64,000 nt of DNA. It comes from Mycobacterium basiliense (lineage in GTDB: Bacteria; Actinomycetota; Actinomycetes; Mycobacteriales; Mycobacteriaceae). Numbering within the stretch: the first letter of the stretch is position 1; the number at the start of each line of letters is the position of its first letter. Positions 1-64,000 of this stretch are shown one piece after another. Under the pieces are notes generated by a model that searched no databases, had not been told where the DNA came from, and saw only the letters and a list, made by a program, of their open reading frames with translations. The stretch covers positions 1,984,001-2,048,000 of the forward strand of contig NZ_LR130759.1 in assembly GCF_900292015.1 (NCBI RefSeq). The letters run 5' to 3'. The position numbers and the translations under genes were made by a program.

Positions 1-1
1 G

Positions 2-361
2 GAGGCGGTGGCGATGCAATTGCGCAAAGGCGACGGAATCCACGCCGGAGCGGTTTTCGTCGGTCACAACAAGAACGGCGGTCGCCGTTGGAAGACGACG
101 TGCACCGTGACCGACGCCGAGCCCGGCCGGATCTTCGCGTTCGATGTGCGAAGCGCCATGATTCCCGTTTCGCGGTGGCAATACGACCTCGTCACTACCG
201 ACGGCGGCTGCCGGGTCACCGAGAGCACCTGGGATCGCCGGCCCGGATGGTTTCGAAAGATCGCCAGGATGGCAACCGGAGTCAAGGATCGCGCCGCGGC
301 CAATGCGGAGCATATCCAGACCACTCTGCAACGTCTGAAGCAGCGGGCCGAGGCGGGATAG
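2..361 (+). CDS. SRPBCC (polyketide cyclase/dehydrase-like) protein, 5' truncated
   Basis: The reading frame is open through the left edge of the window, so only about 119 C-terminal residues are visible; full-length SRPBCC proteins have about 145-150. The order is that of the family: a GxxFxGHN strand, a WKTTCTV strand, a RIFAFDV strand, an RWQYDL strand, an RVTES strand, then a long C-terminal helix ending LKQRAEAG. This helix-grip fold binds hydrophobic ligands. An in-frame GTG at 8 and ATG at 14 exist but would remove the first strands, so I read the gene as cut rather than short. Ligand and role are unknown. It lies 111 bp upstream of the hydrolase/EphD-like/reductase run and could belong to the same lipid or steroid theme. 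Confidence 0.7.
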   Translation, partial: EAVAMQLRKGDGIHAGAVFVGHNKNGGRRWKTTCTVTDAEPGRIFAFDVRSAMIPVSRWQYDLVTTDGGCRVTESTWDRRPGWFRKIARMATGVKDRAAANAEHIQTTLQRLKQRAEAG

Positions 362-472
362 CGAAACGCTGTTCTTCACCTGACGCAGGCGTGTCACTAT
401 ACTTGCCAGCACATGATGTCCACTGGGGAGACATTTGCGGCGTAAATGTAAACGCCATGGCAAGGGGGCCAA

Positions 473-1390
473 ATGTTCACCGTCGATGACCGAGCGGTGG
501 GGCCGCACTCCGGCGAATCGGGTGCCGCCGACCACGAGCGTCTTGTCCTTGAAGCACGAGATGTCGAGTTCGACTGGACCAACCTGCCGTTCCACTACGT
601 TCCCGACGAGCCATTGGCCACGCATGTCCTCAATGTGCTGCACCTGCTTTTGCCCGCCGGCGAAGAGTTTTTCGTCAAGGTGTTCAAGAAAACGCTGCCC
701 CTGATCAGGGACGATCAACTAAGGCTGGATGTGCAGGGCTTCATCGGTCAGGAGGCGATGCATTCCCAAGCGCACTCCGGGGTGCTGGCCCACTTCGAGG
801 CCCAGGGCGTCGACGTGACCCCGTATACCGACCAAATCAACTGGCTTTTCGAGAAGTTGCTGGCGGAAAGGCCCCGGCGAGGTGCCCGGAGACGGCACAG
901 CTGGTTACTCGAGCAGGTTTCGTTCATCTCGGCAATCGAGCACTACACGGCGGTTTTGGGCGAATGGATCCTGAACTCCCCGCAGCTCGAGGTTGTTGGC
1001 ACCGATCCGGTGATGCTGGACATGCTCCGCTGGCATGGTGCCGAAGAGGTGGAGCACAAAGCGGTCGCGTTCGACACCATGAAGCATCTCCGCGCTGGCT
1101 ACTGGCGTCGGGTACGTACCCAGTTGGCTGTCACCCCGGTGATGTTGCTGCTGTGGATTCGCGGCGTGCGGTTCATGTACGCGGTGGATCCACACCTGCC
1201 GCCGGGAACCAAGCCGCGATGGCGGGACTACGTCACGGCGGCGCGCCGGGGTTTGACGCCAGGCCCGTGGCGCCTGATCCGGGTCGTCGGTGACTATTAC
1301 AAACCCGGCTTCCACCCGTCTCAGCTGGGCGGACTCGAGCGGGCCGTCGACTACTTGGCGGTCTCACCTGCTGCCCGAGCATCTCACTGA
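473..1390 (+). CDS. Predicted metal-dependent hydrolase (PF10118-type), 305 aa
   Basis: Helical protein with the metal-ligand pattern of the predicted metal-dependent hydrolase family: GQEAMHSQAH near residue 96 and WHGAEEVEHKAVAFD near residue 190, giving ExxH and EExEH motifs like those of di-iron or zinc helical bundles. ATG 473 is preceded by an AAGGGGG ribosome site at about 461-467. The next gene starts 3 bp after the stop, so this is the first gene of a tight run of three. It matches the position of Rv2777c in H37Rv. No substrate is known for the family; the context (epoxide hydrolase/SDR fusion and ferredoxin reductase) suggests lipid or steroid modification, which is inference. Confidence 0.75.
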   Translation: MFTVDDRAVGPHSGESGAADHERLVLEARDVEFDWTNLPFHYVPDEPLATHVLNVLHLLLPAGEEFFVKVFKKTLPLIRDDQLRLDVQGFIGQEAMHSQAHSGVLAHFEAQGVDVTPYTDQINWLFEKLLAERPRRGARRRHSWLLEQVSFISAIEHYTAVLGEWILNSPQLEVVGTDPVMLDMLRWHGAEEVEHKAVAFDTMKHLRAGYWRRVRTQLAVTPVMLLLWIRGVRFMYAVDPHLPPGTKPRWRDYVTAARRGLTPGPWRLIRVVGDYYKPGFHPSQLGGLERAVDYLAVSPAARASH

Positions 1391-1393
1391 GCT

Positions 1394-3172
1394 ATGGCCA
1401 TCGCTTCCACAGCTGGCGTTACCGCGTCCGACGGTGTCACCCTGGCGGTCCATCGCTACACCGAGATAGACCCGCAACGGTCCACGATCCTGGCCATTCA
1501 TGGGTGGCCGGACAACCACCACCTGTGGGATGGGGTTGCCGAACAGCTAGGCGACCGCTACAACGTGGCTGCCTACGACGTGCGGGGCGCCGGTGGATCA
1601 TCCTGCCCGGCAAGCCGTGTCGGGTACGAGCTAGGACAGTTGGTCCGTGACACCGGCGCGGTGGTCGATAGCCTGGGAGTCGCCCGGGTGCACCTGCTGG
1701 CCCACGACTGGGGTTCCATCCAGGGGTGGGCGGCGGTTACCGACGACGCGGTAATGGGCAAGATCGGCTCATTTACTTCGATCTCGGGCCCGCACCTGCA
1801 GTATGCGGGCGCATTCCTGCGATCGGGGCACAGCCCGCGGACGGCGGCGCACGTTGCCAGGCAGTTGGTGAGTTCGGGATACATCGGCTTTTTCCTGTGC
1901 CCGGCGGTACCGGAGTTGTTTTTCCACTCCCGCATTGGCGTGAAAGTTGTTGGTGTTCTTGAACGTATCGGCCAGTCGAGTGCGCGCAGCCAACGGCGCA
2001 CGCCCCCACGCTCGATCGGTGACTACGTGAACGGGCTCAACCTCTACCGGGCCAACATGCCTGGGCCATTCCTATCGCCGGGGTCGCCGCTCCCACAGAC
2101 GACGGTCCCGACTCAGGTGCTGGTGCCACGCAAAGACCAGTTCGTGACGCCCGCGCTGCAGCGCTTCACCGGCACGATTCCGGCAGGCGGCAGGGTCGTC
2201 CCGATCGAGGGCGGGCACTGGGTGGTGTCGTCACGTCCGGACGTCATCGCGCGGCTGACCGGCGAATGGGTCGACGGTGTTGACCGAGGTCGCCACGCCG
2301 GCGGTGAGTCGTTGGAGCCGAAGGCGACGACGGTGTTGAGCGGCCCACGCCAGGTGTGCGGCAAACTCGCGCTGGTCACCGGGGCCGGCGCCGGCATCGG
2401 CCGGGCCACCGCGGTAGAGCTGGCGCGCCAAGGCGCTCGCACGGTCGTGATCGTGGATCGAGACCTCGCCGCGGCTAATGACAGCGCAGCCCAGGTTCGA
2501 GCGGCGGGTGCCGAGGCCGCAGTGTATCAAGTCGACGTTAGCGACGAAACGGCCATGACTGACCTTGCCGAGCGGGTTCGCGACGAACACGGAGTCGTCG
2601 ATATCCTGGTGAACAACGCCGGAATCGGAATGGCGGGGCGGTTTTTGGAAACCACCCCCGAGCATTGGGACGACATCATCGGGATCAATGTCCGCGGTGT
2701 TCTCAGCGGTAGCAGGGTGTTTGGCGCCCAGATGGTCGAGCGCGGTGCGGGCGGAACGATCATCAACGTCGCGTCGGCCGCCGCATTCCTGCCGTCGAAA
2801 TCCATGGTCGCCTACAGCACGACGAAAGCCGCGGTATTGGGATTCAGCGAAGCGTTGCGCGCCGATCTTGCCGATGAAGGCATCACCGTTACGGCCGTAT
2901 GCCCCGGGTTCGTCAACACCAACATCGCGAAAAGTACCGTCTACGCTGGCATGTCGGTGCAGCAGCAGGAGCGCGCCCGGCAGCGGGCAGATGCCGCCTA
3001 CCGGCGCCGTAACTTTACGCCGGAGGCCACCGCCAGGGCGATCGTGAAGGCCGTTCGCAAGGGGCCGGCGGTGTTGCCCATTGCCGCGGAGTCCAAAGTG
3101 GGCTACGTGATGCGCCGCGTCAGCCCCTCGATGATCCGGTTGTTTGCCCGCTTGGACCTTCGACAGACCTAG
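1394..3172 (+). CDS. EphD-like epoxide hydrolase / short-chain dehydrogenase fusion, 592 aa
   Basis: Two enzymes in one chain. Residues 1-300 are an alpha/beta hydrolase of the epoxide hydrolase type: HGWPDNHHLW (oxyanion-hole HGWP), LAHDWGSIQGW with the nucleophilic Asp, and a C-terminal GGHWV histidine. Residues 320-592 are a classical SDR: TGAGAGIGRA cofactor motif, NNAG, catalytic Ser in NVASAAA and YSTTK. The 592-residue length and domain order equal M. tuberculosis EphD (Rv2214c), which acts on epoxides in mycolic acid metabolism. H37Rv carries ephD elsewhere, so this is either a relocated gene or a second paralogue. It starts 3 bp after the upstream stop and is followed closely by the reductase, so the three are probably co-transcribed. 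Confidence 0.88.
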   Translation: MAIASTAGVTASDGVTLAVHRYTEIDPQRSTILAIHGWPDNHHLWDGVAEQLGDRYNVAAYDVRGAGGSSCPASRVGYELGQLVRDTGAVVDSLGVARVHLLAHDWGSIQGWAAVTDDAVMGKIGSFTSISGPHLQYAGAFLRSGHSPRTAAHVARQLVSSGYIGFFLCPAVPELFFHSRIGVKVVGVLERIGQSSARSQRRTPPRSIGDYVNGLNLYRANMPGPFLSPGSPLPQTTVPTQVLVPRKDQFVTPALQRFTGTIPAGGRVVPIEGGHWVVSSRPDVIARLTGEWVDGVDRGRHAGGESLEPKATTVLSGPRQVCGKLALVTGAGAGIGRATAVELARQGARTVVIVDRDLAAANDSAAQVRAAGAEAAVYQVDVSDETAMTDLAERVRDEHGVVDILVNNAGIGMAGRFLETTPEHWDDIIGINVRGVLSGSRVFGAQMVERGAGGTIINVASAAAFLPSKSMVAYSTTKAAVLGFSEALRADLADEGITVTAVCPGFVNTNIAKSTVYAGMSVQQQERARQRADAAYRRRNFTPEATARAIVKAVRKGPAVLPIAAESKVGYVMRRVSPSMIRLFARLDLRQT

Positions 3173-3184
3173 GCGTTGCGGATA

Positions 3185-4267
3185 ATGGCGGGCACGGGAA
3201 GCAGCTGGCGCAGTAGACCCGCCGATCTATACGGCCGCAGCCACCGCGATCGCTTTGCTACCGCCCTGTGGGGCGTGCGCACCTTGTTCGGCGGGTTTGC
3301 CTGGGCCTCGCGGTGGGATCCATCGCGGGTGACGCCGGTGCGACGGACACATCAGGCCAGGGTGATCGAGCGCAAACTTGTTGCGCCCGACGTGGTCGCC
3401 TTGACTTTGGCCGACCCGGATGGTGGGTTGCTGCCATCGTGGTCACCTGGTGGGCATATCGACGTCCAACTGCCCTCCGGCCGGCGCCGGCAATACTCCC
3501 TGTGCGGCCCGCCCGGCCGGCGCACGACATACCGAATTGCCATCCGGCGCATCGCCGACGGAGGCGGTGGCTCTATTGAGATGCATGATTCCTACGGCAC
3601 CGGCGACATACTTGTTTTCGAAGGCCCGCGAAATGCGTTCTACGTCGGAGCGTCCGAGCGGGACACGCTGTTCGTGATCGGCGGCATCGGGGTGACTCCG
3701 ATCCTTCCCATGATTCAGGTGGCCCAACAGCGCGGAATCGATTGGCATGCAATATATGCCGGCCGCAGTCGGGAGTATATGCCGTTTGTCGACGAACTGG
3801 TGGACATCGCCCCGGACCGGGTGACGGTGTGGGCCGACGATGAACATGGCCGTTTCGCCACCGTCGAGGACCTGCTGGTGCGGGCCGGACCGAAAACCGC
3901 TGTTTATGTCTGTGGACCCGTCCCCATGTTGGCGGCGATACGCGCGGCCCGAGATGAACACCCGGGCGCCCCAATGCATTACGAACGGTTCAGCCCGCCT
4001 CCGGTGGTGGACGGACAGCCATTCGAGCTGGAACTCGCGCGCTCGGGTCGGGTGCTGGGTATTCCGGCCAACCGGACCGCGCTCGACGTCATGCGCGACC
4101 ACGACCCGACGACGGCTTATTCGTGCCAGCAGGGATTTTGTGGCACGTGCAAAGTTAAAGTGCTTGCCGGGCAGGTGGATCGCCGCGGTCGCACGTCGGA
4201 AGGCGACGACGAAATGCTGGTGTGTGTGTCCCGGGCGAAGAGCAACCGGGTGGTCATCGACGCTTGA
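3185..4267 (+). CDS. Flavin/2Fe-2S oxidoreductase (ferredoxin reductase type), about 360 aa
   Basis: Domains in order: a flavin-binding barrel with RQYSLCGPP, an NAD(P)-binding domain with FVIGGIGVTPILPM and YVCGPVPML, and a C-terminal plant-type ferredoxin domain with SCQQGFCGTCKVKV plus a later Cys (LVCV), the four ligands of a 2Fe-2S cluster. This is the phthalate-dioxygenase-reductase architecture: electrons pass from NAD(P)H through flavin to the cluster and then to an oxygenase. It matches Rv2776c. ATG 3185 is chosen; an in-frame TTG at 3176 would add three residues, and neither has a clear ribosome site. The Rieske oxygenase at 5021 is an obvious possible acceptor. The 3' end overlaps the convergent TetR gene by 14 bp. 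Confidence 0.88.
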   Translation: MAGTGSSWRSRPADLYGRSHRDRFATALWGVRTLFGGFAWASRWDPSRVTPVRRTHQARVIERKLVAPDVVALTLADPDGGLLPSWSPGGHIDVQLPSGRRRQYSLCGPPGRRTTYRIAIRRIADGGGGSIEMHDSYGTGDILVFEGPRNAFYVGASERDTLFVIGGIGVTPILPMIQVAQQRGIDWHAIYAGRSREYMPFVDELVDIAPDRVTVWADDEHGRFATVEDLLVRAGPKTAVYVCGPVPMLAAIRAARDEHPGAPMHYERFSPPPVVDGQPFELELARSGRVLGIPANRTALDVMRDHDPTTAYSCQQGFCGTCKVKVLAGQVDRRGRTSEGDDEMLVCVSRAKSNRVVIDA

Positions 4268-4907
4268 TGTTTTGGTGCTCTCGTTGCAGATAGGCGACCA
4301 ATGCATTGGTTAAACCTCGCCGCGCCAGATCGAGGCCGGCGTAGGAGCCCAACTGCCGTTCCGATGCCAGGCCACGCATCGCGCCGGGCACCAGGGTAGC
4401 GACCGTGTGCACCCTGTTGGGGTCGACGTTCAAATCGGCGAAGGCTTGCTGGCAGGTGTCCAACCAGCTTTTTCCCCAGGCGAACAACTCGGCGGCGGTA
4501 CGCGGATAGCGGCGTTCCAGCTCAAGGGGATCTCGGGGCAGCGCGGCGCGCAGAGTTTCGATCGCGCGCGAATCTGCAGAGCCTAAACCTCGGTCCAGGG
4601 TTTCGATGATCGCCGGTAACCCGCTCCCGCAGTGGCTGATCGGATGTGACCGGTTGTGAAAGTGCCGACAGACTCGCCTCGCGCCGCTCGGCGGTGCGGT
4701 GCAGCACGGCGGCCCAGAAACCGTCTGCATCGCCAAACTGGTACTGCACCGCGCCCCAGGTGGCGCCGATCTCGTTGGCGATACGATTCGCCGATACCGA
4801 GCCGTGACCGCCGGAAGCAGCGACTTGAGCGCCGCTTCGAGCATGATCTCTCGGGTGGCGCAGCCACGCCGGTTTGGCCTTCTGCTCACGACTCCGGCCG
4901 GTGTCAT
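4254..4907 (-). pseudogene. TetR-family regulator with two compensating frameshifts
   Basis: One open frame (217 codons) spans the gene, but its middle part (GARCSTSLAMQTVSG and onwards) does not look like a regulator. Reading the next minus-strand frame between about 4810 and 4617 restores a typical TetR helix-turn-helix: HGSVSANRIANEIGATWG, then QYQFGDADGFWAAVLHRT. The frame then returns to AIIETLDRGLGSADSRAIETL and an intact ligand-binding domain ending LVAYLQREHQ. So two single-base changes of opposite sign, near 4806-4812 and 4612-4622, scramble about 60 residues including the recognition helix. Either the gene is dead for DNA binding or the sequence has two indel errors. It is divergent from the Rieske operon, which it would be expected to repress. 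Confidence 0.72.
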
Positions 4908-5020
4908 CTGCCGATCGTATCGGTTGTGCGCCAGCCGCGGTGAAGTTTCATAGAAGGGACTGTGATTTCTTCGGCGTGCCGATTATCATTCCTACCAAGC
5001 CGGCAAGGAGGACAGCCCAG

Positions 5021-6046
5021 ATGGCCAAACCGCCGCTGTCGATGAAGCCGACCGGATGGTTCCAGGTCGCTTGGAGCGACGAGATCGGCATCGGCGACGT
5101 CCACGAGATGAAATATTTCGACCAAGAGATGGTCGCCTGGCGCGCCGAGTCCGGCCGGCTCACCGTAATGAATGCCTACTGCGAACACCTCGGCGCCCAT
5201 CTCGGTTACGGTGGCAAGGTCGTCGGTGAGGTCTTGCAGTGCCCATTCCACGGCTGGCAGTGGAATCATTTGGGCCGCAACGTTTGTATCCCCTACCAAG
5301 ACCGGCCCAATCGTGGGCGACGCATTTCCACCTATCCGGTAGTCGAACGCAATGACTCCGTCTATGTCTGGCACGATGCCGAACGGCGTGAGCCGTTCTT
5401 CGATGCGCCAGACGTGTTCGCTGGCTTCGATGACGGCAGCAGCGCCGCCGATTACCATCCGCAGCAGCGGCTGTATCGGCAGCGACTGGAACTGCATCCG
5501 CAGTACGTCCTAGAAAACGGGGTCGATTTCGCGCATTTCAAATACGTGCACGACACCCCGATCGTGCCCGTATTCACTCGCCACGAGTTCAACGGCCCCG
5601 TGTCCTTCGTCGACTTCACCATCACCTTCGAAGGTGACGACGGCAAGAAAATCGAAGACGTCAACAGTGGTGTGCGAGCCATCAACGGCGGGCTGGGAGT
5701 TGCGGTGACCAAGAGTTGGGGCATGGTCGACAACCGCACCATCTCCGCGATTACCCCGGTCGACGAGTCCACCTCTGATGTTCGGTTCATGGTGTATATC
5801 GGTCGTACCCCGAGTAAGGATCGAGGCCGTGCCGAGCTCAAAGCGCGGGAATTCGCCCGTGAAGTGATTCGACAGTTCGAGCAGGACATCCACATCTGGG
5901 CTCACCAGCGCTACTCTGACCCGCCGGCCCTGGCCACCGCCGAGTATGCCGGCTTCACCGCAATTCGCAAGTGGGCCAAGCAGTTCTATCCGGACGGCAT
6001 CGGTGGCAGCGCTGCCGAGGCGTACGCTGCAGCGCAGAAAGGTTAG
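5021..6046 (+). CDS. Rieske non-heme iron oxygenase, KshA-like, 341 aa
   Basis: The N-terminal Rieske 2Fe-2S domain has CEHLGAHLG followed by CPFHGWQW (CxH...CxxH). The C-terminal catalytic domain carries ENGVDFAHFKYVH, the D-x2-H-x4-H pattern for the mononuclear iron, with the third ligand probably in the QFEQDIHIW segment. Layout and FHGWQW context resemble the oxygenase component KshA of 3-ketosteroid 9-alpha-hydroxylase more than aromatic-ring dioxygenases. ATG 5021 is chosen because an AAGGAG site lies at 5005-5010 and the Rieske domain begins properly; an extension to 4874 has no domain. It needs an electron donor, and the reductase at 3185-4267 fits. It is 5 bp from the next gene. Substrate unknown, likely steroid-like or terpenoid. 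Confidence 0.88.
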   Translation: MAKPPLSMKPTGWFQVAWSDEIGIGDVHEMKYFDQEMVAWRAESGRLTVMNAYCEHLGAHLGYGGKVVGEVLQCPFHGWQWNHLGRNVCIPYQDRPNRGRRISTYPVVERNDSVYVWHDAERREPFFDAPDVFAGFDDGSSAADYHPQQRLYRQRLELHPQYVLENGVDFAHFKYVHDTPIVPVFTRHEFNGPVSFVDFTITFEGDDGKKIEDVNSGVRAINGGLGVAVTKSWGMVDNRTISAITPVDESTSDVRFMVYIGRTPSKDRGRAELKAREFAREVIRQFEQDIHIWAHQRYSDPPALATAEYAGFTAIRKWAKQFYPDGIGGSAAEAYAAAQKG

Positions 6047-6051
6047 CCCGA

Positions 6052-7136
6052 ATGACTGCACCGGCCCGACCGCTGCGCGTGTTCCAGGTCGCCACCGGAA
6101 ACGTCGGCCGCGAGATGATCAAGCGGCTGCAAACGCGGCCGGACCTCGAGTTGGTTGGCGTGCATTGCTACTCGGCCGGCAAGGTCGGCAAGGATGCCGG
6201 GGAATTGGCCGGCATCGGGCCCATCGGTGTCGCGGCCACCGGCAGCATTGCGGCCATCATCGAGGCCAAGCCGGATGTGCTGACCTTCCATGGTGTGTTC
6301 CCCGACGAGGATCTCTACGTCAAGGTGCTTGAGGCGGGCATCAATATTGTCACGACCGCCGACTGGATCACCGGGTGGCACCGCGACCACAACCACCCCC
6401 ACCCGTCGGGGAAATCGGTGACCCAACTCTTGGCCGAGGCCTGCGAAAAGGGTGGTGCGACCTTCTACGGCACCGGGATGAACCCCGGTGTGAACCAGAT
6501 TTTGGGCGTGGTGTGCACGGCTGACGTCGCCGAGATCGAAAACGTCACCACCATCGAGTCCGTCGATGTGTCGTGTCACCACTCCAAGGAAACCTGGATC
6601 GAGGTCGGCTATGGCCAACCGGTCGACGACCCCGAAATTCCGGCCAAGCTGGAGAAGTACACGCGCGTCTTCGCCGATAGCGTGTTGATGATGGCGGACT
6701 GTTTCGATTTGCCACTGGACGAGGTCACATTCACCTATGAACTCGGCGCCTGCACCAAGGATGTCGATCTGGGCTGGTACATCCTGCCGAAAGGCTCGTT
6801 GGGCGGCAACTACATCAAGTATCAGGGCTTGGTGGACGGGGTGCCTCGCGTCGAGACTCACCTGGAGTGGCAGATGACTCCGCACACCGATCCGAACTGG
6901 AAGATCAAGGGCTGCTACATCACCCAGATCAAGGGCGATCCGTGCATATACAACAAGCACATGATCTTCCCTAAAGCCGGTGTGGACCTGTCCAATCCAG
7001 ACAACTTCGCCTCCATCGGCATGACGGTCACCGGCATGCCCGCCCTCAGCTCGATCCAATCGGTGGTGGCGGCGCGACCCGGCCTGATCACCAGCGCCGA
7101 TATCCCTTTACGCGGGTTTGCCGGGCGGTTCAAGAG

Positions 7137-7140
<4 letters not shown>
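6052..7140 (+). CDS. DapB-N-like NAD(P)-dependent dehydrogenase, 362 aa
   Basis: N-terminal Rossmann domain VFQVATGNVGREMIKRL as in dihydrodipicolinate reductase N-domains and 2,4-diaminopentanoate dehydrogenase, followed by the family segment FYGTGMNPGVNQILG and a long C-terminal alpha/beta part. Mycobacteria carry many paralogues of unknown substrate; true DapB is a separate gene in this window (8587). ATG 6052 lies 5 bp after the oxygenase stop, so the two are translated from one message and probably act on the same substrate: hydroxylation, then oxidation or reduction. The 3' end overlaps the convergent HNH gene by the four bases CTAG (7137-7140). Confidence 0.8.
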
Positions 7141-9785
<2,645 letters not shown>

Positions 9786-9840
9786 GCAGCCACGCGGATA
9801 CTTTCGATGCCGACGGCATGTTGACGAGGGAGGGTTGCCG

Positions 9841-10293
9841 GTGCCCCGGCTGCTAATCGTCCACCACACTGCGTCCCCGCATATGCAGGAGATGTTCGAG
9901 GCGGTCGTGGCCGGTGCGACCGACCCGGAGATCGAAGGCGTCGAGGTCGTGCGGCGCGCGGCGCTGACGGTCTCACCAGTCGAGATGCTGGAAGCCGATG
10001 GCTACCTATTGGGCAGCCCGGCCAACCTCGGCTACATTTCGGGCGCGCTCAAACACGCCTTCGACGGCGCCTACTACCAGATTCTCGACTCCACCCGTGG
10101 GCGACCATTTGGGGCCTACCTGCATGGCAACGAGGGCACCGAGGGGGCCGAACGGGCCATCGATGCCATCACTACCGGACTGGGCTGGGTGCAGGCCGCC
10201 CAGACCGTGGTGGTGCTGGGCAAGCCGGCAAAGCCCGACGTCGAGGCGTGCTGGAACCTCGGTGCAACCGTTGCGGCTCAGCTGATGCAGTGA
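9841..10293 (+). CDS. Flavodoxin/NADPH-dependent FMN reductase-like protein (Rv2771c-like), 150 aa
   Basis: Flavodoxin-fold pattern: first strand LLIVHHTASPHMQEMFEAV with the phosphate-binding loop, ADGYLLGSPANLGYISGALKHAFDGAYY at the flavin site, and PFGAYLHGNEG near the isoalloxazine. Probably an FMN-dependent quinone or flavin reductase. GTG 9841 is chosen because GAGGGAGGG at 9826-9834 is an excellent ribosome site; a TTG at 9835 would be too close. Third gene of the dapB unit, 55 bp after the membrane protein. Confidence 0.82.
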   Translation: MPRLLIVHHTASPHMQEMFEAVVAGATDPEIEGVEVVRRAALTVSPVEMLEADGYLLGSPANLGYISGALKHAFDGAYYQILDSTRGRPFGAYLHGNEGTEGAERAIDAITTGLGWVQAAQTVVVLGKPAKPDVEACWNLGATVAAQLMQ

Positions 10294-10448
10294 GCGGTCC
10301 CGCCCGCTTCGGTTGCGGTGCGCGCCAGGCATGGATCCGTGCCGCGGCACGCCAGCGTCCGTGAGCCGAGCGCTGGCCGGGACCCTAATGGAATAATGGA
10401 CACCTCAGTTGGAGCACCCGCCGCTCGACCAGAAACGGAATGCCATAG

Positions 10449-10472
10449 GTGGATTTTGGGGTGGATTTTGGA
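10449..10472 (+). repeat. 12-bp tandem duplication at the PPE start
   Basis: The segment GTGGATTTTGGG (10449-10460) is repeated as GTGGATTTTGGA (10461-10472). Each copy begins with a usable GTG start in the same frame, so the PPE protein could begin [13 protein letters not shown] or VDFGALPPE; family members begin with the latter form. Confidence 0.75.
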
Positions 10473-11612
10473 GCGCTGCCTCCTGAGATCAACTCCGCGC
10501 GCATGTACGGCGGAGCGGGCTCGTCGCCGCTCCTGCAGGCCGCGGCGGCCTGGAACGGCACAGCCGTCGAACTAAACGCCACTGCGGCTTCCTTCGAGTC
10601 GGTCACCACGCGGCTGAGCTCCGACCCGTGGATCGGTCCTGCCTCGCTGTCGATGGTCGCGGCGGCGCAGCCACTCCTGGCCTGGTTGACCCACGCCGCC
10701 GAATGCTCGGCGCTCGCGGCGACACAGGCCATGGCGTCGGTGGCCGCCTACGAGGCAGCATTTGCGATGACCGTGCCCCCGAGCGAGGTCGTAGCCAACA
10801 GGGTCCGGTTGGCCGAACTCATCGCGACCAACGTGCTGGGGCAGAACGGGGCGCGCATCGCGGCTACCGAGGCGCGCTACGGCGAGATGTGGGCCCAAGA
10901 CGCGACGGCGATGTACACGTATGCGGCCTCCTCCGCGGTCTCGATGAGGCTGGACCCGCTGGCCAGGCCGTCGCCCGCCACCAACCCGGCCGGAATTGCC
11001 AACCAGGCCGCCGCTGTTGGTCAGGCCGCAACATCCAGTTCTGCACAAGACGTGGGCATGAGCAACCTGATCAGCAGCGTCCCCAATGCCGTCATGAGTC
11101 TCGCGTCCCCCGCCACGGCCGTGGCCCTGGTGGCGGAGCTGGGCGAAGTCATTGAGTACTTCGTTTATCTCGATCTTCCACTCTTCGTCGAATCGGTGTT
11201 CCACGGATTGGGTGCCATTGCCGACTATTCCGGGGCCGCCGTCGCCAATGCATTGGCCCCGCAATCCGGCGTCGTCACCGCGGGTACCGCCGGCCCGGGT
11301 ACCGCGGCCGCCGCCTTCACCCGCACGTCGACGTCAGCGGGCACCGGGGCGACACCCCCGGTGGCCAATGTGGGCGCGGCAGCCTCGGTCGGTCGCCTCT
11401 CGGTGCCGGCAACCTGGTCTAGCGCAGACCCGGCCGTGATTTGCGGCACGGAGTTGGACGGTACCGACTGGTCGGTTCCCGAGGAGGACGGACTCGTCGG
11501 CGTGACGCGTTCGGGAGCGGGAATGGTCGTGGCCGCCAACGGGGCCCGTGTTGGTGCCGGACCGCGCTACGGCGTCAAGCCGGTCGTTATGCCCAAGCAA
11601 AACCTCGTCTGA
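10449..11612 (+). CDS. PPE44: PPE family protein, SVP subgroup (PPE44-like), 387 aa
   Basis: The PPE domain occupies residues about 5-180: [14 protein letters not shown], WxG motif in DPWIGPASL, and the helical hairpin that pairs with a PE partner. The C-terminal part has [10 protein letters not shown] (the SVP motif of PPE-SVP proteins) and the tail [15 protein letters not shown], shared with the other PPE and the PE of this locus. Probably exported by ESX-5 to the cell surface. GTG 10449 or GTG 10461 are both possible; no strong ribosome site. It is separated from the PE-PPE pair by a permease/ligase pair, which I do not recall in H37Rv between PPE44 and PE27. Confidence 0.88.
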
Positions 11613-11630
11613 CTGCTAGGGGCTCGCCTG

Positions 11631-12956
11631 GTGACCGCCCAGACCGCTTCGGGCCTGCGCAAGACGCTGGGCATGCGATCGGCCGTGCTGTTCGGCTTGG
11701 CATACATGACCCCCATCATCGTGTTGGGCATCTTCGGGGTGATTGCCGAGCGCTCCCAGGGAGGCAGCGCCGGCGCGTATCTGCTTGCCACCGTGGCGAT
11801 GTTGTTCACCGCGCAGAGCTACGGCCTTATGGCACGCCATTATCCGGTGGCCGGATCGGCATATACCTATGTCCGCAAAGCGCTGGATGCGCGCATCGGG
11901 TTTATCGTCGGCTGGGCGATCCTGCTGGACTATTTGTTCCTCCCGCTGGTGATCTGGCTGATCGGAGGTTCGTATCTACAAGGCCAGTTCGCCGCCGTGC
12001 CGTTTTGGGTGTGGATCGTCAGCTTCGCTGTCATCACGACCGCCCTCAACCTCGTCGGCCTCAAGGTCGCCGATCGCGCCAATCTCGTCTTGATGGTGTT
12101 TCAACTTCTCATCCTCGCGATATTCGTGGCGCTGACGGTGGCTCATCTGGTGGGCCATGCGCAGTCACTGCTATCGCTGGGCCCCTTCGTCGGCGACAGC
12201 GGGTTCTCAGCGGTGGTCGCCGGCGCAGCGGTGGCCGCGTACTCGTTTCTCGGCTTCGATGCCGTCAGCACATTGACCGAGGAAACCCACGACGCTGCAC
12301 GCACCATCCCGCGGGCCATCCTGCTGATCGCGTTCATCGGCGGCGCCATCTTTGTTGCCGTCGCTTATGTGGTGACCTTGGTCGCTCCAGGCAGCTACTT
12401 TCCCGACGCCGATTCGCTTTCCGAGGGCATCGCCAAGACCATCGGCGGCAACCTGTTCGGTGCGATCTTTCTTGCCGCGTTAATCATTGGCCAGTTCACG
12501 TCCGGCCTGGCAGCGCAGGCTGCGGTATCTCGGCTGCTCTATGCGATGGGTCGTGACGGCGTCCTGCCCAGGTGCGTGTTCGGAATGGTGTCGGCGAAGT
12601 TTCGCACCCCGGTCGTCAATATCGTGCTGACTGGTGCGGTCGGCCTGATCGCAATCCTGCTCAGTGTCGCCACGTCGACTTCATTCATCAACTTCGGCGC
12701 ATTCACCGCCTTCACGCTGGTGAATGTGTCGGTCGTGGTCTATTTTCTGCGCAACCGCAGCGATCGCTTGTCACGATGGCGCTACGTCGTGTTGCCGGTC
12801 ATGGGCGCGGCCGTCGACGTGTATCTGCTCACCCATCTGGAGCTGGATGCGCTGATCATTGGATTATCTTGGGCCGGAATCGGTTTCCTCTACCTGCTGT
12901 GGCTCACCCGAGGGCTGACCCGGCAGCCCCCTGACCTGGTGGGCTTGGCGCAGTGA
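11631..12956 (+). CDS. APC-superfamily amino acid/polyamine permease, 441 aa
   Basis: Eleven to twelve hydrophobic segments, with the first helix carrying GLAYMTPIIVLGIFG, the unwound substrate-site pattern of APC transporters, and the conserved region FLGFDAVSTLTEETHDAARTIPRAI after helix 6. Close in style to Rv1999c and to putrescine importers. Starts with GTG 18 bp after the PPE stop. Followed by an acyl-CoA ligase reading the same way. The pair interrupts what is otherwise a PPE-PE-PPE series, so it looks like an inserted or retained accessory module. Likely imports an amine or amino acid; specificity cannot be read. Confidence 0.85.
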   Translation: MTAQTASGLRKTLGMRSAVLFGLAYMTPIIVLGIFGVIAERSQGGSAGAYLLATVAMLFTAQSYGLMARHYPVAGSAYTYVRKALDARIGFIVGWAILLDYLFLPLVIWLIGGSYLQGQFAAVPFWVWIVSFAVITTALNLVGLKVADRANLVLMVFQLLILAIFVALTVAHLVGHAQSLLSLGPFVGDSGFSAVVAGAAVAAYSFLGFDAVSTLTEETHDAARTIPRAILLIAFIGGAIFVAVAYVVTLVAPGSYFPDADSLSEGIAKTIGGNLFGAIFLAALIIGQFTSGLAAQAAVSRLLYAMGRDGVLPRCVFGMVSAKFRTPVVNIVLTGAVGLIAILLSVATSTSFINFGAFTAFTLVNVSVVVYFLRNRSDRLSRWRYVVLPVMGAAVDVYLLTHLELDALIIGLSWAGIGFLYLLWLTRGLTRQPPDLVGLAQ

Positions 12957-13069
12957 CCGTCCGAGTCGGCGCGTCGCCCACCGCGGGCGGTAGGCTGGCG
13001 GAGCACGCTTGTGCGCTGATCCGACGCCTGCGCGACTGGCGATTCGACCAACAACAGGGAAGCACGGGC

Positions 13070-14635
13070 ATGTCATCAATGTCCTCGGTGATCGGAATTC
13101 CTCGTAGCGGTAACCCGTTCCCGCAAGCGGGTGTTTCCTACGATCACCGGGGCATCGGGGGTATCGCGCACTACGGTGCCGTGCCGGCTACGTTGCTGGA
13201 TATGCTCGCCGAGCAGGTCGACGCCCGCCCGGACGGTGAGGCGGTGGTCGAGGTCGGCGCCGATCGATTGACGTATCGACAGCTGTGGAGCCGCGCATCG
13301 CGGGTGGCCGGAGGGCTACAGGCGGGTGGTTTGAAACCCGGTGAGCGCGTGGCGGTTCGGCATCCCGGGGGCATCGATTGGGTGCTGGCGTTTTGGGGCA
13401 CGGTCATGGCCGGTGGCGTTGCGGTGCCGATCAACACGCGATTGACCCGGCCGGAGGTCGAGTTCATTCTCACCGACGCTGGGGCTCGGATGGATCTGGG
13501 CCCGGACACCGCGCTGCCCGACGGGGAACCGTACGTCACCGAGCACGTCGGTGCCGCGGATACGGCTGCACTGTTCTATACGTCAGGAACCACCGGCCAT
13601 CCCAAGGGCGTGCCGACCACCCACGAGGCCTTCGTAACCAACACCGAGAACGGGCTCCGATGTCTCGGACTCACCGGACATCTCGGCGAGGAGCTGCGCA
13701 CCTTGATTTCGGTGCCGTTGTTCCACGTGACCGGCTGCAACTCGCAGCTCTTGCTGGCCGTCCGACTCGGCGGCGCATCGGTAATACTGCCTACGCTAGA
13801 CCTTGATCAATTGCTGGTGACGCTGCCCGCCGAGCGCGTTTCTTTGATGGTGACTGTCCCGGCGGTGTACTCGTTAGTGCTGCGACACAAGGATTTTGCG
13901 ACGACGGATGTCTCCCGTGTTCGGTGGGTTTGTTACGGGGGAGCACCGATCGCGCCGTCGTTGGTGCGAATGGTCAAGGACGCGTTCGAGAAAGCCGCCG
14001 TGTTCAACAGCTACGGCATGACCGAGACCGCCTCGCTGATGACGGTGCTGCCCGACCGGGAGGCGCTCGAACACGCCGATTCGGTCGGATACGCGGTCCC
14101 CTCAGTGGATCTCGGGGTGGTTGCCTACCGCGGCGACCACCCGGCACCGCGCGAACTGATCGGCGAGCTGGTGGTGCGCGGGGCGAATGTGACCGCTGGC
14201 TACTGGAATCGGCCGGAGGCCACCTCGGCCACCATCATCGACGGCTGGCTGCACACCGGCGATGTCGTCCGTGTGGATGCCGCAGGCCGTGTATACGTCG
14301 TCGATCGTCTCAGGGACATCATCAACCGAGGCGGTGAGAACATCTCCAGCGTCGAGGTGGAAGCTGCGCTGCTGTCTGCCCCCAATGTCGCGGACGCGTG
14401 TGTGCTGGCGGTGCCCGACGACGTCATGGGGGAGAAGGTCGGTGCGTTGCTGTTCGGAGGCACGGCGGCGATCGATGTGGCGGAGGTGCTCGAACACTGC
14501 CGCCGGCAACTGGCCGACTTCAAGATTCCCCAATATGTGACGGTGGTGACCGGCGCGCTGCCGCGCAACGCCGGCGGAAAACTGCTCAAGGCACGACTGC
14601 GCGACCAGATCCGGTGGGGACCGCCGCTGCGATGA
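13070..14635 (+). CDS. Class I adenylate-forming acyl-CoA ligase (FadD-like), 521 aa
   Basis: Activates a carboxylate with ATP, then transfers it to CoA. Motifs: YTSGTTGHPKGVP near residue 171, NSYGMTE near 311, GWLHTGDVVR and DRLRDIINRGGENI near 393-430, and C-terminal NAGGKLLKARLR with the catalytic Lys. ATG 13070 follows a CAGGGA site and gives the usual length; the frame extends to GTG 12953, which overlaps the permease stop (GTGA), but the extra 39 residues have no family similarity. Substrate unknown; pairing with an amine/amino-acid permease suggests activation of an imported or derived acid. Confidence 0.85.
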   Translation: MSSMSSVIGIPRSGNPFPQAGVSYDHRGIGGIAHYGAVPATLLDMLAEQVDARPDGEAVVEVGADRLTYRQLWSRASRVAGGLQAGGLKPGERVAVRHPGGIDWVLAFWGTVMAGGVAVPINTRLTRPEVEFILTDAGARMDLGPDTALPDGEPYVTEHVGAADTAALFYTSGTTGHPKGVPTTHEAFVTNTENGLRCLGLTGHLGEELRTLISVPLFHVTGCNSQLLLAVRLGGASVILPTLDLDQLLVTLPAERVSLMVTVPAVYSLVLRHKDFATTDVSRVRWVCYGGAPIAPSLVRMVKDAFEKAAVFNSYGMTETASLMTVLPDREALEHADSVGYAVPSVDLGVVAYRGDHPAPRELIGELVVRGANVTAGYWNRPEATSATIIDGWLHTGDVVRVDAAGRVYVVDRLRDIINRGGENISSVEVEAALLSAPNVADACVLAVPDDVMGEKVGALLFGGTAAIDVAEVLEHCRRQLADFKIPQYVTVVTGALPRNAGGKLLKARLRDQIRWGPPLR

Positions 14636-14927
14636 CCCGGCGGATTGCGCAGAGAAATCGCATTCCACACATCTCATTCCGGTGCGCTTAGCCGGGACAA
14701 AGTGACACGCTCGACTGGACAGTGTTAGCACTGCCGGCGTTGGCGTTAAGAAACCGTAAATGGATTCGTCGCTGGTGCCTTTCGACCGGAGACGCGGGGG
14801 TGTAACTCACTAGCCTTATCTCAATGCACAGGAGCCAATCAGCAAATGCACAGAAATAGATCAGCAAATATACAGGAAAGTCGTCCGTCGTTACCGGGGG
14901 GCGCGTTTCAAACAGGAGGAACACCGG
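14636..14927 (+). promoter_or_regulatory. Upstream region of the PE-PPE pair with an imperfect 20-bp direct repeat
   Basis: 292 bp without a gene. At 14838-14857 and 14860-14879 there are two copies of an AT-rich 20-mer beginning ATCAGCAAAT and ending CAGAAAT or CAGGAAA, 50-90 bp before the PE start. Such spaced repeats in a leader may bind a regulator or mark a duplication. A strong ribosome site AGGAGGA follows at about 14916. No confident -10/-35 pair is claimed. Confidence 0.45.
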
Positions 14928-15734
14928 ATGTCATTCCTGACTACACAACCTGAGGAGCTGGCCGCCGCGGCCGGCAAGTTGGAGGCCATCGGCGCGGTGA
15001 TGAATGCCGAGAACGTCGCCGCGGCGGTTCCTATCACCACGGGCGTGATCCCTGCCGCGGCTGATGAGGTATCTGCGCTACAGGCGTCCTTGTTCGCCGC
15101 GTACGGCACCCTCTATCAAGAGATCAGCGCCGAAGCGGCGACGATGTACGACCTTTTGGTCAACACCCTCGGGGCGAGCGCCGGCACGTACGCGGCCACC
15201 GAAGAGGCCAATTCGTCGGCCGCTGCATCCCCGTTGTCGGGCATCATCGACGCCCTCACCGCATCGACCCCCGCGTCAGATATCGCCAACCTGGTCAATA
15301 TCGGCATCGGAAACTGGGCTTCTGCCTCGTCGGACTTGCTCGCCTTGGCGGGCGGTGGGTTGCTTCCTGCCGCGGTCCAGGCCGCCGAGGGTGACGTCGC
15401 CGAGGCGGCGGGGAGCGCCGAAGCGGCCGCTTCGGCGGCCGGGGCCGCCGCGCTCGGCGAGGCGCCGATGGCCGCCGGCTTGGGTTCGGCGTCCGCCATT
15501 GCCACGGCCTCGGTGTCGCCCAGCTGGGCGGGGCAGGCCAGCTTGGTGTCGACGAGCGTGGGATCCGGCGCGCTGCGGGGGGCGGGCTGGACCGTGCCCG
15601 TGGCCCAGGAAGTGTCGGGGACCATCATTCCCGGAATGCCGGGATTGGCTTCGGCCGCACGCAGTAGTGCCGGCTTCGGTGCGCCGCGCTACGGCGTCAA
15701 GCCCATCGTGATGCCCAAACCGGCGGCCGGCTAG
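14928..15734 (+). CDS. PE27: PE family protein (PE27-like), 268 aa
   Basis: N-terminal PE domain, residues 1-95: MSFLTTQPEELAAAAGKL, with the YxxxE type VII secretion signal as YAATEE near residue 88. The rest is a low-complexity Ala/Gly/Ser region, without PGRS repeats, ending APRYGVKPIVMPKPAAG. That tail is almost the same as the tails of the two PPE proteins here. The gene has a strong AGGAGGA site and lies 97 bp ahead of a PPE gene, the classical PE-PPE pair that forms a heterodimer for ESX-5 export. Confidence 0.92.
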   Translation: MSFLTTQPEELAAAAGKLEAIGAVMNAENVAAAVPITTGVIPAAADEVSALQASLFAAYGTLYQEISAEAATMYDLLVNTLGASAGTYAATEEANSSAAASPLSGIIDALTASTPASDIANLVNIGIGNWASASSDLLALAGGGLLPAAVQAAEGDVAEAAGSAEAAASAAGAAALGEAPMAAGLGSASAIATASVSPSWAGQASLVSTSVGSGALRGAGWTVPVAQEVSGTIIPGMPGLASAARSSAGFGAPRYGVKPIVMPKPAAG

Positions 15735-15831
15735 CAAACGAACTGCCGCCCAATTACCCGCAAATGAAACACGCGTAATTCAGCCAACGAGCGCATAACT
15801 CGCACCACTCGCACAACGAAGGATAGGGAAA

Positions 15832-17016
15832 ATGGATTTCGGAGCATTACCCCCTGAGATCAACTCAGCACGCATGTATGCCGGCGCGGGCGCGGCACCG
15901 ATGATGGCCGCCGCGGCCGGATGGAACCGGTTGGCGGTCGAGTTGAGCACTACGGCCGTATCCTTCGAGTCGGTGATCACCCAGCTGACCACCGAACAGT
16001 GGATGGGTCCGGCATCGATGTCGATGGCGGCCGCGGCCCAGCCGTATCTGGCTTGGCTGACCTACACCGCGGAATCAGCGGCGCGCGCGGGCTCGCAGGC
16101 CACGGCCTCCGCGGCCGCCTTCGAGGCGGCGTTTGCCGCCACCGTGCCTCCAGCGGAGGTCGCCGCCAACCGGGCGCAGTTGGCCATGCTGGTGGCCACC
16201 AACGTTCTGGGACAAAACACCCCCGCGATCGCGGCCACCGAGGCACAGTACGGCGAGATGTGGGCGCAGGATGCGCTGGCCATGTACGGGTACGCGGCAT
16301 CGTCGGCGGCCGCCGGCACGCTCAACCCGTTGACCACGCCATCGCAGATCGCAAACCCTGCGGGGCTGGCCAGTCAGGCCGCCGCGGTCAGCCAAGCGGC
16401 CGCGTCCAACACCATCGGACAGGTCGGCCTGAGCAACCTGATCACCAACCTGCCCAACGCGATTATGGGGCTCTCGTCGCCGGCCGCCGCGGTTGCCGCG
16501 TCCACCGGACTGGACTCGGTCATCCAGGACATCACCAGCGTGCTTGGTATTCCCTTCGTGCAGAATGCCATCAACGGAGCGGTCAACACCGCGGCCTGGT
16601 TTGTGATGGCGGCCGTCCCGAACGCGGTCTTCCTCGGGCACACGCTCAGCGCGGTCGAGGCCGTGGGTGCACCCGCTGCCGCCGATCTTGCTCCGGCGCT
16701 TGCCCCCGCCGCCAGTTTGAGGCATGCCGTGACCCCGGCTGGCTACGGCGGCACGCCGGTCTCGGCGGGTCTGGGAGACGCCTCGTCGGTCGGCAAGCTG
16801 TCGGTTCCGGTGGAATGGTCCAATGCCGTTCCGGCTACGACTTCCGGCGCCACCGCTTTGGACGGCAGTGGTTGGGCGGTGCCTGAGGAGGCCGGACCAA
16901 TCGCAGCGATGCCAGGCGCCCCGGGCATGGCCGTTGCCGGCAAGGGCGCCGGCGGTTTCGCCGGACCCCGGTACGGATTTAAGCCGATTGTCATGCCCAA
17001 GCAGGTCGTCGTATGA
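15832..17016 (+). CDS. PPE43: PPE family protein, SVP subgroup (PPE43-like), 394 aa
   Basis: PPE domain in the first 180 residues ([20 protein letters not shown], WxG as QWMGPASMSM), then a middle region with hydrophobic stretches, the SVP motif as VGKLSVPVEW and the tail RYGFKPIVMPKQVVV. The length of 394 equals PPE43 of H37Rv. ATG 15832 has a GAAGGATAGGG site. It is strongly similar to the PPE at 10449 through the N-terminal 200 residues, so the two are paralogues. Probable partner of the PE protein just upstream. Confidence 0.92.
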   Translation: MDFGALPPEINSARMYAGAGAAPMMAAAAGWNRLAVELSTTAVSFESVITQLTTEQWMGPASMSMAAAAQPYLAWLTYTAESAARAGSQATASAAAFEAAFAATVPPAEVAANRAQLAMLVATNVLGQNTPAIAATEAQYGEMWAQDALAMYGYAASSAAAGTLNPLTTPSQIANPAGLASQAAAVSQAAASNTIGQVGLSNLITNLPNAIMGLSSPAAAVAASTGLDSVIQDITSVLGIPFVQNAINGAVNTAAWFVMAAVPNAVFLGHTLSAVEAVGAPAAADLAPALAPAASLRHAVTPAGYGGTPVSAGLGDASSVGKLSVPVEWSNAVPATTSGATALDGSGWAVPEEAGPIAAMPGAPGMAVAGKGAGGFAGPRYGFKPIVMPKQVVV

Positions 17017-17072
17017 CACCGCGCCCGATTCACCCACCTCCAGGCGCGTTGATGACGGTCGGATCAAACCTG

Positions 17073-17417
17073 TTACGCGTGGCCGGAACCGCATCCGACG
17101 CCGGGTATGCAGCCACTACCACCCGGCACGCCGCCGGGGCCGGTGAACTGGCCTCCGGAACCGCAACCGACACCCGGGACGCAGCCGCTACCACCCGGAC
17201 CCCCACCGGGGCCACCGGTCACCCCGCCGGAGCCACAGTTGCCATTGCTATCGCACCCGCCTCCGCCCGGTTCATTCGTGGCCACATAGGTGATCGCAGT
17301 GGTGGCCGTCGCCGGGCCAGCTGCCGCAACGGTTGCGGCAACTGGTGCGGCAGCGATCGCGGTAGCGATAGCCCCAGCCACCACCATTGGTTTCATGAGG
17401 TTCAATTTCGCTAACAT
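17073..17417 (-). CDS. Small secreted Gly/Cys-rich protein, copy 2 of a tandem pair, 114 aa
   Basis: MLAKLNLMKPMVVAGAIATA starts a signal peptide (Lys-containing n-region, Ala/Val-rich core to about residue 40, cleavage probable near AAAGPATA). The mature part is Gly/Pro-rich with two internal repeats of the form GGxGGSGC(V/I)PGVGCGSGG and six to seven Cys, suggesting disulphide-bonded surface protein. Its N-terminus and spacing match the neighbouring protein at 17525-17794, so these are tandem duplicates. No known family recognised. It points towards the PPE gene (convergent). Confidence 0.68.
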   Translation of the reverse strand: MLAKLNLMKPMVVAGAIATAIAAAPVAATVAAAGPATATTAITYVATNEPGGGGCDSNGNCGSGGVTGGPGGGPGGSGCVPGVGCGSGGQFTGPGGVPGGSGCIPGVGCGSGHA

Positions 17418-17485
17418 GCTTTTCGCATACCACGTGGAGGGGTTGGCGAAACGTGGAGAAGAGATCGGCCGTTATCGATGCTTGA

Positions 17486-17515
17486 CCGATCGAAACCGAT
17501 CGAAACCGATCGAAT
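17486..17515 (-). repeat. Three tandem copies of a 10-bp unit between the secreted paralogues
   Basis: Plus-strand unit CCGATCGAAA, repeated at 17486, 17496 and 17506 (last copy ends AAT). It lies about 70-100 bp upstream of the start at 17417, a position where helically phased sites (10-bp period) could bind a regulator on one DNA face. Coding content here is nil. Confidence 0.65.
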
Positions 17516-17524
17516 TTGGGCCGG

Positions 17525-17794
17525 CTATATCGGACCCGGGCCGCAGCCGATTCTTGGTAGGCAATCGAACCCCGGTGGTGCACCCGGGCCACCGTTCGGA
17601 CCGCCCGGACCGCAGCCGGCGAGGTTGCAGCGGTCTTTAGCCGGATCGTCGGCGCCGACATGGGTGATCACAGCGGTTATCGTGGGCGGCCCGACGGCAC
17701 CGAGGTCGGCGTCCTCCGCTGGTAACGCGATGACAGCAGTAGCGACAACCCCGGCCCACATCGGTGGTTTCCTGGGGTTTAGTTTCGCTACCAT
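17525..17794 (-). CDS. Small secreted Gly/Cys-rich protein, copy 1 of a tandem pair, 89 aa
   Basis: MVAKLNPRKPPMWAGVVATAV resembles the signal peptide start of the next gene (M-x-AKLN-x2-KP), followed by the shared pattern GPxTxTxxITxVGADDP and then a Cys/Gly/Pro-rich mature region with single copies of GCGPGGPNGGPG and CLPRIGCGPG. The core of the signal is interrupted by acidic residues (AEDADLG), so export may be weaker than for copy 2. DNA around both start codons is also similar, which shows duplication of gene plus upstream sequence. Unknown function. Confidence 0.6.
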   Translation of the reverse strand: MVAKLNPRKPPMWAGVVATAVIALPAEDADLGAVGPPTITAVITHVGADDPAKDRCNLAGCGPGGPNGGPGAPPGFDCLPRIGCGPGPI

Positions 17795-17909
17795 GCATTT
17801 TGCTTACCACGGGCATGCGCGGACGAAACGTTGTACGGAGAAAACGAGTACAGCCGAAGCGTTCGGCCGGTGAGCCCGGCCACCAAGGCAACGACCGAAG
17901 GCATAGCAA

Positions 17910-18692
17910 ATGACCTCATTGGATCTGACCGGCCGCACGGCGATAATCACCGGCGCTTCCCGCGGAATCGGATTGGCCATTGCGCAGCGCCTGGCAGATG
18001 CGGGCGCCAACGTGGTGCTCACCGCCCGCACACAGGAGGCCGCCCAGGCGGCCGCCAGCGAGGTCGGCGACCGTGCGCTGGGTGTTGGTGCCCACGCGGT
18101 CGATGAAGATGCCGCGCGCGACTGTGTGGACCTGGCGCTAGAGCGTTTCGGCGGCGTGGACATCCTGATCAACAACGCCGGGACCAACCCGGCGTTTGGT
18201 CCGCTGATCGAGCAGGACCACGCGCGCTTCACCAAGATCTTCGATGTAAACCTGTGGGCACCGCTGATGTGGACGTCGCTTGTCGTCAAGGCATGGATGG
18301 GCCAGCATGGAGGTGTTGTGATCAACACGGCCTCGATCGGTGGCATGCATCAAGCGCCGGCCATGGGCATGTACAACGCCACCAAGGCCGCCTTGATTCA
18401 CGTGACCAAACAACTTGCCCTGGAACTTTCGCCGAAGGTGCGAGTCAATGCGATCTGCCCAGGGGTGGTGCGCACCAGGCTTGCCGAAGCGCTCTGGAAG
18501 GACCACGAGGATCCGCTGGCAGCGACCATCGCACTGGGGCGAATCGGTGAACCGGTGGATGTGGCCGATGCGGTCGCCTTCTTGGTCTCGGATGCCGCGA
18601 GCTGGATGACTGGTGAGACAATGGTGATCGACGGTGGTCTGCTGCTGGGCGACGCCTCGGGATTCCGGGCGCGGCCGGGAGGCACACCGTGA
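17910..18692 (+). CDS. Short-chain dehydrogenase/reductase, FabG-like (Rv2766c-like), 260 aa
   Basis: Classical SDR: TGASRGIGLAIAQRL cofactor loop, NNAGTNPAFG, INTASIGG with the catalytic Ser, YNATKAALIH with Tyr and Lys, and PGVVRTRLAEA. Probably reduces or oxidises a 3-hydroxyacyl or alcohol substrate with NAD(P). The stop overlaps the next start (GTGA at 18689-18692), so it is coupled to two acyl-CoA dehydrogenases; this favours a beta-oxidation or side-chain degradation step over fatty acid synthesis. Confidence 0.88.
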   Translation: MTSLDLTGRTAIITGASRGIGLAIAQRLADAGANVVLTARTQEAAQAAASEVGDRALGVGAHAVDEDAARDCVDLALERFGGVDILINNAGTNPAFGPLIEQDHARFTKIFDVNLWAPLMWTSLVVKAWMGQHGGVVINTASIGGMHQAPAMGMYNATKAALIHVTKQLALELSPKVRVNAICPGVVRTRLAEALWKDHEDPLAATIALGRIGEPVDVADAVAFLVSDAASWMTGETMVIDGGLLLGDASGFRARPGGTP

Positions 18693-19882
18693 GCATCGCC
18701 GATGAGCTGGAAGCCCGGGTGCGGACTCTGCTCGACGAGCACGACCCGGCCTTCAGCGACCCTCGCGAATTCCTGGGCGCACGATTCGACGCCGGGCTGG
18801 CCTGGGTGCACTTTCCCACCGGACATGGCGGGCTCGATCTGGCACGCACCTACCAGGCGCAGGTCGACGCGCGACTGGCCGCCGCCGGCGCACCGCCGGC
18901 AGGTGGCGGCAGAAACATCATCGGAATCGGTATGGCGGCCCCAACGATTGCGGCGTTTGGAACCGAGGCGCAGAAGGATAAATTCCTGCGTCCGTTATTC
19001 ACCGGCGAACACCTCTACTGCCAGCTGTTCAGCGAACCCGGTGCCGGCTCGGACCTGGCCGCCGTGGCGACCCGCGCCGTCCGGGATGCGCAGCATCCGG
19101 ATGACTGGATCGTCAACGGGCAGAAGGTATGGACCTCAATGGCGCAGCACGCGCAGATGGCCATCCTCGTTGCGCGCACCGACCCGACCGTGCCCAAACA
19201 CGTTGGCCTGACCTACTTCCTATGCGACATGACGCAGCCGGGTATTGACATCCGTCCGTTACGACAGATCACCGGTGAGGCGGAGTTCAACGAGGTGTTC
19301 CTCACCGATATCCGGGTTCCTGACGCGAACCGGCTCGGTCCGGAAGGCGGCGGCTGGCGCGTAGCGACCACCACCCTCAACAACGAGCGAGTCGCCATCG
19401 GATCCCGCACCGGCCTCCCCCGCGAGGGCGGGATGATCGGCAAGCTCACCGAGACGTGGCGCGGCGAACCCGCACTGCGTAACGCGGCCATGCACGACGA
19501 GATGATGCGGCTGTGGGTGGAGGCGGAAGTGCTCCGACTCAGTGGCGAACGTCTGCGTCAACAGGCCGCGTCCGGTCAGCCCGGACCGGAGGGTGCCGGC
19601 ATGAAAGTGGCTTTTGCCCGTCTGGCGCAACAGATCTCGAGCTTAGAAATGGAATTGCACCCAGAATCGGGTTTGCAGTACGACGACTGGACGCTGCGCA
19701 GGCCCGACACCGTCGACTTGACAGGTCGCGGTGCCGGCTACCGCTATCTCCGGGCCCGTGGCAACTCGATTGAGGGCGGTACCTCGGAGATCCTGCGCAA
19801 CACCATTTCCGAGCGGGTTCTGGGCCTGCCCGGCGAGCACCGCGTCGACAAGACCGTCGCGTGGCAGGACTTGCCTCGATGA
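18689..19882 (+). CDS. Acyl-CoA dehydrogenase (FadE), subunit 1 of a pair, 397 aa
   Basis: Acyl-CoA dehydrogenase fold: LFSEPGAGSDLAAVATRA (substrate/FAD loop), GQKVWTSMAQHAQ, the FNEVFLTDIRVP strand, and the C-terminal RGNSIEGGTSEILRNTISERVLGLPG. GTG start overlaps the SDR stop, and the ATG of the second dehydrogenase overlaps its own stop. In actinobacteria such adjacent, unequal FadE genes usually make alpha2beta2 heterotetramers acting on steroid side chains or branched acyl-CoAs (the ChsE type). The substrate here is unknown. Confidence 0.9.
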   Translation: MSIADELEARVRTLLDEHDPAFSDPREFLGARFDAGLAWVHFPTGHGGLDLARTYQAQVDARLAAAGAPPAGGGRNIIGIGMAAPTIAAFGTEAQKDKFLRPLFTGEHLYCQLFSEPGAGSDLAAVATRAVRDAQHPDDWIVNGQKVWTSMAQHAQMAILVARTDPTVPKHVGLTYFLCDMTQPGIDIRPLRQITGEAEFNEVFLTDIRVPDANRLGPEGGGWRVATTTLNNERVAIGSRTGLPREGGMIGKLTETWRGEPALRNAAMHDEMMRLWVEAEVLRLSGERLRQQAASGQPGPEGAGMKVAFARLAQQISSLEMELHPESGLQYDDWTLRRPDTVDLTGRGAGYRYLRARGNSIEGGTSEILRNTISERVLGLPGEHRVDKTVAWQDLPR

Positions 19883-20976
19883 CCACCGCGAACCTGCTGT
19901 ACTCCGACACCGAGGAGGCGTTGCGGGACAGTGTTCGGCAATTATTTGCCGACCGGTGTCCGGCGGAATCGGTGATGCGGTCCTATGATTCACCACCGCA
20001 AGACTTTTCGGGTGTCTGGCGCACGTTGGCGGCCGAGCTGGGAGTTGCCGGACTGTTGGTGCCCGAGTCGCTGGGCGGCGCCGGGGCCAGCGCTCGCGAG
20101 GCGGCCGTCGTTATGGAGGAGATTGGCCGGGCCGTCGCACCAGTGCCCTTCCTGTCCAGCGCGGTTCTCGCCACCGTGGCGCTCCTAGGGGCTGGCGACA
20201 CGAAGATGCTGCCGGCGTTGGCCGAAGGTGCCAGCACCGCGGCACTGGTGGTGCCGTTGTCGGCCGCACCGGGTGATTCGGTCACCGGATTGAGCAATGG
20301 TGGCGATGGGCTGACCGGGCAGGTCAGCGGTGTGGCAGGTGCCCGAGAAGCCGATGTGCTGGTGGTGCCGGTGGCGGGTCCGAACGGGTTGGAGTTGCAC
20401 ACCGTGGCGACCGACGCCGCCGGTGTGGAGGTATTGCCGGTGTTGGCGTTCGACATGACTAGACCCCTTGCGGATGTGCAGTTTTCGGGTGCGGCGTCGT
20501 CACGACTGGGGCCGGCGGACGCCGCGCTGGCCGAGGCGCTTCAGACGGGAGCGGCGTTGCTGGCGTCCGAACAGCTCGGGCTTGCGCGGTGGTGTTTTGA
20601 CACGACATTGGCCTACGCCAAGGAACGCAAACAGTTCGGCCGCGCGATCGGCTCCTATCAGGCGATCAAGCATCGACTGGCAGATCTGTGGCTGGAGATC
20701 GGTTCGGCGACCGCGGCGGCCCGCTACGCCGCCGACACCGCCGCCCGGCGCGACGACGATGCCGCCGTCGCCGCTGCCATGGCGCAGGCCTACTGCAGCG
20801 GAGTTGCGCTACATGCTGCCGAGGAGTGTGTGCAGTTACATGGCGGCATCGGGATGACCTGGGAATATCCTGCACACCTTTATCTGAAGCGGGCCAAGAG
20901 CGATCAGTTGGCGCTGGGCACCGCCTACCGGCACCGCACTCGGCTGGCCAAGTTGGTCAACCTGCCGGTGAGCTGA
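19879..20976 (+). CDS. Acyl-CoA dehydrogenase (FadE), subunit 2 of a pair, 365 aa
   Basis: Shorter and more diverged than its neighbour: PESLGGAGASAREAAVVMEEIG at the N-domain, a poorly conserved middle sheet without the usual EPGAGSD loop, then SEQLGLARWCFDTTLAYAKERKQFGRAIGSYQAIKHRLAD and CVQLHGGIGMTWEYPAHLYLKRAKSDQLALG. The weak central domain is typical of one partner in heteromeric FadE complexes. ATG 19879 overlaps the previous stop (ATGA). An upstream start at 19861 would lie inside the previous gene. Last gene of the SDR-FadE-FadE unit. Confidence 0.88.
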   Translation: MTTANLLYSDTEEALRDSVRQLFADRCPAESVMRSYDSPPQDFSGVWRTLAAELGVAGLLVPESLGGAGASAREAAVVMEEIGRAVAPVPFLSSAVLATVALLGAGDTKMLPALAEGASTAALVVPLSAAPGDSVTGLSNGGDGLTGQVSGVAGAREADVLVVPVAGPNGLELHTVATDAAGVEVLPVLAFDMTRPLADVQFSGAASSRLGPADAALAEALQTGAALLASEQLGLARWCFDTTLAYAKERKQFGRAIGSYQAIKHRLADLWLEIGSATAAARYAADTAARRDDDAAVAAAMAQAYCSGVALHAAEECVQLHGGIGMTWEYPAHLYLKRAKSDQLALGTAYRHRTRLAKLVNLPVS

Positions 20977-20984
20977 GTCGTTCG

Positions 20985-21044
20985 GCGAGCAGACACAGAC
21001 TCCTGCGACACGCCGATGTTGTGGGCGATTCTGCGTCTGCTCGC
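20985..21044. terminator. Long inverted repeat between convergent genes
   Basis: Left arm GCGAGCAGACACAGA (20985-20999) pairs with right arm TCTGCGTCTGCTCGC (21030-21044): 14 of 15 positions complementary, loop of 30 bases. It sits exactly in the 76-bp gap between the end of the FadE operon and the end of the minus-strand hydrolase, so it may end transcription from both sides. The arm motif resembles interspersed intergenic palindromes of mycobacteria as I remember them. Confidence 0.55.
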
Positions 21045-21052
21045 TGGCGAGG

Positions 21053-21793
21053 TTAGCGCGGCAGCGCCGCGGCGAAGACCTGCGCCAGCGCGGCCCAGTG
21101 CCGTTCCGCGCAGGCCTCGTCGAAGGGCGGATTGTCGGGAACCGCGAACCCGTGGGCGCCCCGATACCACTCGATGCGGTGTTCGACGCCCGCCGCCGTC
21201 AGGGCCTTGTCGAGCTGTTCGGCGTCCTCGGCGGTGAACGTCTGGTCGTTCTCGGCGCCCCCGATGTACACCGCGGCGCGCATCCGGTCGGCCAGCAGAT
21301 GCGGGCTGTCGGGGCGATCGGTCACCAGGCCGCCGCCGTGGAAGGAAGCGGCGGCCGCGACGCGCTCCGGCAGGCGGCCCGCCAGCAGCACCGATATTCG
21401 TCCACCCATGCAATAGCCACACACGCCGAAGCGTGCTCCGGTCACCTCCGGGCGCCCGGCCAGGTAGTCGAACAACGCGTCGGCATCCCGGGTAGTTCGG
21501 TCCGGTGTCAGGGTTGCGATCAAAGACATCAGCCGTGTGCGCTCTGCGGCGTCGCCGAATGCCGTGGCCATATCAAACGCTATCCATTGGCCTTCGCGGT
21601 AGTAGACGTCGGGGAGCAGCACGACATAACCGGCGTCGGCCAGCCTGGCCGCCATCTGCTCGAACGTGTCGCGCACCCCACCGGCATCGGGGAACATGAT
21701 CACACCGGGCCAGGGCCCGGCCCCGGTGGGCGTGAACAACCTGACCGTGCAGTTGCCGTCGGGAGTGCTGACGCCGTCGGTGATGTTCGGCAT
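21053..21793 (-). CDS. Dienelactone hydrolase family protein (Rv2765-like), 246 aa
   Basis: Alpha/beta hydrolase with the DLH triad: Cys in FGVCGYCMGGR, Asp in AENDQTF, His in RGAHGFAVP. Family members hydrolyse lactones or small esters. ATG 21793 starts MPNITDGVSTPDG; the frame extends 16 codons upstream to 21841 but without similarity. Divergent from thyA, with about 97 bp between the starts. Confidence 0.88.
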   Translation of the reverse strand: MPNITDGVSTPDGNCTVRLFTPTGAGPWPGVIMFPDAGGVRDTFEQMAARLADAGYVVLLPDVYYREGQWIAFDMATAFGDAAERTRLMSLIATLTPDRTTRDADALFDYLAGRPEVTGARFGVCGYCMGGRISVLLAGRLPERVAAAASFHGGGLVTDRPDSPHLLADRMRAAVYIGGAENDQTFTAEDAEQLDKALTAAGVEHRIEWYRGAHGFAVPDNPPFDEACAERHWAALAQVFAAALPR

Positions 21794-21843
21794 GGCACCA
21801 GTTCTACTCCCCGCGGCTCGACGTACATTCATCGGCGCCAACC

Positions 21844-21869
21844 CGCCGCGCCCACTTCGCCGCGCCCAC
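21844..21869. repeat. 12-bp direct repeat in the thyA upstream region
   Basis: CGCCGCGCCCAC occurs at 21844-21855 and again at 21858-21869, 22-47 bp before the thyA GTG. The spacing is 14 bp. It could be a chance GC-rich duplication or a site shared by the divergent genes. Confidence 0.4.
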
Positions 21870-21890
21870 GATCGCCGCTAAGCTGACCGC

Positions 21891-22691
21891 GTGCCGATCG
21901 CGACGCCCTACGAGGACCTATTGCGGCGGGTGCTCGACACCGGCACCGTCAAGGCCGACCGCACTGGCACGGGGACCCGCAGCCTGTTCGGCCAGCAGAT
22001 CCGTTATGACCTATCGGCCGGTTTCCCGTTGCTCACCACCAAGAAGGTGCATTTCAAATCCGTGGTCTATGAGTTGCTGTGGTTCTTGCGGGGTGATTCC
22101 AACATCGCCTGGCTGCACGAACACGGGGTAACGATCTGGGATGAGTGGGCAAGCAGCACAGGGGATCTCGGACCCATCTACGGGGTGCAATGGCGATCGT
22201 GGCCGACCCCGTCAGGCGAACACATCGACCAGGTCAGTGCGGCGCTGGACTTGTTGCGCACCGACCCGAATTCCCGCCGCATCATCGTGTCGGCCTGGAA
22301 CGTCGGCGAAATCCCGCAGATGGCGCTACCGCCATGTCACGCCTTCTTCCAGTTCTACGTCGCCGATGGCCGGCTGAGCTGCCAGCTTTACCAGCGCAGC
22401 GCCGACCTATTCCTCGGGGTGCCGTTCAACATCGCCAGTTACGCGCTGCTCACGCATATGATGGCCGCTCAGGCAGGTCTTTGCGTGGGTGAGTTCATCT
22501 GGACCGGTGGGGACTGCCACATCTACGACAACCATATCGAGCAGGTGTGCGAGCAATTGCGGCGCGATCCGCGACCGTATCCGGAACTGCGGTTGGCGCA
22601 TCGGGATTCAATCTTCGACTACACCTACGAGGACATCGTCGTGCAGAATTACGACCCGCACCCAGCGATCAAGGCGCCCGTCGCAGTATGA
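21891..22691 (+). CDS. thyA: Thymidylate synthase, 266 aa
   Basis: Methylates dUMP to dTMP with methylene-tetrahydrofolate, producing dihydrofolate. Signature [13 protein letters not shown] with the nucleophilic Cys-149, [11 protein letters not shown] phosphate loop, [20 protein letters not shown] and the C-terminal IKAPVAV. GTG start immediately after CTGACCGC; length close to M. tuberculosis ThyA (263). dfrA follows after 7 bp and would regenerate tetrahydrofolate. The unrelated thyX is also present at 31269, as in M. tuberculosis. Confidence 0.97.
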
Positions 22692-22698
22692 CCTCATT

Positions 22699-23184
22699 AT
22701 GAACGGGCTGGGCCTGATCTGGGCTCAGTCGACATCCGGGGTGATCGGTCGCCGCGGGGATATCCCGTGGCGTCTGCCCGAGGATCTGGCCCACTTCAAG
22801 CGGGTCACCATGGGTCATACGGTTGTCATGGGTCGGCGCACCTGGGAGTCGCTGCCGGCCGAAGTGCGCCCGCTGCCCGGGCGCCGCAATGTCGTACTGA
22901 GCCGCCAGCCTGATTTCGTGGCTGACGGCGCCGAGGTGGTCGAGTCCCTCGATGCGGTGCTGACCGAGTCCGAGACGTGGGTGATCGGGGGTGGGCAGAT
23001 CTACGCGCTGGCGCTACCGCGGGCCAGCCGGTGCGAGGTCACCGAGGTCGAGATTGACCTGGCGGGTGAGGAGGGCGACGCGCGGGCCCCCGTGCTCGAC
23101 AAGACGTGGCGGGGTGAGACGGGGGCGTGGCAGGTCAGCCGGTCAGGCCTGCGCTACCGGTTGCACCGCTACCACCGGCCATGA
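22699..23184 (+). CDS. dfrA: Dihydrofolate reductase, 161 aa
   Basis: Reduces dihydrofolate with [39 protein letters not shown] holds the folate-site Asp and the Met20-type loop; GRRTWESLP and [13 protein letters not shown] bind NADPH. ATG 22699 is 7 bp after the thyA stop; its own stop overlaps the next start (ATGA). Length 161 against 159 in M. tuberculosis. Confidence 0.96.
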
Positions 23185-24395
23185 GCACCTTGACCGCCGT
23201 GCAGGCCCGTCGGGTGGCGGTCGCCGCACAGGGTCTCGCCGAGCCCAAACCGAGCGGTCCGGTCACGCGGGCGCACCTCAAGCGGCTCATCTCGCGCATC
23301 CAGGTTCTTCAGCTGGACTCGGTTTCGGTGGCCGTGCGCGCGCACTATGCACCGGTGTTCAGCCGGCTCGGCGGGTACGACCGCGATGTGCTGGACCGGG
23401 TGACTTGGGGCCCGCGCTCGTCGCGGCTGCTGGTCGAATACTGGGCGCACGAAGCCGCCCTGATGGCCGTCGACGATTGGCCGCTGCTGCGTTGGCGGAT
23501 GCGCCAATACCGGCACGGTCGCTGGGAGACTCACATCGTGAAAGGCAATCCCCGGTTGGCCGACGACATCGTAGCCGCGGTCACCGAGCTGGGGCCCAGT
23601 ACCGCCGGCCAGATCGAGGCGTACCTGGCGGCGGAGCCGACTGCGGCCAAGGGCCCTTGGTGGAATCGCAGCGACACCAAGTGGGTCGCCGAAGCGTTGT
23701 TCGCCTCGGGAGTGCTCACCACGGCCACCCGGGTCGGCTTCGCCCGGCATTACGACCTGGTAGAACGGGTGCTGCCGCCGCACGTTCTGGCCCGGCAGGT
23801 CGACGACGGCGAGGCCGTTCGCGAGCTCACATTGCGGGCCGCCACCGCTCTGGGAGTGGGCACCGAAGCCGACATCCGCGACTATTTTCGCCTGTCCGCG
23901 CAACAGGTCAAGCCCGCGATCGCGGACTTGGCGGCTGCCGGTGAACTCGAGCGCCTCAACGTCGAGGGCTGGTCTGCGCCGGCGTATTTGGCCGCGGGCC
24001 GGTCGCTGCCGCGCCGAGACCGTGGTACCGCGCTGTTGTGTCCGTTTGACCCGCTGATCTTCTTTCGGCCCCGAGTGGAGCGGCTGTTCGGCTTTCACTA
24101 CCGGATCGAGATCTACACTCCGGCGGCCAAACGCCGCTACGGCTACTACGTGTGGCCGCTGCTGCTGGACGGGCAGCTCGTCGCTCGAGTGGATCTCAAG
24201 GCGGACCGGGCCGCCGACACATTGCGCGTGGTAGGCACTTTCGGCGAACCTGACGTGTCCGGTCCCCGGGTGGCCGCAGCGCTGGCCGGGGAGCTGACCG
24301 CGATGGCGTCCTGGCTCGGGCTGGGTGGGGTCAGCGTTTCCGACCGGGGTGATCTGGCCGGGCAGTTGCGCACAGAAATCACCCGGGCCGGCTGA
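23181..24395 (+). CDS. YcaQ-like winged-helix DNA glycosylase family protein, 404 aa
   Basis: Matches the HTH_42/YcaQ pattern: [40 protein letters not shown] near the N-terminus, [27 protein letters not shown], and the C-terminal [42 protein letters not shown]. Bacterial YcaQ/AlkX unhooks interstrand crosslinks; actinobacterial members are mostly untested. ATG 23181 overlaps the dfrA stop, and its stop overlaps hsdM (TGATG), so thyA-dfrA-ycaQ-hsdM-hsdS reads as one continuous unit. Confidence 0.82.
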
Positions 24396-25831
24396 TGGCC
24401 ACCTCGACGACCAGGGACCTCAACGAGACCCTCTGGAAGGCCGCCGAAAAGCTGCGCGGATCGCTGCCGGCCAGCCAATACAAGGACGTCGTGTTGGGGC
24501 TTGTTTTCTTGAAGTACGTCTCTGACGCGCGCAAGGAGCACAACGCACTTGTGGTGCCGCCCGCGGCGCACTGGGAATCGTTGGCGGCCAACGCGACGTC
24601 GCCGACGATCGGTCAGCTTGTCGACGAGGCGATGCGGGCGCTGATGCGGGATAATCCGTCGCTTGCCGGGATGTTGCCGCTGCTGTTTCGCAACGTGGAC
24701 CGGCGTCGGCTCGGAGAACTGATCGACGTGCTTGGGCAAACGCGGTTCGGTAGGTCGGGTAATCGTCGAGCGCGTGACCTGATCGGTGAGGTCTACGAGT
24801 ACTTCCTCGGCAATTTCGCCCGCGCGGAAGGCAAGCGGGGCGGCGAGTTCTTCACGCCGCCGTGTGTTGTTGCGGTGATCGTCGGAGTTCTCGAACCGTC
24901 AAAGGGGCGGGTGTATGACCCGTGCTGCGGTTCCGGCGGGATGTTCGTACAAACCGAACGGTTCATCGCCCAACATGACGGGGACCGCAATAAGGTGTTG
25001 CTCTACGGCCAGGAGAGTGTCGAGCAGACCTGGCGAATGGCGAAAATGAACCTGGCGGTCCACGGCATCGACGACATCGGCTTGGGTACCTGCTGGGCGG
25101 ATACATTCGTCACCGATCACCACGCTGGCGTTCAGATGGATTTCGTGATGGCCAATCCGCCTTTCAATATCAAGGATTGGGCCCGAGACCAGCACGACCC
25201 GCGGTGGTGCTTCGGCGTCCCACCTGCCGGAAACGCAAACTTCGCTTGGATTCAGCACATCCTGTCGAAACTGGCGCCACGCGGCAAGGCCGGTGTGGTG
25301 ATGGCCAACGGCTCGATGTCGTCGACAACCAACGGGGAAGGTGAAATTCGCGCTCGGATCGTCCAGGCCGACCTGGTGTCGTGCATGGTCGCCTTGCCCA
25401 CCCAGTTGTTCCGCAGCACTGGAATTCCGGTGTGTCTGTGGTTCTTTGCCCGGGACAAGGGCGAGCGATCTGGTCAGGTGTTATTCATCGACGCGCGCGG
25501 CCTCGGGCACCTGGTGGACCGCACGGAGCGCGTACTGACCCGTGAAGACATTGCCCGCATTGGCGATACATACCACGCCTGGTTCGCGAAAAGACTCGTA
25601 TACAAGGATGTTGCCGGGTTCTGCAAATCGGCTTCGCTGGACGACATCAGGGCCGGCGGGTACGTGCTCACGCCGGGAAGATATGTGGGTGCGCCCGCGG
25701 GCCTGGGCGACGCCGAACCCGTTGACGAGAAGATGGCCCGGTTGACGACGGACCTGGTGGCCGCGCTCGATGAGTCCGCGCGGCTGGACAAGATCGTGCG
25801 CGACCAGGTGGAGCGCCTTCGGTGCACGTGA
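24395..25831 (+). CDS. hsdM: Type I restriction-modification methyltransferase subunit, 478 aa
   Basis: N6-adenine methyltransferase. The N-terminal HsdM helical domain starts TRDLNETLWKAAEKLRGSLPASQYKDVVLGLVFLKYVSDA; motif I is YDPCCGSGGMF near residue 175 and catalytic motif IV is NPPF near 254-257. C-terminal part GVVMANGSMSS and LPTQLFRSTGIPVCLWFF is normal for the family. Shorter than the roughly 540 residues I remember for H37Rv HsdM but with all motifs. Overlaps hsdS. No hsdR is found in the window, so the pair probably acts as a stand-alone methyltransferase unless hsdR is elsewhere. Confidence 0.94.
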   Translation: MATSTTRDLNETLWKAAEKLRGSLPASQYKDVVLGLVFLKYVSDARKEHNALVVPPAAHWESLAANATSPTIGQLVDEAMRALMRDNPSLAGMLPLLFRNVDRRRLGELIDVLGQTRFGRSGNRRARDLIGEVYEYFLGNFARAEGKRGGEFFTPPCVVAVIVGVLEPSKGRVYDPCCGSGGMFVQTERFIAQHDGDRNKVLLYGQESVEQTWRMAKMNLAVHGIDDIGLGTCWADTFVTDHHAGVQMDFVMANPPFNIKDWARDQHDPRWCFGVPPAGNANFAWIQHILSKLAPRGKAGVVMANGSMSSTTNGEGEIRARIVQADLVSCMVALPTQLFRSTGIPVCLWFFARDKGERSGQVLFIDARGLGHLVDRTERVLTREDIARIGDTYHAWFAKRLVYKDVAGFCKSASLDDIRAGGYVLTPGRYVGAPAGLGDAEPVDEKMARLTTDLVAALDESARLDKIVRDQVERLRCT

Positions 25832-26883
25832 GGCTGGGTGATCATCTCGACTTCCGCAACGGAAGTTGCTCGCCCACGCGCACGGCGGGCGGGCACATTC
25901 CCGTCTATGGCTCCAACGGCGCGATCGGATTCGCGGCAGAACACAACGCGACCGGCCCCCTGATCGTAGTGGGACGCGTCGGATCATATTGCGGCAGCCT
26001 GCATTACTGCGAGGCCGATATCTGGGTCACCGACAACGCGTATCTGTGCCGAGCTAAAGAGGCCGACGAGACGCGATTCTGGTATTACGCGTTGCAACTC
26101 TGCCGCCTCAACAAGTACCGCGTCGGATCCGGCCAGCCACTGCTCAATCAGCGGACGATCCGCGATGTTTCGGTGCAGGTTCTCGAGCCTCGTCAACGTC
26201 GGCCGGTCGCAGAGTTGCTCGGCGCCCTCGACGACAAGATTGCCGCCAACCAACGCGTGATCGAGGCCGCAGAGGCCTTGATGATTGCCATTGTCGAGTC
26301 GATCTGCGACCACGTGCCGCTGTCGAGCCTGGCGATTCGTTCGGCCGCATTCCTCGATCCTGAAGAATTCGATGACGTCGTAGCGCATTTCAGCCTTCCG
26401 GCGTTCGACGATGGTGCGCAACCACAGCTGGTCAACGGTGGATCGGTACGGAGCGGAAAGTTTGTGCTCTCGGTGCCGTGCGTGCTATTCGCAAAGCTCA
26501 ATCCGAGGATTCCGCGGGTCTGGAACGTGCTGACGCTGCCTACGCGGATGGCGTTGGCAAGCACGGAGTTCGTCGTACTGCGGCCCATCGACATCGACAC
26601 CTCGGCGTTGTGGTCGGCGCTACGACAACCCGAAGTCACCAACACCTTACGACAGCAGGTTGCTGGAACGTCGGGGAGTCACCAGCGCATCCAGCCGCGC
26701 GATTTGCTCGATGTCCGGGTACCGGATGTGCGTCGCCTGACGAGCGTGGCGGCGCAGACGATCACCAGTCTTGGGGCCATGTGTCAGGCACACCGCACCG
26801 AGTGCATCAGGCTCTCTGTCCTGCGCGACGCGTTGCTTCCGCTGCTGATGTCCGGTCGGGTCCGGCTCGAGGTTCGGCGGTAG
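25822..26883 (+). CDS. hsdS: Type I specificity subunit, intact, 353 aa
   Basis: Two target-recognition domains: residues about 5-150 (VRLGDHLDFRNGSCSP ... PVYGSNGAIGF ... GSGQPLLNQRTIRDVSVQV) and about 170-330 (VLFAKLNPRIPRVW ... SGSHQRIQPRDLLDVRVP), separated by the conserved helix LLGALDDKIAANQRVIEAAEAL and closed by LRDALLPLLMSGRVRL. GTG 25822 or GTG 25828 (GTGA overlap with the hsdM stop). The recognition sequence cannot be read. In H37Rv the hsdS material is split into pieces around vapBC genes; here it is contiguous with hsdM, probably the ancestral state. Confidence 0.93.
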   Translation: MHVRLGDHLDFRNGSCSPTRTAGGHIPVYGSNGAIGFAAEHNATGPLIVVGRVGSYCGSLHYCEADIWVTDNAYLCRAKEADETRFWYYALQLCRLNKYRVGSGQPLLNQRTIRDVSVQVLEPRQRRPVAELLGALDDKIAANQRVIEAAEALMIAIVESICDHVPLSSLAIRSAAFLDPEEFDDVVAHFSLPAFDDGAQPQLVNGGSVRSGKFVLSVPCVLFAKLNPRIPRVWNVLTLPTRMALASTEFVVLRPIDIDTSALWSALRQPEVTNTLRQQVAGTSGSHQRIQPRDLLDVRVPDVRRLTSVAAQTITSLGAMCQAHRTECIRLSVLRDALLPLLMSGRVRLEVRR

Positions 26884-26914
26884 CGGCGACACCGGAGTAA
26901 CGGTCCCCGAGTGG

Positions 26915-29428
26915 CTACGTTTCGGCGGTGGCGCGGCACCGCTGATCCTCGTTGCTCTCGGTGGCCGACGGCACCGGCGAGGATTGGTCACCGGCTGGGC
27001 GAATCTGTTGGCCCACGGCAACGTTAGCGACCGCCTCGCTGAGTAGGGCGCCGGAGTAGTCATCACTGGTTCGCACATAAAGGCAGGTGTGTTCGGTACG
27101 GGCGCCAAAGCGGCGCTTCTCGATCTCGGCGTCCATACCCATCCGTAGTGCGCACATCGAAAGGGCGCGTGCCCTGCGAACCCAGTGCAGAATCATCGAA
27201 CGGTATATGTCGTGATCGCGCCAGCTGTCGTCGAGGCCGCAGAGGAAGGGTGCGTAGGTCTTGCCGTGCTTGTGCGCGGCCCAGAATGCGACCGGCTGCG
27301 GGGGGCCCCCAGCGTCGGCGCGAATCCGTATCACACCAAGCTCCCAGGAGGGGCTGCGCAGCATCGCTGGCAGGAGCGTGGCCGGCAGGCGGAATAGGTT
27401 GAGCCGCAACTTTCTTCCCTCCAGCTGCTCAAAGAGGCCGTGCAGATGCATGGTCTCCTCGAAGGTCAACGACGCCAGTCCGGCTCCGTGGAAACTAACG
27501 TCCGTTGCCTTCACGTGCTCGAAAACGGGCCGCAGCTGATAACGCTTCTTCTTGTCAAGCGCGGCATACCATTTCGCCTCATCCATGCCGTCGAGGGTTA
27601 GTGTGTGAGTGTCGAGCATCGGCACCCTCGATAGGCCTTCGTCGAGCATGAATGCCTGCATTTCGGGATCGCCGGCGGGCAGGTCGCGGAAGATGATCGT
27701 TCGTGCCTCGCTGCGTTCGGCTTCGTCGTCGACGGCGGCCAATATCATTCGCAGCGCGTCCCGCCAGGCGGCTGTCCGGTCGAGGTAGACGTGATTTCCC
27801 TCGGACAACGGAGAACCGGTCATCACCGCCTTGGACGTGAGATAGTACGGGTCTGTTGCGCGCCGCTGTTCCAGTTCTCGGGAAACCTCCTCCGCGGAAA
27901 GCATGTCGTCCTTCAACAGCAGTGTGGTGACAAACGTAGCCGCGATGACACGCCCAGTGCGGTCGCGGACAAGGAGATAACGGAACGTCCAGCGGTGCTC
28001 GGGCCTTGCGTTTCCAACGTCGTAAACTGCCTCGGCGGCAGCCATCGCCTCCCAGCTGCAATGCGCGGCCTCGCCCAAAACGCTGTCCCAGGTAGCCCGG
28101 TCGAGGTGTCGGATCGAGGTCGCGCTCTCCATCCGTAGCTCGGTGCCTGCCAGCGACTGTGCCGTAAGGTACGCGCGCGGGCTCGCGCTTGCGAGCACAT
28201 CGGTCGATTGACTCTCGGGCACCTGGAAATCGCGGAGGACCGCGGGGATATGAACGGCCAATCGATCGACGACCCGGTCGATCTCGGCGAAGCTGTGCGC
28301 AGCGGTGATGCTGAGCCGAATGCCTCCGTGCTTCATCGGGACCGAGGGAAAAACCGAGGAATTCACGTAGATGCCGTCATCGAGCATCCGGCTGGCGACC
28401 TCGTAGGCGACCCGGGGAAGACCGCAATGTAGGAAGAAGATCGGGGTCTCATTGATCGCCATGGCCGAGAGCCCGGCCTCGGCCAGCCGCGCATTGACCC
28501 GGTCCACGCGGGCCCGCAGAGCTGTCTGCAGCACGACAATTTCTGGACCCAGGTGTATCAGAGCCGAAGCTCGTACCGCGCCGATCATCGGCGGCTGGAC
28601 GGGACCACCGAACATCAGGGGACCGCCACTGGTACGGACCAGATCCAACTCCGCGGGGTCGTCGAACACCAAACAGCCTCCGGCCGCGCCAAATGCTTTG
28701 TTCAACGACGTCGCGACCACTACCCGCTGGTCTCGCGGAAACCTGGACAGAAAGCTGCCTCGGCCGTGCAGTCCCGCCCACGACATTCCGTGCGCGTCAT
28801 CAACGTAGAGCCGCACGTTGGGCGCGATTGCCAGGGCTTCCTGCAGGAGTTGGACAGGCGCGAGGTCGCCATACATGGAGTAGACGCCATCGACACAGAA
28901 CCACACCGTCCGATGCCGGCGAGCCAGTTGCGCAATGGTGTCACCGGCCCGCTCCAGCTGCTCGTGGCGCACTAACTCGACCCGGGTCCCACCCGCACGC
29001 GCCTGGTTGGCGCCGAGGTGTACCGAATGGTGAGCTTGATGATCCAGGACGATCGCGTCCCGTTCGTCTGCCAATACAGGTAGAGCGGCCAGATGCGCCA
29101 ACGTCGTGCTGGGTGTCAGCAGGGCGTGACCACCGAAAAGCTCGGACAGCATGTACTCGGCCCCGCTGTAGAGCGGGTGTGAAAGATAGGCCCGCGAACA
29201 CGAGAACTGGGTGCCGTAGCGTTGTCCCGCCTCGATGACGCCGCCGATGAGGGCGGGATGGAACTCTAAGCCCAGGTAGGAACACGACGAGAAGGAGGTG
29301 ACGGTGCGACCGTCGAGCGTGACGGATCGCCCGTGAAAATACTCATCCTCGGTGTCTAGGAACACCACCCCGCGTTGTCTGGCATCGTCCATAACGTCTT
29401 TAACCACTGTGATCAGTTTGCTGTCCAT
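26915..29428 (-). CDS. Alpha-oxoamine synthase fused to a GNAT-fold acyltransferase domain, 837 aa
   Basis: Residues about 15-400 form a PLP-dependent alpha-oxoamine synthase (8-amino-7-oxononanoate synthase, serine palmitoyltransferase and CqsA group): SSCSYLGLEFHP, DHQAHHSVHLGA (His stacking on PLP), YVDDAHGMSW, and the PLP lysine K244 in ATSLNKAFGAAGG. Residues about 430-800 are a second enzyme of GNAT fold resembling FemAB-like/BioF2 acyltransferases: RYLLVRDRTGRVIAATFVT, LDTHTLTLDGMDEAKWYAALDKKKRYQLRP, FWAAHKHGKTYAPFLCGLD. Expected chemistry: decarboxylative joining of an amino acid and an acyl-CoA into an alpha-amino ketone, then N-acylation. A GAAAGGA site precedes ATG 29428. Second gene of a two-gene unit with the CrtI-like protein 57 bp upstream. 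Not biotin BioF, which has no such fusion. Confidence 0.85.
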   Translation of the reverse strand: MDSKLITVVKDVMDDARQRGVVFLDTEDEYFHGRSVTLDGRTVTSFSSCSYLGLEFHPALIGGVIEAGQRYGTQFSCSRAYLSHPLYSGAEYMLSELFGGHALLTPSTTLAHLAALPVLADERDAIVLDHQAHHSVHLGANQARAGGTRVELVRHEQLERAGDTIAQLARRHRTVWFCVDGVYSMYGDLAPVQLLQEALAIAPNVRLYVDDAHGMSWAGLHGRGSFLSRFPRDQRVVVATSLNKAFGAAGGCLVFDDPAELDLVRTSGGPLMFGGPVQPPMIGAVRASALIHLGPEIVVLQTALRARVDRVNARLAEAGLSAMAINETPIFFLHCGLPRVAYEVASRMLDDGIYVNSSVFPSVPMKHGGIRLSITAAHSFAEIDRVVDRLAVHIPAVLRDFQVPESQSTDVLASASPRAYLTAQSLAGTELRMESATSIRHLDRATWDSVLGEAAHCSWEAMAAAEAVYDVGNARPEHRWTFRYLLVRDRTGRVIAATFVTTLLLKDDMLSAEEVSRELEQRRATDPYYLTSKAVMTGSPLSEGNHVYLDRTAAWRDALRMILAAVDDEAERSEARTIIFRDLPAGDPEMQAFMLDEGLSRVPMLDTHTLTLDGMDEAKWYAALDKKKRYQLRPVFEHVKATDVSFHGAGLASLTFEETMHLHGLFEQLEGRKLRLNLFRLPATLLPAMLRSPSWELGVIRIRADAGGPPQPVAFWAAHKHGKTYAPFLCGLDDSWRDHDIYRSMILHWVRRARALSMCALRMGMDAEIEKRRFGARTEHTCLYVRTSDDYSGALLSEAVANVAVGQQIRPAGDQSSPVPSATESNEDQRCRATAET

Positions 29429-29485
29429 ACCGGCAATATCCTTTCGGTGGGAGCCCGGCTAATGGCCTACCGTGCAGCGAACTTG

Positions 29486-30787
29486 CTAATTGGTGAGTCG
29501 TCGCGATGCCATATGTGCCGCATTTTTTCCTGACTTGGCTGCGGCGCCGGCATGTTCGCCGGGGGGACCGACCGAAGTGCCTAGAAAATAGATGTCGGTA
29601 TCGGGGTCGTAGCTGGAAAGCTTGCCAAAGCCGGCCGGCGGTACATATGGGCTCGGGGCGCTGGAAAGGCCGAGGAGGTCTTCGTACTCCGCGGGAGATA
29701 GGAAGCGCTGATAGATTACGGATTCCCGGAATCCCGGCATGCTTTGTTCGATAGTGCTCAGGATGTACGCGCAGAGCTCTTGCCGCCGATCGGTGGATGG
29801 ATTTCGCTCGCCCCGTGGCAGGGGAATGACGGCGTTGATGGTGTAGTGATCCGGCTGCTCCGGTAGGTCAGAACGAAAGATGTGGAAGCTTGGTGGATGA
29901 GCCCGCAGACCGGCGTCGAGTCGGCGCAACTCCTCAGCGATGCCCGCGTGAAACCATGCGATTGTGTGGTAGCGGCGTGGGTAGGGAAAGGATTTGCGGA
30001 CGGCAAGGAGAAACAATGCCGCCTCGAGGCCGGGTTTAGTGCCTGACGGGAAATGGTTCCAACGGCCCTGGCTGGACAGGACGGCGCGCGCCCAAAAAGT
30101 TCCGGCGGATGTGTGTACGCGCTTGTCGGTACCGTCGGGCTCGACGGCTAGGGATGCACACCCAAAACGCAGTTGTCCGCCCAGCATCTCAAAACGCCGG
30201 ACCATCGCGTCGATCATTCGGCGCGGACCCCCGACCGGGGTGCGGCTTTTCTCGTAGCCGTAATCGAGTTCTTTGGAGAAATTCTGCTGTATTTCGCCGA
30301 CCGTCACATCGTCTGGGGAACGCATCAACGCGTAGATAGGAATGCAAGCGGCGGCCGCAAGCAGCGGATCTTGCAGATGTGCGTCGATGAGCTGGCCAAC
30401 CGTCTGCTGTGGGGTCCGGCGCGCAGCGCGGATTGCGGACAGAATGCCGGGGGATCGGCGAACGAGTTTCAGCGACGTCGACACGGTCGGCGGCAGATTG
30501 ATGGCATGACTTCCGAGATGAAAGCGGGCCTTGGGCGCCAGGAATTCAGCTTTGACACCCAGCGCGACGAGGCTTTGTTCCAGGCCGCGACCGAAGTCGT
30601 TGCAGCCGGTGACAAACTCGTAGCCATCGATGAAAAATGTCCCGCAGAGTCCGCCCGGAACCGTGCGGCGCTCCAGGATCAGAGTGCTAATGCCCTGTTG
30701 CTGGAGATAGATGCCGGCGGTGAGCCCGGCGATGCCACTGCCGACTACTATCGCATCGAATCGATATGAGAGGTCTAGAGCGCGCAT
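29486..30787 (-). CDS. FAD-dependent oxidoreductase, phytoene desaturase (CrtI)-like, 433 aa
   Basis: N-terminal FAD-binding motif FDAIVVGSGIAGLTAGIYLQQQG followed by ERRTVPGGLCGTF, the CrtI/all-trans-retinol saturase pattern. Mid-region LDYGYEKSRTPVGGPRRMIDAMVRRFEMLGG is also conserved in that group, and the C-terminus has TDIYFLGTSVGPPGEHAGAAAKSGKNAA. ATG 30787 begins directly at the Rossmann fold; upstream in-frame codons (to 30988) have no similarity. No isoprenoid or phytoene synthase gene is nearby, so carotenoid work is unlikely; desaturation or saturation of the oxoamine lipid made by the downstream enzyme is more plausible (inference). Confidence 0.85.
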   Translation of the reverse strand: MRALDLSYRFDAIVVGSGIAGLTAGIYLQQQGISTLILERRTVPGGLCGTFFIDGYEFVTGCNDFGRGLEQSLVALGVKAEFLAPKARFHLGSHAINLPPTVSTSLKLVRRSPGILSAIRAARRTPQQTVGQLIDAHLQDPLLAAAACIPIYALMRSPDDVTVGEIQQNFSKELDYGYEKSRTPVGGPRRMIDAMVRRFEMLGGQLRFGCASLAVEPDGTDKRVHTSAGTFWARAVLSSQGRWNHFPSGTKPGLEAALFLLAVRKSFPYPRRYHTIAWFHAGIAEELRRLDAGLRAHPPSFHIFRSDLPEQPDHYTINAVIPLPRGERNPSTDRRQELCAYILSTIEQSMPGFRESVIYQRFLSPAEYEDLLGLSSAPSPYVPPAGFGKLSSYDPDTDIYFLGTSVGPPGEHAGAAAKSGKNAAHMASRRLTN

Positions 30788-31268
30788 ATTGTTTTCGGTA
30801 GCTGGATGCCGATATCGACATATTTTGGGCGTGACCAGTTCACGATATTTTCCCGGAGTCGCACGGCGTTTGTTGACCCATCCGTCGCGAACCTTCCCGC
30901 GATAAAATATCGATCTGGTGGCACATTTGTGCACCCTCTCCGCAACCCACGACAACTCGGCCGTCGGCTGGTGTTCGCTGACAGGCAAAGCAGTTTGGAG
31001 GAATCGTCATGTCAGGGGGCCGCAATGACGTCCATGCGGGCTAATGATGCACAGCTTGTCGCAGCAATTCACGGGCATTTCTTCCGAACCGGTAGCGAAC
31101 GGGTGTGCAGTATGCATATTTGCGGTGTGATGTGCTCGTGGTGTTTGTTGGGTCGTTGCGACGGTCGCGTTCGGCGGCGGTGCCGACCGCCCACGTGCCC
31201 ACCTGGACACCCACCCGGACCGAATGCCGGGCAACTCCGGATGCTTGCTCGGCGCTAGGGTGAGCGCC
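30788..31268. other. 481-bp intergenic region between the biosynthetic pair and thyX
   Basis: No convincing gene. The side next to the CrtI-like start is AT-rich for this genome, with repeated ATATTTT patterns (30811-30826, 30843-30851 and, inverted, 30900-30913) around a 15-bp palindrome. The thyX side shows nothing distinct. Confidence 0.5.
30830..30844. promoter_or_regulatory. Palindrome CGTGA-N5-TCACG upstream of the CrtI-like gene
   Basis: CGTGACCAGTTCACG, perfect 5-bp arms, centred 50 bp before the ATG at 30787. Flanked on both sides by ATATTTT tracts. Arm sequence resembles half of the Crp site TGTGA-N6-TCACA, but the spacer is 5, so a dedicated regulator is equally possible. Confidence 0.45.
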
Positions 31269-33042
<1,774 letters not shown>

Positions 33043-33060
33043 GCTGTAGGTGAGTCACAG

Positions 33061-34737
33061 GTGAACGAAGACCTTCCCCCGCCCGGCCCGTTGGCCGCAG
33101 GTGGGCTGCGGGTCACCGCTCTCGGCGGAATCAACGAAATCGGCCGCAACATGACGGTTTTCGAACATCTGGGACGGCTGCTGATCATCGACTGCGGGGT
33201 ACTTTTTCCGACCCACGACGAGCCGGGCGTCGATTTGATCCTGCCCGATCTGCGGCATATCGAGGATCGGTTGGATGACATCGACGCCTTGGTGCTCACC
33301 CACGCCCACGAGGACCACATCGGGGCGATCCCGTTTCTGCTCAAGTTGCGGCCAGACATCCCGATCGTCGGCTCGAAGTTCACCTTGGCATTGGTTGCCG
33401 CCAAATGTCGGGAGCACCGCATCAAGCCGGTGTTGGTCCACGTCGCGGAGGGACAGAGCAGCAGACACGGGGTTTTCGAGTGCGAGTACTTCGCAGTTAA
33501 TCATTCGATTCCGGATGCGCTGGCCATCGCCGTCTACACCGGCGCGGGAACCGTCCTGCACACCGGCGACATCAAGCTCGATCAACTACCCCTCGACGGC
33601 CGCCCGACGGATCTGCCTGGGATGTCACGGCTCGGTGACGCCGGTGTGGATCTGTTTCTGTGTGATTCCACCAACTCCGAAATCCCGGGTGTCGGACCGT
33701 CCGAAAGTGAAGTGGGCCCGACGGTGCACCGGCTGATACGGGGCGCCGGGGGCCGGGTCATTGTGGCGTGTTTTGCCTCGAATGTGGACCGGGTGCAACA
33801 GATCATCGATGCCGCGGTGGCGTTGGGCCGGCGGGTGTCGTTCGTCGGGCGATCGATGGTGCGCAACATGGGTATCGCGCGGGAACTGGGATTCCTGCGG
33901 GTTGACAATTCCGACCTGGTCGACATCGCTGCCGCCGAGATGTTGCCGCCCGACCAGGTGGTGCTGATCACCACCGGCACCCAGGGCGAGCCGATGTCGG
34001 CGCTGTCGCGCATGTCGCGTGGCGAACATCGCAGCATCACACTGACTTCGGGTGACCTCATCGTGCTGTCGTCGTCACTGATCCCAGGCAACGAGGAGGC
34101 GGTTTACGGCGTTATCGATTCGCTCTCCAAGATCGGCGCCCGGGTCGTCACCAACGCCCAAGCCAGAGTGCATGTTTCCGGCCACGCGTACGCCGGTGAA
34201 CTGCTCTTTTTGTACAACGGGGTGCGGCCCCGTCACGTCATGCCGGTGCACGGAACGTGGCGGATGCTTCGGGCCAACGCCAAACTGGCCGCCAGCGCCG
34301 GGGTGCCGGAGGACTCAATTCTGTTGGCGGAGAATGGTGTCAGCGTCGACCTGGTTGATGGCAAGGCCTCGATCGCGGGCGCGGTGCCGGTCGGCAAGAT
34401 GTTCGTCGACGGGCTGATCACCGGCGACGTCGGCGAGATCACCCTGGGTGAACGGCTCATCCTGTCGTCCGGCTTCGTCGCCGTGACCGTGGTGGTGCAT
34501 CGTGGCACCGGGCGTCCGGCGGCGGTGCCGCATCTGCATTCGCGCGGCTTTTCCGAGGATCCCAAGGCGCTCGAACCTGCCGTGCGCAAGGTCGAAGCCG
34601 AGCTGGAATCATTGGTCGCTGCCAGCGTCATTGACCCCATCCGGATCGCGCAGGGTGTGCGTCGCACGCTCGGCAAGTGGGTGGGCGAAACCTACCGCCG
34701 GCAGCCGATGATTGTGCCGACGGTTATCGAGGTCTGA
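33061..34737 (+). CDS. rnj: Ribonuclease J, 558 aa
   Basis: Metallo-beta-lactamase/beta-CASP nuclease: THAHEDHIG zinc motif, HTGDIKLD, CDSTNSE, the beta-CASP region with FASNVDRVQQIIDAA and the C-terminal HVSGHA. Degrades and matures RNA with endo- and 5'-exonuclease activity. Length 558 equals Rv2752c. GTG start. Ends 5 bp from the convergent methyltransferase gene, leaving no room for a terminator between them. Confidence 0.96.
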   Translation: MNEDLPPPGPLAAGGLRVTALGGINEIGRNMTVFEHLGRLLIIDCGVLFPTHDEPGVDLILPDLRHIEDRLDDIDALVLTHAHEDHIGAIPFLLKLRPDIPIVGSKFTLALVAAKCREHRIKPVLVHVAEGQSSRHGVFECEYFAVNHSIPDALAIAVYTGAGTVLHTGDIKLDQLPLDGRPTDLPGMSRLGDAGVDLFLCDSTNSEIPGVGPSESEVGPTVHRLIRGAGGRVIVACFASNVDRVQQIIDAAVALGRRVSFVGRSMVRNMGIARELGFLRVDNSDLVDIAAAEMLPPDQVVLITTGTQGEPMSALSRMSRGEHRSITLTSGDLIVLSSSLIPGNEEAVYGVIDSLSKIGARVVTNAQARVHVSGHAYAGELLFLYNGVRPRHVMPVHGTWRMLRANAKLAASAGVPEDSILLAENGVSVDLVDGKASIAGAVPVGKMFVDGLITGDVGEITLGERLILSSGFVAVTVVVHRGTGRPAAVPHLHSRGFSEDPKALEPAVRKVEAELESLVAASVIDPIRIAQGVRRTLGKWVGETYRRQPMIVPTVIEV

Positions 34738-34742
34738 GGGGC

Positions 34743-35615
34743 TCAGATCTTCTCCGCATACGCTGACCATTCGATCTGCGATGCCTTGAGCGTACGGCCG
34801 GTGGGTTCGACATAACGGTGAACGAGGTCGTCCGGCCCGGCCTGCTCGACCAGCCGCCACCCGTACTCGGCAAGGAATTCCGGTACCTGCTCGGGCAGCA
34901 GTCCGAAATGCCACAGCTGCCGTCGTTGCCGGACCGACCGGTAGAGCGTGCGCGTGCCGTACCGATTCGTGCCGTCAATGAAGTCGCGCCGCACGTAGGT
35001 GAAGACCAGGCGACTGCCGGGCGCGGCCACCCGCAGTCCCTCCAGGGTTCGCCGGACCGCCCGTTCGGTGAGGTACTGGGTGACCCCTTCGCAGATGAAA
35101 AACACGCGATGGTCGGGGAGATAGCCGTGCTCGGCCAATGCGGTCAGGAGGTCATCTTCTTCGAAGTCCAACGCCACCAGCCGAACCGACAGCGGCAGCT
35201 CACCGAGCACCCGTCGTACCGTCTTCGCCTTCCGGGCAACGTTGATCGGCAGATCCACCTCGAAGATCGGCATCCGAATGCGGCGGGTCAATCGGTAGGC
35301 GCGGGTGTCTAGTCCGGCACCGAGAATGACGACGGCGTCGATGCCATCGAGTGCCTCGGAAAGTTTGTCGCCGATAAACCGCTTGCGGCAGGCCAGGTTC
35401 GCCCACAGTCCCCGGCCGGACCACTCTGACCAGCCGATAACGAAGCGCCTGATCGGAGCGGGTCGGGTGGCGCTGACCAGCCAGCGCAGCGGTCTGGGCA
35501 GAAACAAGTCCGCCAGGTCGTCGTCGACCAGCCGACGTTCGGGCGGCTCGTTTTGTTCCACGGCAGCCAACACCATCGGGCCGAAGGCGGTCTGCGCAGC
35601 GGGATTTCGGGCCAT
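34743..35615 (-). CDS. SAM-dependent methyltransferase, leucine carboxyl methyltransferase-like (Rv2751-like), 290 aa
   Basis: Family features: VVILGAGLDTRAYRL (SAM-binding), IFEVDLPINVARKAK, FICEGVTQYLTERAV and LVFTYVRRDFI. Mycobacteria have many of these S-adenosylmethionine methyltransferases of unknown target. ATG 35615 preferred over TTG 35618. Its start directly follows the stop of the SDR at 35619, so it belongs to the ABM-SDR-methyltransferase unit. Confidence 0.88.
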   Translation of the reverse strand: MARNPAAQTAFGPMVLAAVEQNEPPERRLVDDDLADLFLPRPLRWLVSATRPAPIRRFVIGWSEWSGRGLWANLACRKRFIGDKLSEALDGIDAVVILGAGLDTRAYRLTRRIRMPIFEVDLPINVARKAKTVRRVLGELPLSVRLVALDFEEDDLLTALAEHGYLPDHRVFFICEGVTQYLTERAVRRTLEGLRVAAPGSRLVFTYVRRDFIDGTNRYGTRTLYRSVRQRRQLWHFGLLPEQVPEFLAEYGWRLVEQAGPDDLVHRYVEPTGRTLKASQIEWSAYAEKI

Positions 35616-35618
35616 CAA

Positions 35619-36449
35619 CTACCTCTTATTCACATAGCCCGCGTCGACCGGCAAGGCGACGCCGGTGATGTATCGGGCCTCGTCGGACGCCAGCCACGCA
35701 ACGGCATCGGCAATGTCATCGGCCTGCAGAATCTGCACCGGCAAGGCGTTTCCTGCGCCCAGCGCACCTGTGCCTGCAGCCAACTCGGCAAGCCATTGCA
35801 GGGTGAACTCATTGTTGATCATCGGGGTGTCAACCCCCGATGGATGTACCGAGTTTACCCGGATGCTATGCGGTGCAAGCAAATTAGCGTATAGCCGCAT
35901 CAAACCCACAAGTCCGTGCTTTGCGGCGGTGTAGCCGATGGAGCCGGCATCGGCGCTGCCGATACCGGCCAGCCCGGCGGACGAACTGATCAGGACAATC
36001 GATCCGCCGGCGCCCTGTTCGATCATGGTCGGAATTGCGATATCCACGGTGTGGAAGGCGCCGGTGAGGTTGACGTCGATGACATCGTGCCAACCGTCCA
36101 CCCCCGCCTGCATTGGGGCGATGCCGGCGTTGGCGATGACGATATCGAGTCGGCCGAACTCGCCCAGGCCAGCTTGCAACGCGTTGGTCAGCGAGGCGCG
36201 ATCACGCACATCGGCTTGCTCGGCCACGACGTGGGCGCCGGTGTCCGCTACAAGCTTGGCGGTGAGCGCTAAGTCGTCGGCGGTGCCCAGCGGATATGGC
36301 ACGCTGTCGATCTGCTCGCACAAATCGACCGCGATCACGTTGGCGCCGGCACCGGCCAGCCGCACCGCGTGCGCACGCCCCTGACCGCGTGCGGCTCCGG
36401 TGATGAACGCGACCCGGCCGCTTAGGGGGCCTTCGAGTGGTCGGCCCAT
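35619..36449 (-). CDS. Mycofactocin-type short-chain dehydrogenase (Rv2750-like), 276 aa
   Basis: SDR with [15 protein letters not shown] cofactor loop, ANAGIA, ISSSAGL and [10 protein letters not shown]. The insert following strand 2, [26 protein letters not shown], is the mark of the mycofactocin-coupled SDR group, enzymes that hold NAD(H) tightly and pass electrons to the peptide-derived redox cofactor mycofactocin. ATG 36449 overlaps the ABM stop by one base. Physiological alcohol substrate unknown. Confidence 0.88.
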
Positions 36450-36763
36450 CAGGGGCGGAGCTGTCCTTTGCCTGCGTCGCCGGCGGGAATAGGCTGCATC
36501 AGCTTGATGTCCGGGGGCCCGGCAAGATGCTCGCCCGCCGCCGTGAACATGTTGGCGACCGCGGGCGCGGTGCTGTGTGCGCGAAGTGCCTCTTCGTCGG
36601 CCCATTGCTCGATGAACACGAAGGTCTCGCCCGTGTGGTGCAGCGAGTAGAGCTGGCAGCCGGGTTCGTTGTGTACCTCGGTGACCGCGGCGGTGAGGAT
36701 GTCGCGGACGGTGTCGACCGATTCGGGCTTGACGGTCAGCGTGGCGACGACAACGACGGGCAT
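36449..36763 (-). CDS. Antibiotic biosynthesis monooxygenase (ABM) domain protein (Rv2749-like), 104 aa
   Basis: Single ABM/dimeric alpha-beta barrel domain: [56 protein letters not shown]. Such proteins oxidise or isomerise aromatic or quinone-like substrates without cofactor; some only bind them. Length 104 equals Rv2749. First gene of a three-gene unit with SDR and methyltransferase. Confidence 0.88.
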
Positions 36764-36929
36764 GCTTTGAGCCTCCTGGCTATTCCGCGGGTTACGGGCG
36801 GCATGACTAGGTCACTTTTCGTCACCCTACTCAGGTCTCCGGATAACGAGACGGGCACGTACTGGAGAAGCTGCCGTTACCAGTGTGGCATGTGGTGCGG
36901 ATGAGGTAATTGCGACTAGGCTGGCACGC

Positions 36930-39476
<2,547 letters not shown>

Positions 39477-39687
39477 TCGTCGTCGGGCCGCGCCTTGGTT
39501 TCGCCGGTGCACCGGACGGCGCCATCGGGCGGACCCGGTCGGCAAAATCCCCTGGATGAAGCCGAAATTTCAGGAAGACAGCGGTGCGGAGTTGGCTACC
39601 ATCAGCGGTCGGTGGCAGGCGAATCGAGTGTTGCCGACCGGCAGGCGGAACAATCCACCAAGCGGGCGTCCAGCTGTGCCCAGCGCA

Positions 39688-40203
39688 TCAGAGCACCAAC
39701 AGCATCCGGGTGTTGCCCAAGATGTTGGGTTTGACGTAGCTCAGGTCAAGAAATTCGGCGACACCGAGGTCGTAGGACCGGCACATCTCTTCGAATACTT
39801 CCGCGGTAACCGGTGTGCCCTCGATTTCGGTGAAGCCATGCTTGCCAAAGAATTCGGTCTCAAAGGTCAATACGAACAACCGCTCCAGCTGAAGTTCCCG
39901 GGCGACCTCGAGCAGCCTATTGACAATTGCGTGCCCGACACCGTGTCCGGTCATAGCGGGGTCCACGGCGACGGTGCGAATTTCACCCAGATCCGACCAC
40001 AATACGTGCAGCGCCCCGCAACCGACCACGTTGCCCTCGTGTTCGGCCACCCAGATCTCCTGAACCGCTTCATAAAGCGTCACCAGGTTCTTTTCCAGCA
40101 GGATCCGTCCCGCGTAGGTGTCGACGAGCTTTTTTATCGCTGGAACATCTGAAGTTCGGGCGCGCCGGACGACCGGTCGGAAATCCGGTTGGCTTTCAGT
40201 CAC
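39688..40203 (-). CDS. argA: N-acetylglutamate synthase, short GNAT type (Rv2747-like), 171 aa
   Basis: Single GNAT domain: VRRARTSDVPAIKKLVDTYAGRILLEKNLVTLYE, GCGALHVLWSDLGEIRTVAVDPAMTGHGVGHAIVNRL with the acetyl-CoA loop. This short form replaces classical ArgA in mycobacteria for the first step of arginine synthesis. GTG start at 40203. The convergent gap to ftsK, 39477-39687 (211 bp), shows no hairpin or gene. Confidence 0.9.
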   Translation of the reverse strand: MTESQPDFRPVVRRARTSDVPAIKKLVDTYAGRILLEKNLVTLYEAVQEIWVAEHEGNVVGCGALHVLWSDLGEIRTVAVDPAMTGHGVGHAIVNRLLEVARELQLERLFVLTFETEFFGKHGFTEIEGTPVTAEVFEEMCRSYDLGVAEFLDLSYVKPNILGNTRMLLVL

Positions 40204-40260
40204 GGGAGAACAGTATCGACATCGGGGACGGGTGGGCTGATCAACCGCTATTCTGTTGCC

Positions 40261-40857
40261 GTGTCAGGGCAGCCGCAAACGGGTCAGATGCCAGGAACCG
40301 CACGTATCGCTAACCTTGCCAATATCCTGACTGGCCTGCGGCTGGTGCTGGTCCCGATTTTCTTGTATGCGCTGTTCTATGACGGCGGTCACCAAACGAC
40401 GGCTCGAGTTGTGGCATGGGCGATTTTCGCGGTTGCCAGCATTACCGATCGTTTCGACGGATTGCTGGCCCGCAACTATGGCATGGCCACCGAATTCGGC
40501 GCTTTTGTCGATCCGATAGCCGACAAGACGCTGATGGGGGCGTCGCTGATCGGCCTGTCGATGTTGGGCGATCTGCCGTGGTGGGTGACGGTATTGATCC
40601 TGACCCGCGAACTCGGGGTGACCGCGTTACGGCTGGCTCTGATTCGCCGCAATGTCATTCCCTCCAGCTGGGGTGGCAAGCTCAAGACCGTGGTACAGGC
40701 GGTGGCGATCGGTCTGTTCGTGCTGCCGCTCTCGGGGGCGCTGCACATGGTGGCCGTGGTGGTGATGGCGATTGCCGTCGTACTCACCGTGGTGACCGGC
40801 ATCGACTACCTGCTATCGACAGTCAGGGAGATTCGCGCGACCAACCGCGGATCCTAG
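40261..40857 (+). CDS. pgsA3: CDP-alcohol phosphatidyltransferase, PgsA3, about 198 aa
   Basis: Integral membrane enzyme with the CDP-alcohol phosphotransferase motif D-G-x2-A-R-x8-G-x3-D-x3-D as [23 protein letters not shown]; five to six helices. Probably phosphatidylglycerophosphate synthase or cardiolipin-related. GTG 40261 is the first start lying beyond the argA promoter region; conservation with H37Rv extends a few residues upstream (RYSVAV), so an unusual earlier start is possible. Upstream of the stress operon clgR-pspA. Confidence 0.9.
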
Positions 40858-40863
40858 GTACCG

Positions 40864-40889
40864 GGAACCACACCACGTCGCGCGGCGTT
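40864..40889 (+). promoter_or_regulatory. SigE-like ECF promoter upstream of clgR
   Basis: GGAAC at 40864-40868, 17-base spacer, CGTT at 40886-40889: fits the mycobacterial SigE/SigH-type -35/-10 pair. It lies about 72 bp before the clgR ATG and 7 bp after the pgsA3 stop. The clgR-pspA operon of M. tuberculosis is known to be SigE-driven under envelope stress. Confidence 0.68.
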
Positions 40890-40961
40890 CACCTAAAGAC
40901 CATTGCTTTTGGGTACTTATTCGGTGTCGTAACAGGCTTGTGGCGGATGAAGGAGACCACG

Positions 40962-41321
40962 ATGACGTCCTTGGTGCGTGAGGTCATTGGCGACGTGCTG
41001 CGCGAAGCCCGGACTTCGCAGGGCCGGACGCTGCGCGAGGTATCCGATGCGGCGCGGGTAAGCCTGGGATATCTGTCGGAGGTGGAGCGCGGCCGCAAGG
41101 AGCCGTCCAGCGAGCTGCTCAACGCGATCTGTGACGCGTTGCAGATCCCGCTGTCGGGGGTACTAGTCGGCGCGGGCGAGCGGATGGCGTCCGAGGAGCG
41201 CGCCTCTCAGGCCGCACCAACGCAGGCCGCACCAACGCAGGCCGCAACGGCGACCGGCGCCACCATCGATGCCCAGACCAAGGTGGTCATTCCAGCCGTG
41301 GCGTCGCTAGCGGTGGCTTGA
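40962..41321 (+). CDS. clgR: Transcriptional regulator ClgR, 119 aa
   Basis: Cro/C1-type helix-turn-helix in [54 protein letters not shown]-terminal tail [14 protein letters not shown], ending in AVA-type residues that in M. tuberculosis make ClgR a Clp protease substrate. Activates clpP1P2, clpC1 and the psp genes. AAGGAGA at 40950-40956 fixes ATG 40962. About 7 residues longer than H37Rv ClgR because of a 15-bp tandem repeat (AAPTQ)2. Confidence 0.95.
41211..41240 (+). repeat. 15-bp in-frame tandem repeat in clgR
   Basis: GCCGCACCAACGCAG at 41211-41225 and again at 41226-41240, partial third copy following. Adds AAPTQ units to the flexible linker between the DNA-binding domain and the degradation tail. 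Copy number is likely to vary among strains. Confidence 0.8.
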
Positions 41322-41477
41322 ACGTCAACCGGCGAAGCTGGTGGCGACTAGTTATCCGACCACGGGTGGGGAGATCGGCCCCGACCCACTAAATTGAGCG
41401 ACAGGGTAAGCGCTGAGCCCAACTGGGCCCATCCGGGCCGACCCCGGGAATACAAGTAACGAAGGCGGAGCTAACTG

Positions 41478-42290
41478 ATGGCCAATCCGTTCGTCAAAGC
41501 GTGGAAGTACCTCATGGCGCTGTTCAACTCCAAGATTGACGAGCACGCCGACCCAAAGGTGCAGATTCAGCAGGCCATCGAGGAAGCACAGCGTACCCAC
41601 CAAGCGCTGACCCAACAGGCCGCGCAAGTGATCGGCAACCAGCGCCAACTGGAGATGAGGCTCAACCGGCAACTGGCGGACATCGAAAAGCTGCAGGTAA
41701 ACGTGCGCCAGGCGCTGACTCTAGCGGACCAGGCCACCGCAACCGGAGACGCCGCCAAGGCGACCGAGTACAACAACGCTGCCGAGGCGTTCGCCGCCCA
41801 GCTGGTGACCGCCGAGCAAAGCGTCGAAGACCTCAAGGCGCTGCACGATCAGGCGCTGAACGCGGCCGCCCAGGCCAAGCGGGCTGTCGAACAGAACTCG
41901 ATGGTGTTGCAACAGAAGATCGCCGAACGTACCAAGCTGCTCAGCCAGCTCGAGCAGGCGAAGATGCAGGAGCAGGTCAGTGCGTCGCTGCGGTCGATGA
42001 GTGAGCTCGCCGCCCCGGGCAACGTCCCGAGCCTCGATGAGGTGCGCGACAAGATCGAACGTCGGTACGCCACCGCGCTCGGGCAGGCCGAGCTGGCCGA
42101 GAGCTCGGTGCAGGGCCGCATGCTCGAGGTCCAGCAGGCCGGCGTGCAGATGGCGGGCCATTCCAGGTTGGAACAGATCCGGGCGTCGATGCGTGGAGAA
42201 GCCCTACCGGCCGGCGGTGCCACTCCCGGCGCCGCCCCGGCGGCCGAAGCCGGCGGACCGGTCGCCGAGAAACCTTTCGGTCAGCAGTAG
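41478..42290 (+). CDS. pspA: PspA/IM30 family envelope stress protein (35-kDa antigen), 270 aa
   Basis: All-helical coiled-coil protein: [37 protein letters not shown] amphipathic helix then long heptads up to about residue 230, with a Pro/Ala-rich tail [19 protein letters not shown]. Length 270 equals Rv2744c. Forms membrane-protective oligomers with PspM. ATG 41478 follows GAAGGCGGAGC. Third in pgsA3-clgR-pspA-pspM. Confidence 0.96.
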
Positions 42291-42305
42291 GACGGGCGTC
42301 CGCAC

Positions 42306-43121
42306 GTGGCGGTTAGGGCGACTCAGCGTGGGCACTGGCGTGCCGCGCTGCAGCGCGGGTTGGATTTTCTCGGTGAGTGGTCCGATTTCGCCGCCCGAAG
42401 GATCAGCGCCGCCACCGACCCGCGGGCCAGGTTGCTTCGTCGGCGCCGCCGGGCGCTGCGGTGGGCCCTCATCTTCACCGCCGGGTGCGTGTTCTGGGGA
42501 TTGGTGACCGCGGTGCTGGCGGCCTGGGGCTGGTTCGCGTTGCTGCTACAGGTCACCGGGGCGATCGCGGTCGTGCAGGTTATTCCCGCGACGCTGTTGT
42601 TCTTTCGCTATCACTGGCTACGGTCCGAGCCGCTGCCGGCGCAGCGGCCGGCGAGCACCCGCCGCCTGCCGCCACCCGGTTCCGCAGCGCGACCGGCGAT
42701 GTCCGCGCTGGGCGCCTCCGAACGCGGGTTCTTCTCGCTGTTAGGCGTGATGGAACGGGGAGTCCTGCTGCCGCCAGCTGAAGTCCAGGAGTTGACGGAC
42801 GCGGCCAACCAGACCGCCTCGGCGATGGCGGCCACCGCCGCTGAGGTGGTGTCGATGGAGCGGGCCGCGCGGTACTCCGAATCATCCCGCTCTTACCTGG
42901 TGCCCACCATCAACGCCTTCACCGCGCAGCTGAGCGCCGGCGTACGCCAGTACAACGAAATGGTTACCGCTGCAGCGCAATTGGTTTCATCGGCTAATGG
43001 TGCCGCGGTCGGCGAGCCGGGGTCGCAACAGCGCTACCGCGACGAGCTGGTGGGCGCCACCGATCGTCTGGTCGGCTGGGCGCAGGCCTTCGATGAACTC
43101 GGCGGTCTGCCGCGCCGCTAG
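42306..43121 (+). CDS. pspM: PspM-like membrane protein (Rv2743c-like), 271 aa
   Basis: Two adjacent transmembrane segments (about residues 52-74 and 77-100: WALIFTAGCVFWGLV and ALLLQVTGAIAVVQVIPATLLFF), then a cytosolic helical domain. Anchors PspA at the membrane in M. tuberculosis. GTG start 15 bp after pspA. In H37Rv pspN (Rv2742c) follows; here ephG begins 42 bp later on the other strand, so pspN is absent. Confidence 0.88.
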   Translation: MAVRATQRGHWRAALQRGLDFLGEWSDFAARRISAATDPRARLLRRRRRALRWALIFTAGCVFWGLVTAVLAAWGWFALLLQVTGAIAVVQVIPATLLFFRYHWLRSEPLPAQRPASTRRLPPPGSAARPAMSALGASERGFFSLLGVMERGVLLPPAEVQELTDAANQTASAMAATAAEVVSMERAARYSESSRSYLVPTINAFTAQLSAGVRQYNEMVTAAAQLVSSANGAAVGEPGSQQRYRDELVGATDRLVGWAQAFDELGGLPRR

Positions 43122-43162
43122 TCGCCCGATCGCGACGCCCTGGTTCCCTGCATCTTCGGTTC

Positions 43163-43594
43163 CTACATCGTCGCCTTGAGCGACGGGATCGCCAGCGCGG
43201 CCAGCCCGCGTACCAACGCCTTGGTCATGTCGTAGAAGTCGAAATAGTCCCGCCACAGCGTGATGCGCCCGCCGTGGACTTCAAAAACGCCGCAGACCCA
43301 GAACTGAATGCGCAGCCGGCCCAAGATCAAGGCGTCGGTGCGTTCGGTGAGTACCGCGGCGCCGTCGGCGGCGGCGCGGTGGATCTTCACCGCAAACCCC
43401 ATGCGGCCGTCCATCCGCCGGAACAGCCGCATTGTTCGGCTGCGGCCGCGGATGGTTGGCAGTCCAACGTTCTGATACACGAGGTCGTCGTCCAACACCT
43501 CGTCTACGGTTTCGAAATCCGCGTCCTGCAGCGCGTTCAAGAACCGCTCGACCGTGCGGATGTTGTCGGTAGCTATCTGAGTCGGCTCGGTCAT
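43163..43594 (-). CDS. ephG: Limonene-1,2-epoxide hydrolase family protein EphG, 143 aa
   Basis: Small cone-shaped fold of the limonene epoxide hydrolase family: VERFLNALQDADFETVDEVLDDDLVYQNVG with the Tyr/Asn pair and later RTDAL ... FWVCGVFEV ... WRDYFDFYD, carrying the Asp-Arg-Asp catalytic triad. Rv2740 of M. tuberculosis hydrolyses sterol and fatty acid epoxides. ATG 43594 starts MTEPTQ; upstream reading is in the divergent glycosyltransferase. Slightly shorter (143 against 149). Confidence 0.92.
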   Translation of the reverse strand: MTEPTQIATDNIRTVERFLNALQDADFETVDEVLDDDLVYQNVGLPTIRGRSRTMRLFRRMDGRMGFAVKIHRAAADGAAVLTERTDALILGRLRIQFWVCGVFEVHGGRITLWRDYFDFYDMTKALVRGLAALAIPSLKATM

Positions 43595-43657
43595 GGTTGC
43601 CAGCGTAGGCGAGCATCGGCAAGAGCGACGGCCTAGCGCTGTGGCAGGGTAAGGCGG

Positions 43658-44824
43658 ATGCGCGTCGCCGTGGTTGCCGGGCCGGATCCGGGGCATTCGT
43701 TTCCCGCGATCGCGTTGTGCCGACGTTTTGCGAAGGCCGGCGACACACCGACGTTGTTCACCGGGGAGGAATGGACCTCGGCTGCCCGTGCCGCCGGGAT
43801 CGACGCGGTGGAGTTGGACGGCCTGGTGGCCGACGACGACGACCTGGACGCTGGGGCCAGAATCCATCGACGAGCCGCACGTATGGCGGTGCTCAATGTG
43901 CCCGCGCTACGCGATCTGGCGCCTGATCTGGTGGTCTCCGATGTGATCACCGCCGGCGGTGGCTTGGCCGCCGAGCTGCTGGATATTCCGTGGATCGAAC
44001 TCAACCCCCATCCGCTGTACCTGCCTTCGAAAGGTCTGCCACCGATTGGCAGCGGACTGGCACCAGGCACCGGCATCGGCGGCCGCCTGCGCGACGCCAC
44101 CATGCGAGCGCTGACGGCCAGGTCCTGGCGAGCGGGCCTGCGCCAACGCGCCGCGGTCCGGGCCGAGATCGGACTGCCGGCGCGCGATCCGGGGCCGCTG
44201 CGCCGGCTTATCGCCACGCTGCCGGCCTTGGAGGTGCCTCGTCCGGATTGGCCCGCCGAGGCCGTCGTGGTGGGGCCGCTGCACTTTGAGCCGACCGACC
44301 GGGTGCTCGAGATCCCACCGGGCTCGGGACCGGTGGTGGTCATAGCGCCATCCACCGCGTTGACGGGGACCATCGGACTGGCCGAATGCGCGCTGGAGTG
44401 CCTGGTGCCAGGGGACACGCTGCCACCGGGCGCGCGCCTAGTGGTCTCACGGCTGGGCGGTCAGGATCTGTGCGCGCGGCCCTGGGCGGTGGTCGGGCTG
44501 GGGCGTCAGTCCGAATTGTTGACGCACGCCGATCTGGTCGTCTGCGGCGGCGGTCATGGGATGGTGGCAAAGACGCTGCTAGCCGGGGTGCCACTGGTGG
44601 TGGTTCCCGGTGGCGGAGACCAGTGGGAGATGGCCAATCGGGTGGTGCGCCAGGGGAGCGCGCGGCTGATTCGTCCGCTCACCCACGACGCGCTGGTGGC
44701 CGCGGCCAACGAGGTGCTGTCGGTACCGAGATACCGGACGGCGGCGCAACGGGCCGCGGCCAGCATCGCCGGGGTCGCCGATCCGGTGCGGGTCTGCCAC
44801 GAAGCGCTCGCGCTGACGGGTTAG
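43658..44824 (+). CDS. Glycosyltransferase, MGT/UGT-like (Rv2739c-like), 388 aa
   Basis: GT-B fold: N-terminal GPDPGHSFPAIALCRRFAKAG acceptor domain and C-terminal ELLTHADLVVCGGGHGMVAKTLLAGVPLVVVPGGGDQWEMANRV, the sugar-nucleotide binding motif of GT1 enzymes (HG..., DQ). Length 388 equals Rv2739c. Acceptor unknown. Divergent from ephG with 63 bp between starts. Confidence 0.9.
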   Translation: MRVAVVAGPDPGHSFPAIALCRRFAKAGDTPTLFTGEEWTSAARAAGIDAVELDGLVADDDDLDAGARIHRRAARMAVLNVPALRDLAPDLVVSDVITAGGGLAAELLDIPWIELNPHPLYLPSKGLPPIGSGLAPGTGIGGRLRDATMRALTARSWRAGLRQRAAVRAEIGLPARDPGPLRRLIATLPALEVPRPDWPAEAVVVGPLHFEPTDRVLEIPPGSGPVVVIAPSTALTGTIGLAECALECLVPGDTLPPGARLVVSRLGGQDLCARPWAVVGLGRQSELLTHADLVVCGGGHGMVAKTLLAGVPLVVVPGGGDQWEMANRVVRQGSARLIRPLTHDALVAAANEVLSVPRYRTAAQRAAASIAGVADPVRVCHEALALTG

Positions 44825-44834
44825 CTTGCTGGGT

Positions 44835-45041
44835 ATGTTGGCTGGCGTGCGGTTGACGGAGTTCCACGAGCGGGTCACGCTGCGATTCGGGGTTGCCTAC
44901 GGTGCCTCGGTGCTGGTCGATCACGTGCTCAGCGGTTTTGACGGGCGTACCGCCGCTCAGGCGATCGAGGCTGGTGTTGAGCCCCGAGACGTGTGGCGCG
45001 CGCTGTGCGCCGACTTCGATGTCCCCCGCGATCAGTGGTGA
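44835..45041 (+). CDS. DUF3046 protein (Rv2738c-like), 68 aa
   Basis: VRLTEFHERVTLRFGVAYGASVLVDHVLSGFDGRTAAQAIEAGVEPRDVWRALCADFDVPRDQW without the first residues is the entire DUF3046 domain; the first four codons are weak. ATG 44835 gives 68 residues, as in H37Rv; GTG 44847 is possible. The domain is found next to recA in many actinobacteria. Function unknown. Confidence 0.88.
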   Translation: MLAGVRLTEFHERVTLRFGVAYGASVLVDHVLSGFDGRTAAQAIEAGVEPRDVWRALCADFDVPRDQW

Positions 45042-45057
45042 TGGCTGCCGGATACGG

Positions 45058-45104
45058 GAGTCTGCGCCGAGAACTCGAGAACGCTCCAGCCTGAGCACAG
45101 ACTC
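45058..45104. terminator. Inverted repeat between convergent DUF3046 and FhuF-like genes
   Basis: GAGTCTG at 45058-45064 pairs with CAGACTC at 45098-45104, enclosing a 33-base loop; partial pairing continues inwards (GCG/..GC). It fills the 68-bp convergent gap, suggesting a terminator-like hairpin, without a T-run. Confidence 0.4.
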
Positions 45105-45109
45105 GACGT

Positions 45110-45757
45110 TTAGAGCGGGCAATCGCCGCACTTGCCGCCGGCGGGCAGGCGATACCAGAGGCAGCAGCTGCGACGGCGAAAGGTCAGCTCCGGGCCGGTG
45201 ATCACCCCCGATCCGGCCAGGTCGCCGGTTTCCAGCAGGGCGTCGGTGATCTCGATGATTCGCGCGCGCAGGTCTGGTCGCGCCGAAACCAACATTCGCG
45301 ACGTTCCGACCAGCGCGGACGCGATGTTTCCTGTCAGCAGGCCGGGCGCCAGGTTCACCGGGAGACCGGCCGCCAACCGTTCCAGATGGTCCCGCACGAC
45401 TGCGCGGTAGAGCAGGTCCGGGGACAACGAGACGGGTTGTCCGACTGGCTTGGGCAGCCGCAGCTGCGCTGTGTTGTCGGCGCGCTGCAGATCGCTCAGG
45501 TCCGGAATGACGCCGTGTCCCACGACGCATGCCAGCACGGGGGACCATAGGCGGGCGGCATGGCCGAGGTGGACCAGGGAGGCGGCGATGCGCACCTGCG
45601 TGGTGCGGTAGCGCCGGACGGTCGCGTCGATCAAATCCGCGAATCCGGCGTGGTAGGACTGAGCGACCGGATGCCATCCTGCTTCGTCCCCACCCACGGC
45701 AAGGGCGAAAAAGCCACCGTAGGAGCGAATTTCGGCTAATTCGGCGGATATGTTCAT
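45110..45757 (-). CDS. FhuF-like siderophore-iron reductase, 215 aa
   Basis: The C-terminus RRRSCCLWYRLPAGGKCGDCPL has the CC-x(n)-CxxC cluster motif of FhuF-type 2Fe-2S ferric reductases; the preceding VSLSPDLLYRAVVRDHLERLAAGL and GLLTGNIASALVGTSRML match the body of the family. Such proteins reduce ferric siderophores in the cytoplasm. ATG 45757 is used; GTG 45784 is an alternative. It is divergent from recA. In H37Rv this position has only a very short Cys-rich fragment as I recall (Rv2737A), so this window seems to hold the intact gene. Confidence 0.78.
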   Translation of the reverse strand: MNISAELAEIRSYGGFFALAVGGDEAGWHPVAQSYHAGFADLIDATVRRYRTTQVRIAASLVHLGHAARLWSPVLACVVGHGVIPDLSDLQRADNTAQLRLPKPVGQPVSLSPDLLYRAVVRDHLERLAAGLPVNLAPGLLTGNIASALVGTSRMLVSARPDLRARIIEITDALLETGDLAGSGVITGPELTFRRRSCCLWYRLPAGGKCGDCPL

Positions 45758-45805
45758 CTGGTCATCGGTAGCCGATACTGCCACACGCGGCGTGTCGAAG
45801 TTGAA

Positions 45806-45821
45806 TCGAACAAGTGTTCGT
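45806..45821 (+). promoter_or_regulatory. LexA (SOS) box of recA
   Basis: TCGAACAAGTGTTCGT, one mismatch (last base) from TCGAAC-N4-GTTCGA. It is 106 bp upstream of the recA ATG and 49 bp upstream of the FhuF-like ATG on the other strand, so LexA could affect both. Confidence 0.9.
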
Positions 45822-45850
45822 CTACTGTGGTGATCATTCGGAGACCCGAT

Positions 45851-45873
45851 TTGTCGGTGGCCTTCTCTAGTGT
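45851..45873 (+). promoter_or_regulatory. LexA-independent DNA-damage promoter (RecA-NDp / PafBC type)
   Basis: TTGTCGGTG (45851-45859), spacer of exactly 8, TAGTGT (45868-45873): matches the mycobacterial motif tTGTCRgtg-N8-TAnnnT recognised with PafBC. It lies 53 bp before the recA ATG. recA therefore carries both damage-response signals. Confidence 0.88.
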
Positions 45874-45926
45874 CACGGCCAACCGACCGAGACCGGTCAT
45901 CGAACACCGACTACAGGAGAGGCACC

Positions 45927-46979
45927 ATGACGCAAGCCCCTGACCGCGAGAAGGCGCTCGAACTGGCAATGGCCCAGATCGAGAAGAGTTACGGCAAAGG
46001 CTCGGTGATGCGCCTGGGCGACGAAGTGCGGCAGCCGATCTCGGTCATTCCGACCGGGTCCATCGCACTGGACGTGGCGCTAGGCATCGGCGGTCTGCCG
46101 CGAGGCCGGGTGATAGAGATTTACGGCCCGGAATCCTCGGGTAAGACCACCGTGGCACTGCATGCCGTGGCTAACGCCCAGGCCGCTGGGGGTGTCGCGG
46201 CGTTCATCGATGCCGAGCATGCGCTGGATCCGGAGTATGCCAAGAAGCTCGGTGTCGACACCGATTCCCTTCTGGTAAGCCAGCCGGACACCGGTGAACA
46301 GGCGCTTGAGATCGCCGACATGCTGATCCGCTCGGGTGCGCTGGACATCGTGGTGATCGACTCGGTGGCCGCACTGGTGCCGCGCGCGGAACTTGAAGGC
46401 GAGATGGGGGACAGCCATGTCGGTCTGCAGGCTCGGCTGATGAGTCAGGCGTTGCGGAAAATGACTGGTGCATTGAACAACTCGGGAACCACAGCGATCT
46501 TCATCAACCAGCTCCGCGAAAAGATCGGGGTGATGTTCGGTTCGCCCGAAACGACGACCGGCGGTAAGGCGCTGAAGTTCTACGCGTCGGTGCGTATGGA
46601 CGTGCGGCGGATCGAGACGCTCAAGGACGGCACCAATGCGGTGGGTAACCGCACCCGGGTCAAGATCGTCAAGAACAAGGTGTCGCCGCCGTTCAAACAG
46701 GCCGAATTCGACATTCTTTATGGCAGAGGTATCAGCAGGGAAGGCTCGCTGATCGATATGGGCGTGGATCAGGGCTTTATCCGCAAGGCCGGTGCCTGGT
46801 TCACCTACGAAGGTGAGCAGCTCGGCCAGGGTAAGGAGAACGCCCGCAACTTCCTGCTGGAGAATGCCGATGTGGCTCATGAGATCGAGAAAAAGATCAA
46901 GGAAAAGCTCGGTATTGGTGCGGTGGTGACCGACGACCAGTCAAATGACAGCGCCCTGCCCGCCCCCGTCGACTTCTGA
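45927..46979 (+). CDS. recA: Recombinase RecA without intein, 350 aa
   Basis: Walker [12 protein letters not shown] near residue 67, Walker [12 protein letters not shown]2 loop and the C-terminal acidic tail; full extein length of 350. AGGAGAGG at 45915-45922 fixes ATG 45927. At the M. tuberculosis intein site (after Lys-251) the sequence is [14 protein letters not shown]: no intein, and the following residue is Val where the M. tuberculosis extein has Cys. Drives strand exchange and LexA self-cleavage. recX overlaps its 3' end. Confidence 0.98.
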
Positions 46980-47466
46980 GCCGTCTCGCGAAGAGCGGGC
47001 GCGGGCGCTGTGCCTGCGCCTGCTCACCGCGCGATCGCGGACCCGGGCCGAGTTGGCCGGCCAGCTGGCGAAACGGGGATATCCCGACGACATCAGCAAC
47101 CGGGTACTGGATCGGCTGGCCTCGGTCGGTCTGGTGGATGACACCGATTTCGCCGAAAACTGGGTGCAAACCCGGCGGGCAAACTCGGGAAAAAGCAAGC
47201 GCGCATTGGCTGCCGAGCTGCACAACAAGGGCGTCGACAACGACGTCATCACCGAGGTGCTGGCCGGGATCGATGCCGGGGCCGAGCGGGCGCGGGCCGA
47301 GCAGCTGGTTCGCGCCAGGTTGCGGCGGGAGGCGCTGACCGAGGATGACACGCGAGTGATTCGCAAACTGGTGGCCATGCTGGCCCGGCGCGGCTACGGC
47401 CAAACGGTGGCATGCGAGGTCGCCCTCGCCGAGCTGGCCACCGAACGGGAGCGTCGGCGAGTCTAG
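46945..47466 (+). CDS. recX: RecA regulator RecX, 173 aa
   Basis: Tandem three-helix repeats: [88 protein letters not shown]. Binds RecA filaments and inhibits them. ATG 46945 overlaps recA by 35 bp, the usual arrangement in mycobacteria, so it is translationally coupled. Confidence 0.95.
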
Positions 47467-47510
47467 CTGCTGGTTAATCCGGTGGCACTCGGGCGCCGTA
47501 CCATGGCCCC

Positions 47511-49106
47511 GTGACTTCGATGGTGACCGCCAGCGCCCAGGCCGCTGCTGGGGATACTTCGTCGGCCGTGCGCACCTATCAGGTCCGCACCTACGGCTGT
47601 CAAATGAATGTCCACGATTCCGAACGGTTGGCCGGACTGCTCGAAGCCGCGGGCTACCAGCGTGCGGCCGAGGGCTCAGCCATCGGAGACGCCGACGTGG
47701 TGGTCTTCAACACCTGCGCTGTGCGCGAGAACGCCGACAACAAGCTGTACGGCAACCTCAGTCATTTGGCTCCGCGCAAACGCACGAACCCGAATATGCA
47801 GATCGCCGTCGGTGGTTGCCTCGCCCAGAAGGACCGGGACGCGGTGCTGCGCAAGGCCCCGTGGGTGGACGTGGTGTTCGGCACGCACAACCTCGGGTCG
47901 CTGCCCACGCTGCTGGACCGGGCGCGGCACAACCGGGTTGCCCAGGTGGAAATCGCCGAAGCGCTGCAGCAATTCCCGTCCTCGCTGCCGAGCGCCCGTG
48001 AATCCGCATATGCGGCTTGGGTTTCCATCTCGGTTGGCTGCAACAACACATGTACTTTTTGCATCGTTCCGTCGCTGCGCGGCAAGGAGATCGACCGCAA
48101 TCCGGCTGACGTGGTGGCCGAAGTCCGGTCTCTGGTGGATGCCGGTGTACTCGAAGTCACTCTGTTGGGTCAAAACGTCAACGCCTACGGGGTCTCGTTC
48201 GCCGATCCGGCGTTGCCCCGCAACAAAGGCGCCTTCGCGGAGCTGCTACGGGCCTGCGGAGACATCGACGGCCTGGAGCGCGTGCGCTTCACCTCCCCGC
48301 ATCCGGCAGAGTTCACCGACGATGTCATTGAGGCGATGGCGCAGACACCCAACATTTGCCCCGCCCTGCACATGCCGCTGCAATCCGGGTCGGACCGGAT
48401 ACTGCGCGCGATGCGGAGGTCCTACCGGGCCGAGCGCTACCTCGGCATCATCGAGAGAGTCCGAGCCGCCATGCCGCATGCGGCCATCACCACCGATTTG
48501 ATCGTCGGTTTTCCGGGGGAAACCGAGGAGGACTTCGCGGCCACCCTTGACGTGGTGCGCCAGGCCAGGTTCGCGGCCGCGTTCACCTTCCAGTACTCCA
48601 AGCGTCCCGGAACACCGGCCGCCGAACTGACAGCGCAGCTGCCGAAATCCGTTGTGCAGGAACGGTATGAGCGGTTGGTTGAGCTACAGGAGCAAATCTC
48701 CCTCGACGGCAACCGAGCCCTCGTCGGACAGACCGTCGAGTTGCTGGTCGCCACCGGCGAAGGGCGCAAAGACTCCCGTACATCGCGCATGAGCGGGCGG
48801 GCGCGCGACGGACGGCTGGTCCATTTCAGGGCCGAGGATCAGGGTGCCGACCGGCGGGTGCATCCCGGCGACATTATCACCGCGGTGATCACCGACGCCG
48901 CCCCGCACCATCTCATCGCCGACGCCGGGATACTGACCCACCGCCGCACTCGCGCGGGTGACGCATACGCGTCCGGGCAGAATGCTCGGGGAGTCGGTTT
49001 GGGAATGCCCGGTGTCGGGCGCGCTACCGTTGCCGCCGAAGCGGTCGCGTGCGGCGCGGGATGCGGTATCGGCGGCCCGGTTGACCGGCACGCCCACGCA
49101 GAATGA
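47511..49106 (+). CDS. miaB: tRNA-2-methylthio-N6-dimethylallyladenosine synthase MiaB, 531 aa
   Basis: N-terminal UPF0004 domain with three cluster cysteines ([31 protein letters not shown]); radical SAM CxxxCxxC as [19 protein letters not shown]-terminal TRAM domain ([19 protein letters not shown] ... [19 protein letters not shown]). Methylthiolates i6A37 of tRNA, after MiaA (56666). GTG start 44 bp after recX; the variable, low-complexity 60-residue tail is longer than in many homologues. H37Rv genes Rv2735c and Rv2734 are absent between. Confidence 0.95.
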
Positions 49107-49717
49107 ATGGAGAAGCTGAGGTGGCGGATTTCGACGCCTACCGGACCGAAATCGAAGCGGCAGAACGTCGTGTTGCTCGCGAGATAGATCCGGGCGCAAG
49201 AGCGCTCGTCGTGGCGATTCTGGTGTTTATTCTGCTGGGATCCTTCATCTTGCCGCACACCGGCGACGTGCGGGGGTGGGACGTGCTGTTCAGCAGCCAC
49301 GATGCCGCGGCCGCAGCGGTCGCACTGCCCTCGCGGGTCTTCGCCTGGCTGGCGTTGGTGTTCGGCGTCGGTTTGTCGATGCTGGCGCTGCTGACCCGGC
49401 GCTGGGCGTTGGCCTGGTTGGCCCTGGCGGGTTCGGCGTTGGCGAGTGGCACCGGACTGTTGGCCGTGTGGTCGCGTCAGACCGTGGCAGCGGGTCATCC
49501 CGGGCCCGGGATCGGGCTCATTGTGTCGTGGGTGACGGTGATGTTATTGACGTTTCACTGGGCGCGAGTGGTGTGGCAACGCACCGTAGTGCAACTTGCC
49601 GCCGAGGAGCAGCGTCGCCGCCTGGCCGCAGAACAGCAGTCCAAATCGTTGTTGGACACCTTGGGCGACACCGAGGAACCGCGCAACGGAACCGCCGCCG
49701 GCAACGGTGATCGCTAG
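49103..49717 (+). CDS. Membrane protein (Rv2732c-like), 204 aa
   Basis: Four hydrophobic segments (about residues 33-53, 74-97, 99-120, 131-155) after an acidic N-terminus; C-terminal charged helix [19 protein letters not shown] 49103 overlaps the miaB stop. No known domain. Ends tail to tail with the DUF349 gene with a 4-bp CTAG overlap. Confidence 0.88.
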
Positions 49718-51066
49718 GACCTGCGGGTCAACGCGTCAGCGGCCGCCGCTGCCCACTGGCGCCACTGCTCGGCGTTCGCCCTGGCTTCCTCGGCTTCCTT
49801 GACCTTTCCGGCCGCAGCCGCCTTTTCGGCCTGCTGTTCGAACTGCGCAACACGAGCGCGGAACTGCTCCGCGCGGGCCTGCGCCTGCGGATCGGTCCAA
49901 TCGGCTTCGCCGGCCTCGCGGACCTTCTTCTCTACCGCGCGCAGCCGGCGCTCCAATTCCGCGGAGCGCTCCCGTGGCACTCGGCCGATTGCCTCCCACT
50001 TGTCAGCGATCGTGCGCAGCGCGGCTCGGGCGGCGTCGTGATTGGTGGTGTCGAGCTTTTCCGCTTCGGCCAGCAGGGCCTCTTTTGCGACAGCATTGGC
50101 GTGCAACTCGGCGTCTCTTTCTGCCGTCGCGGCGTTGCGCGCGGTGAAGAAGGAATCCTGCGCAGCCTTGAACCGACGCCACAAGGCGTCGTCGACGTCC
50201 TTGCTCGCTCGCCCCGCCGCCTTCCATTCGGTGAGCAGATTGCGGAATTCGGCGCTGGTGGCGCTCCAGTCCGTCGAATCGGACAACTCTTCCGCCCGCT
50301 CGCAGAGCCGTTCTTTGGACTGCCGGACACTCGATCGTTCCCGGTCCAACTCGGCGAAGTGCGATCCGCGGCGCCGGTTAAACGTTTCCCGGGCGGCGGA
50401 GTAGCGCTTCCACAGCGCGTCATCGACTTTGCGGTCTAGACCGGTGATGGTCTTCCACTCGTCGAGGATCGCCCGCAGACGGTCGCCGGTGAGCTTCCAC
50501 TGGGTGGAGTCGGCGGCCAGCTCCTCGGCTTCGGCCGCCAGCGCCTCCTTGCGTGCGGTCTGCGTGGCTCGGTGCTCGTCGCGCTTGGAGCGCTCGGCGG
50601 TAGCCACGGCATCGGCGTGCTGCTGAAGGCTGGCCAACCGTCCCGCGAGCGCATCGACATCGCCCAGCACGCATGCCGTCGGCAATGTCTCGGCCAGTGC
50701 TATCGCGTTTGCTTTGATCTTGCGAGCATCCCCGCTGCCCGAGGTCAGCCGCTCCTCCAGCAGCGTGATCTCGGTGCTCAGGTCATCGAATCTCCTGCCG
50801 AAATGGGCGAACGCGGCCTCGGGATCGCCGGCCTGCCAGGAGCCGACGCTGCGCTCGCCGGCCGCGGTGATCAGCCATACCGTGCCATCATCGTCGACAC
50901 GTCCGAACTGGTGTGGGTCGCTGTGTGGCGGCGGCACCAACGGATGCACCGTCGGCCGTTGCATCGGACGCGGGCCAGGTCGTGGTCCCGGACGTGGCAC
51001 GGGCCCCGGGGACGGGCCCGGAACCGATGGGTGCGGATCGTTGCTGCGGGGCTCGTCAGCAGTCAT
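49714..51066 (-). CDS. DUF349 repeat protein (Rv2731-like), 450 aa
   Basis: Pro/Arg-rich N-terminal 60 residues, then several DUF349 repeats of about 70 residues, each with a W-KxxTG/xGR core: [86 protein letters not shown]. All-helical, probably coiled coil. Length 450 equals Rv2731. Function unknown, though it is conserved in actinobacteria. Start ATG 51066, preceded by an AGGTGA site. Confidence 0.9.
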
Positions 51067-51295
51067 AAGGTCGTCACCTACCCTTTGCACCCTTCCGCAC
51101 GGTCCGTATCCCGCGCGCCTGCCGCGCGAAGCGACACCTCCGCGGTCGGCAGTTGTCGGTTGGCGGCCCTGCCGCCATCGGGAACTGCCGACCGCTTCCA
51201 ACAGTATTGAAGCAGCTTGTCAGGCGGTACGCCGCCACCTTACGTCGGTGTTGGTGTTCTGCCCGCCTGCACAGCTTCACAAACCCGGCCGGCTA

Positions 51296-53164
51296 TTACC
51301 AGTGCTTTCTCCACCAGCCGAAGAGCTGGTCCAGGTTGGGTCCCTGTGGATCGCCTTGGGCCACGCACATCATCATTTGAGCTTCGTTTGTCCACGCCAC
51401 GGTCGGGCTGCTGTCCTGAACGGCGCAAAACACTCTTCCGCCGACTTGTGCGTTGTCTGGCCGGTGCCAGTCGGCTGGCGACTTCATCTGGCCCGGACAG
51501 TCGACCATGATGTCTGTGCGCAGTAAGCCGTCGAAGTACTGGCGCAGCGTCGCGGTTTCCCCGAACAGTGTGAAAATTGCCCGCGACGGGCCACCGGCGT
51601 CGACGTTCTTGTCGCATATCACCCTGGCCAGCCCGTCTTTTGGGGGCAGAAAGGTCCTGCAGGTTCCGGGCGCGTAGCCCAACGGCAGCGAACTAAGCAG
51701 CCGCGCCAAAGCGTCCGCCGATACCGCCGACGGCGCGGCGGCCGATGTGGTGGCGGCGCTGGTGGCGGCATTGGGAGCCGACGTCGTCTCGGGTCGCAGG
51801 GTCAGCCAGATTCCCCGGGCCGCGAAGACCAGCACCACGACCACCGCTGCGACGGTCAGCAGCGTCCACGGGTTGCGCAGGCGCCCGGCCCACTCGACCC
51901 GACCAGGGCTGGACGGCGTCGATGGCGACGCGGGGGCAACGGGGCCGGTCTGTGGCGGCGGCGGCGATTGTGCTGGGGGCGTGCTGGCCACGTTGGGCCA
52001 TGAGGTGATGTCGGTCGCGAACGATGGGAGGTTCACGTCCGAGGTTGGCGACGATAGCGACGCCGGAGACGACGGAATTGGTGGGGGTGATTGGGGTCCG
52101 GAAGCTCTCATGGTCTGGGAGGTCTGGGAGGTCTGGGAGGTCTGGGAGGTCTGGGAGGTCTGGGAGGCTTGGGAGGTCTGGGGTGGGTGGGCCACCGGGG
52201 TGGCCGCCGATGGTGGCGAAGTCGAGGGCGTCGCAAAGATCATGCCCGCTTCGGCCGCGGCCTCGGTGTGCAGGCCGCCGGCCTCCTCGCTGCGTTTGAG
52301 GATGCGGAACTCCTGGGCTTGGTGGGGCGCGCTGAGCGCCTGGTGCGCGGCCTGGGCCAGCTCACCGGCGCTCGCATAGCGGTCCTCCGGCCGTTTGGCC
52401 ATTCCGCGCGCGATTACCGCGTCGAAGCTGGCCGGGATCCCGGGTCGCAGCTGGCTCGGGCGCGGAATCGGCGCCATCAGGTGCGCGGTGATCAGCATGC
52501 CGGCGCTGTCGGCTCGGTAGGGCGGGGTGCCGGTCAAGCACTCGTGCAACACGCAGGTCAGCGAATAGATATCCGCGCGGTGGGTGACCTCGGCGTCGGA
52601 GAATCGCTCCGGGGCCATGTACCGCCAGGTGCCGACCGCGCTGCCGAGCTGCGTCAGTTTCTCGTCGGTGGCCGCGCTGGCGATCCCAAAATCAACCAAA
52701 TACACGAAGTCGTCCTGGGTGACCAGAATGTTCTCCGGCTTCACATCGCGGTGCATCACCCCGGCCGCGTGCGCGGAGTCTAACGCCGAGGCCACTTGAT
52801 GCACCAGCGCCACCGCCCACGGCGGTGTCACCGGCCCGAATCGTTCCAGCAGCACCGCCAGGTGGGTGCCCTCGATGAGGCGCATGTCCAAGTACAGTTG
52901 CCCATCGATTTCCCCGTAATCGTGGATGGGCACCACGTGTGGTTCTTGCAATCTGCCCGCGTTACGGGCTTCGCGCTGCATCCGCATGCGAAACACGGGA
53001 TCGTGGCTCAGTGACTCCGACATCAGCTTCAGCGCCACCACCCGCTGACGCACGGTGTCGACGGCCTCATAGACCTCGCCCATTCCGCCGCTACCCAGCT
53101 GCCGCTTGAGGTAGTAGGGCCCGAATTGGGTACCTACTCGCGAACCTCGCGGGGAGGCGCTCAT
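51296..53164 (-). CDS. Receptor-type Ser/Thr protein kinase, 622 aa
   Basis: Kinase domain residues 12-275: LGSGGMGEVYEA glycine loop, VALKLM Lys, HRDVKPENI catalytic loop, DFGIAS, GTWRYMAPER. Juxtamembrane Ser/Thr/Pro/Gln-rich linker with TSQ repeats, a single transmembrane helix near residue 455 (WTLLTVAAVVVVLVFAARGIWL), then an extracellular domain of about 140 residues with four cysteines (TCRTFLPP, VICDKN, DCPGQM, FCAVQD) similar to sensor domains of other mycobacterial kinases but without PASTA repeats. ATG 53164 chosen. I do not recall this kinase at the Rv2730 position of H37Rv. Confidence 0.92.
   Translation of the reverse strand: MSASPRGSRVGTQFGPYYLKRQLGSGGMGEVYEAVDTVRQRVVALKLMSESLSHDPVFRMRMQREARNAGRLQEPHVVPIHDYGEIDGQLYLDMRLIEGTHLAVLLERFGPVTPPWAVALVHQVASALDSAHAAGVMHRDVKPENILVTQDDFVYLVDFGIASAATDEKLTQLGSAVGTWRYMAPERFSDAEVTHRADIYSLTCVLHECLTGTPPYRADSAGMLITAHLMAPIPRPSQLRPGIPASFDAVIARGMAKRPEDRYASAGELAQAAHQALSAPHQAQEFRILKRSEEAGGLHTEAAAEAGMIFATPSTSPPSAATPVAHPPQTSQASQTSQTSQTSQTSQTSQTMRASGPQSPPPIPSSPASLSSPTSDVNLPSFATDITSWPNVASTPPAQSPPPPQTGPVAPASPSTPSSPGRVEWAGRLRNPWTLLTVAAVVVVLVFAARGIWLTLRPETTSAPNAATSAATTSAAAPSAVSADALARLLSSLPLGYAPGTCRTFLPPKDGLARVICDKNVDAGGPSRAIFTLFGETATLRQYFDGLLRTDIMVDCPGQMKSPADWHRPDNAQVGGRVFCAVQDSSPTVAWTNEAQMMMCVAQGDPQGPNLDQLFGWWRKHW
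52112..52183 (-). repeat. 9-bp minisatellite in the kinase linker
   Basis: Eight head-to-tail copies of GGTCTGGGA (plus strand), six perfect and the last two with single changes, coding for Thr-Ser-Gln triplets on the minus strand. Units are multiples of three, so slippage changes linker length without breaking the kinase. Expect copy-number variation among strains. Confidence 0.93.
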
Positions 53165-53616
53165 CGCCGACTCCTCAGACCAACGGGCAATCGCAGCAAG
53201 CCGCACTTGGCGGCCCACCTGCCGACCGCATACCCCGGTGCAGCAACCATGACGCTAATTCCTCACCATTGCGGGCGCACCAAAACTGCGGCATCCGTCC
53301 CACAGCTGCAATCGTTCCGTTAGCTGCTGCGCGCGGTCTCGGCCAGCGGCGGGCGAGCTCGGCCGGCAAACATGGAGCGACCGCCGACCTTCCGCATCGC
53401 CGCAGTTGAGCGCCGCGGCCGCGGTCCCGAAAGCCTACCGTCGGCGGTCTCCGGTGACCCGCGGCCAGCGGCTCGCCCGAGGCCTGCGCTCGGTACTCAT
53501 TTATGTGGGATTGCCCAGTTGTGCTGCTTATCCACCGCACAAGGGTCATTATTGAACAACTGCTTAACAGGAGGTTTACCCGACAGCTTCCGAATCGGAT
53601 CGCTAGGAGGTCACCT
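53165..53616. other. 452-bp region between divergent kinase and transporter genes
   Basis: No gene recognised. Plus-strand end holds two AGGAGG sites: one near 53569 without a fitting start and one at 53605-53610 that serves the transporter. The remainder is GC-rich without clear inverted repeats. Confidence 0.5.
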
Positions 53617-54519
53617 ATGACAAAGGTCGAGATATCGACCTTGCTCGCACTGGCCGCAGCGTTGCTGGCCGGCATCGGATATGTAGTCCTGCAGCGGTCC
53701 GCGCAGCAGGTCACCGACGAAGAGGTCGGTCACTTCACGCTGTTTCATCTATCGCTGCGGCACGCGCAGTGGTGGCTGGGCAGCGCCGCGGCCCTGTCCA
53801 GCTTCACCTTGCAGGCCGTCGCCCTAACCATGGGGTCGGTGGTGTTGGTTCAGTCCCTGCAGGCGACCGCACTGCTGTTCGCGTTGCCGATCGATGCCCG
53901 GCTGACCAATCACCGCTGTACCCCCAAAGAGTGGATGTGGGCGGTTTTGCTCGCCAGTTCGGTGGCCGTCATCGTGATGGCGGGTGATCCGGCGGCCGGC
54001 CATGCGCGAGCCCCGCTCTCGACCTGGGCAGTCGTTGCCGTGGTGATGGTTCCCGCGGTGTTTCTCTGCGTGTTGGGGGCGCGGATGATCGTGGGCGCGC
54101 CATCGGCGGTGCTGTTGGCGGTGGCGTCGGCGGCAACGCTGGCGGTCTTCACGGTGCTGACCAAAGGCGTGGTGACCGTGCTGGGTAGTGGGTTTGCGGC
54201 GGTGTTTGATACTCCCGAGTTCTATGCGTGGATCATTGTGTTGCCCCTGGGGCTGATGCTTCAGCAATCGTCGTTGCGCGCGGGGGCGCTGACCGCCTCG
54301 TTGCCGACGATCATCGTGGCTAGGCCGGTGATTGCTTCAGCACTAGGGATCAGTGTGCTCGACGAGACGTTGCACACCGGTGAATTCGCGTTGTTCGCGC
54401 TGGTAGCCGCGGTGGCGGTGGTGGTCGCCGCGACGATAGCCCTGGCCCGCGACGAGGCCGCGATGATGGCGTCGCCGCGCCGCCGTATAGAAGCCACCGG
54501 CCAGTTGGCCATGCGCTAG
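53617..54519 (+). CDS. DMT-like multi-spanning membrane protein, tandem copy 1 (Rv2729c-like), 300 aa
   Basis: Nine to ten hydrophobic helices; EamA/drug-metabolite-transporter style. Conserved marks shared with copy 2: LQRSAQQVTDEEVGHF, SLRHAQWWLG, TMGSVVLVQSLQATALLFALPI, QQSSLRAGALTASLPTIIVARPVI and LDETLHTGEF. ATG 53617 has AGGAGG 7 bp upstream. The direction and substrate of transport are unknown. Tandem duplication with the gene at 54922. Confidence 0.85.
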   Translation: MTKVEISTLLALAAALLAGIGYVVLQRSAQQVTDEEVGHFTLFHLSLRHAQWWLGSAAALSSFTLQAVALTMGSVVLVQSLQATALLFALPIDARLTNHRCTPKEWMWAVLLASSVAVIVMAGDPAAGHARAPLSTWAVVAVVMVPAVFLCVLGARMIVGAPSAVLLAVASAATLAVFTVLTKGVVTVLGSGFAAVFDTPEFYAWIIVLPLGLMLQQSSLRAGALTASLPTIIVARPVIASALGISVLDETLHTGEFALFALVAAVAVVVAATIALARDEAAMMASPRRRIEATGQLAMR

Positions 54520-54921
54520 CGCCGGTAACGAATCGATCTTGTTTATCTGCCGGGTCGTGCGATGACCCCTAGTGGCCCGGTAACGTGGCCGGCCAGGCGC
54601 TGGGGGGATGCGGCGCCTGGCTAAGGGGGTCGTGCTGGTGTTTTTGGGGTGGAGCGCCACCGGTATCGCGCCGTGGCGGTGGTCGCCACGGCAAGCCGTT
54701 TCGTGCGGAAGCGAAGCACATCTGCTGCACAGGTTCTGCATAGGTTCCTAAACGGTTGTCGACGTTAGCTAGGGACAGGCGAGTGTTCGGGTCCGTTCCT
54801 AATGACGTGGCTGTAGCCGACCGCAGGGGGTCACCCTGGTTGGAAACGTTTGGGAAACGGGTAGTGGATACCGGATGGACACAGCGCTCCCGGGGGCCGT
54901 GCAGCGGCAAGGAGGTTGACC
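54520..54921 (+). other. 402-bp spacer between the transporter paralogues
   Basis: Contains a hairpin (54592-54621) after the first gene and a GC-poor patch near 54720-54780 before the second. No gene recognised. AAGGAGG at 54909-54915 belongs to the second gene. Confidence 0.5.
54592..54621 (+). terminator. Hairpin after transporter copy 1
   Basis: GCCAGGCGC (54592-54600) and GCGCCTGGC (54613-54621) form a perfect 9-bp GC stem with a 12-base loop, 73 bp after the stop codon, followed at some distance by GTTTTTGG. Reads as an intrinsic-like mycobacterial terminator separating the two paralogues. Confidence 0.6.
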
Positions 54922-55902
54922 ATGACGAACGCGGACATCGCGGTTGTTCTTGCACTACTTGCCGCGTTGGCGTCCGCATTGGGCAACGTAACCCGGCAGC
55001 GCTCGGCGCAGGAGATCACCGATCAGGAGGTCGGGCACCTGCGATTGTTCTGGCTTTCACTGCGCGACACTCGGTGGTGGCTGGGAGCCCTCGGGGCGAT
55101 CGGCAACTATTTGCTGCAGGCGGCAGCTCTGTCGCTGGGATCGGTCGTGCTGGTGTCGGCGCTACAGGTGACGGCGTTGCTTTTCGCGCTGCCGATCTAC
55201 GCCCGCGTCACCCGACGCAGGGTCACCCGCTGGGAATGGACTTGGGCGGTGCTGCTGGCCGCTTCGCTCGCCGTGGTGGTCATCGTCGGTGATCCGGACG
55301 TCGGCGCGTCACGCGGCTCAATCACCACCTGGATCGTGGTGGCCGCGGTGCTTGGTCCGGTGATGTTGTTCTGTGTGCTGGGCGCACGGATCTGGTCGGG
55401 CTCAGTGGCCGCGGTGCTGTTGGCGGTGGTCGCCGGTTGCTCGTTGGCCCTGTTCGCGGTGCTGACCAAAGCGGTTGTTGAGGTGGTCCGTGGGGGAGCA
55501 GCGGCGCTGTTCAGCGCGCCGGAGTTCTACGCATGGATTGCCGCCGCCTTGGGCGGGATGATCTTCCAACAGTCGTCGTTCCGGGCCGGTGCGTTGACCG
55601 CCTCGTTGCCCACCGTGGTGGTCGCCAAACCACTGATCGGTGCGGTGCTCGGCATCGTGCTGCTTGGTGAGACATTGGACACCAGCGGCCCCGGGCTTGT
55701 TGTGGTGGCCATCGGTGTGGTGTTAGTGCTCGTTGCGACGATAGCGCTGGCCCGCGGCGAGGCCGAGAAGGTGTCCGAGGAGGCGGCCGAGAGCGGCCGC
55801 ATTCCGGTAGTAAAGCCTGGGTCTGGGGTGCCGTTGCGGTTCCGGTCGGTTGACGACGACGCCCGAACGGACCGATTACGCAGGGCGGGCCAGTCGGTCT
55901 GA
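54922..55902 (+). CDS. DMT-like multi-spanning membrane protein, tandem copy 2 (Rv2729c-like), 326 aa
   Basis: Same architecture and motifs as copy 1: TRQRSAQEITDQEVGHLRLFWLSLRDTRWWLG, SLGSVVLVSALQVTALLFALPIYARV, QQSSFRAGALTASLPTVVVAKPLIGAVLG, LGETLDTSGPG. C-terminal soluble extension of about 45 residues, VSEEAAESGRIPVVKPG onwards, not present in copy 1. ATG 54922 follows AAGGAGG. This copy is closest in position to Rv2728c and miaA and is the probable orthologue of Rv2729c. Confidence 0.88.
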   Translation: MTNADIAVVLALLAALASALGNVTRQRSAQEITDQEVGHLRLFWLSLRDTRWWLGALGAIGNYLLQAAALSLGSVVLVSALQVTALLFALPIYARVTRRRVTRWEWTWAVLLAASLAVVVIVGDPDVGASRGSITTWIVVAAVLGPVMLFCVLGARIWSGSVAAVLLAVVAGCSLALFAVLTKAVVEVVRGGAAALFSAPEFYAWIAAALGGMIFQQSSFRAGALTASLPTVVVAKPLIGAVLGIVLLGETLDTSGPGLVVVAIGVVLVLVATIALARGEAEKVSEEAAESGRIPVVKPGSGVPLRFRSVDDDARTDRLRRAGQSV

Positions 55903-55973
55903 CCTGATGAGTGCGCGCGATCCCACCAGACCGGTGTGCTCGGGCTGCGCGGGTAGACACTACGTTTGGTGGC

Positions 55974-56669
55974 GTGTTGAGCGCCATCGCGATCGTCCCG
56001 TCGGCGCCGGTGCTTGTTCCCCAACTCGCCGGACGTGCCGCTGCTGAACTGGCCGACCTCGGGTCGGCGGTGATCGCGGCGGCGGACTTGTTGCCGTCAC
56101 GGTGGGTCGCCGTCGGGGTGGGAAGCGTCGAGGCGGTGGTCGATTCCAATGCCGTCGGCACGTTCGCGGGCTTCGGTGCAGACGTGCGGGTTCGGCTGGC
56201 GCCGTCGGGCGCAGATCGGTGCGAGGTTCCGGCCGATGTGCCCCTCTGCGCCCTGGTAGCGGCCTGGGTGCGGGGCCAGGCCGCGCCGGAGGCCACTGCA
56301 CGGGTACGTGTCTACGCCGACGATCTGGATCCTGCGGTCGCGCTGGCCAGGGGCAAGCACTTGCGCGCGGAGATCGACCGGCTGCCCGATCCGATCGGTG
56401 TGCTGGTAGTCGCCGACGGCGTCAACACGCTGACACCCGGCGCACCCGGCGGGTATGACCCCACAGGAGCCGATGCACAGCTGCGCCTGGCCGACGCGCT
56501 GGCGGCCGGTGATGCGCCGGCGTTGGCTCGGTTACCCGCACGGATCCTTGGCCGCGTCGCCTTTCAGGTGCTTGCGGGTCTGGTCGAAGCTGGACCGCGT
56601 TCGGCAAAGGAGCTCTACCGTGGGGCACCCTATGGCGTGGGCTATTTTGTGGGCGTTTGGCAGCCATGA
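55974..56669 (+). CDS. Class III extradiol dioxygenase-like protein (Rv2728c-like), 231 aa
   Basis: [28 protein letters not shown] opens like LigB-type extradiol proteins, with [28 protein letters not shown] further on; true metal ligands are not certain. GTG 55974 gives 231 residues as in H37Rv. Its stop overlaps miaA (ATGA at 56666-56669). Located in all actinobacterial miaB-miaA-dapF neighbourhoods, role unknown. Confidence 0.85.
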
Positions 56670-57604
56670 GGCCACTGGCGATTATCGGCCCGACGGGCAC
56701 CGGGAAATCGCAAGTGGCGATCGAGGTGGTGGAGCGGCTTGCCGGCGAGGTAGGCGCGGAAATCGTGAATGCCGATGCGATGCAGCTCTACCGGGGCATG
56801 GACATCGGGACCGCGAAACTGCCCGTCGCGCAGCGCCGGGGTATTCCGCACCATCAACTCGACGTCCTTGACGTCACCCAGACGGCGACGGTGGCCCGCT
56901 TTCAGCAGTGCGCCGCCGTTGACATCGAGGCGATCGCGGCCCGCGGGGCGGTACCGCTGGTGGTGGGCGGTTCGATGCTTTACGTTCAGTCGCTGCTGGA
57001 TGACTGGTCGTTTCCGGGCACCGATCCAGCCGTGCGCGCCAGCTGGGAACGGCGCCTCGCCGAGGTCGGGGTGGGTGAACTGCACGCCGAGTTGGCTCGC
57101 CGCGACCCGGCCGCCGCCGCCACGATCCTGCCCACCGACGGCAGGCGCACTGTGCGTGCACTCGAAGTCATCGAACTCACCGGGCGTCCCTTCGCCGCTT
57201 CCGCGCCGCGCATCGGCACCGCTCGGTGGGGCACGGTTATCGTCGGATTAGATTGTGAGACAACGGTTCTCGATGAAAGGCTGGCACGGCGAACCGATGG
57301 GATGTTCGACCGGGGCCTGGTTGATGAAGTGCGCGAATTGCTGCGTCTGGGCCTGCGGGATGGGGCTACCGCGGTGCGTGCGCTGGGTTATGCCCAGGTG
57401 ATCGCGGCACTCGACGCCGGCGGGAGCGCCGAGCTGCTGAGCGACGCGCACGAGCGCACCTACCTGGGTACCCGTCGCTACGCGCGACGACAGCGGTCCT
57501 GGTTCCGTCGGGACCACCGGGTGCACTGGCTCGATGTGGGAGCGGCAGACGGCATCGCCCGTACCGTCCGTGACGCACTGCGAGTGTGGCGGGACGTAAC
57601 CTGA
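56666..57604 (+). CDS. miaA: tRNA dimethylallyltransferase MiaA, 312 aa
   Basis: P-loop [61 protein letters not shown], and C-terminal [20 protein letters not shown]. Isopentenylates A37 of tRNA, giving the substrate for MiaB. ATG 56666 overlaps the preceding stop. dapF begins 4 bp after its stop. Confidence 0.96.
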
Positions 57605-57608
57605 TTTG

Positions 57609-58481
57609 GTGATCTTCGCCAAGGGCCACGGCACCCAGAACGACTTTGTGCTGCTGCCCGACGTCGATGCCCAGGTGATGCTGTCGGCTGCTCAGGTCGC
57701 CGCGCTCTGCGATCGTCGCCAGGGACTGGGCGCCGACGGCGTGCTGCGGGTCACCACGGCGCGCGCGGCCCTGGCCGCCGGTGTGCTCGATCGTCTGCCC
57801 GACGGCGTCAGCGCGGACGACTGGTACATGGACTACCGCAACGCGGACGGCTCGACCGCGCAGATGTGCGGCAACGGTGTACGGGTGTTTGCCCACTACC
57901 TGCATGCCAGCGGTCTGGAACGTCGTCGCGAATTCGTTGTCGGGTCACTGGCCGGCCCCCGGCCGGTCACCGTGCACCAGATGGATCAGACCAACGCCGA
58001 GGTCACGGTCGACATGGGCAAGGCCAACACGCTGGGCGTGGGGGAGGCCGTGATCGGCGGCCAGCGGTTTGCCGGCGTGGCCGTTGACGTCGGCAACCCC
58101 CACCTGGCGTGCCTGGACCCGCAGCTGACGCCGGCAGCGCTGGCCGCACTGGATATCGGTGCGCCGGTCGATTTCGACCACGGGCGGTTCCCCGAAGGTG
58201 TCAACGTCGAAGTGCTCACGGCTCCGTCCGGTGGCGTGGTCTGGATGCGCGTGCATGAACGTGGGGTGGGGGAAACCCGCTCATGCGGCACCGGCACGGT
58301 CGCTGCCGTCGTCGCCGCGTTGGCCGGCGAGGGCGCCGCCACTGGCACGCTCATTGTGCGTGTGCCCGGCGGCGAGGTCGAGGTCAGCATCACCAACGCG
58401 ACCAGCCTGCTGCGCGGACCGTCGGTGCTGGTGGCCCGCGGCGAACTCAGCGAGGAATGGTGGCGGGCGCAACAACGTTAA
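57609..58481 (+). CDS. dapF: Diaminopimelate epimerase, 290 aa
   Basis: [51 protein letters not shown] with the first catalytic Cys, [31 protein letters not shown] with the second. Converts LL- to meso-diaminopimelate. GTG 57609 gives the length of the H37Rv protein within one residue; TTG 57606 is immediately adjacent. Confidence 0.96.
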
Positions 58482-58516
58482 TTCGGATGCATGTCGACGC
58501 TTGGGCGTGCACTATT

Positions 58517-58578
58517 GCTAATTGCCTATGAACGCTAATTGCCTACGACCGCTAATTGACTGCTAATCGCCTATGACA
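58517..58578 (+). repeat. 17-bp imperfect tandem repeat running into the hflX start codon
   Basis: Units begin GCTAAT(T/C)G: 58517-58533, 58534-58550, a shortened 58551-58561, and 58562-58578, the last containing the hflX ATG (58573). Unit 1, GCTAATTGCCTATGAAC, also holds an ATG in the same relative place. No Shine-Dalgarno sequence precedes the start, so initiation may depend on the unit itself. Confidence 0.88.
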
Positions 58579-60033
58579 AATCCTGAAGTTCCCGACCCGA
58601 CGGTGTCAGTGCCCAGCACCGGCGAGCTCGCTCTTGAAGACCGATCCGCATTGCGCCGGGTCGCCGGGCTGTCGACCGAGCTGGCCGACGTTACCGAGGT
58701 CGAGTATCGGCAGCTGCGGCTGGAACGGGTGGTCCTGGTGGGCGTGTGGACCGAAGGCAGCGCCGCGGACAACCAGGCCAGCCTGGCCGAGTTGGCTGCA
58801 CTGGCCGAGACCGCCGGCTCCCAGGTGCTCGAGGGGCTCATTCAGCGCCGAGACCGGCCCGACCCGTCGACCTACATCGGCGCTGGTAAGGCGCGCGAAC
58901 TGCGCGATGTCGTGGTGGCGACAGGTGCCGACACCGTCATCTGTGACGGTGAACTGTCGCCGGCCCAGCTGACCGCCCTGGAGAAGGCCGTCAAGGTCAA
59001 GGTTATCGACCGAACCGCGCTCATCCTCGACATCTTCGCCCAGCATGCGACCAGCCGTGAGGGTAAGGCTCAGGTGTCGTTGGCTCAGATGGAGTACATG
59101 CTGCCGCGGCTGCGCGGCTGGGGTGAATCGATGTCGCGGCAGGCCGGCGGTCGGGCCGGCGGCAGCGGCGGTGGGGTGGGCCTGCGGGGCCCCGGCGAAA
59201 CCAAGATCGAGACCGACCGGCGCCGCATCCGGGAACGGATGGCAAAGCTACGGCGCGAGATCCGGGCAATGAAACAGGTCCGCGACACCCAGCGCAGCCG
59301 GCGCCTGCACAGTGACGTACCGTCGATCGCCATCGTCGGTTACACCAACGCCGGCAAATCCAGCCTGCTCAACGCGTTAACCGGGGCGGGAGTGCTGGTT
59401 GAGGACGCGTTGTTCGCAACCTTGGAACCGACCACCCGGCGCGCGGAGTTGGACGCCGACGCGATGGGAGCCCGGCCCTTCCTGCTCACCGACACCGTCG
59501 GCTTTGTCCGGCACCTGCCCACCCAGCTGGTGGAGGCATTTCGGTCCACGCTGGAAGAGGTGGTCGAAGCCGACCTGCTGTTGCACGTCATCGACGGGTC
59601 GGACCTCAATCCGCTGGCTCAGATCAATGCGGTGCGCCAGGTGATCTCTGAGGTGATGGCCGACCACGGCGCTGATGAACCCGGCGCGCCCGCAGAGCTG
59701 CTGGTGGTGAACAAGGTCGACGCCGCCGGCGATCTGGCACTGGCCAAGCTGCGGCACGCGCTGCCCGGCGCGGTATTCGTCTCCGCGCGCACCGGCGACG
59801 GCATCGGCGCGCTGCGGCGGCGAATGGCGGAGCTGGTGGCTCCCACCGACACCGCGGTAGACGTGATGATTCCATATGACCGCGGCGACTTGGCGGCCCG
59901 CGTGCACGCCGACGGACGAGTCCGGCACGCAGAACACACGCCCGAGGGCACCCGGATCCAAGCCAGGGTGCCCAGCGCGTTGGCTGCTAGCCTGCGCGAT
60001 TTCGCTACCTCATCCACGACACCGCGCACGTAA
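58573..60033 (+). CDS. hflX: Ribosome-associated GTPase HflX, 486 aa
   Basis: N-terminal HflX domain (DRPDPSTYIGAGKARELRDVV ... IDRTALILDIFAQHATSREGKAQVSLAQMEYMLPRLRGWG) and glycine-rich LRGPGETKIETDRRRIRERM, then a GTPase domain with G1 GYTNAGKSSLLNALTG, G3 DTVGFVRHLP, G4 NKVD. Splits or rescues stalled 70S/50S ribosomes; in mycobacteria linked to macrolide and hypoxia tolerance. ATG 58573, no ribosome site, embedded in the tandem repeat. Confidence 0.95.
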   Translation: MTNPEVPDPTVSVPSTGELALEDRSALRRVAGLSTELADVTEVEYRQLRLERVVLVGVWTEGSAADNQASLAELAALAETAGSQVLEGLIQRRDRPDPSTYIGAGKARELRDVVVATGADTVICDGELSPAQLTALEKAVKVKVIDRTALILDIFAQHATSREGKAQVSLAQMEYMLPRLRGWGESMSRQAGGRAGGSGGGVGLRGPGETKIETDRRRIRERMAKLRREIRAMKQVRDTQRSRRLHSDVPSIAIVGYTNAGKSSLLNALTGAGVLVEDALFATLEPTTRRAELDADAMGARPFLLTDTVGFVRHLPTQLVEAFRSTLEEVVEADLLLHVIDGSDLNPLAQINAVRQVISEVMADHGADEPGAPAELLVVNKVDAAGDLALAKLRHALPGAVFVSARTGDGIGALRRRMAELVAPTDTAVDVMIPYDRGDLAARVHADGRVRHAEHTPEGTRIQARVPSALAASLRDFATSSTTPRT

Positions 60034-60084
60034 CGCCTGCCCAGATCGCGCCGTGGCGTGCGATTAGCCCCCGCGGCAGCTGCC

Positions 60085-60104
60085 TACCAACCGTATGGTT
60101 GGTA
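60085..60104. promoter_or_regulatory. Perfect palindrome upstream of fadE20
   Basis: TACCAACCGTATGGTTGGTA: 8-bp arms TACCAACC/GGTTGGTA with spacer GTAT, 40 bp before the ATG and overlapping a TATACC promoter-like hexamer. It has the form of a TetR-family operator. It is not the KstR or KstR2 consensus as I remember them. Confidence 0.75.
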
Positions 60105-60143
60105 TACCGTGGGCAGCACAGTACTCTTCGCTGGAGGTCAGCC

Positions 60144-61304
60144 ATGGGCAGCACCATCAAGTACGAGCGCACTCTGTTCGAACCCGAGCATGATTTGTTT
60201 CGCGAGTCCTACCGCAGTTTTTTGGACCGCCACGTGGCGCCGTATCACGAGGAGTGGGAAAAAGCCAAGATCGTCGACCGCGGGGTGTGGCTCGAGGCCG
60301 GCAAACAGGGATTCCTCGGCATGGCGGTGCCCGAGGAATACGGGGGCGGCGGTGACTCGGACTTCCGCTACAACACGATCATCACCGAGGAGACGACCAC
60401 CGGACGTTATAGCGGCATCGGCTTTGGCCTGCACAACGACATCGTGGCACCGTATCTGCTGTCGCTGGCGAACGAGGAGCAGAAGCAGCGCTGGTTGCCC
60501 AAATTTTGTACCGGGGAGCTGATTACGGCGATCGCGATGACCGAGCCGGGTACCGGGAGTGACCTGCAAGGTATCAAGACCCGTGCGGTCAAACACGGTG
60601 ACCACTATTTACTGAACGGGTCAAAAACGTTCATCACCAACGGAATCAACTCAGACCTTGTGATAGTGGTGGCGCAGACCGATCCGGAGAAGGGCGCGCA
60701 AGGTTTTTCGCTGCTCGTGGTGGAACGCGGTATGGCGGGATTCGAACGCGGCCGCCACCTGGACAAGATCGGATTGGATGCGCAGGATACTGCCGAATTG
60801 TCGTTCACTGATGTGCAGGTTCCGGTCGAGAACCTGCTGGGTGAAGAGGGCATGGGATTCATCTACTTGATGCAGAACCTGCCGCAGGAACGCATCTCGA
60901 TCGCGATCATGGCCGCCGCGGGCATGGAGGCCGTGTTGGCGCAGACGCTGCAATACACCAAGGAACGCAAGGCATTTGGTAGGTCGATCGGAAGTTTTCA
61001 GAACAGCCGCTTCGTGCTGGCGGAGCTGGCGACCGAGGCCACCGTGGTACGCATCATGGTCGACGAATTCATCGCGTTGCATCTCGAAGGAAAGCTGACC
61101 GCGGAGCAGGCTGCGATGGCCAAGTGGTATGCCACCGAAAAGCAGGTCTCCTTGAACGACCGCTGTTTGCAGCTGCACGGTGGATACGGGTACATGCGCG
61201 AATACCCGGTCGCTCGAGCCTATCTCGATTCGCGAGTACAGACGATTTACGGTGGCACGACCGAAATCATGAAAGAGATCATCGGTCGCGCCCTGGGGGT
61301 TTAG
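60144..61304 (+). CDS. fadE20: Acyl-CoA dehydrogenase FadE20, 386 aa
   Basis: Full-length ACAD: AMTEPGTGSDLQGIKTRA, GSKTFITNGINSDLVIVVAQTDP, DVQVPVENLLGEEGMGF, YTKERKAFGRSIGSFQNSRF, LQLHGGYGYMREYPVARAYLDSRVQTIYGGTTEIMKEIIGRAL. FAD enzyme; M. tuberculosis orthologue (386 aa) is associated with long-chain acyl-CoA. GGAGG at 60133-60137 fixes ATG 60144. The palindrome at 60085 suggests it is under its own repressor. Confidence 0.95.
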   Translation: MGSTIKYERTLFEPEHDLFRESYRSFLDRHVAPYHEEWEKAKIVDRGVWLEAGKQGFLGMAVPEEYGGGGDSDFRYNTIITEETTTGRYSGIGFGLHNDIVAPYLLSLANEEQKQRWLPKFCTGELITAIAMTEPGTGSDLQGIKTRAVKHGDHYLLNGSKTFITNGINSDLVIVVAQTDPEKGAQGFSLLVVERGMAGFERGRHLDKIGLDAQDTAELSFTDVQVPVENLLGEEGMGFIYLMQNLPQERISIAIMAAAGMEAVLAQTLQYTKERKAFGRSIGSFQNSRFVLAELATEATVVRIMVDEFIALHLEGKLTAEQAAMAKWYATEKQVSLNDRCLQLHGGYGYMREYPVARAYLDSRVQTIYGGTTEIMKEIIGRALGV

Positions 61305-61329
61305 CCGGCGCGGTGGGAGCTGGTGGGGT

Positions 61330-62505
61330 TCACGGTTTCCCGATGTGCGCAGCGTGGGCCCTGCGTAGCAGCACGGTCAGCTCGTCTTCCTCGGATTGTG
61401 TGCGTTGTTTGGTTGCGAGCGCCTCGATCTCACGTTCAGCGGCCAGCAGTTCGCCTAAAATTTTCGCGCGCTCGGCCGGATCCGCTTCGTAATGCAGGTC
61501 GAGGTACTCCAGAGCATGCCGGCGTGCCCGGGCAATGGCGTTTTCCCTACGTCCACGCGCCGAGAACAGGGAGACCACGGTTGTGATCAACACGACGCCC
61601 ACGATCACCAGCAACGACATCGTGGTGCTGATTTCCACGATTTCCACCGGTTTGCCACCATTGATCAATGGAACAATGTTGTGGTGCAATGCTTCCAGCA
61701 TCAGTTTCACGCCGATGAAGCCGAGAATCGCTGCCAGCCAGTAGGACGGGTAGGGCAGCCGATACAGCAGATTGTCAATCAAGAAGTACAGCTGGCGCAG
61801 GCCCAACAGCGAAAACGCGGGTGCCGCGAACACCAGGTAGGCGTCTTGGGTCAGGCCGAACAGCGCTGGCATGGAATCGAATGCGAACAGGACGACACTG
61901 GCCCCGACGGCGATCATGACGAGCAGGAGCGGCGTCATGACCCGCGTTTCCGTTGTCCACGATGAACAATCGGTCGCCGTGGTAGTTCTGTGAGGTTCGC
62001 AAAACCGGTTGGCCAGCCGGATGGTGAGGTTGTCGGTGTTACGGCCTTCTGCTTCTGCGGGTTTGGCGAGTTGCCGGCCATCACCAGCAGGGCCAGGCCG
62101 AATACGCAGAACGCGGCGTTGAAGTTTCGATCAGCGCCGTACCGAGGAGGATGGATCCGCTACGCGCTACGAGCGCAAAGGCGATGCCGAACAACAGCAC
62201 CTTCTGCTGGGCTACTCGCGGAACCCCAAAGCTGCTGATGAGCACCAGAAAGACAAACAGGTTGTCGACGGACAGGGCATCGTTGCTCAAGTAGCCCGCG
62301 AAGTACTCCATGCCCTTGTCGACATTGGTGAACACCACCACCCCGATGCCGAAAACGATGGCAATCCTGACATAGAGCGCGTACCAGCGTGCGCGCCTCG
62401 CGCAGCGTTCACGTGCGCATGGCGGACGTGAAAGACGTAGTCGAAGAGCACGACGGCCACGATCAAGACGATCGTGAGAGCCCAGATGAGTTCGGAAACA
62501 CCCAT
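61330..62505 (-). pseudogene. TerC-family integral membrane protein gene with at least five frame breaks
   Basis: Pieces of a Rv2723-like TerC protein lie in order in alternating frames: MGVSELIWALTIVLIVAVVLFDYVFHVRHAHV from 62505, then ARWYALYVRIAIVFG and EYFAGYLSNDALSVDNLFVFLVLISSFGVPR, then NAAFCVFGLALLVMAGN, then AKPAEAEGRNTDNLTIRLANRF, then SQNYHGDRLFIVDNGN, and finally MTPLLLVMIAVGASVVLFAFDSMPALFGLTQDAYLVF to the end at 61330. Breaks fall near 62400, 62121, 62070, 62003 and 61943. Residues themselves remain conserved, so decay is recent or the sequence carries clustered indel errors. The intact C-terminal part alone lacks half the transmembrane bundle. Confidence 0.85.
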
Positions 62506-62794
62506 ATCAGCTGGGTTTCTCCTCGCGGCGTCAGTAGGGTTAGGCTCTTCGGCACGGTAACTTAACCACAGTGTGGGCTGCAGTTCGCTTCCTCGCGAAA
62601 CGGGCTCGGCCTGGCATCATTTCGACATCGGCTGGGTATCCGTTTTCGCAATATTTGCGAATTGGCTTCGCATATGTCATTCGCTAGAGCAAAGTAATGC
62701 GAGCCCGGCAACGATGCGGATCGAAGCTGGGGACGGCCCACAGTGGGAGATCCACCAGCTCGCGGGGCGGGCAGGGCATCGGCTGGGAGGCTTG

Positions 62795-64000
62795 GTGAAC
62801 GGGCAGAGAGGTCAATTGAGCAGGCTGGTCGGGCGTGCGTTGCTCAGCTTGGCAGCTTCGGCGCTGGCAGTGGGACTGTTGGCGCCCACCGCGTCGGCGT
62901 CGCCGATAGGCGACGCCGAGGCGGCGATGATGGACGCGTGGGAGAAGGCCGGCGGGGACACGTCAACGCTGGGCGCCAGGAAGGGTGACGTCTACCCGGT
63001 CGGCGACGGGTTCGCGTTGGACTTCGATAGCGGCAAGATGTTTTTCACCCCGGAGACGGGGGCCAAGTTCATGTATGGCCCGATACTGGCCAAATATGAG
63101 GAACTGGGCGGCCCAGCGAGCAGCGATCTGGGTTTTCCGACGATCAACGAAGTTCCCGGCCTTGCCGGACCCGACAGTCGGGTGAGCACATTCTCCGCCA
63201 GCGACAACCCGGTGATTTTCTGGACGCCCGACCACGGGGCATTCGTCGTGCGCGGGGCGATCAACGCGGCGTGGGACAAGTTGGGTAGCTCGGGCGGTGT
63301 TCTGGGCGCCCCGGTAGGGGGCGAAACCTACGACGGCGAGGTCACGTCGCAAAAGTTCACCGGCGGTGAGGTGTCCTGGAACAGGCAGTCTAAGGAGTTC
63401 ACCACCACCCCGGCGGTGTTGGCCGATCAGCTCAATGGGCTGCAGGTAGCGATCGACCCCGCCGCGGCCATCAACATGGCCTGGCGCGCCGCCGGTGGCG
63501 CCGCCGGCCCGCTGGGCGCGAAGAAGGGCGGCCAGTACCCGATTGGCGGCGACGGTATCGCCCAGGATTTCGAGGGTGGGAAGGTGTTCTTCAGCCCGGC
63601 CACCGGCGCCAACGCCGTCGAGGGCGAGATTCTGGCGAAATACGAGTCATTGGGTGGCCCGGTCGGCAGCGATCTGGGTTTCCCGATCGCCAACGAGTCC
63701 GACGGCGGCATCGAACCCGCGAGCCGGATCGCTACCTTCGCGGCGGCCGACAAGCCGGTGATCTTCTGGACTCCCGACCATGGTGCTTTCGTCGTGCGCG
63801 GTGCCATGAAGGCCGCGTGGGACAAGCTCAAGGGTGCGACCGGCAAGTTGGGAGCACCGGTCGCCGACCAGTCCGTTGACGGCGACGTGGTGTCGCAGAA
63901 GTTCACCGGCGGCACGATCTCGTGGAACCGCGCGAGCAACGCCTACAGCACCGATCCGGCCAACCTCGCTCCCTTGTTGTCCGGCCTACAGGTGTCCGGG
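62795..64000 (+). CDS. Secreted LGFP-repeat protein (Rv2721c-like), 3' truncated by window end
   Basis: GTG 62795 with GGGAGG at about 62785-62790 starts a signal peptide: MNGQRGQLSRLVGRALLSLA ... LAPTASA, cleavage before SPIGDAE. Repeats of about 50 residues of the LGFP type follow: KYEELGGPASSDLGFPTINE, WDKLGSSGGVLGAPVGGETYDG, KYESLGGPVGSDLGFPIANESDG, WDKLKGATGKLGAPVADQS. LGFP repeats are thought to attach proteins to the mycolate cell wall. 402 codons are visible and the frame is still open at 64000. The 290 bp upstream (62506-62794) show no gene. Confidence 0.9.
   Translation, partial: MNGQRGQLSRLVGRALLSLAASALAVGLLAPTASASPIGDAEAAMMDAWEKAGGDTSTLGARKGDVYPVGDGFALDFDSGKMFFTPETGAKFMYGPILAKYEELGGPASSDLGFPTINEVPGLAGPDSRVSTFSASDNPVIFWTPDHGAFVVRGAINAAWDKLGSSGGVLGAPVGGETYDGEVTSQKFTGGEVSWNRQSKEFTTTPAVLADQLNGLQVAIDPAAAINMAWRAAGGAAGPLGAKKGGQYPIGGDGIAQDFEGGKVFFSPATGANAVEGEILAKYESLGGPVGSDLGFPIANESDGGIEPASRIATFAAADKPVIFWTPDHGAFVVRGAMKAAWDKLKGATGKLGAPVADQSVDGDVVSQKFTGGTISWNRASNAYSTDPANLAPLLSGLQVSG

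What the first reader, a model, noticed from the sequence alone, without database searches (positions are those of the whole stretch)
26915..30787. Two-gene unit: CrtI-like oxidoreductase plus alpha-oxoamine synthase fused to a GNAT-fold domain, a possible sphingoid/amino-ketone lipid pathway
The fusion joins a PLP enzyme of the serine palmitoyltransferase/BioF/CqsA group (K244, H133, D210-H213 visible) to a FemAB/GNAT-like acyltransferase. Known bacterial ceramide synthesis uses three activities: an oxoamine synthase, a GNAT-fold N-acyltransferase and a redox enzyme. Here the first two are in one chain and a CrtI-like FAD enzyme is in the same minus-strand unit. No biotin or carotenoid genes are near. 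The inference is that the pair makes an N-acylated alpha-amino ketone lipid or signal molecule; mycobacteria are not known for sphingolipids.
Basis: partly seen in the sequence, partly recalled or inferred. Interest (0 to 1): 0.9.

Follow-up and report, generated by a model that had tools for sequence, protein, structure and literature searches.

The report
Fused amino-ketone lipid synthase with flavoenzyme
Two neighbouring genes of a mycobacterium look like a small assembly line for an unidentified fatty amino-ketone lipid, built around a double enzyme that distant bacteria also carry, often beside a sensor gene.

Summary
A 433-aa FAD enzyme (29486-30787, -) and an 837-aa fusion (26915-29428, -) lie 57 bp apart. 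The fusion's N-terminal half is a complete alpha-oxoamine synthase (AOS); the C-terminal half is a FemAB/GNAT-type acyltransferase (PF13480; profile match to PF04339, E 3e-13). The sphingolipid reading is only partly supported: in a tree the AOS lies outside the serine palmitoyltransferase clade, with uncharacterised 'PRK07505-like' enzymes.

The pair recurs. It is adjacent in all 4 mycobacterial genomes found with the FAD gene, and in 4 of 7 others (same locus in 1, short contigs in 2). Mycobacterial FAD genes form one clade, but their partner fusions come from three lineages (AU p 3e-58). Relatives sit in a polyketide cluster or behind a fatty-acyl ligase with a carrier domain; elsewhere a histidine kinase is the next gene in 31 of 78 loci (12 of 717 genes farther away). 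The same genome also holds a BioF2-like fusion of the two domain types in reverse order.

Best reading: a specialised pathway to an N-acylated alpha-amino-ketone lipid, oxidised or desaturated by the FAD enzyme.

The parts
29486..30787 (-). FAD-dependent oxidoreductase, 433 aa, first gene of the unit; small dedicated family
   Evidence: Pfam DAO/NAD_binding_8; 49 rows (own protein included) down to E 5.9e-56, then a gap to 6.5e-7; tree
26915..29428 (-). 837-aa fusion: alpha-oxoamine synthase plus FemAB/GNAT acyltransferase
28256..29332 (-). AOS (PLP) domain, residues about 33-391, with H133, D210, H213, K244, R371
   Evidence: NCBIfam and PDB matches; residues identical in 25 of 25
27083..28117 (-). 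FemAB/GNAT-type acyltransferase half, residues about 438-782 (PF13480 hit at 655-771)
   Evidence: Pfam; Pfam over 14 halves; profile-profile match to PF04339 proteins, control
29429..29485 (-). 57-bp gap between FAD stop and fusion start, same strand; suggests one transcript (inferred)
   Evidence: sequence; the consensus scan of 26700-31400 found no promoter-like site above chance

Best explanation
The two genes form a small specialised-lipid pathway. (1) The PLP-dependent AOS domain condenses an acyl thioester (acyl-CoA, or an acyl or polyketide chain on a carrier protein) with an amino acid, with loss of CO2, giving an alpha-amino ketone. (2) The FemAB/GNAT domain of the same chain acylates the amino group with a second acyl thioester, which also protects the reactive amino ketone. 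(3) The dedicated FAD enzyme oxidises or desaturates the acylated product. The result would be an N-acylated alpha-amino-ketone lipid, chemically like a 3-keto-ceramide but probably a specialised metabolite or signal rather than a bulk membrane sphingolipid. Shown here by sequence: the domains, the conserved catalytic residues, and the recurrent pairing. Inferred: every substrate, the order of steps and the product.
For: Complete AOS with all tested catalytic residues. C-terminal half matches PF04339 proteins over 315 collinear columns (unrelated control prob 0.2). A second, reversed fusion of the same two domain types lies in the same genome beside an ACP and an AMP ligase. FAD gene adjacent in 4 of 4 mycobacterial genomes found with it and in 4 of 7 other genomes. 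One FAD clade joined to three fusion lineages in mycobacteria. Acyl supply beside relatives: PKS genes in G064 and G215, FAAL-like ligase with carrier domain in G236, ligase and ACP in L014.
Against: No acyl-activating gene or PKS is adjacent in the window. G026 has two fusion copies of 72-73% identity and no FAD match, and 18 of 22 fusion genomes reached through loci lack the FAD gene, so step 3 is not universal. GNAT substrate unknown; no solved relative of this half was found by sequence. No metabolite data.
Confidence: 0.6

Rival explanations
1. It is a true serine palmitoyltransferase/ceramide pathway with the FAD enzyme in place of the ketone reductase, making mycobacterial sphingolipids.
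For: AOS and FemAB-type N-acyltransferase are the two cytoplasmic activities of the Caulobacter pathway (passages of PMC11087976, and PMC11324152). PKS plus AOS makes sphingolipids in Pseudomonas (passages of PMC12134224).
Against: AOS outside the clade with SPTs (100/100); 151.5 and 130.7 bits against SPT cut-offs of 500 and 640. Dawidia soli has a true SPT elsewhere in the genome that carries the fusion. In the window's genome the BioF2-like protein is the SPT-like one.
Confidence: 0.12
2. The fusion is a signal synthase: the N-acyl amino ketone is a messenger, like CAI-1 or LAI-1, read by a sensor kinase. This is one version of the best explanation with the signal role as the essential claim.
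For: Kinase-like gene at +1 in 31 of 78 loci, same strand in 24, against 12 of 717 genes four or more places away; 20 of 67 without the 11 Pontibacter loci. Found in Bacteroidota, Myxococcota, Cyanobacteriota (L010, L012) and, upstream and divergent, Geodermatophilus L013.
Against: No kinase beside the window pair or the other mycobacterial pairs. Many of the kinases have PAS domains (22 of 42), and a kinase may regulate a gene without sensing its product. The CAI-1/LAI-1-type model gives 70.1 bits, cut-off 428.
Confidence: 0.22
3. The C-terminal half does not N-acylate the amino ketone: it acylates another molecule, or only holds or releases the acyl chain.
For: FemAB-type GNAT proteins use varied substrates, and PF13480 is a broad family (general knowledge); the Pfam score is modest (29.8 bits).
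Against: Two independent fusions with AOS, in opposite orders, in one genome; profile match to PF04339, a family found in Caulobacter among the control genomes.
Confidence: 0.15
4. In this species the pair is an orphan remnant without a supply of substrate, on the way to loss.
For: No acyl-supply gene beside it; a window-type fusion is broken in G236 (L087, stops inside); the FAD gene has deviant codon usage.
Against: Both window frames are open over full length with catalytic residues intact. The genome has many PKS-like stretches (32 matches to the KS-AT query) that could supply chains.
Confidence: 0.07

Closest known systems
BioF2 of M. tuberculosis (Rv0032), with AcpA, Rv0034 and FadD34 (gene order recalled)
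   Same: Same two domain types in one chain; the own-genome BioF2-like GNAT half is homologous to the window's (prob 98.6, E 6e-16). Function unknown in both.
   Different: Reverse domain order, an AOS that groups with SPTs, and an ACP and AMP ligase beside it instead of an FAD gene.
Bacterial ceramide pathway (Spt, bCerS/CerS, CerR) of Caulobacter
   Same: AOS followed by a FemAB/GNAT-type N-acyltransferase; both cytoplasmic there (passages).
   Different: Separate genes there; SPT-clade AOS; a periplasmic NAD(P)-type reductase CerR rather than an FAD enzyme.
CqsA/LqsA autoinducer synthases with CqsS/LqsS kinases
   Same: AOS-family enzyme; many relatives of the fusion have a kinase as next gene.
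   Different: No GNAT domain there; the model is far below cut-off here (70.1 of 428 bits); no kinase beside the mycobacterial pairs.
SgaAB, PKS plus AOS, of Pseudomonas fluorescens MYb115 (PMC12134224, passages)
   Same: AOS working with a polyketide synthase, as the G064/G215 context suggests.
   Different: No GNAT domain or FAD enzyme named in the passages seen; the product is a sphingolipid.
Alb29 of Streptomyces albogriseolus (PDB 8xha; name from a passage of PMC11906848)
   Same: Best solved match to the AOS half (E 6.2e-43).
   Different: Single-domain chain of 401 aa; its pathway was not looked up.
NCBI name 'bifunctional aminotransferase class I/II-fold PLP-dependent enzyme/GNAT family ...' (P0002, P0004 and others)
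   Same: This is the annotators' name for close relatives, so the architecture itself is recorded.
   Different: A name only; no function or partner is attached in that listing.

Membership tests
alpha-oxoamine synthases (broad) | PLP lysine, His over the ring, D..H pair and carboxylate-binding Arg | tested here: met
   H133, D210, H213, K244, R371 identical in 25 of 25; residue roles are recalled from AOS literature
serine palmitoyltransferase | NCBIfam SPT model over cut-off and place in the SPT clade | tested here: not met
   151.5 of 500, 130.7 of 640 and 93.4 of 670 bits; outside the clade, 100/100
serine palmitoyltransferase | Uses L-serine | not testable with these tools
   needs an assay
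bacterial ceramide pathway | FemAB/GNAT-type N-acyltransferase partner | tested here: met
   profile match to PF04339 proteins, E 3.2e-13; sequence level only
bacterial ceramide pathway | CerR-type reductase | not tested
   no CerR search was made; the partner gene is an FAD enzyme; the nearest SDR (35619-36605) is a mycofactocin-type one behind thyX, dapA and RNase J
bacterial ceramide pathway (Rhodobacteria type) | ACP and acyl-ACP synthetase beside the AOS | tested here: not met
   not among the window neighbours; present beside G236 and L014 relatives
BioF2 | GNAT first, AOS second | tested here: not met
   window order is AOS then GNAT; own BioF2-like protein is the reverse
CqsA/LqsA autoinducer synthase | NF005526 over cut-off | tested here: not met
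   70.1 of 428 bits
CqsA/LqsA-like system | kinase gene beside the synthase | tested here: inconclusive
   absent at the window; at +1 in 31 of 78 non-mycobacterial loci
PRK07505 subfamily (NF005697) | model over cut-off | tested here: not met
   best model of all, but 251.3 of 342 bits
CrtI / phytoene desaturase (FAD gene) | TIGR02734 over cut-off along the protein | tested here: not met
   55.9 of 238.1 bits, only the FAD-binding N-terminus matched

The most novel reading that the evidence does not exclude
AOS-GNAT fusions make a new, cross-phylum class of N-acyl alpha-amino-ketone lipid signals, read by the histidine kinases encoded next to them in Bacteroidota, Myxococcota, Cyanobacteriota and Actinomycetota. 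Mycobacteria captured the synthase at least three times, each time joined to the same lineage of FAD tailoring enzyme, and so make a sphingolipid-like signal of their own.
Probability: 0.22. Interest if true: 0.87.

Novelty: new variant of a known kind. Interest (0 to 1): 0.6.

Why it matters
A passage of PMC12910592 says that sphingolipids were never described in mycobacteria and leaves the role of BioF2 open. Here one mycobacterial genome holds two fusions of the same two activities, in opposite orders and on different AOS clades, which hints strongly that amino-ketone formation and N-acylation belong together in these bacteria. A recurrent FAD partner, a polyketide cluster of the kind that PMC5916927 (passages) describes as conserved in pathogenic mycobacteria, and sensor kinases beside distant relatives give concrete routes to a lipid class that searches for classical SPT would miss.

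Tried and rejected
Strict sphingolipid pathway: not favoured, on models and tree. Carotenoid or biotin context: none among nearest window neighbours. Plasmid origin: of 650 plasmid records matching the fusion none covers 80% of it; two match the FAD protein, one over 81% at 26.8% identity: uninformative. Solved-structure match for the GNAT half: only two chance-like ribosomal hits at E 0.06 and 0.82. N-terminal part of the L005 kinase: one weak hit, E 0.061. Phage families: one weak FAD-motif hit. PF04339 family model on the window's own genome: no match; kinship of the GNAT half to that family shows only in profile-profile comparison and in 3 of 14 members. An AMP ligase near the fusion in L016 was first counted as acyl supply and dropped: the gene between is UbiA-like, which reads as menaquinone genes (by eye). 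Longest-ORF gene calls misplaced genes in GC-rich loci, so neighbour counts use the later calls (45, 46, 71, 116). The 56 other neighbours scanned were heterogeneous; that answer shows 25 of 72 families. Papers: ten searches, listings only, showed none on this fusion; most subscription papers are not held, and the paper that I recall as defining bCerS is not held. Of 12 papers opened, I saw passages of 11 and the outline with abstract of one (PMC12856293).

Against my reading: G026 has the fusion twice and no FAD match at E 1e-60; 18 of 22 fusion genomes reached lack the FAD gene at E 1e-40 (many are incomplete bins); no kinase near the mycobacterial pairs; 11 of the 31 kinases at +1 are from Pontibacter and 7 of 31 lie on the other strand. 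The 82 loci behind the kinase counts include 11 without a full-length fusion match (71 full); for full fusions the count at +1 is 28 of 67. In the AU test 3 of 8 rows held together (P0003, P0005, P0007) are unnamed and only assumed mycobacterial. Pairs P0003/P0131, P0007/P0128, P0008/P0167, P0038/P0141 and P0075/P0132 were linked by equal contig length only and are not counted. Rows dropped: L138, L150, L153 and L159 found no usable AOS stretch for the tree; P0134, P0167 and L116 were left out of the FAD tree; A493 and L160 are long branches.
Full report
WHAT IS THERE. The window lies in a single-contig genome of 5,607,630 bases (G000). That it is a Mycobacterium follows from its relatives; the species is not told. 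The minus strand carries a 433-aa FAD enzyme (29486-30787) and, 57 bp on, an 837-aa protein (26915-29428). The unit sits between hsdM- and hsdS-like genes (24395-26883) and thyX, dapA and RNase J (31224-34737), all on the plus strand (hsdS by eye). By recall this is the Rv2764c-Rv2752c order of M. tuberculosis, which has no such pair at this place.

DOMAINS. The large protein has PF00155 at residues 51-390 and PF13480 at 655-771. Its AOS residues Y51, H133, D180, S184, D210, H213, K244 and R371 are identical in 25 of 25 aligned relatives. The best solved match is 8xha, E 6.2e-43, named Alb29 of Streptomyces albogriseolus in a passage of PMC11906848. The C-terminal half is a FemAB/GNAT-type acyltransferase: PF13480 in 11 of 14 and PF04339 in 3 of 14 halves scanned, and a collinear profile match over 315 columns to PF04339 proteins (prob 97.9, E 3.2e-13). 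One unrelated control profile gave prob 0.2. The PF04339 model itself found nothing in the window's genome.

WHICH AOS. In a tree of 94 AOS domains one branch (100/100) separates 66 rows from 28. The 66 are the AOS-GNAT fusions, standalone PRK07505-like enzymes and a long-branched third AOS of the window's genome. The 28 are hits of an SPT-model search (one over the SPT cut-off), the BioF2-like protein and a fourth AOS of this genome. The best NCBIfam model for the window protein is PRK07505 'hypothetical protein' (251.3 bits, cut-off 342); SPT models reach 151.5, 130.7 and 93.4 bits against cut-offs of 500, 640 and 670. Dawidia soli has a true SPT elsewhere in the genome that carries its fusion. 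So the fusion is not simply an SPT.

A SECOND, REVERSED FUSION. The same genome has an 809-aa protein with PF13480 at 229-345 and PF00155 at 456-794, followed by an 87-aa ACP, a 131-aa SnoaL-like protein and a 554-aa AMP ligase. I recall that layout as BioF2-AcpA-Rv0034-FadD34 of M. tuberculosis; no M. tuberculosis sequence was compared. Its AOS groups with the SPT-like rows (96/78) and gives 376.3 bits to an SPT model. Its GNAT half is homologous to that of the window protein (prob 98.6, E 6.2e-16). A relative at 81% is in G026; 2 of 248 genus genomes drawn match at E 1e-120. Passages of PMC12910592 and PMC6923341 hold BioF2 to be confined to the M. tuberculosis complex. If these two genomes of about 5.6 Mb lie outside the complex, as their size suggests (about 4.4 Mb there, by recall), and if the proteins are BioF2 orthologues, that no longer holds. 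Two fusions of one pair of activities, in opposite orders and on different AOS clades, argue that amino-ketone formation and N-acylation are one job.

THE FAD PARTNER. The family is compact: 49 rows (own protein and two fragments included) down to E 5.9e-56, then a gap to 6.5e-7, among 113 hits. In 248 genus genomes the fusion occurs in 5 (E 1e-100) and the FAD gene in 4 (E 1e-60). In those four (G000, G064, G215, G236) it is the fusion's neighbour. Outside, I found it in 4 of 22 fusion genomes and 5 of 282 genomes of one phylum, two of them shared, so seven in all. Four have it adjacent on the same strand (G260, G261, G263, G500), one has fusion, kinase and FAD gene in one locus (G512), and two have it on short contigs without a fusion (G250, G531). 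Both gene orders occur. The rows known to be mycobacterial lie in one 14-row clade of the FAD tree (100/100; some rows are unnamed). Their fusions do not: the window type lies among myxobacterial-type fusions, G064/G215 next to Geodermatophilaceae, G236 among Bacteroidota and others. Holding the mycobacterial fusions together is rejected (p-AU 3.06e-58). One FAD lineage has thus been joined to three fusion lineages. The FAD gene has the most deviant codon usage of 33 called window genes over 300 aa, and in G026 the same hsdS-thyX site holds the fusion without an FAD gene. Late arrival fits both; loss in G026 would too.

WHERE ACYL CHAINS MAY COME FROM. In G064 and G215 the pair follows two large PKS genes and precedes a KS-AT-ACP gene and a type III PKS; a second type III-like gene of the same cluster lies at the other end. 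This resembles the pks10-7-8-17-9-11 cluster of M. tuberculosis (order in a passage of PMC6600245), a double type III PKS cluster that PMC5916927 (passages) describes as conserved in pathogenic mycobacteria. In G236 a ligase with its own carrier domain is directly upstream, and in the cyanobacterium L014 a ligase and an ACP. PMC9386255 (passages) reports an ACP and an acyl-ACP synthetase with proteobacterial SPT genes. At the window no such gene is adjacent, and the KS-AT gene of G064 finds only 51-54% identical matches at best in this genome.

SENSOR GENES. Over 82 non-mycobacterial loci a kinase-like gene is the next gene downstream in 31 of 78 (24 on the same strand), against 12 of 717 genes four or more places away; 20 of 67 without the 11 Pontibacter loci. 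Of 42 kinases scanned, 40 have HATPase_c and 33 HisKA. A small DUF7793 protein accompanies the fusion in 35 loci, mostly Bacteroidota (38 of 38 scanned match). L005, close to the window fusion in the tree, has the kinase 1 bp downstream. This is the pattern expected of a signal synthase and its receptor, but a kinase that merely regulates the gene would look the same.

VERDICT. I commit to a specialised pathway to an N-acylated alpha-amino-ketone lipid, finished by the FAD enzyme, at 0.6. The architecture is known to annotators by name and, in reverse, as BioF2, so I call it a new variant of a known kind. New to me are the recurrent FAD partner, its re-pairing in mycobacteria, and the kinases elsewhere. 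The ten paper searches named under Tried and rejected listed nothing on this fusion.

Noticed in passing
L121:4020-8762 (G000 C1:4324019-4328761): BioF2-like GNAT-AOS protein with ACP, SnoaL-like protein and AMP ligase in the window's own genome and a relative in G026, although two papers hold BioF2 to be confined to the M. tuberculosis complex.
   Followed up: partly
L122:594-5455 and L123:4091-5323 (own genome): Two further AOS genes: 493 aa beside genes that read by eye as MaoC-like, CitE-like and methyltransferase, and 410 aa near an IclR-like regulator; functions unknown.
   Followed up: no
L087 (G236 C1:2125514-2126641): A broken remnant of a window-type fusion (70% identity, stops inside). 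Its open stretch looks identical to part of P0005, which stands for 42 sequences, so intact copies exist elsewhere.
   Followed up: no
L020, L021, L023, L034 and other Bacteroidota loci: Recurrent trio: DUF7793 protein, AOS-GNAT fusion, PAS-type histidine kinase; a candidate signalling module.
   Followed up: partly
L114:4847-6406: An aromatic amino acid lyase (PF00221, E 3.4e-201) directly downstream of an FAD-fusion pair; may supply an aryl acyl unit.
   Followed up: no
G236: L100:12201-14729 and the next gene: Two ABC transporter genes on the opposite strand beside the FAD gene; the one scanned has FHA domains. Possible exporter.
   Followed up: no
window 24395-26883: Type I restriction-modification M subunit (TIGR00497 below cut-off) and an S-like gene beside the pair; the same site holds a fusion in G026.
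   Followed up: partly
window 29486-30787: The FAD gene has the most deviant codon usage of 33 called window genes over 300 aa, suggesting recent arrival.
   Followed up: partly
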